Notes under the pieces: model-generated
What the model saw: the letters and a program-made list of their open reading frames with translations, nothing else
Told to the model about the DNA's origin: nothing
Database searches by the model: none
Source of the DNA: a virus
Length of the DNA: 45,809 bases
Virus record (IMG/VR): IMGVR_UViG_3300009104_000035
Location: 1 to 45,809 of that record
Direction: 5' to 3' (one strand)
Made by a program: the position numbers and the translations under genes
Shown: positions 1 to 45,809 of the stretch, piece after piece
How the letters are laid out: the number at the start of each line of letters is the position of its first letter
How positions within the stretch are numbered: position 1 is the first letter of the stretch

Positions 1-119
1 ACCATTTTAATTAGAAGTGGTAATTATTGGTATGAATATGGTGGTAGCCCGGTTACAGATGCATCAATAACATTTGCAAAGATACAAAATCTAGCAACAA
101 TGAAAGTTATAGGAAGAAC
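1..119. repeat. Direct terminal repeat, left copy (circular closure)
   Basis: Bases 1-119 are identical to 45691-45809. The overlap lies inside an open reading frame that stays in frame across the join, as expected for an assembly of a circular or circularly permuted, terminally redundant genome of 45,690 bp. It is probably an assembly overlap and not a functional repeat, but a short physical terminal repeat cannot be excluded from sequence alone. Confidence 0.95.
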
Positions 120-1233
120 CGCAAGTGGTTCAGGTGTATCATCAGAAGTTACAATATTAGATAGTGACACAATGTCTGGTGCATCAGATTCAACACTAGC
201 AACATCAGAAAGTATCAAGGCATATGTGGATAATAATGTATCATCAGTAACAGCATCAAGCACAACCACATTTACTAATAAGACAATAGACGCAGATGGA
301 ACAGGTAACTCTATTACAAATATTGAAGATGCTAATATTAAGGCAAGTGCAGCAATAGATGCAACTAAGATTGCCAATGGAACTGTAACAAGTGCAGAGT
401 TTCAATATTTAGGTGATGTTACAAGTTTAATTCAAGCACAGATTGACGGTAAATCACCAACAGCAGGTAGTTCATCATTAACCACAGTTGGAACAGTAGC
501 ATCAGGAATATGGGAAGCAACTGACGTAGCAGTAGCACATGGTGGAACAGGATCATCAACAGCAAGTGCAGCACGAACAGCATTAGGTGTAGCAATAGGT
601 TCTGACGTTCAGGCTTTCGATGCACAATTAACAGACGTAGCAGGATTGGCAGTAACAGATGGAAACTTTATTGTAGGAGATGGTTCAAACTTTGTAGCAG
701 AATCAGGTAGTACAGCAAGAACATCATTAGGATTGGGAACTATAGCAACACAAGCAGCAAACAGTGTTGATATTGATGGAGGAGCAATAGATGGTGCAGT
801 AATAGGAGCAAACAGTGCAGCAGCAATTACAGGAACAACAATTACAGGAACACAGGTAGATATTACAGCAGAAGGAGACTTAAGATTGCAAGATGCTAGT
901 GGTGGTCAATATGTAGGATTTGAAGCACCAGCAACAGTATCAGCAAGTTATACATTAGAAATGCCAGCAGCAACAGGTGCATCAGGTAAAGTTTTAAAAA
1001 TGTCATCATCAGCAAACGTCTTAGAATGGGGAGATGCAGGTGGAGCAGCAGGTAACACTATTGATACATTACTAAGAGATGAAGCAGATTCTGATCCAAG
1101 TTATACAAGCAGAACAGAAAACAGTGCTTCAACACCAATTCAGATATGGTCCAAAACTCTTGATTCTAATAATGAAAATCTGTATGTTAGGGTAAAGAAA
1201 AACGGAAGTTACACTAACGTACAGATAGCATAG
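1..1233 (+). CDS. Tail fibre protein, C-terminal part (continues from 45310 through the join)
   Basis: The frame is open from base 1 and is the continuation of the gene starting at 45310; joined, it encodes 537 residues. An internal ATG at 100 is not the true start. The sequence is low-complexity and rich in Ser, Thr, Ala and Gly, with modules typical of marine tailed-phage fibres: a TSLIQAQIDGKSP segment, an AHGGTGSSTASAARTALG segment, and a SDVQAFDAQLTDVAGL segment, followed by a beta-rich C-terminus. Such proteins are usually trimeric, elongated adhesins. It is followed 11 bases later by another fibre gene, so this is the first gene of a fibre cluster. Function by family resemblance; the receptor is unknown. 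The bacteriophage-like modules suggest exchange with marine phages. Confidence 0.85.
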   Translation, partial: TILIRSGNYWYEYGGSPVTDASITFAKIQNLATMKVIGRTASGSGVSSEVTILDSDTMSGASDSTLATSESIKAYVDNNVSSVTASSTTTFTNKTIDADGTGNSITNIEDANIKASAAIDATKIANGTVTSAEFQYLGDVTSLIQAQIDGKSPTAGSSSLTTVGTVASGIWEATDVAVAHGGTGSSTASAARTALGVAIGSDVQAFDAQLTDVAGLAVTDGNFIVGDGSNFVAESGSTARTSLGLGTIATQAANSVDIDGGAIDGAVIGANSAAAITGTTITGTQVDITAEGDLRLQDASGGQYVGFEAPATVSASYTLEMPAATGASGKVLKMSSSANVLEWGDAGGAAGNTIDTLLRDEADSDPSYTSRTENSASTPIQIWSKTLDSNNENLYVRVKKNGSYTNVQIA

Positions 1234-1244
1234 AGGTTTTCACA

Positions 1245-2564
1245 ATGGCAGATTTTTTGTCAGGTGGGCGAATACAAGGAAGTTCTACAGCAGACGCAAC
1301 ACCTGATATTACTGACACATTCCCTAATGCTGATAATTGGACTGTTGGAACAGCGACAATGGGAATATCAGGCAACGCACTAAACTATGATAATGATCAT
1401 ACACTATCAACAAATACAAATGCCATAAGTTATCGTGCCATCACAGCAGTAAATGATTCAAAGTGGACAATGACATTCACACTCACAATAGAAGACTACA
1501 ATGCAGGTGGAAATGATAATCAAAATACAATGTATGTTGGTCTAGCTTCAGTTGTCACAAGTCCAACTGCTAACACAGATTTTCTGGGTTTAGCAATTTC
1601 TGGTAACAATAGTCCAAAATTTGTTGTGATTCAAAGAGATGGTGGTCAAGTAGCTGATTCACCAACGCCAAGTGGTCAACAATTTTCAAGAACGCCAACC
1701 GAAGAAACGCTATATGTGAAAATGGTCAGGGATGGTAGTAATTTTACTGTAAGTCTGTATTCTGATTCAACATTTGAAACACTACTAGAATCACAACCCC
1801 AATCAATTAGTGGAACAATATCAGATTTAGACAACATCAATATGATTACAATGCATGGTGGCACAAGTGGCACACCCTCTAATGATGGAAAGATTGAAAA
1901 TGTAAAAATTTATGATGGCGTTACAACAAATACAACAGATGAAAAAGACGACATAACAAATGTCCCTGCAAATACTAGGTATGAAGAAACAGATACTAGA
2001 AAAATTTTCAGACGAGTAGATGCAATACCAAACCAAACAAAAGATGCAGGAACGCAAAGTGGAACAGGCATGGACACAAGTTATGCAGTTGCTAAATATA
2101 TATCAGGTTTACCTGCTGGTGGAACAATTACTGCTGTAAGAATAGGTGTTTATAATATGTCAGGCAATCTTAAAGGTGCCGTTTATACTACAACAGGTAG
2201 TGGAAGTGGAACAAAACCAGATCAAAAACTAGCTGAAACAGGAGCTGAATCAGTATCAATTTCTAACACAAATACAGATGTAGTGTTTGATTTAACTAGT
2301 AGTTGCACAATTCCATCAAATGGTATTGTGTGGGTGGGTTGGTTTCCTGATGGAAATTACAAGTTTACAGGTCAATCAGGCTCAGCATCTTATCTAAATT
2401 CAAAACATGGAAGTGGTGTAAGTGGAGCTTCTTATGCAAATGCTATGCCACAAACAGCATGGGTTGGCACAGGTGGAGATGGTGGAAACGGTGGAAATAA
2501 TCTCAGAGCTGGTGTAAAATATACAATACCTGCAAAATGGCTTGAAAGAGGTGTAGCATCTTGA
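1245..2564 (+). CDS. Beta-rich tail fibre / adhesin-like protein
   Basis: This 439-residue protein is rich in Asn, Thr, Ser and Gly, with no catalytic motif that I recognise. Residues of about 20-170 form a module (TFPNADNWTVG followed by NDSKWTM and a MYVGLAS strand) that reappears in diverged form near the C-terminus of the next gene, where NDSKWAM and a QIMLAS strand occur. The C-terminal half has its own beta-rich module ending in a glycine-rich loop. A GAGGT ribosome-binding-like sequence lies 12 nt before the ATG. Its stop overlaps the TTG start of the next gene (TTGA), implying coupled translation. Most likely a virion surface or tail-tip protein. Confidence 0.7.
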   Translation: MADFLSGGRIQGSSTADATPDITDTFPNADNWTVGTATMGISGNALNYDNDHTLSTNTNAISYRAITAVNDSKWTMTFTLTIEDYNAGGNDNQNTMYVGLASVVTSPTANTDFLGLAISGNNSPKFVVIQRDGGQVADSPTPSGQQFSRTPTEETLYVKMVRDGSNFTVSLYSDSTFETLLESQPQSISGTISDLDNINMITMHGGTSGTPSNDGKIENVKIYDGVTTNTTDEKDDITNVPANTRYEETDTRKIFRRVDAIPNQTKDAGTQSGTGMDTSYAVAKYISGLPAGGTITAVRIGVYNMSGNLKGAVYTTTGSGSGTKPDQKLAETGAESVSISNTNTDVVFDLTSSCTIPSNGIVWVGWFPDGNYKFTGQSGSASYLNSKHGSGVSGASYANAMPQTAWVGTGGDGGNGGNNLRAGVKYTIPAKWLERGVAS

Positions 2565-5500
2565 CCATAGAAAACATGGGTGTTAAACTCTATCAGGGAC
2601 TTAAGCAAGATCGAGTTTCTGATTCATTAGGAAGTTCAGCAGATGGAACTAATACAGGTATTACATTAGTTAATGATTACCCTATATTTGGAACGTCATC
2701 TAACGGTGCAATATCAACAACAAATTATACTAACGATTCATACACAAAAACAAGTTCTAATAATAATTGGGACGGTCAAGCATGGGGAAGTGTAGCAACA
2801 AAAGAAATCATTGTTGAAATACCTGATGCAACTTCAAGTTCATCTGATACAATGGTTGGATTAAGCACATCTTCGAGTAGTGATACTTTTGGTAAGGCTA
2901 TGATATACATAAAAAGTGATGATAATTTAGATATAAAATTAAATGGAAATAACTCACCAAGTGGTGGAACACATAGTGGTATTAGTATTGGCTCTAATAC
3001 ATTCTTTAAAATTACAGATGATGGTAGTAAAATAAAATATTATCAAGGAACATCACGCACAAGTATGAATTTAATATATACTGTTCCAGATGATGGTGGA
3101 ACATATATTGATACCACAGGTTATCCATACATCTTACAAAATCAACAAGATGTTAGAAAGGCAATACTTCATCAAAACACAGAAGCTTACAACCCTGCTA
3201 AACTTGGATCAGGTGCTTATGATTTTGATGGAAGTGGTGATTATGTTGAAGTAAATGGATTAAAGACAGTATTTAACGGTGCAACAAAATTAAGCGTAGC
3301 AGGGTGGATATATCCAAGAGATAATGTTGATGAAACATTGTTAGGACAATGGAATGGATCAGGTAATAGTGATAAAATAATGGACTTGCACATTAACGGA
3401 TCAAATAAATTAGAATTATCATTAAGAACAGGTGGAACAAATTACATTACAACAAGTTCTACTTCAATAAATGAAAATGAATGGCAACACGTAGCCATGA
3501 CTTATGATGGTGCAACTACAACTGTAAAATTATACATTAATGGAACATTAGACGTAACAGATACATCTAATCCTAGTTCATTACAAACAGGCACAGGCTC
3601 ACCAGCTTTATTTGGTATTTATGGTGATAAATCGTCAAATCCGTTTGACGGTATTTTAGACGATTGGGGTGTATGGTCAAGAGTTCTTACTGCAACAGAA
3701 ATTGAAACCCTTGTAGGTATTACAGGTAAATCAAATGCAACAGCATCAAGCCAAGCAACATCATTAGGTGGTGGAAACCCAATCAACACCAAAGTTGGAT
3801 TTGAAGTAGCAACAGGTCACCCATTAGTAGGAACAAGTTTGAAAGCAATATCATTTACAATGGACAAATACATAAGTGGTGGATCAGTTAGTGGTAATGG
3901 TTATTGTGCAGTTTACAATTCAAGTGGAACACAAAAAGGCTCAAACTCAAGCACGTATGCATGGAATGACCTAATACATAACACAGGGAAAGCTGTCAAA
4001 TTTACTTTCCCTAGTGCAATAACAATCGCAGATGGTGATAGAATAGTAGTTGAGGGTGGAACTTATGATTCAAGTAACCAAATTGATGTTTATTATCAAC
4101 AGGCAGATGTTGATGCTTATTCAGGGCTAGTTTACTATAACTCAAACGGTTGGTTATCAACCCCTATTGCTAATAAAGACATTTGGTATAGATCATATTC
4201 AACTGATGAGCCTGAATTAGTTTCATCATTAAGTGACAAGTCAGAATTAAAGGCGTATTATAGTATGGATTCTACAAGTTTAGATACAGCAACTGTGATG
4301 AATGGATTATCACAAACACCTGACGGTGATGCGTTAACAATGGGTGCAAGTTATGAATCAAGGCGTGGTGAAAGGGCAGAAACATCTAGTTCAGAATTAA
4401 TTGGTATTAAAGTCACAAAAGTCACATTCAAATTAAAACGTGTAGGTAATTCATTAACAGGCACAGCTTCAATAGATATAACAAATTCATCAGGTGTTGT
4501 TCAACAAAACATTGGAACAATATCTACTACACAACTTAATGGAACAGGTAGTAATTCTGTTGGCACTGATTGGTCAGATGTATATGTTGAAAATACAAGT
4601 GCAACATATGTCATGGTTGAAAATGATCAAGTGGCAATTACATACACAGGTGGTGATGGATCTAATTACTTAATTGCATCAAGAGCTAGTGACTTTTTTG
4701 ATGGCAGTAATACGATCAGAACGTATGGAACAGGCACACCATCAGTTGATGCAAGTAATGATACAATAATGAAAATAGAGGGATCATCAGCAGGTTGTAA
4801 AAACGATGCTTCATCAACATCACCATTAGAAGCACTTGATGGTGTACGTGATAATTCTATTTTCACACAGACAGATTCAACACCATCATCATATTGGTGG
4901 TATAATGGAACGAGTTGGTTGTTAGATGGAACTACAACATTAAAAGATTTTAATTCTACTGATTTTGATACATCAAATTGGACAAGTTCAAACACGTCTA
5001 ATATTATAGCAAACACCACAGCAAATGACCAAAGAATTGAAATTATTTCTTCAAATGTTGCAGATGCATTTAGAGGAATAGCATATGATTTAGGAAGCCC
5101 TGTTAATGATTCTAAATGGGCTATGAGAATATCTGTTAAAGTAACAGGTGGAACATCAACAGGTAATGTTAACACATACAGACAGATCATGTTAGCTAGC
5201 ACAACAGGGACAAGTGAAACAGGTAATTCTATTGGAATGAGATTAGATTCTAACACATCTGCTAATAGATATTGGACAGCAGATAACTATAATCAATCAT
5301 TATACAATACAGATAATTCACAAAATTTATCATGGTCAAGTGGAACAACATATTATTTTGATATTTGTAGAACATCATCAACAGAATATAACATAAAACG
5401 ATATACAGATAGCACGTATGGTAGTGTTGCAGAAACAGTAACAGGCACTTGTAATTCAGCATTAGATTCATTACAATACATCAGGGTTTGGTGGCATGAT

Positions 5501-5578
5501 GGTGGAACACCATCTTCTTTTAAATTTGATGTAACAAAAATAGAAATACAAAATGGGGTTAGTGAGTGGTTAGAATGA
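2561..5578 (+). CDS. Large tail protein with LamG/concanavalin-like lectin domain
   Basis: This is a 1005-residue protein. Residues of about 216-385 form a LamG-like jelly roll: they open with YDFDGSGDYVEV, contain LSVAGWIYPRD and a NEWQHVAMTYDG strand, then KLYINGTL, and end with GILDDWGVWSRVLTATEI. This family binds carbohydrates or proteins, so a role in recognising a host surface glycan or S-layer is likely. The C-terminal third carries a module shared with the preceding gene (NDSKWAM) and a DNSIFTQTDSTPSSYWWYNG segment resembling the C-terminus of the following gene. The TTG start at 2561 overlaps the preceding stop; an ATG at 2576 is an alternative. No enzyme motif is visible. Confidence 0.8.
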   Translation: MTIENMGVKLYQGLKQDRVSDSLGSSADGTNTGITLVNDYPIFGTSSNGAISTTNYTNDSYTKTSSNNNWDGQAWGSVATKEIIVEIPDATSSSSDTMVGLSTSSSSDTFGKAMIYIKSDDNLDIKLNGNNSPSGGTHSGISIGSNTFFKITDDGSKIKYYQGTSRTSMNLIYTVPDDGGTYIDTTGYPYILQNQQDVRKAILHQNTEAYNPAKLGSGAYDFDGSGDYVEVNGLKTVFNGATKLSVAGWIYPRDNVDETLLGQWNGSGNSDKIMDLHINGSNKLELSLRTGGTNYITTSSTSINENEWQHVAMTYDGATTTVKLYINGTLDVTDTSNPSSLQTGTGSPALFGIYGDKSSNPFDGILDDWGVWSRVLTATEIETLVGITGKSNATASSQATSLGGGNPINTKVGFEVATGHPLVGTSLKAISFTMDKYISGGSVSGNGYCAVYNSSGTQKGSNSSTYAWNDLIHNTGKAVKFTFPSAITIADGDRIVVEGGTYDSSNQIDVYYQQADVDAYSGLVYYNSNGWLSTPIANKDIWYRSYSTDEPELVSSLSDKSELKAYYSMDSTSLDTATVMNGLSQTPDGDALTMGASYESRRGERAETSSSELIGIKVTKVTFKLKRVGNSLTGTASIDITNSSGVVQQNIGTISTTQLNGTGSNSVGTDWSDVYVENTSATYVMVENDQVAITYTGGDGSNYLIASRASDFFDGSNTIRTYGTGTPSVDASNDTIMKIEGSSAGCKNDASSTSPLEALDGVRDNSIFTQTDSTPSSYWWYNGTSWLLDGTTTLKDFNSTDFDTSNWTSSNTSNIIANTTANDQRIEIISSNVADAFRGIAYDLGSPVNDSKWAMRISVKVTGGTSTGNVNTYRQIMLASTTGTSETGNSIGMRLDSNTSANRYWTADNYNQSLYNTDNSQNLSWSSGTTYYFDICRTSSTEYNIKRYTDSTYGSVAETVTGTCNSALDSLQYIRVWWHDGGTPSSFKFDVTKIEIQNGVSEWLE

Positions 5579-6276
5579 CAGATTACAAAGCTTCTAAAAG
5601 AATAACAGGGACTAATGCAGAACGAGTTGCAACAGTAGAGGGAACAGTAACACAAAACCAATTTGGTTCAACTGACAGAGTTACAGTATTTGGTGATAAT
5701 AATGAATCCGATTTTGGTCTTTATGTTGCTAATACAAGTTCTGTATTATATGGTAAAACAGTAAGTAGTATTAAGATAAAACTCCAAAGAAACGGAACAA
5801 GTGGAAGTAATAATGTCAAGGTTAGACTACATAGAAGTGGATCATTTGTTCATACTTTTGGTGAAACATCACCAAGTAATATTTCAGCAACAGCAACAGA
5901 TTATACATTTGGAACAGGTGGATATGACACTAACCAAACTGCATCAAGTATTGAAATTCAAAGTGGTGATAGGATTGTATTTTCATGGGATAGAACAAAC
6001 GGTGGTGGTAATAATGATTTCATGTATATATACTACAAGGGCGATAGCTCATCAAACGTTTTTGATTCAGGTAATACACCTGCAACTATGTCAGCAAATA
6101 ATGGAAGTAGTTGGACAGATTATAATACAGGTAGTGGTGCTAATGCACGTAGGGATTTATATTTTGAAGTAGTTACAGCAGTTACACCAAATATTCAAGA
6201 GAATACAATTTGGGAAGCAAGTGATACAGGTGTTCATTGGATATTTGATGGATCAGCGTGGGTTGAGGTGGCTTAG
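5575..6276 (+). CDS. Tail fibre-like protein sharing modules with its neighbour
   Basis: This 233-residue beta-rich protein starts at an ATG that overlaps the preceding stop (ATGA); a GTG nine bases upstream is possible. The core (GKTVSSIKIKLQRNG, then IEIQSGDRIVFSWDR) resembles a region of the 1005-residue protein with VTFKLKRVG and NDQVAITYTG. The C-terminus ENTIWEASDTGVHWIFDG is a short module common at the ends of phage fibre proteins, where an aromatic DGSAW strand closes the fold. Likely a fibre or accessory adhesin produced by duplication within the cluster. Confidence 0.65.
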   Translation: MTDYKASKRITGTNAERVATVEGTVTQNQFGSTDRVTVFGDNNESDFGLYVANTSSVLYGKTVSSIKIKLQRNGTSGSNNVKVRLHRSGSFVHTFGETSPSNISATATDYTFGTGGYDTNQTASSIEIQSGDRIVFSWDRTNGGGNNDFMYIYYKGDSSSNVFDSGNTPATMSANNGSSWTDYNTGSGANARRDLYFEVVTAVTPNIQENTIWEASDTGVHWIFDGSAWVEVA

Positions 6277-6279
6277 TCT

Positions 6280-7404
6280 GTGTCGGTCACATCTACATCA
6301 GTATTCGATAAAGAAGTATTCGATGGTCCTGACATATTCGATACCAAATTACAGTATTTAGTAAACATAACAGTAACAAAACAGATATTTGATGAAGCAA
6401 TATATGATAGTGCCATATTCGATACAACAAGAGGTGGGGTTATTGACTTTACAGATAGTGCCACACAATCATTACAAGCACAAAGAGGTATAACAGCCAC
6501 AAGCATATCATTATCAGATACACCAGCTAGAATACTAGCATCACTACGTTCTATAACTGCATCATCTATCAGCCTTTCAGATAGTGTGTCAAGAGTGTTA
6601 GCTGGTATAAGAAACATATCACAGTCTATATCCATTGGTGCAACCGTTGGAACCATCACACCAACTGTAAACCGTTGGATTCGAGACTTGGGTGCATTGT
6701 TTGATAGTGCAATATTTGGTGATTCAACAACATTTGACGTTGCAATTAAAACACACCCAATTACAGATTCGGTAGAAAGAAGTGATATTAACAAAGAAAC
6801 TATTACAGAACCAAGTATATCGTTATCTGATAGTGTGTCAAGGATATATAACTCAATTAGAGGATTAACCGAGAGTGTGTCATTATCTGACAGTTTATCA
6901 CGAATATTAGCATCATTACGTTCTGTTTCACAATCCACATCTTTATCTGATAGTGTTAGTGGAATTTCATCAATATTTAGAACAATTACAGAATCAACAT
7001 CAATATCCGATTCATTATCACGTATAATGGCAGCAATAAGGACCGTATCTGAATCAACATCATTATCTGATTCGGTATCTAGACTATATGGCTCATTGAG
7101 GTCAATATCACAATCCATATCATTATCCGATAGTGTATCGTCTTTAGGTAACAAATTCAGAACAATAACAAGCGTGTCTGTATCATTATCTGATAGTGTA
7201 ATTAGGTCTAGAAACCAATTTAGAACAATAACTGCCTCAACTGTTAATTTCACAGATTCAGTTGTGGGTGTGTTATTAGACTTATTAACAATAAGTAATA
7301 CTGTTTACATTCGTCAGGCTATTAAAGACACAATCTATATGAAAACAGCAGTAAATTTCACAAGATTGATACTTCAAACTATAAGGAGAACTGTAAATGT
7401 ATAA
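6280..7404 (+). CDS. Tail protein with tandem LSDSVS repeats
   Basis: This 374-residue protein begins at GTG, three bases after the preceding stop. The first 60 residues repeat an IFD pattern (VFDKEVFDGPDIFDT, then AIYDSAIFDT). From about residue 70 to 325 there are some eleven copies of a 20-21 residue repeat of the form SLSDSVSRxxxxxRxITxST, with two units interrupted by a segment carrying ALFDSAIFGD. Repeats of this length rich in Ser and Asp suggest an extended beta fibre. From memory, LSDS-type repeats occur in large surface proteins of Thaumarchaeota, so this could be a host-derived or host-mimicking adhesin. The C-terminal 50 residues (YIRQAIKDTIYMKTAVNF) are not repetitive. Confidence 0.7.
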   Translation: MSVTSTSVFDKEVFDGPDIFDTKLQYLVNITVTKQIFDEAIYDSAIFDTTRGGVIDFTDSATQSLQAQRGITATSISLSDTPARILASLRSITASSISLSDSVSRVLAGIRNISQSISIGATVGTITPTVNRWIRDLGALFDSAIFGDSTTFDVAIKTHPITDSVERSDINKETITEPSISLSDSVSRIYNSIRGLTESVSLSDSLSRILASLRSVSQSTSLSDSVSGISSIFRTITESTSISDSLSRIMAAIRTVSESTSLSDSVSRLYGSLRSISQSISLSDSVSSLGNKFRTITSVSVSLSDSVIRSRNQFRTITASTVNFTDSVVGVLLDLLTISNTVYIRQAIKDTIYMKTAVNFTRLILQTIRRTVNV

Positions 7405-7407
7405 TTC

Positions 7408-7416
7408 TTATATAAT
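7408..7416 (+). promoter_or_regulatory. TATA box for the gene at 7436
   Basis: TTATATAAT is centred 24 nt before the ATG at 7436, the spacing expected for an archaeal leaderless transcript. Confidence 0.55.
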
Positions 7417-7435
7417 ATCGGTGGTAATTTAGAGT

Positions 7436-7765
7436 ATGGCAACAGGCAAAGTTCACACAGGGGACACATATACTGACTTTCAGTTAGTAGTAAAGAAAAC
7501 AGAAACAAGTGGATCAAACGTGGCAGTAGATTTATCTGCTACATCAGTTAGAAAATTCATATTTACAGACCCATCTGGTTCAGAAACAGAAGTTACAGCA
7601 TCAATAGTAAATTCACCCGGTTCAGATGGTTTATTAAGATATATTAATAGCACACCATCACCTGTAATCAGTACAGCAGGGTTATGGAAGTATAGAGCAA
7701 AAATAACCATGACAACAGGTGGTATATTCCAATCCAATGAAGCAACATTTGAGGTGTTAGGATAA
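7436..7765 (+). CDS. Small beta-sandwich baseplate-like protein
   Basis: This 109-residue protein begins with a GDTYTDFQLVVKK strand and continues with KFIFTDPSGSETEV, a GLWKYRAKITMTTGG strand and a final ATFEVLG strand. This is the layout of the small immunoglobulin-like domain at the N-terminus of phage baseplate upper proteins (BppU type), but here it stands alone. Its own TATA box lies 24 nt upstream. Its stop overlaps the ATG of the next gene (TAATG). It sits between the fibre cluster and the capsid block, so a virion decoration or baseplate role is reasonable. Confidence 0.55.
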   Translation: MATGKVHTGDTYTDFQLVVKKTETSGSNVAVDLSATSVRKFIFTDPSGSETEVTASIVNSPGSDGLLRYINSTPSPVISTAGLWKYRAKITMTTGGIFQSNEATFEVLG

Positions 7766-10700
7766 TGCCCGGTGACCATAAAGAAAAAAAGAAGAAGAAA
7801 CAACTAGATATTAGAGTATCTAAACTAAAGGAAAGAATAGGTAAGATTAAGGGTAAACGAGTAGTAAGAGATTCAGAAGGAAGAATCATGTTACCCGGTG
7901 ACGAACCAACACAACAATCAATAAAAAACCCAGAGTTTTATGGTGAAAAAACAACAGGTATATTTGGTCAAGGTGGTAAGCAAAAGAAAGCAACAACCGA
8001 TAGAGAGTATCAAAAGAAGAAAACTGATAAACTAAATAAAAGACTAACAGGTGATTTTCTTGGTGATCCAGATAAAATGACACCAACACCTGAACAAATA
8101 GAAAAGAAGAAGTTAAGGGATAAGAAAGAAGCCGCTGCTGCAAAGAAGCAATATGAGAAAAGGCATAGAGGTGGTAGACCAAGAAAAGCAGAATTAATAG
8201 ATGTTACAAAAGAACAAAAGAATAAGAAAAAAGATAAGGAAAAACTATTAAGTAAATCAGCACATTATAATGCAGAATCCGACCCAGAAGCACCACCAAG
8301 CGATTGGTTAAAAAAATATAAAAAAGAGAGGAAGAAAACAAAGAAAGCAAAAGGCGTGGCACCAAATTACAATAATCCTAGTAAAGTGAAGAAAAACCCA
8401 CCACCACAAGGACCAAAGCCAAATGCCGAAACGCCTGAAGAAATTATGCAAAATGCAGAAATAGTATCAAGAAAGAACGACACATATATAGCTAAACTAA
8501 AGCAACGAATAGCAGAAAAAAGAAAGAAAGATTATCAGAAAATAGAAGCTGAAGAAAAAGAGGAAGCTGAAGAAGCAAGAAAACATAAACACCTTATAGA
8601 GTTTAAAGGTCATACAGGTCAATATTACAAGAGGGCTAGCTTAGTATCATCAGAAGGCAGATATGCTAAATATTGGTTATTAAACGCTAAACAAACAAAT
8701 GGTAATGGTTGGGGTGTGTCACAACAATCTATTGCCAAGAACATACGCAAGTTTGTTGGTAGACCATTAGTAGTAACAGCAAAAAGCTGGGTACCAGATT
8801 CAGAATATGGTGACCAGTTTGAACACCCATACCTACCTACTAACGATATAAATAAAGTATTAAACCATCAGGAAAAATTCAGAATAGGCAGTATTGTAGA
8901 TATTATAGAGAAAAATGGTGATTATTTTGCCAATATAGAGATAAACCAAAGGTTTGCCAATATGATTCTACCACCATTTTGTAGCCCAGCTATATTCCAA
9001 AATAACCCGGCTGAACCAGAAGGACAAATATCAGATTGGGAAGCATTACATTTGGCAGCATTAATGGAAGACCCAGCTTATGGTTCTAGAATAGCATTGT
9101 TAAGAGGTACATGTATAGGAACCAAAGACCAATGTTCAGTTCAGTTCAAGTCAGCCAAACAACAAGCCAAAATGATATGCACAAAGGGAATAAGGGAACG
9201 ACTAGCAGGTCTATTTCCTAAAGAAAAAAGACATTGGGAAGAGCAAGGATATAAGACAAAACCAGATTGGTATGGTGATACGTGTCCCGGTTGTGGTCAA
9301 GAAATGCAAGAATACCCAGCTTTATCAAGGGAAGATAATAAAACCTTAATCTGCACAGATTGTGGTAATAAAGAAGCTTTTGGTGATTTTACTAATGTTA
9401 AAGGTAAAACAGAATTAGAAGGACATGAAGAAAATAAATCAAAAAGACTTAGAGAATCAAGATTAAGAGCAAGATTAGCAGTATTCAAACCCAACCATCT
9501 TCCAAGTAAAGATAGTGTTGAAGATTTGACCGATGAGTATGAGGGAAAAGGTAAAGTTGCATTACCAAGAGTTAGTGAGGGTACTGAAACACCAAGAATT
9601 GTAAGGCATAAAGGTACAATATTACAACCGGGTAAAAGAGAAGCATATCCACTACATACAGATTATGATTTTAAGAGTGAATTTCAACATAATTTTGAGA
9701 AGAAAAGACCATTTAAAGGAGAGGCAAAAGATTGGGGTAAAAAGAAAGCTTTAAAGGAAATTGATAAAACCGAACTAGAAGATGTAGGAGATATTATGTC
9801 AATTTCAGAAAACGAAGCAAGAAAATTGGCTAAGATAAAAAAAAACGAAAAAACTAGAGTGAAAAAAGCATCAGACGATTGGTCATCAACAACAGATACT
9901 GATTTTTTTAGGAAGCCATTTAAAGCCCGAAAACTAAGTTTTGATATGACAGGATTAGATTATATGGATTCGTTACACGATAAAGCATCATGGAATGCAG
10001 GGCAAAAAGCTATGGAAAGATTCAAAAATGAATTAACACACCCATTCTCTAGAAAATACGCATATGATGTTTTGGATAATCATGCTTATAATTCAGGGTT
10101 AGCGATAGACAATAATTACCCAGACCTTGAAGGATATATAGATAAAAATGATTCTAAATCATTACAAAACTTACTAGAAGGTCATAACAAAGATATTTTA
10201 GAACACGCAGATTATAGAGCTGAAGAAGCATTTGGATTTGTTGAGGATGAACCATTACCACCTACTAGTGAAGGTGAAGCACTAGGAAGAAAATTGTTTG
10301 AACCATTTAAAAAAATGAAAGATGGTGAATATGCAAAAATACCTGATAGAAGAGGTGATATGTTAAGAACCAAAGGTATACTAAAAGACTATACAAATGA
10401 TGTATCAGGTAGTATTATGAAAGATTTTGGAACACATAGAAGAAACCAATTAGGTGCAAAAAAAAACGACATTAAGCAAAGGTTAGCAATAGGAACAAGA
10501 GTAAGCCCAACAACCAAGAGAGTTAAAAGGGTAAAGAAAGTGCTAGATTACGAACACCCATATCAAGGACCAGAGATGCCAACCACTAAACACCCTAAGA
10601 CCAACATACCAAAACTAACTGGACCACGAACAACAACAGGTAATGAACGAAGAAGAAAGGTAACTAAAAAAGAGAGAAATGCTTTAGATAGTTATATTAA

Positions 10701-12177
10701 AGATGATAAGAAAATAGACCCAAGAAAGGCTAAACTAAAGCAAAGATTAGCAGTAATTGAACAACAAAAATTAGCTGTTTCTTATAAAAGAAAGATAGAT
10801 GAAGTTATGGATTCATTTAACACTTGGGAATACAAAAAAGAAAAAACACCAAAAGGATTAAAGAAAAAAGACGATAGATTTGAACCACTTTTTACTAAAC
10901 ATAAAGGTGGTATAAGAGGTGTTAGACATCTTGGTAATAAATTCCAATATAGTGGTCATTATAAAGGAACTGGTACAACCATACCAAAAGGGGCAAAAGA
11001 CAAATTCATACCACATGTAATAATGGAAAAAACACCAAAAGGAATAATAATAGATAATTATGCTTATGATACAGCTTCAACTTACAGATATTGGAACAAA
11101 GCAGGAATAAGTACCAAACGAAAAGGAGATAAATTGTATGTGGGTGGAAAGCTATATGATTTTGAACAAGGTGGTAAAATGCTCATACCTTATAAAAATA
11201 TAACAGCCCCAATAGTACCAAAAAAGAAATATATTGGAACTGTTAGACCACGTCAACATGAAATGAGCCAACAAACGAGATTAGAAGCAACTGGTGATAT
11301 TAAAGGAATACCAGAAGATCCAACTAGAATACAGCCAAGAGACCAACGTATAGTTAATAAGATAACAGGGCTAAAAACAAAAATACCACGTAGAAAGATA
11401 TTAGGAACAGAATCACACCATTTGTTTGATTTTAGCAAATATCCACAAATGGATAAGATGAAAGGTATAGGTGTTGGAGTTAGCCATAGAACACATCAAG
11501 AAATGATGAATCCTCGTAAATTTACTGCTAAACTAAGACAAAGGTTAGGTATAATTAGAAAAAAAGGAAAACATGAACTAAAAACAAGAGATGAGAGAGA
11601 AACAATAATTGATAATTTCTATGATGGTAAGACATCTAGTCAGATTTTGCCAATATCCAAACCTTCCGAACATGGAAAAAGGTTTATGGAAGAGAAAATA
11701 AAAAGTCGTGAAAAAGATAAGAAGTTAGGAAGAGAACACAAACAATTAGATGAAGGAAAGGCAAATAAACAGTTTATAGAAACAGGTGAACCAATAAATC
11801 CTAATAAGTTTAAAGGTAAAAAACTGAAGAACAAACGAAAATACGCTAAAATATCACCATTCCCAAACCCTAAAAACTCTTTTACAATACGCTTAAAGAA
11901 AGGCTTAACTGATATAGGTTGGGAACCAAGATATGTCAATTATGCCATACAAAATCAAATAAATCAAGGTTGGGCTAAAAAATACCAAATGGGAACAGCA
12001 CAACAATTTATAAGAAAACATGACTTGAATACAATGGATATTTACGATGCAAATACAGGCGTAAACATGAAATTAGGTGAAATTGCAGATGTGTTACCCG
12101 GTACAGTAGAACCACGTTCAGGCGACACAATATTCCAAAGAACAGGGTCACCCGGTAAAACACAGTATTTTGAGTAA
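7765..12177 (+). CDS. Giant modular capsid protein with prohead-protease-like domain and repeated KLKQRLA motifs
   Basis: This 1470-residue, very basic protein lies just before the scaffold and coat genes, where tailed viruses keep the prohead protease. Residues 270-475 resemble HK97-type/DUF2213 maturation proteases: GRPLVVT, a HP pair at 354, RIGSIVDI at 373, SPAIF with Ser407, and DWEALHLA near 424-431 followed by a PAYG turn; His354 and Ser407 are the likely catalytic pair. A four-Cys zinc ribbon follows (Cys507, 510, 530, 533). Residues 1218-1244 look like a degenerate HNH site (SHHLFDFSKYP, then SHRTHQEM). A motif like AKLKQRLA occurs near residues 19, 243, 474, 566, 903, 989 and 1255, separating these modules. 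I infer a polyprotein or a set of internal virion proteins cut by the embedded protease. The first 240 residues are lysine-rich and probably disordered. Confidence 0.75.
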   Translation: MPGDHKEKKKKKQLDIRVSKLKERIGKIKGKRVVRDSEGRIMLPGDEPTQQSIKNPEFYGEKTTGIFGQGGKQKKATTDREYQKKKTDKLNKRLTGDFLGDPDKMTPTPEQIEKKKLRDKKEAAAAKKQYEKRHRGGRPRKAELIDVTKEQKNKKKDKEKLLSKSAHYNAESDPEAPPSDWLKKYKKERKKTKKAKGVAPNYNNPSKVKKNPPPQGPKPNAETPEEIMQNAEIVSRKNDTYIAKLKQRIAEKRKKDYQKIEAEEKEEAEEARKHKHLIEFKGHTGQYYKRASLVSSEGRYAKYWLLNAKQTNGNGWGVSQQSIAKNIRKFVGRPLVVTAKSWVPDSEYGDQFEHPYLPTNDINKVLNHQEKFRIGSIVDIIEKNGDYFANIEINQRFANMILPPFCSPAIFQNNPAEPEGQISDWEALHLAALMEDPAYGSRIALLRGTCIGTKDQCSVQFKSAKQQAKMICTKGIRERLAGLFPKEKRHWEEQGYKTKPDWYGDTCPGCGQEMQEYPALSREDNKTLICTDCGNKEAFGDFTNVKGKTELEGHEENKSKRLRESRLRARLAVFKPNHLPSKDSVEDLTDEYEGKGKVALPRVSEGTETPRIVRHKGTILQPGKREAYPLHTDYDFKSEFQHNFEKKRPFKGEAKDWGKKKALKEIDKTELEDVGDIMSISENEARKLAKIKKNEKTRVKKASDDWSSTTDTDFFRKPFKARKLSFDMTGLDYMDSLHDKASWNAGQKAMERFKNELTHPFSRKYAYDVLDNHAYNSGLAIDNNYPDLEGYIDKNDSKSLQNLLEGHNKDILEHADYRAEEAFGFVEDEPLPPTSEGEALGRKLFEPFKKMKDGEYAKIPDRRGDMLRTKGILKDYTNDVSGSIMKDFGTHRRNQLGAKKNDIKQRLAIGTRVSPTTKRVKRVKKVLDYEHPYQGPEMPTTKHPKTNIPKLTGPRTTTGNERRRKVTKKERNALDSYIKDDKKIDPRKAKLKQRLAVIEQQKLAVSYKRKIDEVMDSFNTWEYKKEKTPKGLKKKDDRFEPLFTKHKGGIRGVRHLGNKFQYSGHYKGTGTTIPKGAKDKFIPHVIMEKTPKGIIIDNYAYDTASTYRYWNKAGISTKRKGDKLYVGGKLYDFEQGGKMLIPYKNITAPIVPKKKYIGTVRPRQHEMSQQTRLEATGDIKGIPEDPTRIQPRDQRIVNKITGLKTKIPRRKILGTESHHLFDFSKYPQMDKMKGIGVGVSHRTHQEMMNPRKFTAKLRQRLGIIRKKGKHELKTRDERETIIDNFYDGKTSSQILPISKPSEHGKRFMEEKIKSREKDKKLGREHKQLDEGKANKQFIETGEPINPNKFKGKKLKNKRKYAKISPFPNPKNSFTIRLKKGLTDIGWEPRYVNYAIQNQINQGWAKKYQMGTAQQFIRKHDLNTMDIYDANTGVNMKLGEIADVLPGTVEPRSGDTIFQRTGSPGKTQYFE

Positions 12178-12192
12178 TAATTTAGTATTATT

Positions 12193-12228
12193 TTGAGTAT
12201 TATTGCCTTATATATAAGTAATACTCAA
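12193..12228 (+). promoter_or_regulatory. Palindromic promoter/operator of the scaffold-coat operon
   Basis: Two perfect 10-bp inverted arms, TTGAGTATTA (12193-12202) and TAATACTCAA (12219-12228), enclose CTTATATATAAG (12207-12218), itself a 12-bp palindrome containing the TATA box. The box lies about 31 nt before the ATG at 12243. A regulator bound to the arms would cover the TATA box. As RNA the same arms could form a hairpin ending the upstream transcript. Confidence 0.6.
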
Positions 12229-12242
12229 CATATATTAATAAC

Positions 12243-12836
12243 ATGACAAAACTTTCTAAAAACAACTGGACAAGTTATGCACGTAGTGTTCTTTCAGCTC
12301 AAAGCAAAATTGCTAATGAGTTGTTAGATGTTGCCGAGAGTGGTAATAATGGTGCAGTAGCAGGTCCTCAAGAAGTTGTCGATGCTATCGAAGGCATTGT
12401 TGGACAACTAGAAGAGGTACAAGCCGCTATACCAGCAGAACCATCAATGGAAGAAGCAGAAGCAGAAATACCAGTCGAAGCAGAAGCAGTTGAAGCTCCT
12501 GTCGTAGAGGAAGAAGAAGAAGAAGAGAGACCAATAGTTGCAAAACTAAAAGCTCAAGTTGCAGCACTCAACTCTAAAGTTGAAGCTCAAGAAAGAGAAA
12601 AGGTAGCTCAATCTTATTCAGAACTCTTTGACGATGTTAAAATTGCACAAGCAAAATTCGATGAAGTATTATCTTCACAAGATTCTGTTGCAACTTGGCA
12701 AAACAAAATTGCAGCGATCCAAAGTTATGCAGACGAAACAAAGGGAAACTCAACATATGTTAGCCCAAACAATACTTCAGGATTCTTATCTAGAAGTAAA
12801 GTTGCAAAGCTAGCTAGTGAGTTTAACCACCTTTAG
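12243..12836 (+). CDS. Capsid scaffold protein
   Basis: This 197-residue protein is strongly acidic between residues 60 and 97 (runs of Glu with AEAEIPVEAEAVE) and has a coiled-coil region at 98-125 (AKLKAQVAALNSKVEAQ). Small size, acidity, a coiled coil and its place before the decoration and coat genes match phage scaffolding proteins, which direct coat assembly and are removed before packaging. AKLKAQVAAL at 100-109 is a relaxed version of the KLKQRLA motif repeated in the upstream protease-containing protein, so it may be a cleavage or interaction site. Expression is probably set by the palindromic promoter just upstream. The scaffold identity rests on composition and context. Confidence 0.7.
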   Translation: MTKLSKNNWTSYARSVLSAQSKIANELLDVAESGNNGAVAGPQEVVDAIEGIVGQLEEVQAAIPAEPSMEEAEAEIPVEAEAVEAPVVEEEEEEERPIVAKLKAQVAALNSKVEAQEREKVAQSYSELFDDVKIAQAKFDEVLSSQDSVATWQNKIAAIQSYADETKGNSTYVSPNNTSGFLSRSKVAKLASEFNHL

Positions 12837-12845
12837 GAGTACAAA

Positions 12846-13346
12846 ATGGCATTTGGAACAACACCAGCAGGAACAATCGTAAGAGAAACAATTATCTCTA
12901 CACGAAGAATCCCTGTTAAAGCATCTACAAGCATCACAAAAGGTCAAGTTTGTGAACTAAGCAGTGGTTATCTAATAGCCTGTGCAGCATCCGGCAGCCC
13001 AACAGCAGATGTAGCACACTTTGTTGCCTTAGAGGCAGCAGACAACAGCAGTGGTTCAAATGGAGATATTACAGCAGCAGTCGCAGTATCAGGTCACTAT
13101 GTCACAGTAGTAGCCGATGGTGCAATAAGACCGGGTGCTAGAGTACAAATATCTGCATCCACAGCAGGTCAGGTAATAACCTCAGCAGGAAATATCGAGA
13201 CACAAGTCGGTACTTACTATGGTAAGGAAGGCGGTATAGTTGCCAAATCAGGTAGCACACCATATCTCGAATCATTCACAGACAACCAAGACTTTCCACC
13301 AGTTGCATGTGCAGACGGTGACGTAATAGAGGTACTATTAATTTAG
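12846..13346 (+). CDS. Capsid decoration protein
   Basis: This 166-residue protein has the pattern of the DUF2190/head-decoration family: a STSITKGQVCELSSG strand, then AHFVALEAAD, a VAVSGHYVTVVADGAIRPGARV segment and a VIEVLLI C-terminus. These proteins bind the outside of mature HK97-type capsids and stabilise them. A GGAG ribosome-binding sequence precedes the ATG by 7 nt. It is placed between scaffold and coat protein, as in many tailed viruses. Codon use is less AT-biased than in the small early genes, consistent with high expression. Confidence 0.75.
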   Translation: MAFGTTPAGTIVRETIISTRRIPVKASTSITKGQVCELSSGYLIACAASGSPTADVAHFVALEAADNSSGSNGDITAAVAVSGHYVTVVADGAIRPGARVQISASTAGQVITSAGNIETQVGTYYGKEGGIVAKSGSTPYLESFTDNQDFPPVACADGDVIEVLLI

Positions 13347-14510
13347 GTGAGTATGATGCAAGCTAGAATTAATAACCGAAAAGAAGATTGGGACGGAAAA
13401 CAGTTATGGCGTAACCCTGTTGATAACAGAGTTTATGCTACTGACGGTGCTCCAACATATAGCTTCGATGAAGCAAATGGTTATCCAATCTATGACTATA
13501 ACGTACACTTCGATGCAGTCAAAACAGCAAAAGACAAACTAGGTACATCCTACCAACATGATGCATTCTTAGACAGCGAATTTAAATCCGTTGCAGAAGA
13601 TTATGTATCTGATATTAAAGCCGGTGGTCGTCAAAAACTAGCAGCCTTAAGATCAAACGTAAATTCCGCAGTCGACATTGTCAACGTATGGGAAACCGTA
13701 TTAGGCAAGAGAGATCGTGTTTACGCAGGTAAGAACCTAGCAAAAGAAATTGCTGTACCAAACCTTTTGATTAGCATTGATACTGTAACCAAGTTCTCTG
13801 GTATGACAAGACTAGATGAGGGCATGAGAGCACCTCTTAAAGAATTGCCATATACAAGAGCTAACTTCACAGCACGAAAATACGGTCTCAAGTTCATAAT
13901 CCATGAAGAGGCAAGATTGAAGAACGTTCACAATGTTCTACAAGACAGCATCCAAGTGGCTTCAAACAAAATCGAACAGAGACAGTCATTCGATGTAATT
14001 AGTGAATTAGATACCAACTTGACCGCACAAGCAGCAACAGGAGTCTGGGACACATTTGTCGCAAGTACAGACCGTTCAACCAACGACCCAACCGTTGATA
14101 TTGGTATCGCAAGTCTCAATATTGAAGGATCAGGTGTAGGTGGTAAAATGAACAGAGTCGGTATGCACCAACTAACATACGCAAAATTCACAGGAAACAC
14201 ATTCCTAAGAGGCGTTGCTTCAAACGGACCAAGAGATTACTCTTATGAGCCGGGAACAAGCGAGTTAAGTGGTATACCGGGTGTAGGTCTCGTATTAGAC
14301 AATAGTGTACGACAAGGTGATGTATACTGTGTAGATACTGAATTAGAACCAACATGTGCCCTATTCCAAGGACCACAAAGAGTTGGCTCACAACACGATG
14401 AAGAGACAGGAGATGACAAATACTTTGTTATCGACTACCATCTAGCATCAATAATTCAATCAGAGACTGGTAGACAAATTACAGGTGCAATAACACCATT
14501 AGCTTGGTAG
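13347..14510 (+). CDS. Major capsid protein, HK97-fold type
   Basis: This 387-residue protein is the best coat protein candidate: correct size, directly after scaffold and decoration genes, and with an EHRTREFTA-like stretch in the form ELPYTRANFTARKYGLKF followed by a predicted long helix (QDSIQVASNKIEQRQSFDVI). The first 95 residues are charged and would act as the assembly (delta) domain; at residues 95-104 the sequence RQKLAALRSN resembles the KLKQRLA motif of the maturation-protease gene, close to where HK97 coat protein is cut (about residue 103). GTG at 13347 is the longest start; ATGs at 13353 and 13356 are alternatives. The T-rich stretch after the stop would end the operon. Confidence 0.8.
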   Translation: MSMMQARINNRKEDWDGKQLWRNPVDNRVYATDGAPTYSFDEANGYPIYDYNVHFDAVKTAKDKLGTSYQHDAFLDSEFKSVAEDYVSDIKAGGRQKLAALRSNVNSAVDIVNVWETVLGKRDRVYAGKNLAKEIAVPNLLISIDTVTKFSGMTRLDEGMRAPLKELPYTRANFTARKYGLKFIIHEEARLKNVHNVLQDSIQVASNKIEQRQSFDVISELDTNLTAQAATGVWDTFVASTDRSTNDPTVDIGIASLNIEGSGVGGKMNRVGMHQLTYAKFTGNTFLRGVASNGPRDYSYEPGTSELSGIPGVGLVLDNSVRQGDVYCVDTELEPTCALFQGPQRVGSQHDEETGDDKYFVIDYHLASIIQSETGRQITGAITPLAW

Positions 14511-14530
14511 ATTAATATCTCCAACTAACC

Positions 14531-14541
14531 CCTTTTTTTTT
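14531..14541 (+). terminator. U-rich terminator after the coat protein gene
   Basis: A CCCC run followed by an unbroken T run lies about 20 nt after the coat protein stop. Archaeal RNA polymerase stops at such U-tracts. A new TATA box follows at once. Confidence 0.5.
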
Positions 14542-14542
14542 A

Positions 14543-14550
14543 TTTATATA
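14543..14550 (+). promoter_or_regulatory. TATA box for the gene at 14572
   Basis: TTTATATA is centred 25 nt before the ATG at 14572, giving a leaderless transcript and supporting that start over the ATG at 14568, which reads only a few codons in another frame. Confidence 0.55.
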
Positions 14551-14571
14551 GTATTAAACCTAACTTTATGC

Positions 14572-14730
14572 ATGGCAGATATAGATCATGTAAGAGCAAG
14601 ATTAGCAGCAATTAAGAAAGGAAAGGAAGAGTATGCATATGAAGATTATTTCGGAAAGAAATACAAGAAGAAAAAAGGAAAGAAAGTGAATCTAAGTCGT
14701 GATGATTCATTACATCTGCAAGGAAGTTAA
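14572..14730 (+). CDS. Small basic protein starting with a KLKQRLA-like motif
   Basis: This 52-residue protein follows the coat protein and has its own TATA box. After MADIDH comes VRARLAAIKKGK, close to the RLRARLAVFKPN copy in the 1470-residue protein. A Tyr-rich acidic segment and then KKYKKKKGKK follow. The high charge suggests nucleic-acid binding. The motif at the extreme N-terminus recalls capsid-targeting sequences of T4 internal proteins, which guide small basic proteins into the prohead and are then cleaved. I infer a DNA-associated internal virion protein; no family is recognised. Confidence 0.6.
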   Translation: MADIDHVRARLAAIKKGKEEYAYEDYFGKKYKKKKGKKVNLSRDDSLHLQGS

Positions 14731-14735
14731 AATAG

Positions 14736-14743
14736 TTATATAG
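14736..14743 (+). promoter_or_regulatory. TATA box for the gene at 14766
   Basis: TTATATAG is centred 26 nt before the ATG at 14766, with no room for a ribosome-binding site. Confidence 0.5.
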
Positions 14744-14765
14744 CAGTAATACACTAATATTATTA

Positions 14766-15272
14766 ATGACGAAGAGAAAACTTCAACCAAATGATTATTG
14801 GGCACAATATATCGTAAGAACACAAACCGATGGAAAAGACTACATTTATGCATTAGTTAGACGAAAATATGCTGATGATGATATAGAACCAAAAGGACCC
14901 GGTGAATATCTTGGCGTAGACGAAGAAGATCGATTTGAAAGAATTACAGACAATGACCCAGATTCAGAAACATTTGGTAAAAGAATATCAAAACCAGACT
15001 CACAACCAATAGGTAAGAGACTAAAGTTTACATTGGCATTTACAAAACAAAATGTTGATGATTTCAAGAAAATGTGTGGTGCCATAGGTACACCATTTGG
15101 AGAAACTAGGTTTTATTACAAATTCAAGGAACGAACTATTACTGCTGAAAACACAGATGAGTTTTGGACCTTAGATTGGACTGAAGCACACAAACGCTTC
15201 ATACATGGTAAACAGGTGATTGAAATTGAGCAAAAGAATAAGCATGACGATAGACCCAGAAGTGCTAAGTAA
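14766..15272 (+). CDS. Unknown protein, possibly neck/tail related
   Basis: This 168-residue, highly charged protein is not recognised. It has a beta-rich centre (YIYALVRRKYADDD and GKRLKFTLAFTKQN) and aromatic-rich segments (RFYYKFKERTI, FWTLDWTEAHKRF), and ends in a disordered basic tail. It begins a transcription unit with a TATA box 26 nt upstream and overlaps the next small gene by 29 bases. Its place between coat protein and tail genes makes a structural or assembly role more likely than a replication role, but there is no direct evidence. Confidence 0.6.
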   Translation: MTKRKLQPNDYWAQYIVRTQTDGKDYIYALVRRKYADDDIEPKGPGEYLGVDEEDRFERITDNDPDSETFGKRISKPDSQPIGKRLKFTLAFTKQNVDDFKKMCGAIGTPFGETRFYYKFKERTITAENTDEFWTLDWTEAHKRFIHGKQVIEIEQKNKHDDRPRSAK

Positions 15273-15378
15273 GCTCAACCACTTTGTTGAAGAGTTTGCG
15301 TTAGGTGAGGAAAGAGGAAATAGAAGTCTATTTCTTAATAATCTCATCGAAAGGTACGTGCCTGAAGTACCACCCTAA
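15244..15378 (+). CDS. Small unknown protein (44 aa)
   Basis: The ATG lies inside the end of the preceding gene in another frame. The product, beginning MTIDPEVLSKLNHFVEEF, is acidic with two probable amphipathic helices. A T-rich terminator-like run follows the stop. The dense packing and coupled overlap support a real gene, but no family is visible. Confidence 0.45.
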   Translation: MTIDPEVLSKLNHFVEEFALGEERGNRSLFLNNLIERYVPEVPP

Positions 15379-15408
15379 TCTTTTTTTATTTCATACAAAT
15401 AATACTCG

Positions 15409-15431
15409 GAAAAGTAGGGAAAATTATATAT
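15409..15431 (+). promoter_or_regulatory. Promoter with shared GAAAAGTAGGGAA element and TATA box
   Basis: GAAAAGTAGGGAA (15409-15421) directly precedes TTATATAT (15424-15431), which is centred 26 nt before the ATG at 15454. The same 13-base element precedes the TATA boxes at 29173 and 34199, so it marks three genes probably switched on together. Its place just upstream of the TATA box is that of a TFB-recognition element or an activator site. Confidence 0.6.
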
Positions 15432-15453
15432 TTACAAAAAACCATAGGTATGT

Positions 15454-15954
15454 ATGGAAAAACAAAAACTTGACATGATGAATGATAGACTTCAAATTTG
15501 TGTTTTGACAGCCAAAACCCTCAAATCACAATTTCCTAACGAATTGATGAAAATCCGAGAAGATACTATTTTACCATGTATGGTGAAAAATAAAAGAAAA
15601 CTAGGTCTAAGAAAGAAAGACAATATGGGCAGTTACTATGCCTTTTATAGTAATTCTAGAATAGGTATAAAACCTAAAATTCTTATTGAGAAACCACCTA
15701 TGTTAAGAACAAAGGTCACCAATCAATCTGATAGAATACACTTACATGGTAATTTTGCTCTAGTAGAGTTAATGTGCCATGAATTAGCTCATCATAGGAC
15801 AAAAGGTCACGCCAAAGGTTTTAAACAGAAATACTACAAATTCTTGAAGTGTATGTCGTCATTGATTGTATTGTCAGTATCACCAAAATTTGATGAAAAT
15901 GACAAAGCCGAAGCTCGTGTAGAATTACAACGACTAAAAGAATTGATGGTATAA
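15454..15954 (+). CDS. SprT/WLM-like zinc metallopeptidase-fold protein
   Basis: This 166-residue protein carries CHELAHHRTKGHAKGF around residues 107-122: the HExxH zinc site with a later His, as in SprT-like and WLM proteins. Cellular relatives cut proteins crosslinked to DNA; others are uncharacterised. The N-terminal 100 residues are basic and include a KKNRKLGLRKKDNMGSY-like segment. It has a separate promoter sharing an element with the SWIM zinc-finger gene at 29203 and the early operon at 34228, which suggests early or coordinated expression despite its place among tail genes. A DNA-protein crosslink repair or host-directed protease role is inferred. Confidence 0.65.
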   Translation: MEKQKLDMMNDRLQICVLTAKTLKSQFPNELMKIREDTILPCMVKNKRKLGLRKKDNMGSYYAFYSNSRIGIKPKILIEKPPMLRTKVTNQSDRIHLHGNFALVELMCHELAHHRTKGHAKGFKQKYYKFLKCMSSLIVLSVSPKFDENDKAEARVELQRLKELMV

Positions 15955-15969
15955 CCATCTTTTTTCTTT

Positions 15970-15978
15970 TTTATATAT
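15970..15978 (+). promoter_or_regulatory. TATA box for the gene at 15999, behind a T-rich terminator
   Basis: TTTATATAT is centred 25 nt before the ATG at 15999. The T-rich tract just upstream (15960-15971) probably ends the preceding transcript. Confidence 0.5.
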
Positions 15979-15998
15979 GAGTAAATCTAATACTATGT

Positions 15999-16880
15999 AT
16001 GGCAGTAGCAACAGCAGAAAGCATAAAAACACAGATTCTAGCAGGAACCTACCCAGAAAACACAATAGAGTCTGGTAACGTTTTTGACTATGTTCAATAC
16101 GAAAAAAGACGATTATATCCAAGTTGTGAGATAGTAACAATACAACCAGAATCAACCACAGAAACAAAAAGAACCACAGAAACGACAACCGGATTTGAGA
16201 TTAGATATTTTATTAAAAATCTAGGTATTAGGTCAGATTCCATCTTAACTCAAAAATCAGTAGAAGATGAGATAAGAAGCCAAATAGAAGCCATGACTTT
16301 ACAGGACCATAAGGTAGTATTTGAGTCAAAACTATGGCAAAGAGAACAAGTAGGTAAGTTTGGTGCAAATTTCCCACCATACATGGTATCAACATTAAAA
16401 ATAACAGTTAGACAGATAACACCTAGTACCGCAACAGCCGATGGTGTTCTAAAATTCGATGTGTCAGAATCAAGCGTAGATAACGCACCATCTGGTGATT
16501 ATACATATACCGAAGTTTATGATGTTGATTTATCAGAAGGCTATCGTGATATAATTGAAAAATATACAGGATCAAACGTACCACTACATTATGCAGGTGA
16601 TTTTAATGGAATATTAATTTGTAATATACCGATTAAAGCAGCCGATTTGGGTACCACAGGTGATAAATTAAACAAATTAATTACATTAAGAACAACAGGT
16701 GAAAAACCAGATGTTACTTTCATATATACCAATAAAACAGGTGGAGAATCACCAAGCACTATAACAGAAACTTTCAAAGTAGAGCCTGAAAGACTACAAA
16801 GATTATATAGGTACCAAGATACAGTTGTTTATAGACTCACAGCAACAGTAGTAAATCCTAGTACCATAACGGTTAGTTAG
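15999..16880 (+). CDS. Putative tail completion/terminator protein
   Basis: This 293-residue protein has a first half (AVATAESIKTQILAGTYP, then a beta strand FEIRYFIKNLG and helix SVEDEIRSQIEAM) arranged like tail terminator or tail completion proteins, which cap the tail tube for head joining. The second half is an additional beta-rich domain (FKVEPERLQRLYRYQDTVVYRLTATVV). It directly precedes the tail tube gene, the normal place for such a protein, but a structured intergenic region separates them. The assignment rests on context and secondary-structure pattern only. Confidence 0.5.
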   Translation: MAVATAESIKTQILAGTYPENTIESGNVFDYVQYEKRRLYPSCEIVTIQPESTTETKRTTETTTGFEIRYFIKNLGIRSDSILTQKSVEDEIRSQIEAMTLQDHKVVFESKLWQREQVGKFGANFPPYMVSTLKITVRQITPSTATADGVLKFDVSESSVDNAPSGDYTYTEVYDVDLSEGYRDIIEKYTGSNVPLHYAGDFNGILICNIPIKAADLGTTGDKLNKLITLRTTGEKPDVTFIYTNKTGGESPSTITETFKVEPERLQRLYRYQDTVVYRLTATVVNPSTITVS

Positions 16881-16881
16881 A

Positions 16882-16889
16882 TTTATAAG
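16882..16889 (+). promoter_or_regulatory. TATA box of a putative ncRNA gene
   Basis: TTTATAAG follows the preceding stop by three bases. At normal archaeal spacing it would start RNA near 16910-16913, just before the folded region and without an open reading frame downstream. Confidence 0.5.
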
Positions 16890-16909
16890 GGTGAAAACTC
16901 ATAATAAAT

Positions 16910-17035
16910 CACGTAGTACCATGAATGGCTAGATTCTAGGTATAAGTGATTATCACGAAACCTAGACAATATTTAGCTATCTTTCCGTTATTGCGAGGAG
17001 AGATAGCGTTTGGTTTCATTGATGCCATTCTTTAA
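16910..17035 (+). ncRNA. Putative structured RNA with a three-way junction
   Basis: This non-coding stretch folds by eye into a three-way junction. The closing stem pairs GAATGGC (16923-16929) with GCCATTC (17024-17030). The second stem pairs TCTAGGT (16935-16941) with ACCTAGA (16960-16966), with an inner GTGA/TCAC pairing. The third pairs GCTATCTTTCC (16976-16986) with GGAGAGATAGC (16997-17007), eleven pairs with one G-U. CAATA (16967-16971) could pair with TATTG in the third loop (16989-16993) as a pseudoknot. A TATA box precedes it, a T-rich stretch follows, and a separate promoter drives the next gene. It lacks a T-arm, so it is not a tRNA. Role unknown. Confidence 0.65.
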
Positions 17036-17037
17036 TC

Positions 17038-17045
17038 TTTATATG
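17038..17045 (+). promoter_or_regulatory. TATA box of the tail tube gene
   Basis: TTTATATG is centred 26 nt before the ATG at 17067, so the tail operon begins here and does not depend on the upstream RNA. Confidence 0.55.
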
Positions 17046-17066
17046 TCATAATAACCTTTTTAAACT

Positions 17067-17510
17067 ATGGGTAATCTAGGAACCGCATCACAGTCTGTAA
17101 ATGCCAAACAAATGCAGATATATATCGGTAGTGCATCTAACGAATGGCTATTGGTCCAAAATGCAAGAATGTTGATTTCACACCCTGTTTTTCGAGAAGC
17201 CACAACATCAGGTGGTGTGGTTACATATACAGGAGCCCCAGATAACAATATTTCAGGTACGTTATTATTTACTAGAGATGAATGGAATGACGGTTCAGCA
17301 AATGATTTAAAATCATTGATAACACCGGCTAATGGTGAGGTACCAGCTAATTCATGGCTTGTAAAATTCACAGATGTATCAGGTACAGCAACAAATACAA
17401 CATTTACATTTACAAGTTGTAAACTATCAGTAGTTGATATTTCAAAGAGTGCAGAAGGTGCTGTTAAAGTTGATATAACCGTAATATGTCCCGGAGAACC
17501 ATCAACTTAG
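17067..17510 (+). CDS. Putative major tail tube protein
   Basis: This 147-residue protein has the size and strand pattern of phage tail tube proteins: an N-terminal strand (AKQMQIYIGSASNEW), a middle with YTGAPDNNISGTLLFTRDEW, and a C-terminal pair of strands (TFTFTSCKLSVVDISKSAEGAVKVDITVIC). The last segment matches the usual tube-protein finish, where an ion-binding-like strand is followed by a charged turn. It is preceded by a candidate tail completion protein and followed by a gp10-like protein and a tape-measure candidate, which fits a non-contractile tail. Moderately sure. Confidence 0.6.
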   Translation: MGNLGTASQSVNAKQMQIYIGSASNEWLLVQNARMLISHPVFREATTSGGVVTYTGAPDNNISGTLLFTRDEWNDGSANDLKSLITPANGEVPANSWLVKFTDVSGTATNTTFTFTSCKLSVVDISKSAEGAVKVDITVICPGEPST

Positions 17511-17526
17511 TGATGAGGAATGACTA

Positions 17527-18012
17527 ATGGTTCTAGAATTAACAGAACAACGTCTTTTATCAGTTAAAGCGAGAATAGATAGGCATATAGACCAAAATCT
17601 AATGACATGGGCTACTGAAGAAATACTATTGCCCGGTCAAACAGATATTGCAAATAGTATACACCAAAAAGCAGCCGATGGTTTGGAATTAGAAAAAACA
17701 GGTTTTTTGAAAATAGACTTAACATGGGAATATGTCAAAGATGGTAAACCTGTTCATTTCTATCTTGAGTATGGTACAAAACCACATATTATAGAACCAA
17801 AAGGTAAAGAATCAGGCGGTGCAGATTGGCTACATTGGAAAGGACCATCAGGCGGTTTTGTAATTGGTGAGGATCATTTTGCAAAGTTAGTTCATCATCC
17901 GGGTACAAAGGCAAAAAATTTAGTAGAAAATATAAAAGAAGAAAGAATGCCGAAACTACAAGAAAGAATTATAAAAGAAACAAATAGATATTTAGAGGTT
18001 GAGTCTATATGA
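17527..18012 (+). CDS. HK97 gp10-like neck/tail protein
   Basis: This 161-residue protein contains the hallmark layout of the HK97 gp10 family at residues 77-140: FYLEYGTKPHIIEPKGK, a LHWKGPSGG strand and a KLVHHPGTKAKN segment, followed by a C-terminal helix. The family forms the head-tail interface or assists tail joining in siphoviruses. A GAGGA ribosome-binding sequence precedes the ATG. The stop overlaps the ATG of the next gene (ATGA). The order differs from phage HK97, where this protein precedes the tube. Confidence 0.75.
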   Translation: MVLELTEQRLLSVKARIDRHIDQNLMTWATEEILLPGQTDIANSIHQKAADGLELEKTGFLKIDLTWEYVKDGKPVHFYLEYGTKPHIIEPKGKESGGADWLHWKGPSGGFVIGEDHFAKLVHHPGTKAKNLVENIKEERMPKLQERIIKETNRYLEVESI

Positions 18013-18833
18013 GTTCTAATAATAATGATAAAGTAAGGGCACCAATAGAAATAGAAACAAGTGATATTGAGCAATTAAACGAATTAATACAAGATGTAAA
18101 AGAAGCCCAATCAGCAGCAAGAGAATTAGAACCAATGCGTGGTCGAAAGGCAATAACTGATGAACGTGCGGCAGTAAGAACTGAAGCATTTGAAGATAGA
18201 GGTGGTATATTTGGTGGTGAAACAGGTAAAGAACAAAAGTTTAGAGATAAGGGTTCTAGAGCAGCGATTCAAAAAGAAAATCAATTTAAAAAAATGCAAG
18301 AAGATGTCCAACAAATACAAGCCACACAATATGATATGATAGGTGGATTAGTAAACTTGGGATTCTTAGGTGGTATTGGTGGGTTAGGTGATATGGGTAG
18401 AGGTCAAATGATACAAACAGGTATGAAACAAGCAGCCACAGGTATGAAAGGTGGTTTGGTTGGTAATGTTATGTCAGGTGGAATTATGGGTGGTGCAAGA
18501 GGATTAATGTTAAAAGGTGGTATTTATGGTATGGTAGCTATGCTTGTTCTAGAAATGGTACAAGGTATGATCACACAAGCATTAGCACCGGGTGGTTTAA
18601 TGGATAGACGATTCAAAAGAGATATAGAGAAGGAAGAACAAAAGTTTACAGATTTGAGAGAGAAAGAGGAAATATCACAAGGTCGAAGAATTATAAGAGT
18701 GACAACAAATATAGGATTAAGGGGTGTAGCAGATCAAGTTAGAAGTAACTTAGATTTATACTCTAGTGGTAAAAGAGTGTTTGATTTAGATGGTACATTA
18801 ATGTCACAAAACACAGGGGTTGGTGATGTATAA
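18009..18833 (+). CDS. Candidate short tape measure protein
   Basis: This 274-residue protein has a charged helical N-terminus (IEQLNELIQDVKEAQSAA), a hydrophobic Gly/Met-rich centre at residues 110-200 (GGLVNLGFLGGIGGLGDMG, then GIYGMVAMLVLEMVQGM), and a charged helical C-terminus. This alternation of coiled coil and hydrophobic segments is typical of tape measure proteins, which set tail length and enter the host membrane. At about 1.5 angstrom per residue it would specify a tail of about 40 nm, very short for a siphovirus. It could instead be a membrane-active internal protein. The ATG overlaps the preceding stop. Confidence 0.5.
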   Translation: MSSNNNDKVRAPIEIETSDIEQLNELIQDVKEAQSAARELEPMRGRKAITDERAAVRTEAFEDRGGIFGGETGKEQKFRDKGSRAAIQKENQFKKMQEDVQQIQATQYDMIGGLVNLGFLGGIGGLGDMGRGQMIQTGMKQAATGMKGGLVGNVMSGGIMGGARGLMLKGGIYGMVAMLVLEMVQGMITQALAPGGLMDRRFKRDIEKEEQKFTDLREKEEISQGRRIIRVTTNIGLRGVADQVRSNLDLYSSGKRVFDLDGTLMSQNTGVGDV

Positions 18834-19393
18834 TGGTATCATATTTATGGCGTAGTTCAGATGGACAAGAAAATAATACAACAAAACAAGGAACAAGAAG
18901 TGCAGCAGGTACTGATGTTATTACGTTTTCAGCAGAAAATGTATCAAGTGGCAAATATCTTCATCAAACACAATTAGACTTAGTTGTAGCAATAGGTGAA
19001 AACGAGAAACCAAAAGGTAATGTTAATGAATTACAAGATACATTTCTAGACTCTATAACATGGACTTTAACAGGGTCAGTAGTAGCAGAAACAGGTAACA
19101 CAAGTGTATTCCAAAAAATAAAAGAATGGTTAATAGATGAAAAAACAGATGATGTATTCACAAAAGGTAGATTTGGCTTAGAATTAGATGATGTTGATTC
19201 TTATGACTTGGTACCAACGGGTACCGGTGCATCACCAGACCAACCTAGAGGTTATGTGTTAACAAATTGGAGATGGATAAGAGATGGTGAAACAAAAGGT
19301 AAGGCTTCATTCGTAGCCACATTAAGATTTAATGGTAATGTTGGTAGTAACTCAAGTTCACCAAAATATTCATGGACGGTGAATTACTCTTGA
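18833..19393 (+). CDS. Putative distal tail protein
   Basis: This 186-residue, beta-rich protein has strands LDLVVAIGENEK and SITWTLTGSVVAE, a GRFGLELDDVDSYDLVP segment and a C-terminal pair (SFVATLRFNGNVG, SWTVNYS). Position between the tape-measure candidate and the large hub protein is that of distal tail proteins. Its start shares one base with the preceding stop (TAATG). The family is not recognised directly. Confidence 0.5.
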   Translation: MVSYLWRSSDGQENNTTKQGTRSAAGTDVITFSAENVSSGKYLHQTQLDLVVAIGENEKPKGNVNELQDTFLDSITWTLTGSVVAETGNTSVFQKIKEWLIDEKTDDVFTKGRFGLELDDVDSYDLVPTGTGASPDQPRGYVLTNWRWIRDGETKGKASFVATLRFNGNVGSNSSSPKYSWTVNYS

Positions 19394-22176
19394 CATCACA
19401 ATGGAATTATACTATAACTCATTACGATGAAAGTAACTCTTGGGCATCTACTGTTATAACAGATGATATTGTATCTATACCATTAGTGACAGATACGGGT
19501 TCAGGAGAAGTTAATTCTGCAAGGGTTATATTATCTGCAAATGAGGGTAAATTTATCAAAACTGCACCTGTTATAGACCAATTTGACAGAATTAGAATAC
19601 AAATAGATGATGGTGATTCAACAACCACAAATTACGATAGATATTTTGAAGTAAATAAAATTTTACCATCTGAATCAAAATCAGAAGGAACAAGATTAGA
19701 GTTATTTCTTTTAGGTTTGGAACATAACTTACAAATAATCAATTATAATAAAACACATTATAATGAAGGCACGTTTGAGGTTATGAAAGACATTGGGGAC
19801 CAATATAATGTTAGTAGAGGTACAAAACAACCTGAATTAACAGGACATACTTCAACATCAACAAATAAATTACCCAATGCTAATTTTCAAAAAAACAATT
19901 ATGATTATGGAGCTAATGAAGCACCATGCTATGACAGAATGGGCGAGGTTGTAGATTCATTAGGTGCATCAGTAGAGAATGGTGGTGCTTTAGATTTTTA
20001 TGACTTTAAGTTTACTAATACAGGTGTAAGTAACATAACATTAAAGGCATTTTCATCAGGTAATAATATAGCAAGTGGAAGCCAAAAGGTAATTAGTGAT
20101 AGTACATCGGTAAACGTAGGTGAAACCGATTCAGGTATTGATAATGAATCAGGAACAGTAGTTTTAGGTTGGGGTGAAGCAGAATCTGGTAGTATTCCTT
20201 ACACATTTTCTCAATTCGCTTCAGAAGAGATTAGATACCCATTATATCCAATTTGGGCTCAAGAAGAATATAAAATAGGTGCAAAAGTTCAATATGAAGG
20301 AACATTATATGAAAGGAAAAACTCAAATGTTGTTTTACCAGCTCAACCACCTACATCAGATTCTAATTGGACATCACTATCAAAAGATGATGATTATGGA
20401 GCTAAATATGAGTATTCGCCATTTACACATGAAAAAAACGGTGAATGGAAGGATAACGGATTAGACCCAAGAAATACATCTAGTTCAGCGATGGGTATTG
20501 GGTTTAATGATGCAAATATGATAGTTTGGGACACATCAAATAATTGGTTTAGAACATGGGCTGATGTTCAAGTGACAGCAACCAATCCTGAACCAAGTGA
20601 TATATCAAATGATAGTAATCTTTCTAAATACCTATATGGTGGTGATACGTTTTATAGAGGATTTAGAGCATTAATTACTAAAACAAGCCCAACTGGTAAA
20701 TGGTCGGGTAATGATTCTAATGGTAAATCATATTCACAAGCAATAGTAGAATGTGTAACACCCGGAACATCATCAAATGCCGAATGGGTTGTAAAATATT
20801 TACCAGAGGGTGATTTAGTTTGTGTGGATAGAAGCACAGGTAAACCATTATATTATGATGCAGATGAATCAACTGTAAATGATAGATGGAAATTATTAGG
20901 TTATGTATCTAATGTTTTTAATGCACTAAAAGATTGTGATTATTGGCACCCATTTGATGCAATAACAGAAGTAGAGGGTATATACCAACCAACTGATTCA
21001 GACGACACAAATTATAATTCAGCATTAAAAGTTTCATATGAATGGGAAGTTGATTTTGCGGGTGTGTCTGGTGTTATTTTGGACTCTAGGCAAAAACACA
21101 TGGCAGGTGGTTGGTTAAACTTTAACTTCCCATTTCCACATTTAAAACAAAATGGCACAACTAATGTTGGAACATGGTTCGGTGGTGCTAAAACAGGAAG
21201 AGATGCAGTATGTGAACCAGCTACATTGGATATTGAAAATATGCATTTAACACGTTTGGGTTATAGAGGATTTAATACTGGTACTGACAGGGGTGTTGAA
21301 GAGTATGGTCAAATATCTAGCATTGACTTTTGGTTTAAATTAGACTATCAAGCTAAAGTAGGTGTAGGTGATTCATACCAATCCACAACAGAGCCAAACA
21401 TACCAATATCGGTTATTTTGGTTGATACGTCTGACAATATGGTCAAACAAGATTTTACTGTGCCCTTTCAAAAACAATGGTTACCATATAAACTACCAAT
21501 AAATGGGTTCCAAACATATAGGGCAAGAGAACCAAAAGAAACTGTTGTTGATACTATTATACCACCAAAAGAGATACAAATGAATAACCAGATTGAATGG
21601 CGTAATATTAAACAGATTATATTTCAAACAGCAACAAGTTATGATAGTGAAGGTAGATATTGTGATAGTGCAGACACAGGTAATTGGTGGGTAAATAGGC
21701 TAGTTACGGTAAATGGTATACCTCTAGGTGGGTTTCAATATAGAAAATTAGATATGTATATTGATGGTTTTCATTTTACAAAACCTCTATTAGCAACATC
21801 AGGTAATAACACAGTAAAGGATATTGAATCTGAATTTCTAGAAAGACCAGAGGTTTTTGATTATTTTTCATTGAAAGGTATGGTTGATGCAGAAAAACAG
21901 AAACGAAATTTTAGACATGTAGAATATGAGATAAACACAACAGGATTGTTCGATATAGAGATGGGTGACTTTTTCAAGTTCAAACATCCAAGATTAATAT
22001 CAGATGGATTAAGAACGGGTTGTCTAAACGATTCAAATGCAGATGTTTCTTGTTCATCAACAACAACTAATTATATTAAATTAGTAGCCAAACGTATAGA
22101 GTATAGTATAACAAAGCCTGTTGATGGTAAGGGTGGATTCTTGAGAAAGATATTAGGGGTGAGAAGATTTGAGTAA
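19390..22176 (+). CDS. Large tail hub/baseplate protein with chitin-binding-like module
   Basis: This protein of 928 residues starts at a TTG overlapping the preceding stop (TTGA), the coupling used elsewhere in this genome; an ATG at 19372 would add six residues. The N-terminal 120 residues resemble tail hub proteins (SWASTVITDDIVSIPLV, FDRIRIQIDDGD, YFEVNKI). Around residues 283-325 the pattern WAQEEYKIGAKVQYEG, LYERKN, PPTSDSNW matches the small CBM5/12 carbohydrate-binding fold often found in phage tails. The C-terminus has a hub-like strand (FDIEMGDFFKFKHP). The role is probably to join tail tip and fibres and touch the cell surface. No lytic enzyme motif is seen. Confidence 0.65.
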   Translation: MTSQWNYTITHYDESNSWASTVITDDIVSIPLVTDTGSGEVNSARVILSANEGKFIKTAPVIDQFDRIRIQIDDGDSTTTNYDRYFEVNKILPSESKSEGTRLELFLLGLEHNLQIINYNKTHYNEGTFEVMKDIGDQYNVSRGTKQPELTGHTSTSTNKLPNANFQKNNYDYGANEAPCYDRMGEVVDSLGASVENGGALDFYDFKFTNTGVSNITLKAFSSGNNIASGSQKVISDSTSVNVGETDSGIDNESGTVVLGWGEAESGSIPYTFSQFASEEIRYPLYPIWAQEEYKIGAKVQYEGTLYERKNSNVVLPAQPPTSDSNWTSLSKDDDYGAKYEYSPFTHEKNGEWKDNGLDPRNTSSSAMGIGFNDANMIVWDTSNNWFRTWADVQVTATNPEPSDISNDSNLSKYLYGGDTFYRGFRALITKTSPTGKWSGNDSNGKSYSQAIVECVTPGTSSNAEWVVKYLPEGDLVCVDRSTGKPLYYDADESTVNDRWKLLGYVSNVFNALKDCDYWHPFDAITEVEGIYQPTDSDDTNYNSALKVSYEWEVDFAGVSGVILDSRQKHMAGGWLNFNFPFPHLKQNGTTNVGTWFGGAKTGRDAVCEPATLDIENMHLTRLGYRGFNTGTDRGVEEYGQISSIDFWFKLDYQAKVGVGDSYQSTTEPNIPISVILVDTSDNMVKQDFTVPFQKQWLPYKLPINGFQTYRAREPKETVVDTIIPPKEIQMNNQIEWRNIKQIIFQTATSYDSEGRYCDSADTGNWWVNRLVTVNGIPLGGFQYRKLDMYIDGFHFTKPLLATSGNNTVKDIESEFLERPEVFDYFSLKGMVDAEKQKRNFRHVEYEINTTGLFDIEMGDFFKFKHPRLISDGLRTGCLNDSNADVSCSSTTTNYIKLVAKRIEYSITKPVDGKGGFLRKILGVRRFE

Positions 22177-23608
22177 GGCAGCAGTTAGAAAAAACACAGC
22201 AGATATATTAAAACAACAAAAACAAGATAGAAAGAGATTCTTTGCAGCACGAAGGCAAGAAGCATCTGGTACAGGAAATAACCAATATGGAAATACCACA
22301 GTTAATAACCCATCTGGTTTTTCTATAACAGGTGGTAACTTAAATGTAGAGTTTGGTGTGGGTAATCCTCTTCAAGGTGGTAATTTTACTGGTCCTATTG
22401 CATTTAATAATATTGAAAAAGCCATAAGTAGTGGAAAACTAACAGTTGCCACATATTACGAAACACCAACTTCATATGTTATCGTGAATGGAGAGGGTGG
22501 TAGTGCAGATGATTTGGTTTATATAATTTCAAAGAATGTTGATTTGTCAGGTAACGCAAGTGGTGATCAAGGTGCAGATTTTTCTGGTCAATTCTTGTTA
22601 TTACAAGCTGGTGATGCAAACATAACATTAAAGCATAACACAGGAAACATATTCATGCCCGGTGGTTCTGATTTAACATTAAATAAATACGATTCTACCG
22701 CAAACACAGGTGGTGGATTTGCAATACTATTATGGGATAACACAAATATAGGTACATCTAGTGGTAAATGGGTATTAGTATCAAGTGGAAGTGGTGGTGG
22801 TTCATTTGATCCATCTGCTATTGCTGAAGATTTGGTACCGGCTACAACAAGTACATACAAGCTTGGTGGACCAACTAAAACATTTGATGGTGTTTATGCT
22901 GATGAAATTCATTTAATAACAGAAGGGGCAACAACAACAAATTATCCAACTATATCATTTGGTAACAATGCAAGAGGTATGACATTCACAATGCCATATC
23001 AAGAAGCATCAGGAACACGTTGGACATGGCAAGAAACAGGTACAGCAAAAATGACACTTTCAAATAGTGGTATGTTAACTATGGCTCATTTAAACGCAAC
23101 ATCAACCCTCTATTCTCAAGGAACTGCAACATTTAACACTTTAGCCGAATTTAATGGTGATGTAAGATTAGGTAATTCATCATCAGATGATATAACATTT
23201 AATGGTAAGGTAGATTCTGATATAAAAGTAACAGGTAATTGTGATTTAGGTGATAGTGGAACATATTGGCATTATGGATATATCTTCAATGGTAGATTTA
23301 ATAATATAGAAATAGATGGTACAAATGCCGAATTAAATATGAAAAATAATGAGATAGTAGAATGTGGTGATATTAAATTTGATGGAACAGAATCAATATT
23401 TGTAAATTCAACAGAAGTTATACAATTCCAAACAGGCGGTATGTATACCAAAAATGTACCATTAAATATTGAGGGTGGTGACTTACAATTAAATAGCACA
23501 TACATTAGATTTGGTAGTTATAGTCAAACAGGTCTATCTGGTACTTCTGACGGTTATGTTTTTGCAAAAACAGCAGCCGGTTGGATTAAGATACCATATT
23601 ATACATAG
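22169..23608 (+). CDS. Tail fibre protein
   Basis: This 479-residue protein starts at TTG inside the end of the hub gene. The first 30 residues are a charged helix (KNTADILKQQKQDRKRFF), a plausible attachment segment. Then come beta-rich repeats (FSITGGNLNVEFGVG, LVYIISKNVDLSGN, a YKLGGPTKTFDGVYADEIHL strand) typical of fibre shafts, and a C-terminal GYVFAKTAAGWIKIPYYT. The YKLGG..FDGVYADEI pattern is common in fibres of marine tailed phages. It ends the tail operon. Confidence 0.7.
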   Translation: MSKAAVRKNTADILKQQKQDRKRFFAARRQEASGTGNNQYGNTTVNNPSGFSITGGNLNVEFGVGNPLQGGNFTGPIAFNNIEKAISSGKLTVATYYETPTSYVIVNGEGGSADDLVYIISKNVDLSGNASGDQGADFSGQFLLLQAGDANITLKHNTGNIFMPGGSDLTLNKYDSTANTGGGFAILLWDNTNIGTSSGKWVLVSSGSGGGSFDPSAIAEDLVPATTSTYKLGGPTKTFDGVYADEIHLITEGATTTNYPTISFGNNARGMTFTMPYQEASGTRWTWQETGTAKMTLSNSGMLTMAHLNATSTLYSQGTATFNTLAEFNGDVRLGNSSSDDITFNGKVDSDIKVTGNCDLGDSGTYWHYGYIFNGRFNNIEIDGTNAELNMKNNEIVECGDIKFDGTESIFVNSTEVIQFQTGGMYTKNVPLNIEGGDLQLNSTYIRFGSYSQTGLSGTSDGYVFAKTAAGWIKIPYYT

Positions 23609-23614
23609 TTAGGT

Positions 23615-23622
23615 TTTTATAG
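23615..23622 (+). promoter_or_regulatory. TATA box for the gene at 23643
   Basis: TTTTATAG is centred about 24 nt before the ATG at 23643. Confidence 0.45.
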
Positions 23623-23642
23623 GGTTACAATAAGTATATATC

Positions 23643-23801
23643 ATGCCTACTATAATTGATATAGTTGACTATATTATAGCACTAAAACAAGAGAATGCAC
23701 AACAAAAACAACAAATTCAGATGTATCAACAAGCTTTAAAAGAAAAAGAAGATGAGAACTCTGAAATAGTAAAAGACGTTGTAGAGTTAGAAGATAAGTA
23801 G
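23643..23801 (+). CDS. Small coiled-coil protein (52 aa)
   Basis: The product begins MPTIIDIVDYIIALKQENAQ and is a single amphipathic helix with heptad-like Ile/Leu spacing and a Gln/Glu-rich centre, ending in acidic residues. It has its own TATA box and lies between the tail fibre gene and the replication block. It is unrecognised; a multimerising adaptor or a small regulator is possible. Confidence 0.5.
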   Translation: MPTIIDIVDYIIALKQENAQQKQQIQMYQQALKEKEDENSEIVKDVVELEDK

Positions 23802-23802
23802 A

Positions 23803-23810
23803 TTTATATG
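23803..23810 (+). promoter_or_regulatory. TATA box supporting the start at 23833
   Basis: TTTATATG is centred 26 nt before the ATG at 23833 but only 8 nt before the ATG at 23815, so the downstream start is favoured. Confidence 0.5.
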
Positions 23811-23832
23811 TGAAATGACCATAAATAGAGTA

Positions 23833-24219
23833 ATGAGTGTTCAAGAAATTCTAAAAAAAGACACAAAATATTGGAAGAGGGTTGATTGTCAAGAAATAAT
23901 GAATAGTTCAGAAACAACACTTGACCAAAAAAAGACAGCCACAGAACGTGAACAAGCTATCATAAGGTGGAAAGAGTCACAGAATCAACAACAGCCAACT
24001 ACACAAACAACTACACAAAAAACAATAGATACAGGTGTTGATGTTGCAAAACTTGGTTTAACAGATGAAGAACTTTCTGTAATAACAAAAAGTGTAAAAC
24101 AAGAAACAAACATTCTTTTGGCAAAATACAGTATTGTGACAAAAATCTTAGAAAAACATGGTTTAGACAACCCACCAACAATAGGTATGTTTTTAAAACT
24201 ACTAGAAAACTGTGAATAG
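23833..24219 (+). CDS. Unknown protein with Gln/Thr linker
   Basis: From the promoter-supported ATG the product has 128 residues; an in-frame ATG at 23815 would add six. It has a charged helical N-terminus (MSVQEILKKDTKYWKRVD), a Gln/Thr-rich low-complexity linker (QNQQQPTTQTTTQK) and a C-terminal helical domain (LGLTDEELSVITKSVKQE, then KYSIVTKILEKHGL). No family is recognised. It lies directly before radA, with its own promoter, so a recombination or replication accessory role is only a guess. Confidence 0.55.
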   Translation: MSVQEILKKDTKYWKRVDCQEIMNSSETTLDQKKTATEREQAIIRWKESQNQQQPTTQTTTQKTIDTGVDVAKLGLTDEELSVITKSVKQETNILLAKYSIVTKILEKHGLDNPPTIGMFLKLLENCE

Positions 24220-24224
24220 TTAGG

Positions 24225-24232
24225 TTAATATA
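24225..24232 (+). promoter_or_regulatory. TATA box of the radA operon
   Basis: TTAATATA is centred 25 nt before the ATG at 24254. Confidence 0.5.
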
Positions 24233-24253
24233 CCTAATACCCCTATATTTTTT

Positions 24254-25270
24254 ATGAATGAATTTAAGTTAGAAGATTTGCCCGGTATTGGTCCAACAAA
24301 AGCAAAGAGATTAAAAACTAATGGTATAAACAGCCCACTTGATTTTGTAATTAGAGGTGCAAGAGAAATATCACGTATTACAGATATTACACCCGCCACA
24401 ACAATGAAAATGATAAACCAAGTTAGAGAGATTTTATCCGATAATGGTACACCAATACAAATAGACTCATTAAATACATTACGAGAATTAAAAAAACAAC
24501 AAATAAAATATACTCTAAATGTTGATGAAATAGACCAAGCCACAAGTGGTGGTTTTGAAACACAAGCATTATATGAGATATATGGTGCAGAAGGAGCTGG
24601 TAAAACACAACTATCACTATCAATAGCATCAGAAGTTATTAGAAAAGAACATGGTGTTTGGTTCATTGATTGTGAGGGTACATTTGATGAAAAAAGACTT
24701 GAACAAATATGCGAAAGTCGTGATGTAACATATAACCCTGATTCTATATTCTACAACATGATAACTGATTCTGAAGATTTACTTAATTTGATAAATACTA
24801 AAGGTTTGGAATATGTGACAGAACAAGAAGTTAAAGTCATTATTATTGACGGTTTGGTAGGATTGTTTCGTATGCTCTATCATGGTAGGGGAGAATTGGC
24901 AGAACGCCAAGATGTGTTAGAGCAAATCCTTATCAAACTACGAAACTTATCAGTATATGGTAATTGTTGTGTTATTTTAACAAATCAAGTTATGTCTAAT
25001 CCTGACCCATTTGGTGCAAAAGAGAAAGCAGTAGGTGGTCATGTATTAGGTCATTCTGTCAAGTATATTTTTGCGATTAGAAAAGGATTAAAGAATAATA
25101 GGGTATTAGCAAGGATAAAATCACCAAAAGACCCACAGGGTGACTTTGCATTTTATCTAAATGAAGAGGGTGTTTCAAACACAGAAAATATTAAGAAAAA
25201 AAAGAAGATTGATGCAGTAACAACAGATTCTCAAAGTTTGATTGAAAAGGATTTGTTATTAGATGAGTAA
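24254..25270 (+). CDS. radA: RadA recombinase (archaeal RecA/Rad51 family)
   Basis: This 338-residue protein has full-length archaeal RadA architecture. Residues 1-60 are the helix-hairpin-helix DNA-binding domain (LEDLPGIGPTKAKRLKTNGI). The ATPase core carries Walker A GAEGAGKTQ at 111-119 and Walker B VIIIDGLVGLF near 197-207; NCCVILTNQV and GGHVLGHSVKYIFAIRK follow, the latter typical of RadA. The enzyme forms filaments on single-stranded DNA for strand exchange; in a virus it would serve recombination-dependent replication or repair. The C-terminal 35 residues are a charged extension after the usual core. It overlaps the next gene by 8 bases. A bacterial RecA is excluded by the N-terminal domain. 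Confidence 0.93.
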   Translation: MNEFKLEDLPGIGPTKAKRLKTNGINSPLDFVIRGAREISRITDITPATTMKMINQVREILSDNGTPIQIDSLNTLRELKKQQIKYTLNVDEIDQATSGGFETQALYEIYGAEGAGKTQLSLSIASEVIRKEHGVWFIDCEGTFDEKRLEQICESRDVTYNPDSIFYNMITDSEDLLNLINTKGLEYVTEQEVKVIIIDGLVGLFRMLYHGRGELAERQDVLEQILIKLRNLSVYGNCCVILTNQVMSNPDPFGAKEKAVGGHVLGHSVKYIFAIRKGLKNNRVLARIKSPKDPQGDFAFYLNEEGVSNTENIKKKKKIDAVTTDSQSLIEKDLLLDE

Positions 25271-25577
25271 AAAATGGTCTACTCATTTTATGAATGAAAA
25301 TAGAAATAATCAATATAGAGATGAACAAGTCGAATTATACAAACAACTAAGAGTAGTTAGAGCTAATTCTCGTTTAATGATGGAATATGAGATAAAATAC
25401 AAGTATGATGATGAAGAACGAATAGCTATTGTTGATATAGCAGATTTAACCAAAAAAGAGGTTTTTAGGCTTAATGGTCCAATACACCAATCATCTGATA
25501 AGAGAATATTAAAAGATGAAATACAGAAAGAGGGTTTGGAAGCATTAGGTTGGAAAGTTACTGATATTGAAACTTAG
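25263..25577 (+). CDS. Vsr/DUF559-like nuclease-fold protein, active site degenerate
   Basis: This 104-residue protein has the outline of Vsr/DUF559 proteins of the PD-(D/E)XK fold: a YEIKYKYDDEERIAIVDIADL segment, a strand KKEVFRLNGPIHQ, then KRILKDEIQKEGLEALGWKV. In active relatives the middle strand reads like IEIDG..H, with the acidic residue in metal binding; here it is FRLNG..H, so catalysis is doubtful unless another acid substitutes. It overlaps radA, so the two are co-translated and it may assist recombination. Assignment by pattern, not by search. Confidence 0.5.
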   Translation: MSKKWSTHFMNENRNNQYRDEQVELYKQLRVVRANSRLMMEYEIKYKYDDEERIAIVDIADLTKKEVFRLNGPIHQSSDKRILKDEIQKEGLEALGWKVTDIET

Positions 25578-25589
25578 CTAAACAAAAAC

Positions 25590-25629
25590 TTATACACACT
25601 ATACACACATTATACACACTATACACACA
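25590..25629 (+). repeat. Tandem 20-bp repeats (operator or iteron-like)
   Basis: TTATACACACTATACACACA occurs twice without a mismatch (25590-25609 and 25610-25629). Each copy holds two ATACACAC half-units 10 bp apart, giving four sites on one face of the helix. They lie just upstream of a TATA box (25639-25646) for a ribbon-helix-helix gene. Such regulators often bind tandem half-sites spaced by one helical turn, so autoregulation is likely. A replication origin is the main alternative. Confidence 0.7.
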
Positions 25630-25638
25630 ATAGTTAGC

Positions 25639-25646
25639 TTTATAAT
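25639..25646 (+). promoter_or_regulatory. TATA box of the ribbon-helix-helix gene
   Basis: TTTATAAT is centred 25 nt before the ATG at 25668 and 10 bp downstream of the tandem repeats. Confidence 0.55.
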
Positions 25647-25667
25647 AGGAAAACGCATAACTATGCT

Positions 25668-25964
25668 ATGAATCGTATGAATATATACTTGACACCAGAT
25701 GCTACAAAAACTATCAACAAAATGGATAAATATCGTGGTACAACATCTAAATCCGAGTTTATTGTTCAGGCGGTTCAATATATGATTGACACACATAAAC
25801 TGAATAATAACATTCTAACACCAATAGACTTACCAACAATGGCAGATGATATTGAAGAATGGAAATTATATTTTCATGGTTTGCCATTAACAAGATTGGT
25901 TGATACTATGACTAAACTTGATAGAATATACAGAAGTGCAAAACAAGAGGTTGAAACTAGATGA
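25668..25964 (+). CDS. Ribbon-helix-helix (CopG-type) transcription regulator
   Basis: This 98-residue protein opens with the strand MNRMNIYLTPDATKTINKM followed by TTSKSEFIVQAVQYMID, the strand-helix-helix layout of CopG/Arc DNA-binding proteins, which act as dimers inserting a beta ribbon into the major groove. The C-terminal 45 residues are probably a dimerisation or ligand module. The tandem repeats at 25590 are the natural candidate operator. Its ATGA overlap with the methyltransferase gene suggests that it controls that gene and the following primase-helicase as one operon. Confidence 0.75.
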   Translation: MNRMNIYLTPDATKTINKMDKYRGTTSKSEFIVQAVQYMIDTHKLNNNILTPIDLPTMADDIEEWKLYFHGLPLTRLVDTMTKLDRIYRSAKQEVETR

Positions 25965-26731
25965 ATGATTTGATAAACGGTGATTGTCTTGATGTTATGG
26001 CTAATATGGATTTAGAAAGTATTGATTTAACTGTGACTAGCCCACCATACGACCAGTTGCGTGATTACAAAGGCTTTTCTTTTAACTTTGAAGGTGTTGC
26101 TGATCAATTATTTAGAGTGACAAAAAAAGGTGGTGTTGTGGTATGGGTTGTGGGTGATTCTGTAATAAAAGGATCCGAATCACTATCATCATTTAAACAA
26201 GCTTTGTATTTCAAAGAAATTGGTTTTAATGTGCATGATACTATGATTTATGAAAAATCAGGTAGTTCACTTCCTGATCCAACTAGGTATTTTCAATCTT
26301 TTGAATATATGTTTGTTTTAAGTAAAGGAAGACCAAAAACCGTAAATAAGATTTACGATGTAAAAAACAAAAACGTAGGTCATAAGACAACACCACATGT
26401 AAGAGAACGAAACGGTGAAATGACAAGTAGAGAAAAAAGAGAAACACCAGAATATAGTTATAGAAGAAATATATGGAAAATCGGTGTGGGTTATATGCAC
26501 ACAACAAAGGATAAATTTGCTTATGAACACCCAGCCATGTTTCCTGAAAAACTTGCCCAAGACCATATTTACACTTGGTCAAATAGAGGTGATGTGGTTC
26601 TTGATCCATTTTGTGGTAGTGGTACTACTTGTAAAATGGCAAAAATGTTAGAACGTAATTATATAGGTATAGAAATAAGCCAAGAATATTTAGAAATTGC
26701 AAGAAAGAGGTTGACACAAGATATTATCTAG
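25961..26731 (+). CDS. DNA methyltransferase (N4-cytosine/N6-adenine class)
   Basis: This 256-residue protein has the two motifs of the beta-class amino-methyltransferases: the catalytic TSPPYDQL near residues 26-33 and, at the C-terminus, the S-adenosylmethionine-binding FCGSGTT (about 222-228) preceded by DVVLDP. The order catalytic motif first, binding motif last, with a GVVVWVVGDSV segment between, is typical. The TSPPY form is common in N4-cytosine enzymes but also occurs in N6-adenine enzymes. No restriction endonuclease is adjacent, so it probably protects viral DNA from host restriction or marks it for replication. Its end overlaps the open frame of the primase gene. Confidence 0.88.
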   Translation: MNDLINGDCLDVMANMDLESIDLTVTSPPYDQLRDYKGFSFNFEGVADQLFRVTKKGGVVVWVVGDSVIKGSESLSSFKQALYFKEIGFNVHDTMIYEKSGSSLPDPTRYFQSFEYMFVLSKGRPKTVNKIYDVKNKNVGHKTTPHVRERNGEMTSREKRETPEYSYRRNIWKIGVGYMHTTKDKFAYEHPAMFPEKLAQDHIYTWSNRGDVVLDPFCGSGTTCKMAKMLERNYIGIEISQEYLEIARKRLTQDII

Positions 26732-29141
26732 AGATATATTCAACCTTATACCAATAAGAGAAAAATCAAAAATACCATTAATATCATGGTCTGAATTTAA
26801 AAACAAAAAATATGATGGTGATGTAAAGACCACCAACTATGCAGTAATATGTGGTGAAATATCTCAATGTGTCGTTATAGATATTGATAGTCCTGAATTA
26901 TCACCAGAGATTTTTCAAGGTTGGGAGAAATTAAAGAATGAAACACTTGTTGTAAAGACTGGTTCAGGTGGGTATCATGTCTATACCAAACCAAAAGATG
27001 GTAATTATCCACCTAAGATGCCATTAACAAATGATAAAGGTCAACATATAGATATTCAATCAACCGGTAGTTATGTTTTAGGTCCCGGAAGCATACACCC
27101 AAATGGTAAACCCTATGAAATAATTAGTACCACGACTAAAGTATTAGAAATGGATATTTCAAACTTTCTTAACCATCTTAAAAAATGGGGTTTTAATACC
27201 GAGTATGGTGGGCTTAAAAGATTTGATGAAATAGCAAAAGGTGGCTTAGGTTCAGGAGAACGAAATAATAGTGCATTCAAATACGCAATAAATCTACTTG
27301 AGAATGTAAAGATGAATGCAGAAACAGCTTGGTCAGAAATGGAGAGATGGAATAAAACATTAAAACCACCAATGAATGAAAGGGAATTAAAGAATACCTT
27401 TGAATCAGCATTAAAAAAATACATGAGAAAGATTGGAACACCACAAGTTCAAGAATCAGAAATTTTAGAGAAAAAACCAATGAAAGATATTAGTGCAAAA
27501 GACGAAGGCAAGAATGTGTTATTCTCATGCTTCATATCAGCTATGGACGAACATAGAACAATAACTTTAAAACTAAACCATGAATGTCCATCATGCCATG
27601 ATACATTTCTTGCAACATCAAATGGTTTTGAAAACCCAAGAACACCACATTGTAAGAAATGCCATTTGGAAATGGTACCTATTGAGGATTCAAGGCAAAC
27701 ACAAGATATTAGAACAATATTATTACAAGAGTTAGCTGAAGATGTTAGTAATAACACACCCGCCAAAAAAACAGCCCGTGTTCATGGTGACTTGGCTAGA
27801 TTAGTCTACATATCATCAAGAAAGATTTTAGTGTTAGGCAAGTTTAGATCAGTTAAAGTAAAAGGTAAGATGGAGAATGAAATTATTATTGAAGTCGAGA
27901 AGTTTGAGTATGCCGATGAAGATATTGACCAAATGTCTAGTACCCAAGAATTACAAAAAATACAACAAGAGATAAATAGAAATGTGAATTTCTTTGATGA
28001 GTTAGTTAAATCATTTGCACCAAACATTTATGGTTATGATGATATTAAAAAATCATGTTTGTTGTTTATAGCGGGTGGTGGTAATTTAAGACGAAAAGAT
28101 GTTCATATGCTTTTAATAGGTAACCCCGGTCGTGGTAAAAGTGAGATATTGAAAGAAGTAGGGGCATTGACCAAATCATCATATGTAAACGGTAAACTAT
28201 CAAGTGGTGCAGGTTTGGCAGCAGGAATGGTTAAATTATCAACAGGTAATAGTGTAGTTCAAACAGGACCATTAACATTATACAAGTTTGTTCTAATAGA
28301 TGAATTAGATAAGATGAGAAAAGACGATAGAGCAGCATTACTAGAAAGCATGGAACAAAGAACCATATCACTACATAAAGCTGGTGTTGACATGACAGTA
28401 TCATCAAATGCTAGAATATTGGCAGCCGCTAACCCACGACTTGGTAAATGGAAAGAGGATTTAGGCTTGGAACAAAATATCAATCTAGAGTCATTTCTTT
28501 TGTCAAGATTTGACTTGATTTGGGCTATCATCAACCAAAGTAGTATGCAAAGAGCAACCGTAGCTCATCATATCATTAATCAAGCCACAAATAGTCAAGA
28601 AACATTCCTAACACATGATGAATTAAAGCGATATTTGGCATTTTGTTGTACCTTAGAACCAAAACTAACCGAATCAGCAGCAAAGCATCTTGAAGAATTT
28701 TATACAAGAACTGCTGATTTTATAGAAAGAAACAACCCAGAAACCATACCATTAGAGGAACGACAGTTAGAGGGTCTTATCAGGTTGTCAACAGCACACG
28801 CAAAACTTCATTTGAGAGATTCAGTTGGTATTGACGATATGCATGAAGCCATTAGACTTTATGAAGAATCATTACATAGTTTTGGTATAAAAACTGATGA
28901 GGGTAAATACCAAATGGACCTAAGAAGCCCGGCTGCTAATAAAGAAGAGGCATTCTGGGGTGCTGTTAACATCATATCTAATGAAAACAAACATTTCAGG
29001 CAAGATGAATTATTAATGAAACTAAAAGAATACAAATTCTTTAAAAGTATACATCAAGCAAAACAATACTTGGATAACATGATTGCAAAATCAAGAATAT
29101 TAATGAATGAAGATGGGAGCTATCGTGTCAACAAACTCTAA
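26721..29141 (+). CDS. Primase-polymerase / MCM helicase fusion, non-standard start
   Basis: The frame is open from 26715, after a stop at 26712, and encodes conserved protein from its first codons, yet has no ATG, GTG or TTG before 27018. I place the start at ATA (26721). Residues 1-140 are the bifunctional primase-polymerase domain: DIDSPE at 54-59, TGSGGYHVY ending near 88, then DIQSTGSYVLGPGS and HPNG. A zinc site (CPSC...CKKC) precedes the MCM AAA+ module with Walker A GNPGRGKS near 467, Walker B LIDELDK near 526 and the finger SRFDLIW. The C-terminus is a winged-helix-like tail. Primer synthesis and unwinding in one chain is a known archaeal plasmid and virus design. Starting at 27018 would cut off the catalytic acids. 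Confidence 0.88.
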   Translation: MLSRDIFNLIPIREKSKIPLISWSEFKNKKYDGDVKTTNYAVICGEISQCVVIDIDSPELSPEIFQGWEKLKNETLVVKTGSGGYHVYTKPKDGNYPPKMPLTNDKGQHIDIQSTGSYVLGPGSIHPNGKPYEIISTTTKVLEMDISNFLNHLKKWGFNTEYGGLKRFDEIAKGGLGSGERNNSAFKYAINLLENVKMNAETAWSEMERWNKTLKPPMNERELKNTFESALKKYMRKIGTPQVQESEILEKKPMKDISAKDEGKNVLFSCFISAMDEHRTITLKLNHECPSCHDTFLATSNGFENPRTPHCKKCHLEMVPIEDSRQTQDIRTILLQELAEDVSNNTPAKKTARVHGDLARLVYISSRKILVLGKFRSVKVKGKMENEIIIEVEKFEYADEDIDQMSSTQELQKIQQEINRNVNFFDELVKSFAPNIYGYDDIKKSCLLFIAGGGNLRRKDVHMLLIGNPGRGKSEILKEVGALTKSSYVNGKLSSGAGLAAGMVKLSTGNSVVQTGPLTLYKFVLIDELDKMRKDDRAALLESMEQRTISLHKAGVDMTVSSNARILAAANPRLGKWKEDLGLEQNINLESFLLSRFDLIWAIINQSSMQRATVAHHIINQATNSQETFLTHDELKRYLAFCCTLEPKLTESAAKHLEEFYTRTADFIERNNPETIPLEERQLEGLIRLSTAHAKLHLRDSVGIDDMHEAIRLYEESLHSFGIKTDEGKYQMDLRSPAANKEEAFWGAVNIISNENKHFRQDELLMKLKEYKFFKSIHQAKQYLDNMIAKSRILMNEDGSYRVNKL

Positions 29142-29148
29142 CCCTTTT

Positions 29149-29180
29149 ACTAAGGTGAAAAGTAGGGAATTACTTATATT
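29149..29180 (+). promoter_or_regulatory. Promoter with duplicated upstream element and TATA box
   Basis: Bases 29149-29170 are identical to 34175-34196 (22 bp; core GTGAAAAGTAGGGAA). CTTATATT (29173-29180) follows and is centred 26 nt before the ATG at 29203. This supports a leaderless start there and not at the upstream in-frame ATG at 29107. Confidence 0.65.
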
Positions 29181-29202
29181 CCAATTATGCGTAATAATAT
29201 GT

Positions 29203-29544
29203 ATGAAATACAATGGTAATAAATCACAACCAAGATTGGAAAAAGCTATGCAACTCGTTCTAGAAAACAAAGCACACCAATTCTTAGATAATCCACTTTA
29301 TTTTAGAGTTGAGGGTAGTAATGGTAATGAATATAGAGTTATTCTATATTCCTTATCTGGTATTAAACCTGAAAAAGATGCCTGTAATTGTCCTGATAAG
29401 GAAATGAACTTGGAAAAAAATCAAGCCTGTAAACACATCTATGCCTCACGCATACAGCGAGATTTATCATTAGGAACATTACCACCGGGTATTGCTAATC
29501 TTATACATGAGTCTAGAAGAAAACTAGAAGAGGTAAAGGCATGA
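29203..29544 (+). CDS. SWIM zinc-finger protein
   Basis: From the promoter-supported ATG this is a 113-residue protein. At residues 62-84 it has CNCPDKEMNLEKNQACKHIY: the CxCx(n)CxH pattern of SWIM domains, which bind DNA or proteins. The N-terminal part (LEKAMQLVLENKAHQFLD, then FRVEGSNGNEYRVIL) is the usual lead-in strand of SWIM proteins. It opens a series of overlapping small zinc-binding genes. Cellular SWIM proteins act with Rad51 paralogues; here radA is in the same genome, so a recombination accessory role is possible, but a regulator is equally likely. Confidence 0.75.
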   Translation: MKYNGNKSQPRLEKAMQLVLENKAHQFLDNPLYFRVEGSNGNEYRVILYSLSGIKPEKDACNCPDKEMNLEKNQACKHIYASRIQRDLSLGTLPPGIANLIHESRRKLEEVKA

Positions 29545-29696
29545 AAGTAAGTTATGATCCACATGACACTAATGAAGATACAATTCACCCATGTGATAGA
29601 TGTCATAAATTTACAAAGCGAAGTTGGTTTAAACAATACCAAAAAAGATTGTCAGACGGAATAGAAGAAGCATATTTTTGTGAGGAATGTATATGA
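29541..29696 (+). CDS. Small zinc-ribbon protein (51 aa)
   Basis: The ATG overlaps the preceding stop (ATGA). The product has two Cys pairs, CDRC near residues 18-21 and CEEC at 47-50, separated by a basic segment (KFTKRSWFKQYQKR). This can hold one zinc ion. It is probably a nucleic-acid or host-protein binding early protein. Confidence 0.6.
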   Translation: MKVSYDPHDTNEDTIHPCDRCHKFTKRSWFKQYQKRLSDGIEEAYFCEECI

Positions 29697-29869
29697 GTAG
29701 ATATTGCACACACTATGTTGATAGTGGTCAAGAAGCATATTACATTGGCAACAAACAAAGAGATAATTCAAGTAGTCATGTTGGTGAACACATGAATGAG
29801 TGTGGTCAAGAAGTAGAAATGAACGAGCCATATTGTGATGAGCATTGTTTTGATGAGGAATGTATATGA
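29693..29869 (+). CDS. Small Cys/His-rich protein (58 aa)
   Basis: The start overlaps the preceding stop (ATGA). The product contains CTHY, HMNEC, CDEHC and CF..EEC groups, giving several possible zinc ligands, in an acidic background. Its end (EEC followed by a terminal Ile) resembles that of the preceding gene, also ending EECI, suggesting duplication. Function unknown. Confidence 0.55.
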   Translation: MSRYCTHYVDSGQEAYYIGNKQRDNSSSHVGEHMNECGQEVEMNEPYCDEHCFDEECI

Positions 29870-29982
29870 CCATAGTAGCTATTAAAATGTCAATAAAATG
29901 TCCAAGATGCAAAAAGAAGATGTATCGTGTAAAGGTAGATGGAAAGGCTGAAATAAGAAGATGTTGGTGTGAAGAAATATGA
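29866..29982 (+). CDS. Small zinc-ribbon protein (38 aa)
   Basis: Coupled by ATGA overlap at both ends. The sequence MSIKCPRCKKKMYRV and a later RRCWCEE give a CxxC/CxC four-ligand knuckle. No function assigned. Confidence 0.55.
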   Translation: MTIVAIKMSIKCPRCKKKMYRVKVDGKAEIRRCWCEEI

Positions 29983-30557
29983 GTTGGCAAAAATGTAATA
30001 AATGTAATGGTATGTTTGCAACACAAACTAACTTGAAAATTCATAAAAGTAGTTGCGATGGTAAGAAGTTTATAATGAACGAAGAAAAAAAAGACAAGTG
30101 TGTCTATAAAGGTACACATAGTGAAGAAACAAACGGTACTTGTTCACACCCACCTGAAGAGCATCACGAAGGAACATGTTGGCATATTGTGAAACCTGAA
30201 CTAAAGGACCAACCTACATATGACAAATATTGCTCATGTGCTAGAGAACCCGGTCTTACAAAAGGTTGGGGAGCATTAGAGAAATATGAGGGAAAAGGTT
30301 GGATGGAACCAGAGAGATGCAAGGAATGTCATGGTGAGGGAGAGATAATTCTCTTTAGAGACCCAGAAACAAATACAGTAAAAAAGAAACAATGTACCGA
30401 TTGTGATGGACGTGGTACAAGTGATTTAATGATCACAATGGAATGTCCTAAATGTAAGGAAGTATGCCTTATAAGAACGGATATAAAACTGTGCATTAGA
30501 TGTGAGGAACAACCACTCATAAGGAGAAATTACTTCACAAAACGTGTAATCAATTAA
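29979..30557 (+). CDS. Multi-zinc-finger protein with C2H2-like and DnaJ-like knuckles
   Basis: This 192-residue protein opens with KCNKCNGMFATQTNLKIH, a C2H2-like finger whose last ligand is Cys (HKSSC). The C-terminal half has CKECHGEGEI and CTDCDGRGTS, the CxxCxGxG knuckles of DnaJ zinc domains, followed by a CPKC...CIRC ribbon. This mix suggests a protein-protein or RNA-binding role, for instance redirecting host transcription or chaperones. A Cys/His-rich middle (TCSHPPEEHHEGTCWH) could bind more metal. It ends the first zinc-finger operon. Confidence 0.65.
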   Translation: MSWQKCNKCNGMFATQTNLKIHKSSCDGKKFIMNEEKKDKCVYKGTHSEETNGTCSHPPEEHHEGTCWHIVKPELKDQPTYDKYCSCAREPGLTKGWGALEKYEGKGWMEPERCKECHGEGEIILFRDPETNTVKKKQCTDCDGRGTSDLMITMECPKCKEVCLIRTDIKLCIRCEEQPLIRRNYFTKRVIN

Positions 30558-30560
30558 CCA

Positions 30561-30576
30561 CTATATTTAAATATAG
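30561..30576 (+). promoter_or_regulatory. 16-bp perfect palindrome at the TATA region of the gene at 30600
   Basis: CTATATTTAAATATAG is a perfect palindrome 24-39 nt before the ATG at 30600 and includes the TATA-like TTTAAATA. It may serve as promoter, as operator for a dimeric regulator, or both. Confidence 0.5.
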
Positions 30577-30599
30577 CCATTCAGCTAAGTTTAAATGTA

Positions 30600-31049
30600 A
30601 TGGTTGAACTTGAAGAGATAGTTGCAAGACGAGACTATCGACTCAAACCTTTTTTTATTAAACGATGTAAAAAATGTCATGGTCATTTAAATCTATTAAG
30701 ACATGATGGTACCATAAGCCAATGGTGTGGTAGTTGTAGGTTGATTTACCCAATAAAAAGACAATGTACCTATTGTAGAACATTTTTCATGTTTGATGAT
30801 TTGGAATGCCCTGAATGTGATAAAATTATTACTGAAATAGCAGCATTTGAAGTGTGTATTGAAGATAATGAAAAAACATTAAGAAGATTAACAAGAAAAC
30901 ATAGAAGGCGTGAAATACCTGAAACCGTATTTATAAATCAAAAACAGATATGCCAAGAGGAGATAATAAAATGCAAAGAAGAACTAGAAAAAGTAAAGGA
31001 AAAAAGAAAAATAGAGAAACCTTTAGAGAATCAAATGCAAAAGCAATAG
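30600..31049 (+). CDS. Zinc-ribbon protein with C-terminal coiled coil
   Basis: This 149-residue protein has three Cys pairs in the first 80 residues (CKKC, CGSC, CTYC, then CPEC), enough for two zinc ribbons, followed by a long charged helix (EDNEKTLRRLTRKHRRRE and KCKEELEKVKEKRK). The layout resembles small transcription-factor-like or RNA polymerase-binding proteins. Its end overlaps the next gene by 100 bases, which is long for this genome; the next gene may start later. Confidence 0.65.
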   Translation: MVELEEIVARRDYRLKPFFIKRCKKCHGHLNLLRHDGTISQWCGSCRLIYPIKRQCTYCRTFFMFDDLECPECDKIITEIAAFEVCIEDNEKTLRRLTRKHRRREIPETVFINQKQICQEEIIKCKEELEKVKEKRKIEKPLENQMQKQ

Positions 31050-31339
31050 AATGGTTGCACAAGCATGGGTTCAAACAGGTATTACTAAGAACACATTGTA
31101 GGCATAAGGACCTAGTATATGCAACTAAATTCCACAAATATTTATCAACAGATTATTGGAACCATTGGGACGGTATGTGTTTCGATAGGCATGGGTATCT
31201 ATGGTTCATACAGATAAAAACAAGTGGTTTTCCAAAAGATGAGGGTATTTTAGAGTGGATGCAAGGTAAAAAGGATATAAGAGGTCTATCTATACACTTC
31301 AAACCAAGAACAGCCTTACGCTTCTATTATAATATTTAA
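30950..31339 (+). CDS. Putative Holliday-junction resolvase-like nuclease
   Basis: This protein of up to 129 residues starts with a basic tail overlapping the previous gene; an internal ATG at 30971 is possible. The core reads SNAKAIEWLHKHGF, then WNHWDGMCFDRHGYLWFIQIKTSG and a GLSIHFKPRT strand. WDG followed by QIKT resembles the D...(E/Q)xK active site of PD-(D/E)XK nucleases such as archaeal Hjc. This would resolve recombination intermediates made with RadA before packaging. The family call is by motif only; Gln replaces the commoner Glu, as in some relatives. Confidence 0.55.
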   Translation: MPRGDNKMQRRTRKSKGKKKNRETFRESNAKAIEWLHKHGFKQVLLRTHCRHKDLVYATKFHKYLSTDYWNHWDGMCFDRHGYLWFIQIKTSGFPKDEGILEWMQGKKDIRGLSIHFKPRTALRFYYNI

Positions 31340-31340
31340 A
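31333..31340 (+). promoter_or_regulatory. TATA box for the connector genes
   Basis: TATTTAAA is centred 27 nt before the ATG at 31364. Confidence 0.45.
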
Positions 31341-31363
31341 TGCTAGAAGTGAGTAGATAATAT

Positions 31364-31705
31364 ATGGCATACTTCCAATTTACGAAAGTAAAGGAGATAC
31401 TAGGGCAAACAGGAACATCAAATGATGATAAGATACAGCATTATGGTGAAATGGCTGATACCTATATTAATTCATATCTAACAGATGTTAGGAATATATC
31501 AATACCTGTTACATCATCAGATTTTTCATCAACTGCTGAATTTAACGTATTATTAGATATAGCAAACCAATTATGTGTGGCATATTTCTATAAATTCGAA
31601 TCAGGTGACACTAGCACAGCGGATCAAGCCGAAGCAGTATGGTTGAGATTTTTCACATCTAAATGGCAAAGACCACGATTCAAGGCAAGAGGTGCAGAAT
31701 ATTGA
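31364..31705 (+). CDS. Head-tail connector (gp6-like) protein
   Basis: This 113-residue all-helical protein has the pattern of phage head-tail adaptors: an N-terminal helix (KVKEILGQTGTSNDDKIQHYGEMA), a loop (VTSSDFSSTAEFNVLLDIANQLC) and a final helix with AEAVWLRFF. Such proteins form a ring under the portal. It is remote from the portal and tail genes, among early-type genes, which is unusual. The next gene is probably its partner. Confidence 0.6.
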   Translation: MAYFQFTKVKEILGQTGTSNDDKIQHYGEMADTYINSYLTDVRNISIPVTSSDFSSTAEFNVLLDIANQLCVAYFYKFESGDTSTADQAEAVWLRFFTSKWQRPRFKARGAEY

Positions 31706-31959
31706 ATTACGAGTTTTGGTTAGCCGGTGACGGTGGTAATCTTGCAGATGCATTATTATTTTCCATTATTCTTGACGAATGGTCAAGACCCACAAAAGGA
31801 CAGCAAATTACAATAAAAAACAAACTATTCGAAGTAGTTAGATGTGACCCAAGTAGTAACCCGGATAATCAAACAGTCAAGTATTTCGTTGAACCATATA
31901 ACCCTGTTAGACCATTTAAACATGATATGGCTCATAAAGAAGGGATAGAAGTCATTTAG
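31702..31959 (+). CDS. Putative head-closure/stopper protein
   Basis: The TTG start overlaps the preceding stop (TTGA); a longer frame from 31663 would run inside the previous gene. The 85-residue product is beta-rich (LADALLFSIILDEW, QITIKNKLFEVVRC, VKYFVEPYNPVRPF). Size, strand pattern and coupling to an adaptor-like gene suggest the stopper that closes the head after packaging. There is no sequence match that I can vouch for. Confidence 0.45.
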   Translation: MNYEFWLAGDGGNLADALLFSIILDEWSRPTKGQQITIKNKLFEVVRCDPSSNPDNQTVKYFVEPYNPVRPFKHDMAHKEGIEVI

Positions 31960-31964
31960 ATTAA

Positions 31965-31972
31965 TTTATATT
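31965..31972 (+). promoter_or_regulatory. TATA box of the exonuclease operon
   Basis: TTTATATT is centred 25 nt before the ATG at 31994. Confidence 0.5.
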
Positions 31973-31993
31973 ATTGTTAATATATTAAAAGAT

Positions 31994-32758
31994 ATGGTAA
32001 AACCAAACCAATTTGGTAATTACAAAAGACTCTTAACTTTGGATAAGATAAAACTACGATTTAATTTACATCAGAAATTACATGATTTTGAGGTAGACCA
32101 ATTATTTACTGATGTCAAACATAAAGCATTTTCAAACATACAATATCGTTATCTTGAGAAAGGAATACGAAATCAAGGCATTATAGATATTGAAACATCT
32201 GATTTTAATCCATATAAGAATTTCATTATTGGATATGTTTTAATTATAAGAGATATTGTAACAGGCAAGGAAACACTAATCGCAGATAATATACAAAAGA
32301 AAGACATAGCGTTAGCAGTAAAGAATGATTCATTTGATTTTGATATGAGATTATTAGAGGGATTAGGTGAAAATATGTCAAGGTGTGACCAATTAGTAGG
32401 GCATTATAGCTCAAAGTTTGATATTCCATATATTAGATCAAGGCTTTTACTAACAAATCAAGAACAACATATACCTGAATATGGTCAACTAAGATTTGGT
32501 GATACGTGGCGTATGATGAAAAATTCAATAAAGGCACCAAGAAACACACTAAAGAACCTAGCAATTTACACAAACACAAAGGACCAAAAGACTCATGTTG
32601 ATTATGCACATTGGCAAAGAATATGGTTCAAGGATAGTCCATTATGGAATAAATCAATGCATTATATAATGGACCATTGTATCAAAGATGTGAAAATGAC
32701 AGTAAGAGCATTAAAGAAGATAGAGCAATTTAATAACATACCAATGGGGTTGGTGTAA
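31994..32758 (+). CDS. DnaQ/RNase H-like 3'-5' exonuclease
   Basis: This 254-residue protein has the DEDD exonuclease motifs: IDIETSDFNP around residues 56-65 (DxE), a second acidic motif in CDQLVGHYSSKFDIPYIRSR (the last Asp aligned with the xND site), and a final Asp in HYIMDHCIKDVKMTVRAL (HxxxD-like). A family of predicted DEDD nucleases in archaea and phages has this size without a polymerase domain. No DNA polymerase B is encoded, so it probably proofreads for, or works with, the primase-polymerase or a host enzyme, or degrades host DNA. It begins an operon of tiny genes. Confidence 0.75.
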   Translation: MVKPNQFGNYKRLLTLDKIKLRFNLHQKLHDFEVDQLFTDVKHKAFSNIQYRYLEKGIRNQGIIDIETSDFNPYKNFIIGYVLIIRDIVTGKETLIADNIQKKDIALAVKNDSFDFDMRLLEGLGENMSRCDQLVGHYSSKFDIPYIRSRLLLTNQEQHIPEYGQLRFGDTWRMMKNSIKAPRNTLKNLAIYTNTKDQKTHVDYAHWQRIWFKDSPLWNKSMHYIMDHCIKDVKMTVRALKKIEQFNNIPMGLV

Positions 32759-32952
32759 TGGCAGACGAACACCAAGAGTTACCAAACCAAGTTGAAATAG
32801 AGATAAACGACAATACAACAGCGTATAATCATAATATAGCAATAAGAGTAACAGATACAAAAAGAGAACTAGGAATTACAGAATTATCCAAATTGGCTAT
32901 GGATAGAATAATAGAAGCAAGGAGAATGGTAAAAAATGGTTTTAACAGCTAA
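32758..32952 (+). CDS. Small unknown protein (64 aa)
   Basis: It shares one base with the preceding stop (TAATG). The product has an acidic Asn-rich first half and a basic helical second half (GITELSKLAMDRIIEARRM). No family recognised. Confidence 0.5.
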   Translation: MADEHQELPNQVEIEINDNTTAYNHNIAIRVTDTKRELGITELSKLAMDRIIEARRMVKNGFNS

Positions 32953-33205
32953 AGAGGGATTTGTATCATGGTATTCAGCATTTACAATGGCACATTCAGT
33001 AGTTGGTATAGATTTAGATGATTTGAATGATGATTTTCTTTTAATGTATAATAGTGTAATAGAAACAGTTTGGCAGTCAATGTACCCAAGTTTAACAGCA
33101 GAAGAGATTGAAGAGATAAAAGAAGATATAAACATAGAATTAATGAAAGCACGAACTGTGTTGGAAGAGGCAGTAAATACCAATAAAGTTGGAGATAGAG
33201 TATGA
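32936..33205 (+). CDS. Small unknown helical protein (89 aa)
   Basis: Overlaps the preceding gene by 17 bases and the next by four. The centre DLDDLNDDFLLMYNSVIETV and the acidic helix SLTAEEIEEIKEDINIELM suggest a compact helical, acidic protein, possibly a DNA mimic or adaptor. No family recognised. Confidence 0.5.
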   Translation: MVLTAKEGFVSWYSAFTMAHSVVGIDLDDLNDDFLLMYNSVIETVWQSMYPSLTAEEIEEIKEDINIELMKARTVLEEAVNTNKVGDRV

Positions 33206-33417
33206 ATATAATCTTTGTAATACCTATTATTCTATTCATGTGTTTACTAGGATTTTTTATATTTCCAAACTTAGGTGGCACACAAGACACAAAATTTACA
33301 ATACCAACAAGTTCAACAAGAACCGATCATGTTGATAGACAACCATTAGATGGGTGTTACCCGGCTTTAGCACAAAATGGAACATATTATGAGGTGTGTT
33401 TTGATAAAGATGTTTGA
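33202..33417 (+). CDS. Membrane-anchored small protein (71 aa)
   Basis: One hydrophobic segment at residues 3-22 (IIFVIPIILFMCLLGFF) begins the protein and could be a signal anchor. The remaining polar part, with two Cys (GCYPALAQNG and YYEVCF), would be outside the cell if the anchor is N-in. It might alter the cell surface or exclude superinfecting virus. Function inferred only from topology. Confidence 0.5.
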   Translation: MNIIFVIPIILFMCLLGFFIFPNLGGTQDTKFTIPTSSTRTDHVDRQPLDGCYPALAQNGTYYEVCFDKDV

Positions 33418-33631
33418 TGAATTACAGGATTTAATCAATGAAACTGACAGAAATGAACAGTATTGGGTTAGAATAACAGAAACATTAGGTGTTCATAGGG
33501 AAAAACTTGAGAAATCAGGTGAACCGGTTTATGATAGAATAGAAGATTTAATGAATATGGCAGTACAACAGGCACATATTTACAACGCTTTAATATCAGA
33601 ACTCAATATAATAAAACATGGTAGAAGTTGA
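33410..33631 (+). CDS. Small helical protein (73 aa)
   Basis: The ATG at 33410 overlaps the end of the membrane protein gene; the longer frame from 33377 would extend into it. The product (MFDELQDLINETDRNEQYW, then LEKSGEPVYDRIEDLMNMA) is amphipathic and helical. Unknown. Confidence 0.5.
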   Translation: MFDELQDLINETDRNEQYWVRITETLGVHREKLEKSGEPVYDRIEDLMNMAVQQAHIYNALISELNIIKHGRS

Positions 33632-33788
33632 TTTAACCGAGAAAGACTATAAGACCATATTAAGTTGGTATGAAATAGCTTTTGCGGGGAAAGAAAGGCA
33701 GAAATCTGATGATTTAGCAACTATTAATAAAATTGGTGTTATGGCAAAGGCATATGTTGAATCATTAGAACCAGAAACGAAAGAATAA
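33618..33788 (+). CDS. Small unknown protein (56 aa)
   Basis: Overlaps the preceding gene by 14 bases. The product, MVEVDLTEKDYKTILSWYEI and onwards, is charged and helical, and ends the operon that began with the exonuclease. Unknown. Confidence 0.5.
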   Translation: MVEVDLTEKDYKTILSWYEIAFAGKERQKSDDLATINKIGVMAKAYVESLEPETKE

Positions 33789-33813
33789 TATAGGTATAAC
33801 ACTCTTATAATGT

Positions 33814-34125
33814 GTGAATAAACCCGGTTTAAGATTTTTATGTGGAAAAGGTGGTGGTTTTGAAATATTGCAATATTTAGCAGAACGACCAGATGGCTCT
33901 TCATTCACATCACTAGGTATGTTTTTAGTTGGGTTAGGTATGAAGAAGAGATATAATGATGTGCAGTACCCTCTTAACAATTTATTAAAAAACAAGTTTA
34001 TAAGAAAAACACATATTTCTGTTGAACAATACACAGGTTATAATCTATATAAAATAACGAAAGAGGGTAAAGAAACACTACAATTATTGGAGAGTTTATT
34101 TAATGACAAAGTGTTGTGGAATTAA
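33814..34125 (+). CDS. Winged-helix DNA-binding protein
   Basis: This 103-residue protein, starting at GTG, has a winged helix-turn-helix outline: FEILQYLAERPDGSSFTSLG, a long recognition helix region (YPLNNLLKNKFIRK), a wing-like hairpin and YNLYKITKEGKETLQLL, a phrase common in MarR/PadR-like archaeal regulators. A TATA-like ATAATATA lies about 25 nt before the GTG. It stands between two transcription units of the early region and is a candidate switch for them. Confidence 0.7.
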   Translation: MNKPGLRFLCGKGGGFEILQYLAERPDGSSFTSLGMFLVGLGMKKRYNDVQYPLNNLLKNKFIRKTHISVEQYTGYNLYKITKEGKETLQLLESLFNDKVLWN

Positions 34126-34198
34126 GTGGGGACCTGAAGTGAAAAGATGCCTACATTGTGGGAAACCAACAAAAACTAAGGTGAAAAGTAGGGAATGA
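34103..34198 (+). CDS. Tiny zinc-knuckle peptide (31 aa)
   Basis: ATG within the end of the winged-helix gene. The product has CC near its start and CLHC in the middle, enough for one zinc site. Its last codons also form the duplicated promoter element of the next gene, so the open frame might be kept partly for that reason. Confidence 0.35.
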   Translation: MTKCCGIKWGPEVKRCLHCGKPTKTKVKSRE

Positions 34199-34206
34199 TT
34201 TATATC
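34175..34206 (+). promoter_or_regulatory. Promoter with duplicated upstream element and TATA box
   Basis: Bases 34175-34196 match 29149-29170 exactly (22 bp; core GTGAAAAGTAGGGAA). TTTATATC (34199-34206) follows, centred 25 nt before the ATG at 34228. Confidence 0.65.
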
Positions 34207-34227
34207 AAAGTATTACCAATGTATTAT

Positions 34228-34335
34228 ATGAGAAATCAACAAAACCGAGAAGAACAAAGATTCACCGGTGATTATTTTTTAAGCGAAAACCAGTGGTTTT
34301 TGAATAATCTTGAGAAAGGAGATGATGAGGATTGA
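34228..34335 (+). CDS. Small unknown protein (35 aa)
   Basis: The start is favoured by TATA spacing over the in-frame ATG at 34219. The product (MRNQQNREEQRFTGDYFLSE and onwards) is charged with no family. The next gene starts at TTG within its stop. Confidence 0.45.
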   Translation: MRNQQNREEQRFTGDYFLSENQWFLNNLEKGDDED

Positions 34336-34514
34336 AATTATCAAAACATGACATTCGTTCTCTATCTTGGGATTTAGAGATGGCTAGACTAACATTACAG
34401 GACCATTGGGGATATGGTTTATCTGAAGAAGAGCAACTAAAAGATGCAACAACATTTATCAGAATGGCACTTGCTCATTTATCTGATTTAGAAAGAAAGG
34501 TGTATCAAAAATGA
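34332..34514 (+). CDS. Small helical protein (60 aa)
   Basis: TTG start overlapping the preceding stop, and an ATGA overlap with the nuclease gene. The product, with LSWDLEMARLTLQDHWGYG and FIRMALAHLSDLERKV, is two amphipathic helices. It may be a partner of the nuclease. Unknown. Confidence 0.5.
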   Translation: MKLSKHDIRSLSWDLEMARLTLQDHWGYGLSEEEQLKDATTFIRMALAHLSDLERKVYQK

Positions 34515-35173
34515 AATTTACACACCAACAAGTCAGCTATGACTTTCCAAACCTAAAACGCAAGATGATATTAAACGAGGAAACAGGAAAAAAGGTTCGA
34601 CATTATGTTGATGATGATGGTCAAATATATAGAAGTGTAACATCGGTAGTTGGCAAGATAGATGAAGCAGGTTTACAAGCTTGGAAAGATAAAGTAGGTG
34701 AAGATGTAGCAAACCATGTAGCATTTACATCAGCAAATCTAGGAACAAAACTACATGAAATAGTTGAAAGACACTTGGACAACAAAAAGAGTGATGAAAA
34801 GAACATATTTGCCAAAGCACATTTCAGTAATATCAAACCATTGTTAAAACCAATAAACAATATTCGCTTTTTGGAGAAATTTCTGTGTAGTAAAGAATTA
34901 GGCTTGGCAGGAACAGTAGATTGTGTTGGTGAGTATGATGGTACATTGTCTATTATAGACTTTAAAACATCACGTAAGCAAAAACCTGAAGAATGGGTAA
35001 AAAAGTATTTCCTACAAACTACTGCATATGCAATTATGTGGGAAGAAATAACCGGTCAAAAAATAGACCAGATTGTCATACTAATGACCTGTGAAGATGG
35101 AACAAGAGAAGTATTCATACGTGACAAAAAGGATTATATTGATGAATTACATGAGGTTATCAAACTTGGCTGA
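34511..35173 (+). CDS. RecB/Cas4-like PD-(D/E)XK nuclease
   Basis: This 220-residue protein has the motifs of viral RecB-family nucleases: GTKLHEIVERHLDN near residues 78-91 (the conserved His), GLAGTVDCVGEYDGTLSIIDFKTS near 134-157 with the D...DxK active site, and FLQTTAYAIMWEE with the QxxxY motif near 172-181. No Cys cluster is present, so it is not a Cas4 with an iron-sulphur cluster. Such enzymes process DNA ends in recombination, replication or host DNA breakdown. It sits in an operon with small unknown genes. Confidence 0.85.
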   Translation: MKFTHQQVSYDFPNLKRKMILNEETGKKVRHYVDDDGQIYRSVTSVVGKIDEAGLQAWKDKVGEDVANHVAFTSANLGTKLHEIVERHLDNKKSDEKNIFAKAHFSNIKPLLKPINNIRFLEKFLCSKELGLAGTVDCVGEYDGTLSIIDFKTSRKQKPEEWVKKYFLQTTAYAIMWEEITGQKIDQIVILMTCEDGTREVFIRDKKDYIDELHEVIKLG

Positions 35174-35381
35174 AACTCTAAGAGAATGGGAAATGGAACA
35201 AATGTTTGGTAAAAAAGATTATGAGGGTACACATGGTTTTAGGAGATGTGTTGTTTGTGCTAGACCATTTCCAAAAACACAATATAATGGAAAAAAGAAA
35301 TATTGTTGTTCACATTGTAGATATATAGGCTACCAGATACCAAAAAGACAAAGAGAGAGGGAAGTAAAAAATGTCGCATGA
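35151..35381 (+). CDS. Small zinc-finger protein (76 aa)
   Basis: The ATG lies 22 bases before the nuclease stop; a TTG at 35166 is an alternative. The second half has RRCVVCARPFPKTQYN and KYCCSHCRYIGYQIPKR, the CxxC...CxxC knuckle seen in small HNH-associated and phage DNA-binding proteins. Basic C-terminus suggests nucleic-acid binding. Confidence 0.6.
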   Translation: MRLSNLAETLREWEMEQMFGKKDYEGTHGFRRCVVCARPFPKTQYNGKKKYCCSHCRYIGYQIPKRQREREVKNVA

Positions 35382-35532
35382 TGTGAATAAAGAATCATAT
35401 GATGCAGAAATTCATAATATCTGTGAATTATGTAGTGATGATGTAGAGCATTTAAACGATAATAACTTATGTACCCATTGTCAATTAGACATTGATATAA
35501 ATAGAGAAGAACAAAAAAACGATAGTGATTAG
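35371..35532 (+). CDS. Small acidic zinc-knuckle protein (53 aa)
   Basis: Overlaps the preceding gene by 11 bases. CELCSDDVEHLNDNNLCTHC gives a four-Cys site in a strongly acidic protein, a combination that could mimic DNA or bind a basic host factor. Unknown. Confidence 0.5.
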   Translation: MSHDVNKESYDAEIHNICELCSDDVEHLNDNNLCTHCQLDIDINREEQKNDSD

Positions 35533-35533
35533 T

Positions 35534-35692
35534 ATGGCACAATACAAAGATTTTATGGTTTTACACCCAAAAAAAGGCAAAATACCATTAGGAAAACTAT
35601 CACATAATGAACTATGTAGATATGCTTTTGAACTTATTATAAGATGTAGTCAGTTAGAAGATAAACTAAACGAACAGGCTGATAAAAAATGA
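35534..35692 (+). CDS. Small unknown protein (52 aa)
   Basis: The product (MAQYKDFMVLHPKKGKIPLG, then NELCRYAFELIIRCSQLEDK) ends in a coiled-coil-like helix. ATGA overlap with the next gene. No family recognised. Confidence 0.45.
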   Translation: MAQYKDFMVLHPKKGKIPLGKLSHNELCRYAFELIIRCSQLEDKLNEQADKK

Positions 35693-35784
35693 GTTCGAAC
35701 AAAGAGATAGTAGTAAGAGTGCAAAGAATGTTCCCAAATTGTCAAAAGTATCGTAAATGTTGTGGTGATAAAGATGGAACTTGA
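35689..35784 (+). CDS. Tiny Cys-containing peptide (31 aa)
   Basis: Coupled by ATGA overlap. The end has NCQKYRKCCGDK, possibly a metal site. Overlapped at its end by the next gene. Its reality rests only on tight packing. Confidence 0.35.
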   Translation: MSSNKEIVVRVQRMFPNCQKYRKCCGDKDGT

Positions 35785-35893
35785 TTTAGTATTTGCATTA
35801 GTATGTTTTGGTTATTTCATAGGTGGTCTCACAATAGGGTATTATACAGCAAAGAAGAAAAAGTCAAAGAAAGGTGATGGTAGATGGGATTAA
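35774..35893 (+). CDS. Single-span membrane peptide (39 aa)
   Basis: Residues 4-24 form one membrane helix (LVFALVCFGYFIGGLTIGYY), followed by a lysine-rich tail that would stay in the cytoplasm. It resembles small phage membrane proteins of unknown role. Overlaps genes on both sides. Confidence 0.5.
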   Translation: MELDLVFALVCFGYFIGGLTIGYYTAKKKKSKKGDGRWD

Positions 35894-36183
35894 GAGATTG
35901 GTTTAGAAAAGAAAAATTTGTGTTACCAGATGAGGCTTCACAACGTAAGTTTATAATAGAAATAGAAAAGAAAATACTAACAGTAGATACATCAACACCA
36001 AAAGGTAAGTCAGAATATACCAGACTGATATACATGTTGGCTAATCAAATTTCAATTATGGACCGGATAACTAGCAAAAAGAAACCAAAAAAGCCTGTCA
36101 AACTAAACAATAGAGGTAAATGGGTATGGGTTGATGATGATTATGAGGAAAGACCTGAATGGGATTGGTTGAAAAAGAAATGA
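35884..36183 (+). CDS. Unknown basic protein (99 aa)
   Basis: The product starts MGLRDWFRKEKFVLPDEASQ, has a helical centre (RLIYMLANQISIMDRI) and a KKKPKKPVKLNNRGKWVWVDD segment, ending in WDWLKKK. It overlaps its neighbours by 10 and 4 bases. No family recognised. Confidence 0.5.
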   Translation: MGLRDWFRKEKFVLPDEASQRKFIIEIEKKILTVDTSTPKGKSEYTRLIYMLANQISIMDRITSKKKPKKPVKLNNRGKWVWVDDDYEERPEWDWLKKK

Positions 36184-36293
36184 TTAGAAATGATGAATTG
36201 GTATGTTTGGTATGTGGTGAGGAAATGGACAAGCTTCAAGAGTGCCACCTTAGATGTCCTAATTGTGGTTCAGAAATTACTTGTAGCGATTAA
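36180..36293 (+). CDS. Small zinc-ribbon protein (37 aa)
   Basis: LVCLVCGEEMDKLQECHLRC then PNCGSEITC: a rubredoxin-like CxxCG...CPNCG ribbon, the last gene of this operon. Probably a protein or nucleic-acid binder. Confidence 0.55.
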   Translation: MIRNDELVCLVCGEEMDKLQECHLRCPNCGSEITCSD

Positions 36294-36297
36294 AATC

Positions 36298-36305
36298 CTT
36301 ATAAA
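36298..36305 (+). promoter_or_regulatory. TATA box of the packaging operon
   Basis: CTTATAAA is centred 25 nt before the ATG at 36327. Confidence 0.5.
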
Positions 36306-36326
36306 GTATAATACGCTAATATTACC

Positions 36327-36833
36327 ATGCCTAATAAAATAGCGAAAAATAGCGGAAAAAGAGGCAGACCATCTAAATCTAAACAGGTTGAAATAAGAAA
36401 GAAATGTGAGGAAGAATACTTCAAATATCATTCAGCAACCTACGCAGCAGTTGTATTAGGGTTTAATCCACACACAGTAGAGAAATACTTTAGAGAGTTC
36501 CAAGAGGCAGAATTAGATGAAACAAATAGGGATTTTGTTATTAAACAACATTCAGTAAAGAACAAAGTAATAGCAAGACTAGATGAAATTATAGATAAAC
36601 TAACTAACCAATTAAATGATATAGAGTCAGTTCTAGAAGATGATATTAATGGTGAGAGCCATGATATAGCAAGATATGAAGCCATGAGGACCACAATATT
36701 AAAAACACTATCAGATATACTACAACAAAAAGCAAGTATAGAAACCACACCAACATTAGATATTACTATCGAGAAATATATAGAGGAAACATATGGACAG
36801 CATCTTAGCGAAAAAGTGGCAAAACCTCAATAG
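36327..36833 (+). CDS. terS: Putative small terminase subunit
   Basis: This 168-residue protein has a basic N-terminus (KRGRPSKSKQVEIRKKC), a helix-turn-helix-like segment (YFKYHSATYAAVVLGFNPHTVEKYF) and a long coiled coil (ARLDEIIDKLTNQLNDIESVL). That order, DNA-binding domain then oligomerising helices, and its overlap with the large terminase gene fit the small terminase, which recognises viral DNA and loads the packaging motor. Named by context and layout. Confidence 0.65.
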   Translation: MPNKIAKNSGKRGRPSKSKQVEIRKKCEEEYFKYHSATYAAVVLGFNPHTVEKYFREFQEAELDETNRDFVIKQHSVKNKVIARLDEIIDKLTNQLNDIESVLEDDINGESHDIARYEAMRTTILKTLSDILQQKASIETTPTLDITIEKYIEETYGQHLSEKVAKPQ

Positions 36834-37698
36834 AACAGGTGTGCAAAAAGCACAATTAATCGATTTGGAAATAGAAACAAAAAACATAAAGATACCAAAG
36901 GATTTTGAAGAATTTAATGAGATGTTAGGGTTGCCTATACATCCGGGAACAGGTAAGAAAACGCCTATATTTGACTACCAAATTGATTATTTTAAAGCAT
37001 GGCAAAAACATCATAAACTCATACTAAACAAGTCTAGAAAGATAGGTGCAACCGAAACAGCATTACGTATTATAGCGTATAATTGCGTATCAGGTAGATA
37101 TTCTGGGCACCGGGTAATGATAGTAGCTGGTAACAAGCAAGAGGTGGCTAATAGATTTATTCAAAGGTTCAAGTCATTATTTCTTAAAGGTTTTACCGAT
37201 TTAGATGGGGTATTCCATGAATATTCTGATATTATAACAAAGGAAGATAGTAAATCATGCATTGTGAATAACACATATGTTCAGGCATACCCGGCTAACG
37301 AATCAGTAAGAGGTGAGGAAAACGTCAAATGTGTGTTCATGTCAGAATGTGCCTTTATCAATCTCATTGATGATACCAAAGTATATAATGCCTTACACCC
37401 AAACGTAGCAAATATTAGCGATGCTGATTTTATCATGGAAAGCACACCTAATGGCAAACGTGGGTTCTTTTGGACCAACTATGATGCTAATTCAGAATAT
37501 CATAAATTGGACCAACCATACACAGTATCATTAGGTAAGTTATTAGATGAAGTGTTCATTAAAAAAGAAAAGGAAAACCCAAAGATTGACTTTGAACAGG
37601 AATATTGTGGCAAGTTTACAACATCGTTAAGTAGTGCATTCAAGGAAGATGAGATTATATTTGAAGAGAAAGATATAAATTATTATGATAACTTGTAA
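36793..37698 (+). CDS. terL: Large terminase, ATPase half only
   Basis: This 301-residue protein is a terminase motor domain: FDYQIDYFKAWQKHHKLILN leads to the Walker A-like SRKIGATET (81-89), and Walker B with the catalytic acid is VKCVFMSECAF (Glu185). STPNGKRGFFWTNY is the coupling motif. It stops soon after EQEYCGKFTTSLSSAF, the usual end of the ATPase region, and lacks the RNase H-like nuclease domain. That domain is encoded separately at 39799. Full-length large terminases have about 450-600 residues; this and the nuclease protein together have 495. The two must work as a complex. Confidence 0.85.
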   Translation: MDSILAKKWQNLNRTGVQKAQLIDLEIETKNIKIPKDFEEFNEMLGLPIHPGTGKKTPIFDYQIDYFKAWQKHHKLILNKSRKIGATETALRIIAYNCVSGRYSGHRVMIVAGNKQEVANRFIQRFKSLFLKGFTDLDGVFHEYSDIITKEDSKSCIVNNTYVQAYPANESVRGEENVKCVFMSECAFINLIDDTKVYNALHPNVANISDADFIMESTPNGKRGFFWTNYDANSEYHKLDQPYTVSLGKLLDEVFIKKEKENPKIDFEQEYCGKFTTSLSSAFKEDEIIFEEKDINYYDNL

Positions 37699-37702
37699 TA
37701 AT

Positions 37703-37921
37703 GTGATAAAGCAAACACGATTAAAATCTCTTGCTGAATCAACTATCGACATTATTATAGGGTTTTTAATATATCTGCCTGTAAACTATTTCGTTTTACC
37801 ACTATTCACAACAGGCATAGAAAACCAAGAAATATTGACCATGTTGCAAATTTCAGCTATATATACAACAATAGCATTAATTCGTAAATATACTATTAGA
37901 AGATGGTTCATTAGAATTTGA
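37703..37921 (+). CDS. Two-span membrane protein (DUF7220-like)
   Basis: GTG at 37703 follows the terminase stop; an ATG at 37685 would overlap it. The product reads KQTRLKSLAESTIDIIIGF, YLPVNYFVLPLF, LQISAIYTTIALIRKYTIRRWF. This matches, by memory, the small phage membrane family with an RxxSLxE start and a SxxRxYxxRRxF end found in many marine phages. Role unknown. Confidence 0.6.
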   Translation: MIKQTRLKSLAESTIDIIIGFLIYLPVNYFVLPLFTTGIENQEILTMLQISAIYTTIALIRKYTIRRWFIRI

Positions 37922-38181
37922 TATTCATCACTAGATTTTTAGATTGGTATGAGAGGCATATGGCTAAAAGCCTCATAGTATCAGCCATAATACTATATGC
38001 ACAAATACCACATACTATTACCGCAGCCGAATGCTTTTTTGGGGACCATGACCATACCCTAATATTTGGCAAAAATATCATTTTAGATTTTCTCATATAT
38101 GGTATAGACCTACTTGAATTAATACCAATTATTGGTATCACTCTAGCTATTATATCTAAATTACGTCATAAAGTTTTATAG
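37918..38181 (+). CDS. Membrane protein (87 aa)
   Basis: TTG start overlapping the preceding stop. Two hydrophobic segments (SLIVSAIILYAQIPHTITAA and LIYGIDLLELIPIIGITLAI) flank a polar loop with Cys and His (ECFFGDHDH). It could be a holin-like or superinfection-related protein, but nothing identifies it. Confidence 0.5.
   Translation: MIFITRFLDWYERHMAKSLIVSAIILYAQIPHTITAAECFFGDHDHTLIFGKNIILDFLIYGIDLLELIPIIGITLAIISKLRHKVL
38174..38181 (+). promoter_or_regulatory. TATA box for the gene at 38204
   Basis: TTTTATAG is centred 26 nt before the ATG at 38204, inside the end of the preceding gene. Confidence 0.45.
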
Positions 38182-38203
38182 ATTAGAAAGTGATAGTATT
38201 ATT

Positions 38204-38449
38204 ATGCCTGAACTAAAAATAGACTTTAGATGTCGTAAAGATGATAATAGAGGTATTTACTATGGTGAAACAAAGAGAGCATTAATCTATCTTGGTATGC
38301 ATGAAACCATAGAGGATATATATAAAACCATAAACCATGAGACATTCCATCATTGTTTTGCTGAAGCCGGAGAGGCAGAAGATATGGATGAAGATCAAGA
38401 AGAAAGGCTTATTTTTTGTATGCAGTGGGCGGATTTATCATTAGCATGA
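38204..38449 (+). CDS. Small metalloprotease-like protein (HETFHH)
   Basis: This 81-residue protein contains INHETFHHCF around residues 43-52, an HExxH zinc-site match with a preceding helix (HETIEDIYKTI). Small phage proteins of this form, with a C-terminal acidic helix, resemble minimal zincin folds. It is too short for a full protease domain with a third ligand that I can identify. ATGA overlap with the next gene. Confidence 0.5.
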   Translation: MPELKIDFRCRKDDNRGIYYGETKRALIYLGMHETIEDIYKTINHETFHHCFAEAGEAEDMDEDQEERLIFCMQWADLSLA

Positions 38450-38574
38450 CCGAATATAGAGATGCTTGTACTAAATGCAAGAGCACAAAAGGTTATAAAT
38501 GGCATTGGGGTAAAAACGATGGTCATTCAAAAGGATATTCAGAATGCTTAGGATGTGGGGCTAAATTTCATTAG
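38446..38574 (+). CDS. Small zinc-ribbon protein (42 aa)
   Basis: CTKCKSTKGYKWHWGKNDGH then CLGCGAKFH: a one-zinc ribbon with aromatic strands, coupled to the preceding gene. Probably a nucleic-acid or protein binder. Confidence 0.55.
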   Translation: MTEYRDACTKCKSTKGYKWHWGKNDGHSKGYSECLGCGAKFH

Positions 38575-38581
38575 TTTGATT

Positions 38582-38590
38582 CTTTAAATA
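38582..38590 (+). promoter_or_regulatory. TATA box for the gene at 38612
   Basis: CTTTAAATA is centred 26 nt before the ATG at 38612, so this gene and the terminase nuclease behind it can be expressed separately from the ATPase. Confidence 0.5.
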
Positions 38591-38611
38591 ATATAGCAAA
38601 GTATATAAAGT

Positions 38612-39802
38612 ATGGGTAGAGTAAACGAATTAAAGCAAAGATTGGCAGCAGTATCACCAAACTGGAATGAAATATTAACAAAAAATACAACTAGACCAAT
38701 AATAAAAGGTGGTATGGATTATAGAGCAGGATTTGTTAGTGAAGCAGGTGATTATTACGAAGCATATCCAGAACATGAACCTTTTTTAAAAGATATTATA
38801 ACAAAACATGGTGATAAAAAGTTAATTAATACATATATGCCAAAAGGCAAAAAACTGTATGAAGGTGATATTTATAACAAATGGATGGAAGACACAGGAA
38901 TGATACGGACACGTTTTGACTCGTTTGCACCTGCAATACACACAGAAACAGACCCAACCGATGCACAAAGAAAAACAATAGGTAAATTTTTAAAAGATTC
39001 TAATATAGACAAACATGATATTGTTTTTGAATATGGGAAAGATAATTTTACTGGTGTTGAAGATATATTTGATTATAGCGACCCAGCTTCATCATCAGGG
39101 CATGATTCAATACGAGATAGAATACGAAGCAGACATTCTAAACTAAAGCAAAGACTACAGAAAGTGGCATATAAAGGAATGGTGAATAGAAGAGGTCCTC
39201 AAAACTATGAAGAAGCTTTGAAAGGTTCTCATTCAGACACAATGGCAGATACAATTCAAAAAGGTTTTAATAAAGAAGAAACACGTAAAAAAATATTAGA
39301 TAGAATAGACCCTACTGAATTACCACACAAACAAGAAGTAACGTGTGGTGCATCATCAGAACATTGTTTAGAAGATTGGGAAAATATAGTCGAAGATGGT
39401 AATATAGGTGGTATTGAAAAAATTAAAGGTGTTGGGGGTATATATACAGGACCGGGTGCAGAACATAGTTTAAATAGATTAAATCTAAAATCTAAAAAGA
39501 AAGAAGTTGGTCACGCATGGTTGGAATTACCTGATAAAACAATAATAGATGCTTCAGCAGGACAATTCATAAACCCAAAACATGAACCACTAAAACAAAG
39601 ACAAAGATTCAGAATTATTCCAAAAGAATCAGGACTGTATAAATATTATAAAAAAGACCCATTATTGACACACCATCTACATATGGATGATCCTGAACGA
39701 CAAGTAAGACGTAGACTTCGTAAGCTGGGTATTGACCCATTTGACCCATTTCCAAGTAGAAAAGCTAAACTAAAGCAAAGACTATCGAGGTTACAACAAT
39801 GA
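38612..39802 (+). CDS. Two-module protein bracketed by KLKQRL motifs, with a papain-like segment
   Basis: This 396-residue protein carries the motif of the 1470-residue capsid protein at three places: NELKQRLAAV (5-14), SKLKQRLQKV (176-185) and AKLKQRLSRLQQ at the extreme C-terminus (385-396). The first module (15-175) is unrecognised. The second (186-384) has CGASSEHCLEDW, then VGHAWLELPDKTIIDASAGQF: the Cys...HAW...IIDA order of papain-like cysteine enzymes, close to HAW.DAT.QF families. Exact motif sharing implies that it is handled like the capsid protein, perhaps cut into two internal virion proteins. It sits between the terminase halves; its stop overlaps the nuclease start (ATGA). Confidence 0.65.
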   Translation: MGRVNELKQRLAAVSPNWNEILTKNTTRPIIKGGMDYRAGFVSEAGDYYEAYPEHEPFLKDIITKHGDKKLINTYMPKGKKLYEGDIYNKWMEDTGMIRTRFDSFAPAIHTETDPTDAQRKTIGKFLKDSNIDKHDIVFEYGKDNFTGVEDIFDYSDPASSSGHDSIRDRIRSRHSKLKQRLQKVAYKGMVNRRGPQNYEEALKGSHSDTMADTIQKGFNKEETRKKILDRIDPTELPHKQEVTCGASSEHCLEDWENIVEDGNIGGIEKIKGVGGIYTGPGAEHSLNRLNLKSKKKEVGHAWLELPDKTIIDASAGQFINPKHEPLKQRQRFRIIPKESGLYKYYKKDPLLTHHLHMDDPERQVRRRLRKLGIDPFDPFPSRKAKLKQRLSRLQQ

Positions 39803-40383
39803 AAACACCAAAGTTTGGTGGATTGGACCTAGCACAAAGGGTAGATAATTCAGCTCTAGTTATTTTAAAACTAAACGATAACAAACTAGAACAGATTGGT
39901 CAAAAAACATGGTCACACATAGACTATGAAAAGGTATTCAATGACGTATCAAAGATTAATGAGATTGAGAAAGGATTACATAGAATATCATATGATAGGA
40001 CCGGTGTTGGAGATGCTGTTGCTAAACTTATTAATCCTGATATAAAATCAATATTTCGTCCTGTTGTATTATCAGCACCAAAGAAGTTCGAATTAATATC
40101 ATTAATGAAAGGTCTGTTCAATAGGAACAAACTAATAATACATGATAGGGATTTATTTAGAGAGGTAACAGAACAAGAGATAGTAAAGTCAGATGCGGGT
40201 AATATCCTTTATAGACACCCACAAGGTTTTCACGATGATAGGTTCTGGGCTTTAGCTCTAGCCTGTGATGCAGCATCATATTATATTAATGGAATGCCAA
40301 AAGCATCTTCAGCAGCGGCACCAAAAAGACCAATGATTCTAGAAAGTCTAGTTACACAGGAGCTAAATAAATTACTAAAATAA
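39799..40383 (+). CDS. Large terminase, nuclease half as a separate gene
   Basis: This 194-residue protein is the RNase H-like nuclease domain of a large terminase. GGLDLAQRVDNSALVIL is the first strand with its acid (Asp11), SYDRTGVGDAV the second motif, and FHDDRFWALALACDA the third, with the metal-binding Asp. In normal terminases it follows the ATPase in one chain. Here it begins with the domain itself (MKTPKFGGLDLA), without linker. It cuts concatemers at the start and end of packaging, held by the ATPase protein at 36793. Confidence 0.82.
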   Translation: MKTPKFGGLDLAQRVDNSALVILKLNDNKLEQIGQKTWSHIDYEKVFNDVSKINEIEKGLHRISYDRTGVGDAVAKLINPDIKSIFRPVVLSAPKKFELISLMKGLFNRNKLIIHDRDLFREVTEQEIVKSDAGNILYRHPQGFHDDRFWALALACDAASYYINGMPKASSAAAPKRPMILESLVTQELNKLLK

Positions 40384-40416
40384 CTTTAATAGTAAGGAAA
40401 GGTTAATAAAGGTAGA

Positions 40417-42105
40417 ATGGCAGTTAAAAAATCTAGAGTAAAAAAAGCTAGTCAAGAAAAAGCCTCATCTAGAGTGGCATCAACATCTAATTCACCAGCT
40501 AGAAATTTTGATAGAAGTTTATGGAGAAGAATGAATGGTCAAGAGGGTAATTTTCAAGGATTACAAGTTTGGCACCCAATGGACCCATATTCTGGTATTC
40601 AAAGAAAAGAGTTTAGAAGTGCCATGACTAATCCTTATGTTTATAGGGCATCAAGAATACATACCACATTTACAGCAGGTCAAGGATATACAACTGAAAT
40701 TGTACCAAGACAGGAAGAAGATGTACCAGAAGAACAACTAAACGAGTGGCAAAGATCAGAAACATATTATGTACCATATTTTGATAAAGAAATGACAGCA
40801 GAACAAATTAAAGACAAAGTAGACAAACTAGCATTAAACTTGGATTTGTCAACCAATCTTTTTAACGCATATTTTACAGCATTAGAACAAGGTAGGTGTG
40901 TATTAGCATTAACACCATTAGACCCAACAGAAGATGGTGAATGGCGGTTACCAGAACAAATTAGATTAATCAGGTCAGAATTTACAGAAAGACCCGTTTT
41001 AGATGATAACACAGGTGAGTTAATTGGTGTGAGAATCATAGGTGTAAGAAGTCAAATCAGGGATAACATCATACCATCTGAACGTATGATATATGTGATG
41101 CATGGATTTAACAATGAGTTATTTTCAGATTATTATGGAGATAGTAAAATAGCAAGAGTATCAGATGAAGCCAATACATTAAACATTGTATTAAATCAAG
41201 ACTATGAGAGGGCAGCCGAAAGTGCATGGTACAAACCACCTGTTTTTAGTGTTCCAATTAGTCCACAAGAAGCTGGTAATGAGGATAACGTATTAGCATC
41301 ATTTATCAATAAGATTAATGATTCAAAAGGTCAGGCTATTGCAGTAACAGGACCATCTAACCCAGAAGAAACAGGTGTAACAGTTCTTTCAACACCTGTA
41401 AATGCAGATATTAGTGGATTAGAGATCGTCAGAATGGGATTAATTAAATCAATTATAACAGCATTTGGATTACCCGGTTTTATGTTAGCAGAAGGTGATA
41501 TAGGAAAACTAGGTGGTAATGCTAATATTGAAGAAGTAGATGCATATATCAACCAAGAGATAAGACCAGAAAGAATCATATTAGAAGATGCAGTAGAAAA
41601 ACAGTTCTTTGATAGAGTATTGGCTATACTATTTCATTCAGATGATGCATTAAAAGTACCATGTAAGATTAAATTCAAGTTTAATAAACCAAAACTACTA
41701 ACCCTAGTAACACCTGAAATGTTTGAAGTATTAATGGGTATGGCACAAGCTGGATTAGTAGATGAATCAGGTATTAAAGATATGTTAGGATTAGAAGAGA
41801 TGGATAAAGATACCGTATCAAAGGGTGCACAAGGTGGACCAGACCCAACACAAAACAAATTAAACGCATGGCGACAACCCGTTCAAATAAATCTTTGGCA
41901 AGATGCAGTAACAGGAAAGATGAACATGACAGCAGCAGATTGGGTTAATACTGACCAATGGAATAAAGTAGATATAAGAAACAAAGAGAATGCAATAGAT
42001 AGAGATAACAAGAACCATGAATGGGAAGTAGCCGAGAAGAAAGCCGAATGGTCAAACAGTAATATAGGAGAAAGTAAAAAGAATAATAAGGATAGTGAGC
42101 AATAA
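40417..42105 (+). CDS. Portal protein
   Basis: This 562-residue protein has the portal pattern: a basic disordered start, MTNPYVYRASRIHTTFTAGQG, a helical stretch with FNAYFTALEQGRCVLAL, IIPSERMIYVMHGF, SDYYGDSKIARVSDEANTLN, and the wing/stem region ending in LIKSIITAFGLPGFMLAEG. These resemble SPP1/HK97-type portal families, which form the dodecameric ring for DNA entry and exit. The C-terminal 90 residues are charged and helical. It follows terminase, the usual order. A weak TATA-like ACTTTAATA lies about 29 nt upstream. Confidence 0.85.
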   Translation: MAVKKSRVKKASQEKASSRVASTSNSPARNFDRSLWRRMNGQEGNFQGLQVWHPMDPYSGIQRKEFRSAMTNPYVYRASRIHTTFTAGQGYTTEIVPRQEEDVPEEQLNEWQRSETYYVPYFDKEMTAEQIKDKVDKLALNLDLSTNLFNAYFTALEQGRCVLALTPLDPTEDGEWRLPEQIRLIRSEFTERPVLDDNTGELIGVRIIGVRSQIRDNIIPSERMIYVMHGFNNELFSDYYGDSKIARVSDEANTLNIVLNQDYERAAESAWYKPPVFSVPISPQEAGNEDNVLASFINKINDSKGQAIAVTGPSNPEETGVTVLSTPVNADISGLEIVRMGLIKSIITAFGLPGFMLAEGDIGKLGGNANIEEVDAYINQEIRPERIILEDAVEKQFFDRVLAILFHSDDALKVPCKIKFKFNKPKLLTLVTPEMFEVLMGMAQAGLVDESGIKDMLGLEEMDKDTVSKGAQGGPDPTQNKLNAWRQPVQINLWQDAVTGKMNMTAADWVNTDQWNKVDIRNKENAIDRDNKNHEWEVAEKKAEWSNSNIGESKKNNKDSEQ

Positions 42106-42108
42106 TGA

Positions 42109-42324
42109 ATGATGTTAAAAAAGGCAATAGCGAGGGTTTTAGGCAACTCTGGAACCTACTTTACAGCACCTTATCTTGGCTCAACGATAGCTGGAGTCCC
42201 CTCTTTAGAGATAGCAATTTACACAGCGGCTATCGGATTAATATTATCAACTTCAAGGGAACTGATTGAGTATGGTAAAGGTCTCAAAACACTCTATTGT
42301 GAAAAGTGTGGGAGACCATTATGA
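42109..42324 (+). CDS. Small membrane protein with C-terminal zinc knuckle
   Basis: This 71-residue protein has one or two hydrophobic segments (FTAPYLGSTIAGVP and LEIAIYTAAIGLILS), a basic stretch and a CEKCGRP end. An overlapping frame from 42105 encodes 54 residues without hydrophobic or family features, so I prefer this one. It could assist lysis, being next to that region. ATGA overlap with the next gene. Confidence 0.5.
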   Translation: MMLKKAIARVLGNSGTYFTAPYLGSTIAGVPSLEIAIYTAAIGLILSTSRELIEYGKGLKTLYCEKCGRPL

Positions 42325-42413
42325 CTAAAGAAGCCACTAATGATACGTGTTGGTGGGCAAAACTAGGCGATTGTCTAGACCATATATTAATATTCTGTCC
42401 TAAGAGAGACTGA
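42321..42413 (+). CDS. Tiny peptide (30 aa)
   Basis: ATGA-coupled to the preceding gene. The product (MTKEATNDTCWWAKLGDCLD then ILIFCPKRD) has three Cys. Its last 14 bases overlap the opposing gene at 42400. It is supported only by coupling. Confidence 0.35.
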   Translation: MTKEATNDTCWWAKLGDCLDHILIFCPKRD

Positions 42414-42522
42414 TAAAGTCAAATTCTTTTATGAATGCATCATCTTTTTTATGTTCTAAATACTTGTTAGCTTGACCCAACCATCGGATGTTTTGTTTTG
42501 ATTTGTAAATTAGTTGAGACAT
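42400..42522 (-). CDS. Minus-strand small protein (40 aa)
   Basis: Reading leftward from the ATG at 42522, the product starts MSQLIYKSKQNIRWLGQANK and ends at TAG at 42400. It fills otherwise empty DNA in the direction of the neighbouring minus-strand protease and converges with the plus-strand genes. The product is basic and helical. No family recognised. Confidence 0.45.
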   Translation of the reverse strand: MSQLIYKSKQNIRWLGQANKYLEHKKDDAFIKEFDFISLS

Positions 42523-42572
42523 AGAACTATTATGTCATATTACCATAAGAACTTTTAACAGTATAAAATAAT

Positions 42573-42597
42573 ACTAATGGGTTATTAGCCCATTAGT
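42573..42597 (-). terminator. Hairpin between the two minus-strand genes
   Basis: ACTAATGGG (42573-42581) pairs with CCCATTAGT (42589-42597), nine pairs around a seven-base loop. It lies after the minus-strand protease stop and before the small minus-strand gene, so it may end or process the protease transcript. The rest of 42523-42676 shows no gene. Confidence 0.5.
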
Positions 42598-42676
42598 TAT
42601 AATTCGTTGAATCGTTTACAACCCAACGCCCAAGAATGTGTTTCTGACTCACAATTAACTTTAACACTCTTATAAT

Positions 42677-43495
42677 TTAACTATTACATTGGACCAAAGT
42701 ATTATTTAAAAACAAACAACTCTTTGGTATTACTCTAGGATTATATTTATAAAATCCATCATCAGCATATAGTTGTCTTATCATTTCCATATCGTTTGGT
42801 CTTATCGTTAATTCTAATTCTTCATCGAATGCTTCAATAGTTGGAACCATAGCTGAATAATCATACATGGTTTTTCCACCATCTATACCATCACCAATAA
42901 AATAATGCCCTAATCCAAGACCATGACCAAATTCATGTAAAACAACATTCCTTATAGTATTTAAAGGCATAGGTACTAATTCCTTACCATATCCTACACT
43001 TCCCTCTGTGCCTGATAATACTATCTCAACAGTTGGTTTAAATTGATTGAGATAAATATTAATAAACATGAATTTATGTTTCGAATAACTAAAATCAATA
43101 CTTGTTGTTCCTAATGAATCACTACCTGAATAATACTCATAATTAATCAAAATATTACAAAAGGGATAATCACTTACATATTTATTAGCGTGTGATTCCC
43201 ACTCTATTGTACCATAAATTGGCAAAAATAATAAATGTGATTCATTCTCTAATGCCTCTTTCCACTCATAAATAGCCTCATAGGTTACTCTTTCTATATT
43301 TTCCCAATCATCAGTTATTTCAGGGTTTGCCTCAAATACACAAACAACCGGTGTTGTTTGATGGTTTAAGCGTAATGTTTCATATACATCAGATCGTTGT
43401 TCACCAAACGCAAAATCCATACCAAGCCATAATAATGCCGAAAGCATGGTAATCCATAATATCTTCTCTATACGATCCATGTGTATTCTATTCAT
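42677..43495 (-). CDS. Secreted metzincin-type zinc protease
   Basis: This 272-residue protein, on the minus strand, has an N-terminal hydrophobic segment (ILWITMLSALLWLGMDFAFG) that looks like a signal peptide or anchor. The catalytic site is VLHEFGHGLGLGHYF (HExxHxxGxxH, around residues 187-201), and TMYDYSAM supplies the Met-turn; DMEMIRQLYADDG is the matrixin-type end. Thaumarchaea have a protein S-layer and no peptidoglycan, so a secreted protease could open the envelope at release or entry. It is divergent from the holin-like gene, with a shared TATA region. By TATA spacing the ATG at 43480 may be the real start. Confidence 0.82.
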   Translation of the reverse strand: MNRIHMDRIEKILWITMLSALLWLGMDFAFGEQRSDVYETLRLNHQTTPVVCVFEANPEITDDWENIERVTYEAIYEWKEALENESHLLFLPIYGTIEWESHANKYVSDYPFCNILINYEYYSGSDSLGTTSIDFSYSKHKFMFINIYLNQFKPTVEIVLSGTEGSVGYGKELVPMPLNTIRNVVLHEFGHGLGLGHYFIGDGIDGGKTMYDYSAMVPTIEAFDEELELTIRPNDMEMIRQLYADDGFYKYNPRVIPKSCLFLNNTLVQCNS

Positions 43496-43510
43496 TCGTA
43501 ACTAAAAAGG

Positions 43511-43520
43511 TTTAAATATA
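43511..43520. promoter_or_regulatory. Shared divergent TATA region of the lysis genes
   Basis: TTTAAATATA is centred 26 nt before the holin-like ATG at 43541 and reads as TATATTTAAA towards the minus-strand protease. Only 45 bp separate the two starts, so this single box probably serves both directions or couples them. Confidence 0.5.
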
Positions 43521-43540
43521 AAAATCAACATATCTCATAT

Positions 43541-43804
43541 ATGGCAGATATACCAATCCTGATACTAGCAGGTAGTCTATTCGGTGCAGCCCTAAACATA
43601 ATTAGAGGCGTATCATCAGATACAAGTGGCGAATTAAATTACAAGAAAGTAGTTGGTGGTGGCGTTGTTGCTATTATTACAGCATTAGGAGCTATCACAG
43701 CTTTAGATGCAGCATTAGTAACAGAACCAGTAACACAAGTTGTAATAGGCATTCTTGTAGGTTTCGGGGCAGATTTCACAGTAAGCAAACTGAAAAAGGA
43801 TTAG
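43541..43804 (+). CDS. Holin-like membrane protein
   Basis: This 87-residue protein has three hydrophobic segments (PILILAGSLFGAALNIIRG, VVGGGVVAIITALGAITAL, VTQVVIGILVGFGADFTV) with a charged C-terminus (SKLKKD), as in class I-like holins. Placed between two zinc proteases, it could make the membrane lesion that lets one of them (lacking a signal peptide) reach the S-layer. No archaeal-virus holin with proven function is known to me that it matches, so this is inference from topology and context. Confidence 0.6.
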   Translation: MADIPILILAGSLFGAALNIIRGVSSDTSGELNYKKVVGGGVVAIITALGAITALDAALVTEPVTQVVIGILVGFGADFTVSKLKKD

Positions 43805-43810
43805 TATCTT

Positions 43811-44500
43811 ATGACATTATGTGTTGTAAGAGAGGACCCAGAACATGGCTTACAGTTCCAAGAGGAACAAACTGAATGGAGACACAAGTGGGATAAAAAT
43901 ACCATTTATTATTCAATGGAATATAATGATGAATTACCTCTCATACCAAAAAACAAAATGAGAAAGGCAATAAACTTAGCGATGTCAACTTGGAATTTCG
44001 AGATACCTACCAAAATAAAATCAAAATGGAGAGATTTTGAACAAGCAGATATTCAAATAAGATTCAGAAAAGCATCAGATGATAACATTTTTAGAGATAG
44101 ACCAACTGTTCTAGCATATGCATATTTCCCAAAAACATCATTACAAGGAGATATTGTGTTCAATCTTGATTTTATATGGTCCCTAGATGATAATGGAATA
44201 AAAGCTTCAGAAGCTATAAGATTAGGTATAATAGAAAATGCATCAAACCCTGATAGTAAACTAAAGACATATAATATCATTCATACCATGATACATGAGA
44301 TAGGGCATAGTTTAGGGCTAAAACATGATGTGGATAATAATTCAACAGATGTTATGGACCCATATTATGACGGTAAGGTGTTGGATTTATCAGCAAGGGA
44401 TTTATATAGAATAAGACTCAAATATGGTACAAGAGTGTGGAATTGGGCTATGTATAAGAGAGTAAAAAGATGGTTACATCGTAGAAAGAGAAATCTCTAA
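43811..44500 (+). CDS. Metzincin-type zinc protease without signal peptide
   Basis: This 229-residue protein carries HTMIHEIGHSLGLKHD near residues 158-173 (HExxHxxGxxH) and STDVMDPYY as Met-turn, with a matrixin-like lead: YSMEYNDELPLIPKNKMRKA, AMSTWNFEIPTKIK and ADIQIRFRK. It ends in a very basic tail (KRVKRWLHRRKRNL). No signal peptide is visible, so export would need the adjacent holin-like protein, or the protease could ride in the virion. It starts six bases after the holin-like stop, so the two are one operon. A second metzincin lies on the opposite strand. Confidence 0.85.
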   Translation: MTLCVVREDPEHGLQFQEEQTEWRHKWDKNTIYYSMEYNDELPLIPKNKMRKAINLAMSTWNFEIPTKIKSKWRDFEQADIQIRFRKASDDNIFRDRPTVLAYAYFPKTSLQGDIVFNLDFIWSLDDNGIKASEAIRLGIIENASNPDSKLKTYNIIHTMIHEIGHSLGLKHDVDNNSTDVMDPYYDGKVLDLSARDLYRIRLKYGTRVWNWAMYKRVKRWLHRRKRNL

Positions 44501-44503
44501 ACC

Positions 44504-44512
44504 TTATATATA
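44504..44512 (+). promoter_or_regulatory. TATA box for the gene at 44535
   Basis: TTATATATA is centred 27 nt before the ATG at 44535. Confidence 0.5.
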
Positions 44513-44534
44513 ATAAAACCTTTTAAATATTATA

Positions 44535-44735
44535 ATGGCATTCACATGTTACGTTCACGACTTCAGTACCGATGATATTGAAGAATGGGACCAACATAAT
44601 CAGGATAAGGAACACACAGTCACAGGCATAGCACCATGTAATCTATGTGGTATTGTAACAGATTTTGAATTTACAGGTAAACGAAAAATATCTAGCATTC
44701 CATGTATATGCGAGAGTTGTAAGGCGGGATTCTAA
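44535..44735 (+). CDS. Small zinc-finger protein (66 aa)
   Basis: The N-terminus FTCYVHDFSTDDIEEWDQHN resembles a degenerate C2H2 finger, and CNLCG with CICESC forms a second knuckle. It has its own TATA box. Related small finger proteins are common in archaea and their viruses and usually bind nucleic acid. Its stop overlaps the next start (TAATG). Confidence 0.6.
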   Translation: MAFTCYVHDFSTDDIEEWDQHNQDKEHTVTGIAPCNLCGIVTDFEFTGKRKISSIPCICESCKAGF

Positions 44736-45271
44736 TGAGAGAAGATACACCAAATAAATCATCTTTAAATACCATAAAAGGTAATAATAAACAAATGATA
44801 GAAAAACCATTAATCAAAGGTTATGTAACAGTTATTAAAAACGCTGGTAGACCAGATGAACAAATACTATGTGAGAACAAACCAAATCTTCTTTCAAACG
44901 CTGGAAGAGATTGGATGATTGCTCAAGTTTATACTAATACATCAGCCGGAACTAGAGGTTCTGGTTATATTGCATTAACAGCTAATACAGCATCACCAGC
45001 AGCAAGTGATACAGATTTAACAGCCGAAATTACAACAGGTGGTTTAGCAAGAGCAGATGCAACAACCAAATCACATACAAATGGAACAAACTCTACTACT
45101 ATTCAACATACATTCACAGCTTCTGCAACCCATACAGCAGTTCAAAAATCAGGGTTATTTAACAATACAAAAGATAATAGTGATACACTTTCTCATATCA
45201 ATACATTTACCGCAGTCACCTTACAGAGTTCCGATACTCTTCAGGTAACTTGGACCACAACTCTAGGATAA
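44735..45271 (+). CDS. Tail-associated structural protein
   Basis: The longest frame has 178 residues from the ATG at 44735. A TATA box (CTTTAAAT, 44763-44770) is centred 28 nt before the in-frame ATG at 44795, which would give 158 residues beginning MIEKPLIKGYVTVIKNAGRP, a more natural start. The body (ENKPNLLSNAGRDWMIAQVY, then GSGYIALTANTASP and a TLQVTWTTTLG end) is a pattern I know from phage structural proteins located before fibres. It precedes the 537-residue fibre gene that crosses the join, so a tail-fibre connector is likely. Confidence 0.6.
   Translation: MREDTPNKSSLNTIKGNNKQMIEKPLIKGYVTVIKNAGRPDEQILCENKPNLLSNAGRDWMIAQVYTNTSAGTRGSGYIALTANTASPAASDTDLTAEITTGGLARADATTKSHTNGTNSTTIQHTFTASATHTAVQKSGLFNNTKDNSDTLSHINTFTAVTLQSSDTLQVTWTTTLG
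44763..44770 (+). promoter_or_regulatory. Internal TATA box favouring the start at 44795
   Basis: CTTTAAAT lies inside the longest frame, 28 nt before the second ATG. Confidence 0.4.
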
Positions 45272-45281
45272 ACTTAAATAG

Positions 45282-45289
45282 TTATATAG
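45282..45289 (+). promoter_or_regulatory. TATA box of the fibre cluster
   Basis: TTATATAG is centred 25 nt before the ATG at 45310, the first gene of the fibre operon that continues at base 1. Confidence 0.55.
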
Positions 45290-45309
45290 TAAAATAACCA
45301 TTTTAATGT

Positions 45310-45809
45310 ATGGCTAAACAAGTCTGGGGTAGGCATACAAAACACCTAACCACATCACAGGATAATACCAAAGAAATTTCAACTAACGAATGGAACGATA
45401 ATATTAATAGAAAGGGTCATTTTGGTTTTGATGCGATAACAATAGCATCTGCATCGACAATAACACCACCCGCTTTTTCAACAACAGTTGGTAACCAACC
45501 TAGTTCATTAATTAAACTATCAGGCTCTACATCAGTAGACACAATAGCAATAACAAACACAGATGATGGTGATTTATTATATGTAGTAACAACAGGATCA
45601 GTAACATTAAACAATACATCAAGTCCATCTTCAGCAGGAGATATTAGATTATTAGGTAATGCAAACAAGGACCTAGATACAAACGTACCAACCATTTTAA
45701 TTAGAAGTGGTAATTATTGGTATGAATATGGTGGTAGCCCGGTTACAGATGCATCAATAACATTTGCAAAGATACAAAATCTAGCAACAATGAAAGTTAT
45801 AGGAAGAAC
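45310..45809 (+). CDS. Tail fibre protein, N-terminal part (continues at base 1)
   Basis: The ATG at 45310 opens a frame that runs to the window edge. The 381 bases up to 45690 are exactly 127 codons and continue in frame at base 1, giving a 537-residue protein. The N-terminus, MAKQVWGRHTKHLTTSQDNT, leads into SLIKLSGSTSVDTIAITNTDDG and ILIRSGNYWYEYGG, a small beta domain common near the start of marine phage fibres. Bases 45691-45809 are the repeated copy of the start. An upstream ATG at 45306 reads three codons to a stop. Confidence 0.85.
   Translation, partial: MAKQVWGRHTKHLTTSQDNTKEISTNEWNDNINRKGHFGFDAITIASASTITPPAFSTTVGNQPSSLIKLSGSTSVDTIAITNTDDGDLLYVVTTGSVTLNNTSSPSSAGDIRLLGNANKDLDTNVPTILIRSGNYWYEYGGSPVTDASITFAKIQNLATMKVIGR
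45691..45809. repeat. Direct terminal repeat, right copy
   Basis: This is the second copy of bases 1-119, without mismatches. Removing it gives the unit genome of 45,690 bp. Confidence 0.95.

Follow-up and report, generated by a model that had tools for sequence, protein, structure and literature searches.

What does a short peptide do that recurs along a single viral protein, between unrelated segments and on both sides of a protease-like domain? The question is raised by a 1470-aa open reading frame (7765..12177, plus strand) in IMG/VR record IMGVR_UViG_3300009104_000035, of which the whole stretch of 45,809 nt was analysed (hereafter the window). An initial annotation had read this ORF as a viral polyprotein that is split at the peptide beside a prohead-type protease.

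Regarding the identity of the virus, the window encodes homologues of Rad51/RadA and MCM as well as Terminase_6N and Terminase_6C domains, which suggests a tailed virus with archaeal-type replication and probably a virus of archaea; the sample identifiers point to a marine origin. Genome contigs searched with the protease and portal alignments gave no match, and with no host genome found, the term archaeal is one that we infer. The product of 27018-29141 combines an MCM helicase with primase-related parts (PriCT_1, weak Prim-Pol), giving this tailed virus a replication protein of archaeal type. At 6280-7404 repeated ITxSxSLSDSVSR-like units are found, probably belonging to a tail fibre or surface repeat protein. 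Two zincin metallopeptidases (Matrixin/M66-like) are located between the portal and tail genes, at 42677-43495 on the minus and 43811-44500 on the plus strand, and ORFs with similar placement are present in the related loci L027 and L031.

A repeated peptide in a 1470-residue protein

We found seven cores of the pattern [LI][KR]xR[LI][AG] in the ORF, 1-2 residues or less from the positions of the seven copies described in the initial annotation. On the plus strand they start at residue 21 (LKERIG, 7825..7842), 245 (LKQRIA, 8497..8514), 476 (IRERLA, 9190..9207), 567 (LRARLA, 9463..9480), 903 (IKQRLA, 10471..10488), 991 (LKQRLA, 10735..10752) and 1257 (LRQRLG, 11533..11550), with the second and third copies on the N-terminal and C-terminal side, respectively, of the protease segment. 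Shuffled versions of the ORF with the same composition contained 0.03 motifs on average and at most 2 (5000 shuffles). When the strict pattern was applied to a six-frame translation of the whole window, its occurrence among long ORFs was confined to 7765-12177 and to a second ORF at 38612-39802, which had been missed in the initial annotation. Low-complexity chance as the source of the motifs is ruled out by the shuffles and by profile-score controls. An assembly or frame artefact is ruled out as well, since ORFs of the same length lie in the same place in two independent contigs: L002 and L004 carry polyproteins of ~1450 aa at the corresponding position, upstream of the scaffold, decoration and major coat protein genes, with seven and eight strong motif copies, respectively, at other positions and with different cassettes. 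The Pag-Yong1 polyvalent protein has one isolated motif-like match; as three other homologues were without it, it was taken as chance.

The motif is conserved as a protein sequence. Across the copies Leu is encoded by CTA, TTA, CTC, CTT, CTG and TTG, Arg by AGA, AGG and CGA, and Ala by all four of its codons, while the residues are kept and the K/R and L/I swaps are conservative. Varying synonymous codons behind constant residues argue for selection on the peptide and are not expected of a pure DNA junction. Several copies also have near-identical DNA in common, e.g. AAACTAAAGCAAAGA, which could aid recombination.

Cassette exchange among related viruses

A search of 2.9 million viral contigs (IMG/VR) with the coat protein yielded four relatives (95, 90, 83 and 51% identity), and a search with the portal alignment yielded 17 loci, some on shared contigs. 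The portal homologue of G003 (L012, G003:C1:19000-20628) has one TGA within the match, which may be due to a sequencing error, a frame issue or recoding. In the relative G004 the genes are separate and the motif-like stretches weak. Used as a single query, the 1470-aa polyprotein found no relatives in the viral contigs, because the cassettes differ. In the phage collection the coat and portal proteins had no match, and the polyprotein was matched solely around its zinc ribbon, by small stretches of hypothetical proteins.

All chains were cut at the motif and the resulting pieces were compared with each other. The zinc ribbon proposed in the initial annotation (9280..9372; all features of this ORF are on the plus strand) is supported by phrog_2945 (E 1e-12) and by PF08271, the latter at E 3.7e-4 and thus below the Pfam cut-off. 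In cassette W_4 (9481..10488) the first 120 aa resemble L004_5, which is motif-bounded in L004 (64% over 121 aa). The basic cassette W_5 (10489..10752, 88 aa) matches L019a_5 at 80% over 79 aa, which in G003 forms the end of a different multi-motif protein (L019:17122-17373). Cassette W_6 (10753..11550) is related to L002_7 (29% over 201 aa, E 2e-16); it had been described as HNH-like, a description for which we found no profile match. The last 107 aa of W_7 (11551..12174) correspond to L004_8 (72% identity), an internal piece with the motif on both sides.

The initial annotation had suggested an alignment of homologues, and in it the motif is retained in the relatives, with flanks that are unrelated or shuffled. 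Homology breakpoints are located ≤15 residues from a motif in 18 of 44 cases, compared to 6.3 expected and with 0 of 10,000 random placements as high, the 44 being not fully independent as several stem from related comparisons. Many homology ends lie far from any motif, and some boundaries in the window have no intact motif (the joints inside W_4 and W_7), which indicates that boundaries also decay or that other exchanges occur.

The second motif-containing ORF (38612..39802, plus strand) encodes 396 aa made up of two cassettes, A (38648-39160) and B (39161-39787), with the motif at residues 7, 178 and 387: LKQRLA at the N-terminus (38630..38647), LKQRLQ between the cassettes (39143..39160) and LKQRLS four residues before the stop (39770..39787), all on the plus strand. 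Cassette A (W38_1, 171 aa) is the same as L002_4 (95% over 170/171 aa), so one piece is found in a free gene in the window and motif-bounded inside the polyprotein of L002. Cassette B (W38_2) corresponds to L026_1 (80%); L026 is without A, and the joint falls in the motif. In different viruses the genes for the terminase nuclease and the portal are closely preceded by genes for free cargo proteins of 107 to 396 residues, whose middles come in seven arrangements (A+B, B, C, D, E, F and G); in some viruses the cargo gene is absent. Their N-termini read M[SG]RV[DN]ELKQRL, with variants in L019 and L025, and their C-termini KLKQRLSRLQQ-stop (AKKLKQRLARIYES in L019), which places the C-terminal motif 4-5 residues from the stop. 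Written as degenerate patterns, the terminal signatures were found in eight contigs each among the 2.9 million, nine combined, and as 9 of the 9 were also found by the portal search, the signature is restricted to this virus group.

Since the free cargo genes are tagged at both ends, the motif probably does not serve as a cut site only and is likely to act in targeting too; 4-5 residues before a stop it would be of little use as a pure cut site. The core of the initial idea, a viral polyprotein divided by the motif beside a prohead-type protease, is supported by the relatives.

Regarding the content of the cassettes, most of them had no match in profile searches, and PDB sequence searches with three cassettes or neighboring ORFs gave no matches. 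For L002 cassette 5 the matches are phrog_3170 and portions of multidomain phage proteins of very large size, one of which is annotated as a large polyvalent protein; for L004 cassette 9 the match is a small gene that lies near the terminal repeat in Brevibacillus phage Sundance. Both would fit injected or early-acting proteins. Zinc ribbon aside, none of the window cassettes matches described polyvalent proteins as the L002 cassette does. Cassette B contains CGASSEHCL...GHAWLEL...IIDASAGQF (within 39161-39787), by look a transglutaminase-like Cys/His/Asp set, with no convincing profile or PDB match. The large terminase is split over the ORFs 36793-37698 (Terminase_6N) and 39799-40383 (Terminase_6C), which are separated by ~2 kb that hold the cargo gene as well as small genes; L027 and other relatives likewise have a split terminase, with different content in between.

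The protease-like domain and the coat protein

The protease-like domain comprises residues 276-472 of the polyprotein (8590..9180, plus strand) and has three relatives at 88, 78 and 49% identity. His354 and Ser407, the latter within FCSPAI, are invariant in all four versions (4/4), and the distance between them is 53, compared to 55 for H85/S140 of T4 gp21, which we take to be the catalytic pair of that enzyme. The domain is flanked by motif copies in the window, in L002 and in L004. In L005 (G004), the relative at the greatest distance, it is a separate 328-aa gene between motif-like stretches, followed by other small genes and then by a scaffold-like gene. The gene order protease ORF, scaffold-like, decoration-like and coat is found in the window, L002, L004 and L005. 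That the protease is separate in L005 means that the polyprotein may be a fusion of a once-separate protease-and-cargo locus; change would then have run from the separate locus to the fused chain. Beside the separate protease in G004, a FRGTN...-type stretch (L005:7057-7791) appears ADP-ribosyltransferase-like by eye, with no convincing profile or PDB match.

Comparison of the domain with Pfam, PHROGs, a PDB sequence profile and, by hhalign, HK97 gp4 matched no known protease family. Fold searches with a low-confidence model (pLDDT 52) gave no match at E 0.001, with T4 gp21, herpesvirus assemblin and prohead proteases recurrent near the top. Taken together, the invariant His/Ser with their spacing, the gene position and the recurrent fold matches make a prohead-type serine protease likely. 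The initial annotation had called the domain HK97/DUF2213-like; its conserved character with His354 and Ser407 was confirmed, while membership in the HK97/DUF2213 group is supported by no sequence profile.

Downstream of the polyprotein, 12243..12836 (plus strand) encodes an acidic protein whose position among the genes suggests a scaffold role, with the weak motif-like stretch VAKLKAQVAALN (approximately 12546-12581; score 12.8, relatives 9.9-12.9). The major coat protein (13347..14510, plus strand) was assigned by phrog_1650, major head protein (E 5e-7; residues 175-331 aligned to profile positions 96-249 of 300). A score profile built solely from the polyprotein and cargo copies of the motif, with the coat site excluded, finds KAGGRQKLAALR in the coat protein with a score of 16.4; in 50 shuffles of four loci, four matches of at least 16 were obtained. 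The motif-like GRQKLAAL comprises coat residues 94-101 (13626..13649, plus strand) and scores 16.4 in the window and in L015, 13.1 in L017 and 14.9 in L020. Residues Q96, A99, A100 and L101 are invariant in alignment A2; compared to the motif, the site has no KL, and Q takes the place of the L ahead of AA in L004 and L005.

The coat protein has 387 aa, compared to 385 for HK97 gp5, and after cleavage near residue 103, ~284 aa would remain. By alignment offset the start of phrog_1650 (300 positions) falls near coat residue 79. As the structure model of the coat failed (pLDDT 31), the boundary of the N-terminal domain is taken from the length and the profile offset only. The related site lies close to where a cleavable N-terminal domain would be expected to end, and this is the best sign, though an indirect one, that the motif may be a processing site. 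Directly after the coat gene a small basic ORF (14503-14727 / 14572..14730, plus strand, ~52 aa) starts with the motif-like HVRARLAAIKK, whose score of 10.5 is, taken alone, in the chance range; after the coat gene of L017, TLDLKSRLAKLR scores 18.8 (L017:2391-2627).

A proposed head-cargo system and its known counterparts

Our preferred reading, to which we give a probability of about two in three, is a head-cargo system in which the motif, carried on an exchangeable polyprotein, would both target cargo to the capsid and mark the sites at which the embedded protease cuts. A late gene would give rise to one long cargo chain that includes the prohead-type serine protease, with further cargo supplied from separate genes, and each cargo unit would be flanked by a 10-12 residue peptide xKLKQRLAxI. 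The peptide would probably first recruit the chain into the prohead core and would then be cut by the protease, the likeliest position being QRL[AG] or directly behind it. Placed between two motif copies, the protease would free itself, and it would trim the N-terminal domain of the coat at the related site. The released cargo is predicted to be packed and later ejected into the host, and viruses would swap cassettes via the shared peptide. Counting against this reading are the negative profile comparisons and non-significant fold matches of the protease domain, the motif copies so close to the stop of free genes, the deviations of the coat site from the motif, the homology ends and boundaries that lie away from an intact motif, and G004 with its separate genes and weak motif-like stretches. 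A broader claim, to which we incline only by a little, is that of a universal pack-and-release tag in marine, probably archaeal tailed viruses, such that any flanked protein, be it free or a polyprotein segment, is loaded and freed; payload cassettes could then be traded by recombination at the tag with the packaging machinery unchanged.

Alternatively, the motif could be an uncut docking helix which tethers the chains to scaffold, coat or DNA in the head, with the polyprotein remaining whole. Such a helix would account for the motif at both ends of the free genes, including the copy 4-5 residues before the stop, and being basic the motif could form an amphipathic helix. We nevertheless consider this reading unlikely, given that the protease domain stands between motif copies in three viruses, that a related site is found close to where the coat is expected to be trimmed, and that trimming at two ends has a precedent in T4 Alt and gp21, which are also processed at the C-terminus (PMC9026906). 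Less probable still is that the chain is a large structural or polyvalent protein of the ordinary sort, in which basic helical repeats act as spacers and the protease domain is a mere passenger. This explanation is disfavoured; the lysine-rich composition of the chain and the existence of polyvalent proteins lacking such a motif would fit it, but the exact cassette boundaries, the free-gene versions and the lineage-restricted terminal signatures argue against it. Least favoured, and in our view highly improbable, is a motif that serves mainly as a DNA-level recombination junction with the peptide as a by-product of cassette hopping, since in spite of the near-identical DNA of several copies and the exchange that happens there, L, R and A codons vary widely while residues are kept or conservatively swapped, and a related peptide is present in the coat protein, where no exchange is seen.

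If the head-cargo reading is true, these tailed viruses would naturally possess a plug-in format for payloads, and a double-stranded DNA virus would be seen to use a polyprotein whose joints are marked by a defined peptide. Every tag-flanked ORF or segment would be a candidate effector, and the tag would provide a sequence handle to list proteins possibly injected by the viruses of a marine group that is abundant and hard to culture. Head cargo of the polyvalent type would extend to viruses with archaeal-type replication genes, where it is reported to be scarce. The tag itself would be a testable and possibly reusable signal for protein loading.

In the open-access literature we found no paper on a repeated joint peptide or on cassette exchange of this kind. 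HK97 resembles the window in the near-identical length of its coat protein, a putative ~100-residue N-terminal domain to remove and a protease encoded upstream. Profile comparison, however, showed no significant sequence relation of the protease and coat to HK97 gp4 and gp5 (hhalign for the coat alignment against gp5), and to our knowledge HK97 is without a cargo polyprotein.

In T4, internal proteins are directed to the core by propeptides of 10-19 residues, which gp21 removes (PMC9026906). As in the viruses described here, IPI, IPII, IPIII and Alt are unrelated, often basic cargo proteins with a common short terminal peptide, and the cargo differs between related viruses. Targeting by the peptide followed by its removal through the prohead protease, as reported for T4 (PMC9026906), is what we propose by analogy. 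T4 cargo, however, consists of separate proteins with mostly N-terminal tags that are cut after Glu, whereas here a KLKQRLA-like tag stands at either end of the cargo as well as between fused cassettes, and the chain includes the protease. For many head proteins of the giant phage SPN3US, AXE is the site after which gp245 cuts (PMC10052503); maturation of coat, portal, internal and ejection proteins, and of the protease itself, is the work of a single enzyme at a short shared motif, as may be the case here; unlike in the window, its substrates are separate proteins and there is no cargo polyprotein.

The closest described class is that of the polyvalent proteins of phages and conjugative elements. 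In the sections of Iyer et al. (2017, PMC5512222) drawn on here, these are multidomain proteins predicted to be injected with the DNA, which the authors compare to polyproteins and report to be scarce in archaea; for processing, some include a peptidase of the assemblin-like or zincin type, the assemblin-like one always C-terminal, and a repeated boundary peptide is not described in these sections. The initial annotation needs correction here, given that injected multidomain proteins with a fused assemblin-like peptidase are already published for phages in the same sections. In contrast to that class, the window has its protease inside the chain and a short peptide at the joints, and the peptide also accompanies cassettes that are encoded as free genes. 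What the two have in common is that several disparate domains are joined in one chain of a portal-terminase virus. One L002 cassette is shared with the protein annotated as a large polyvalent protein.
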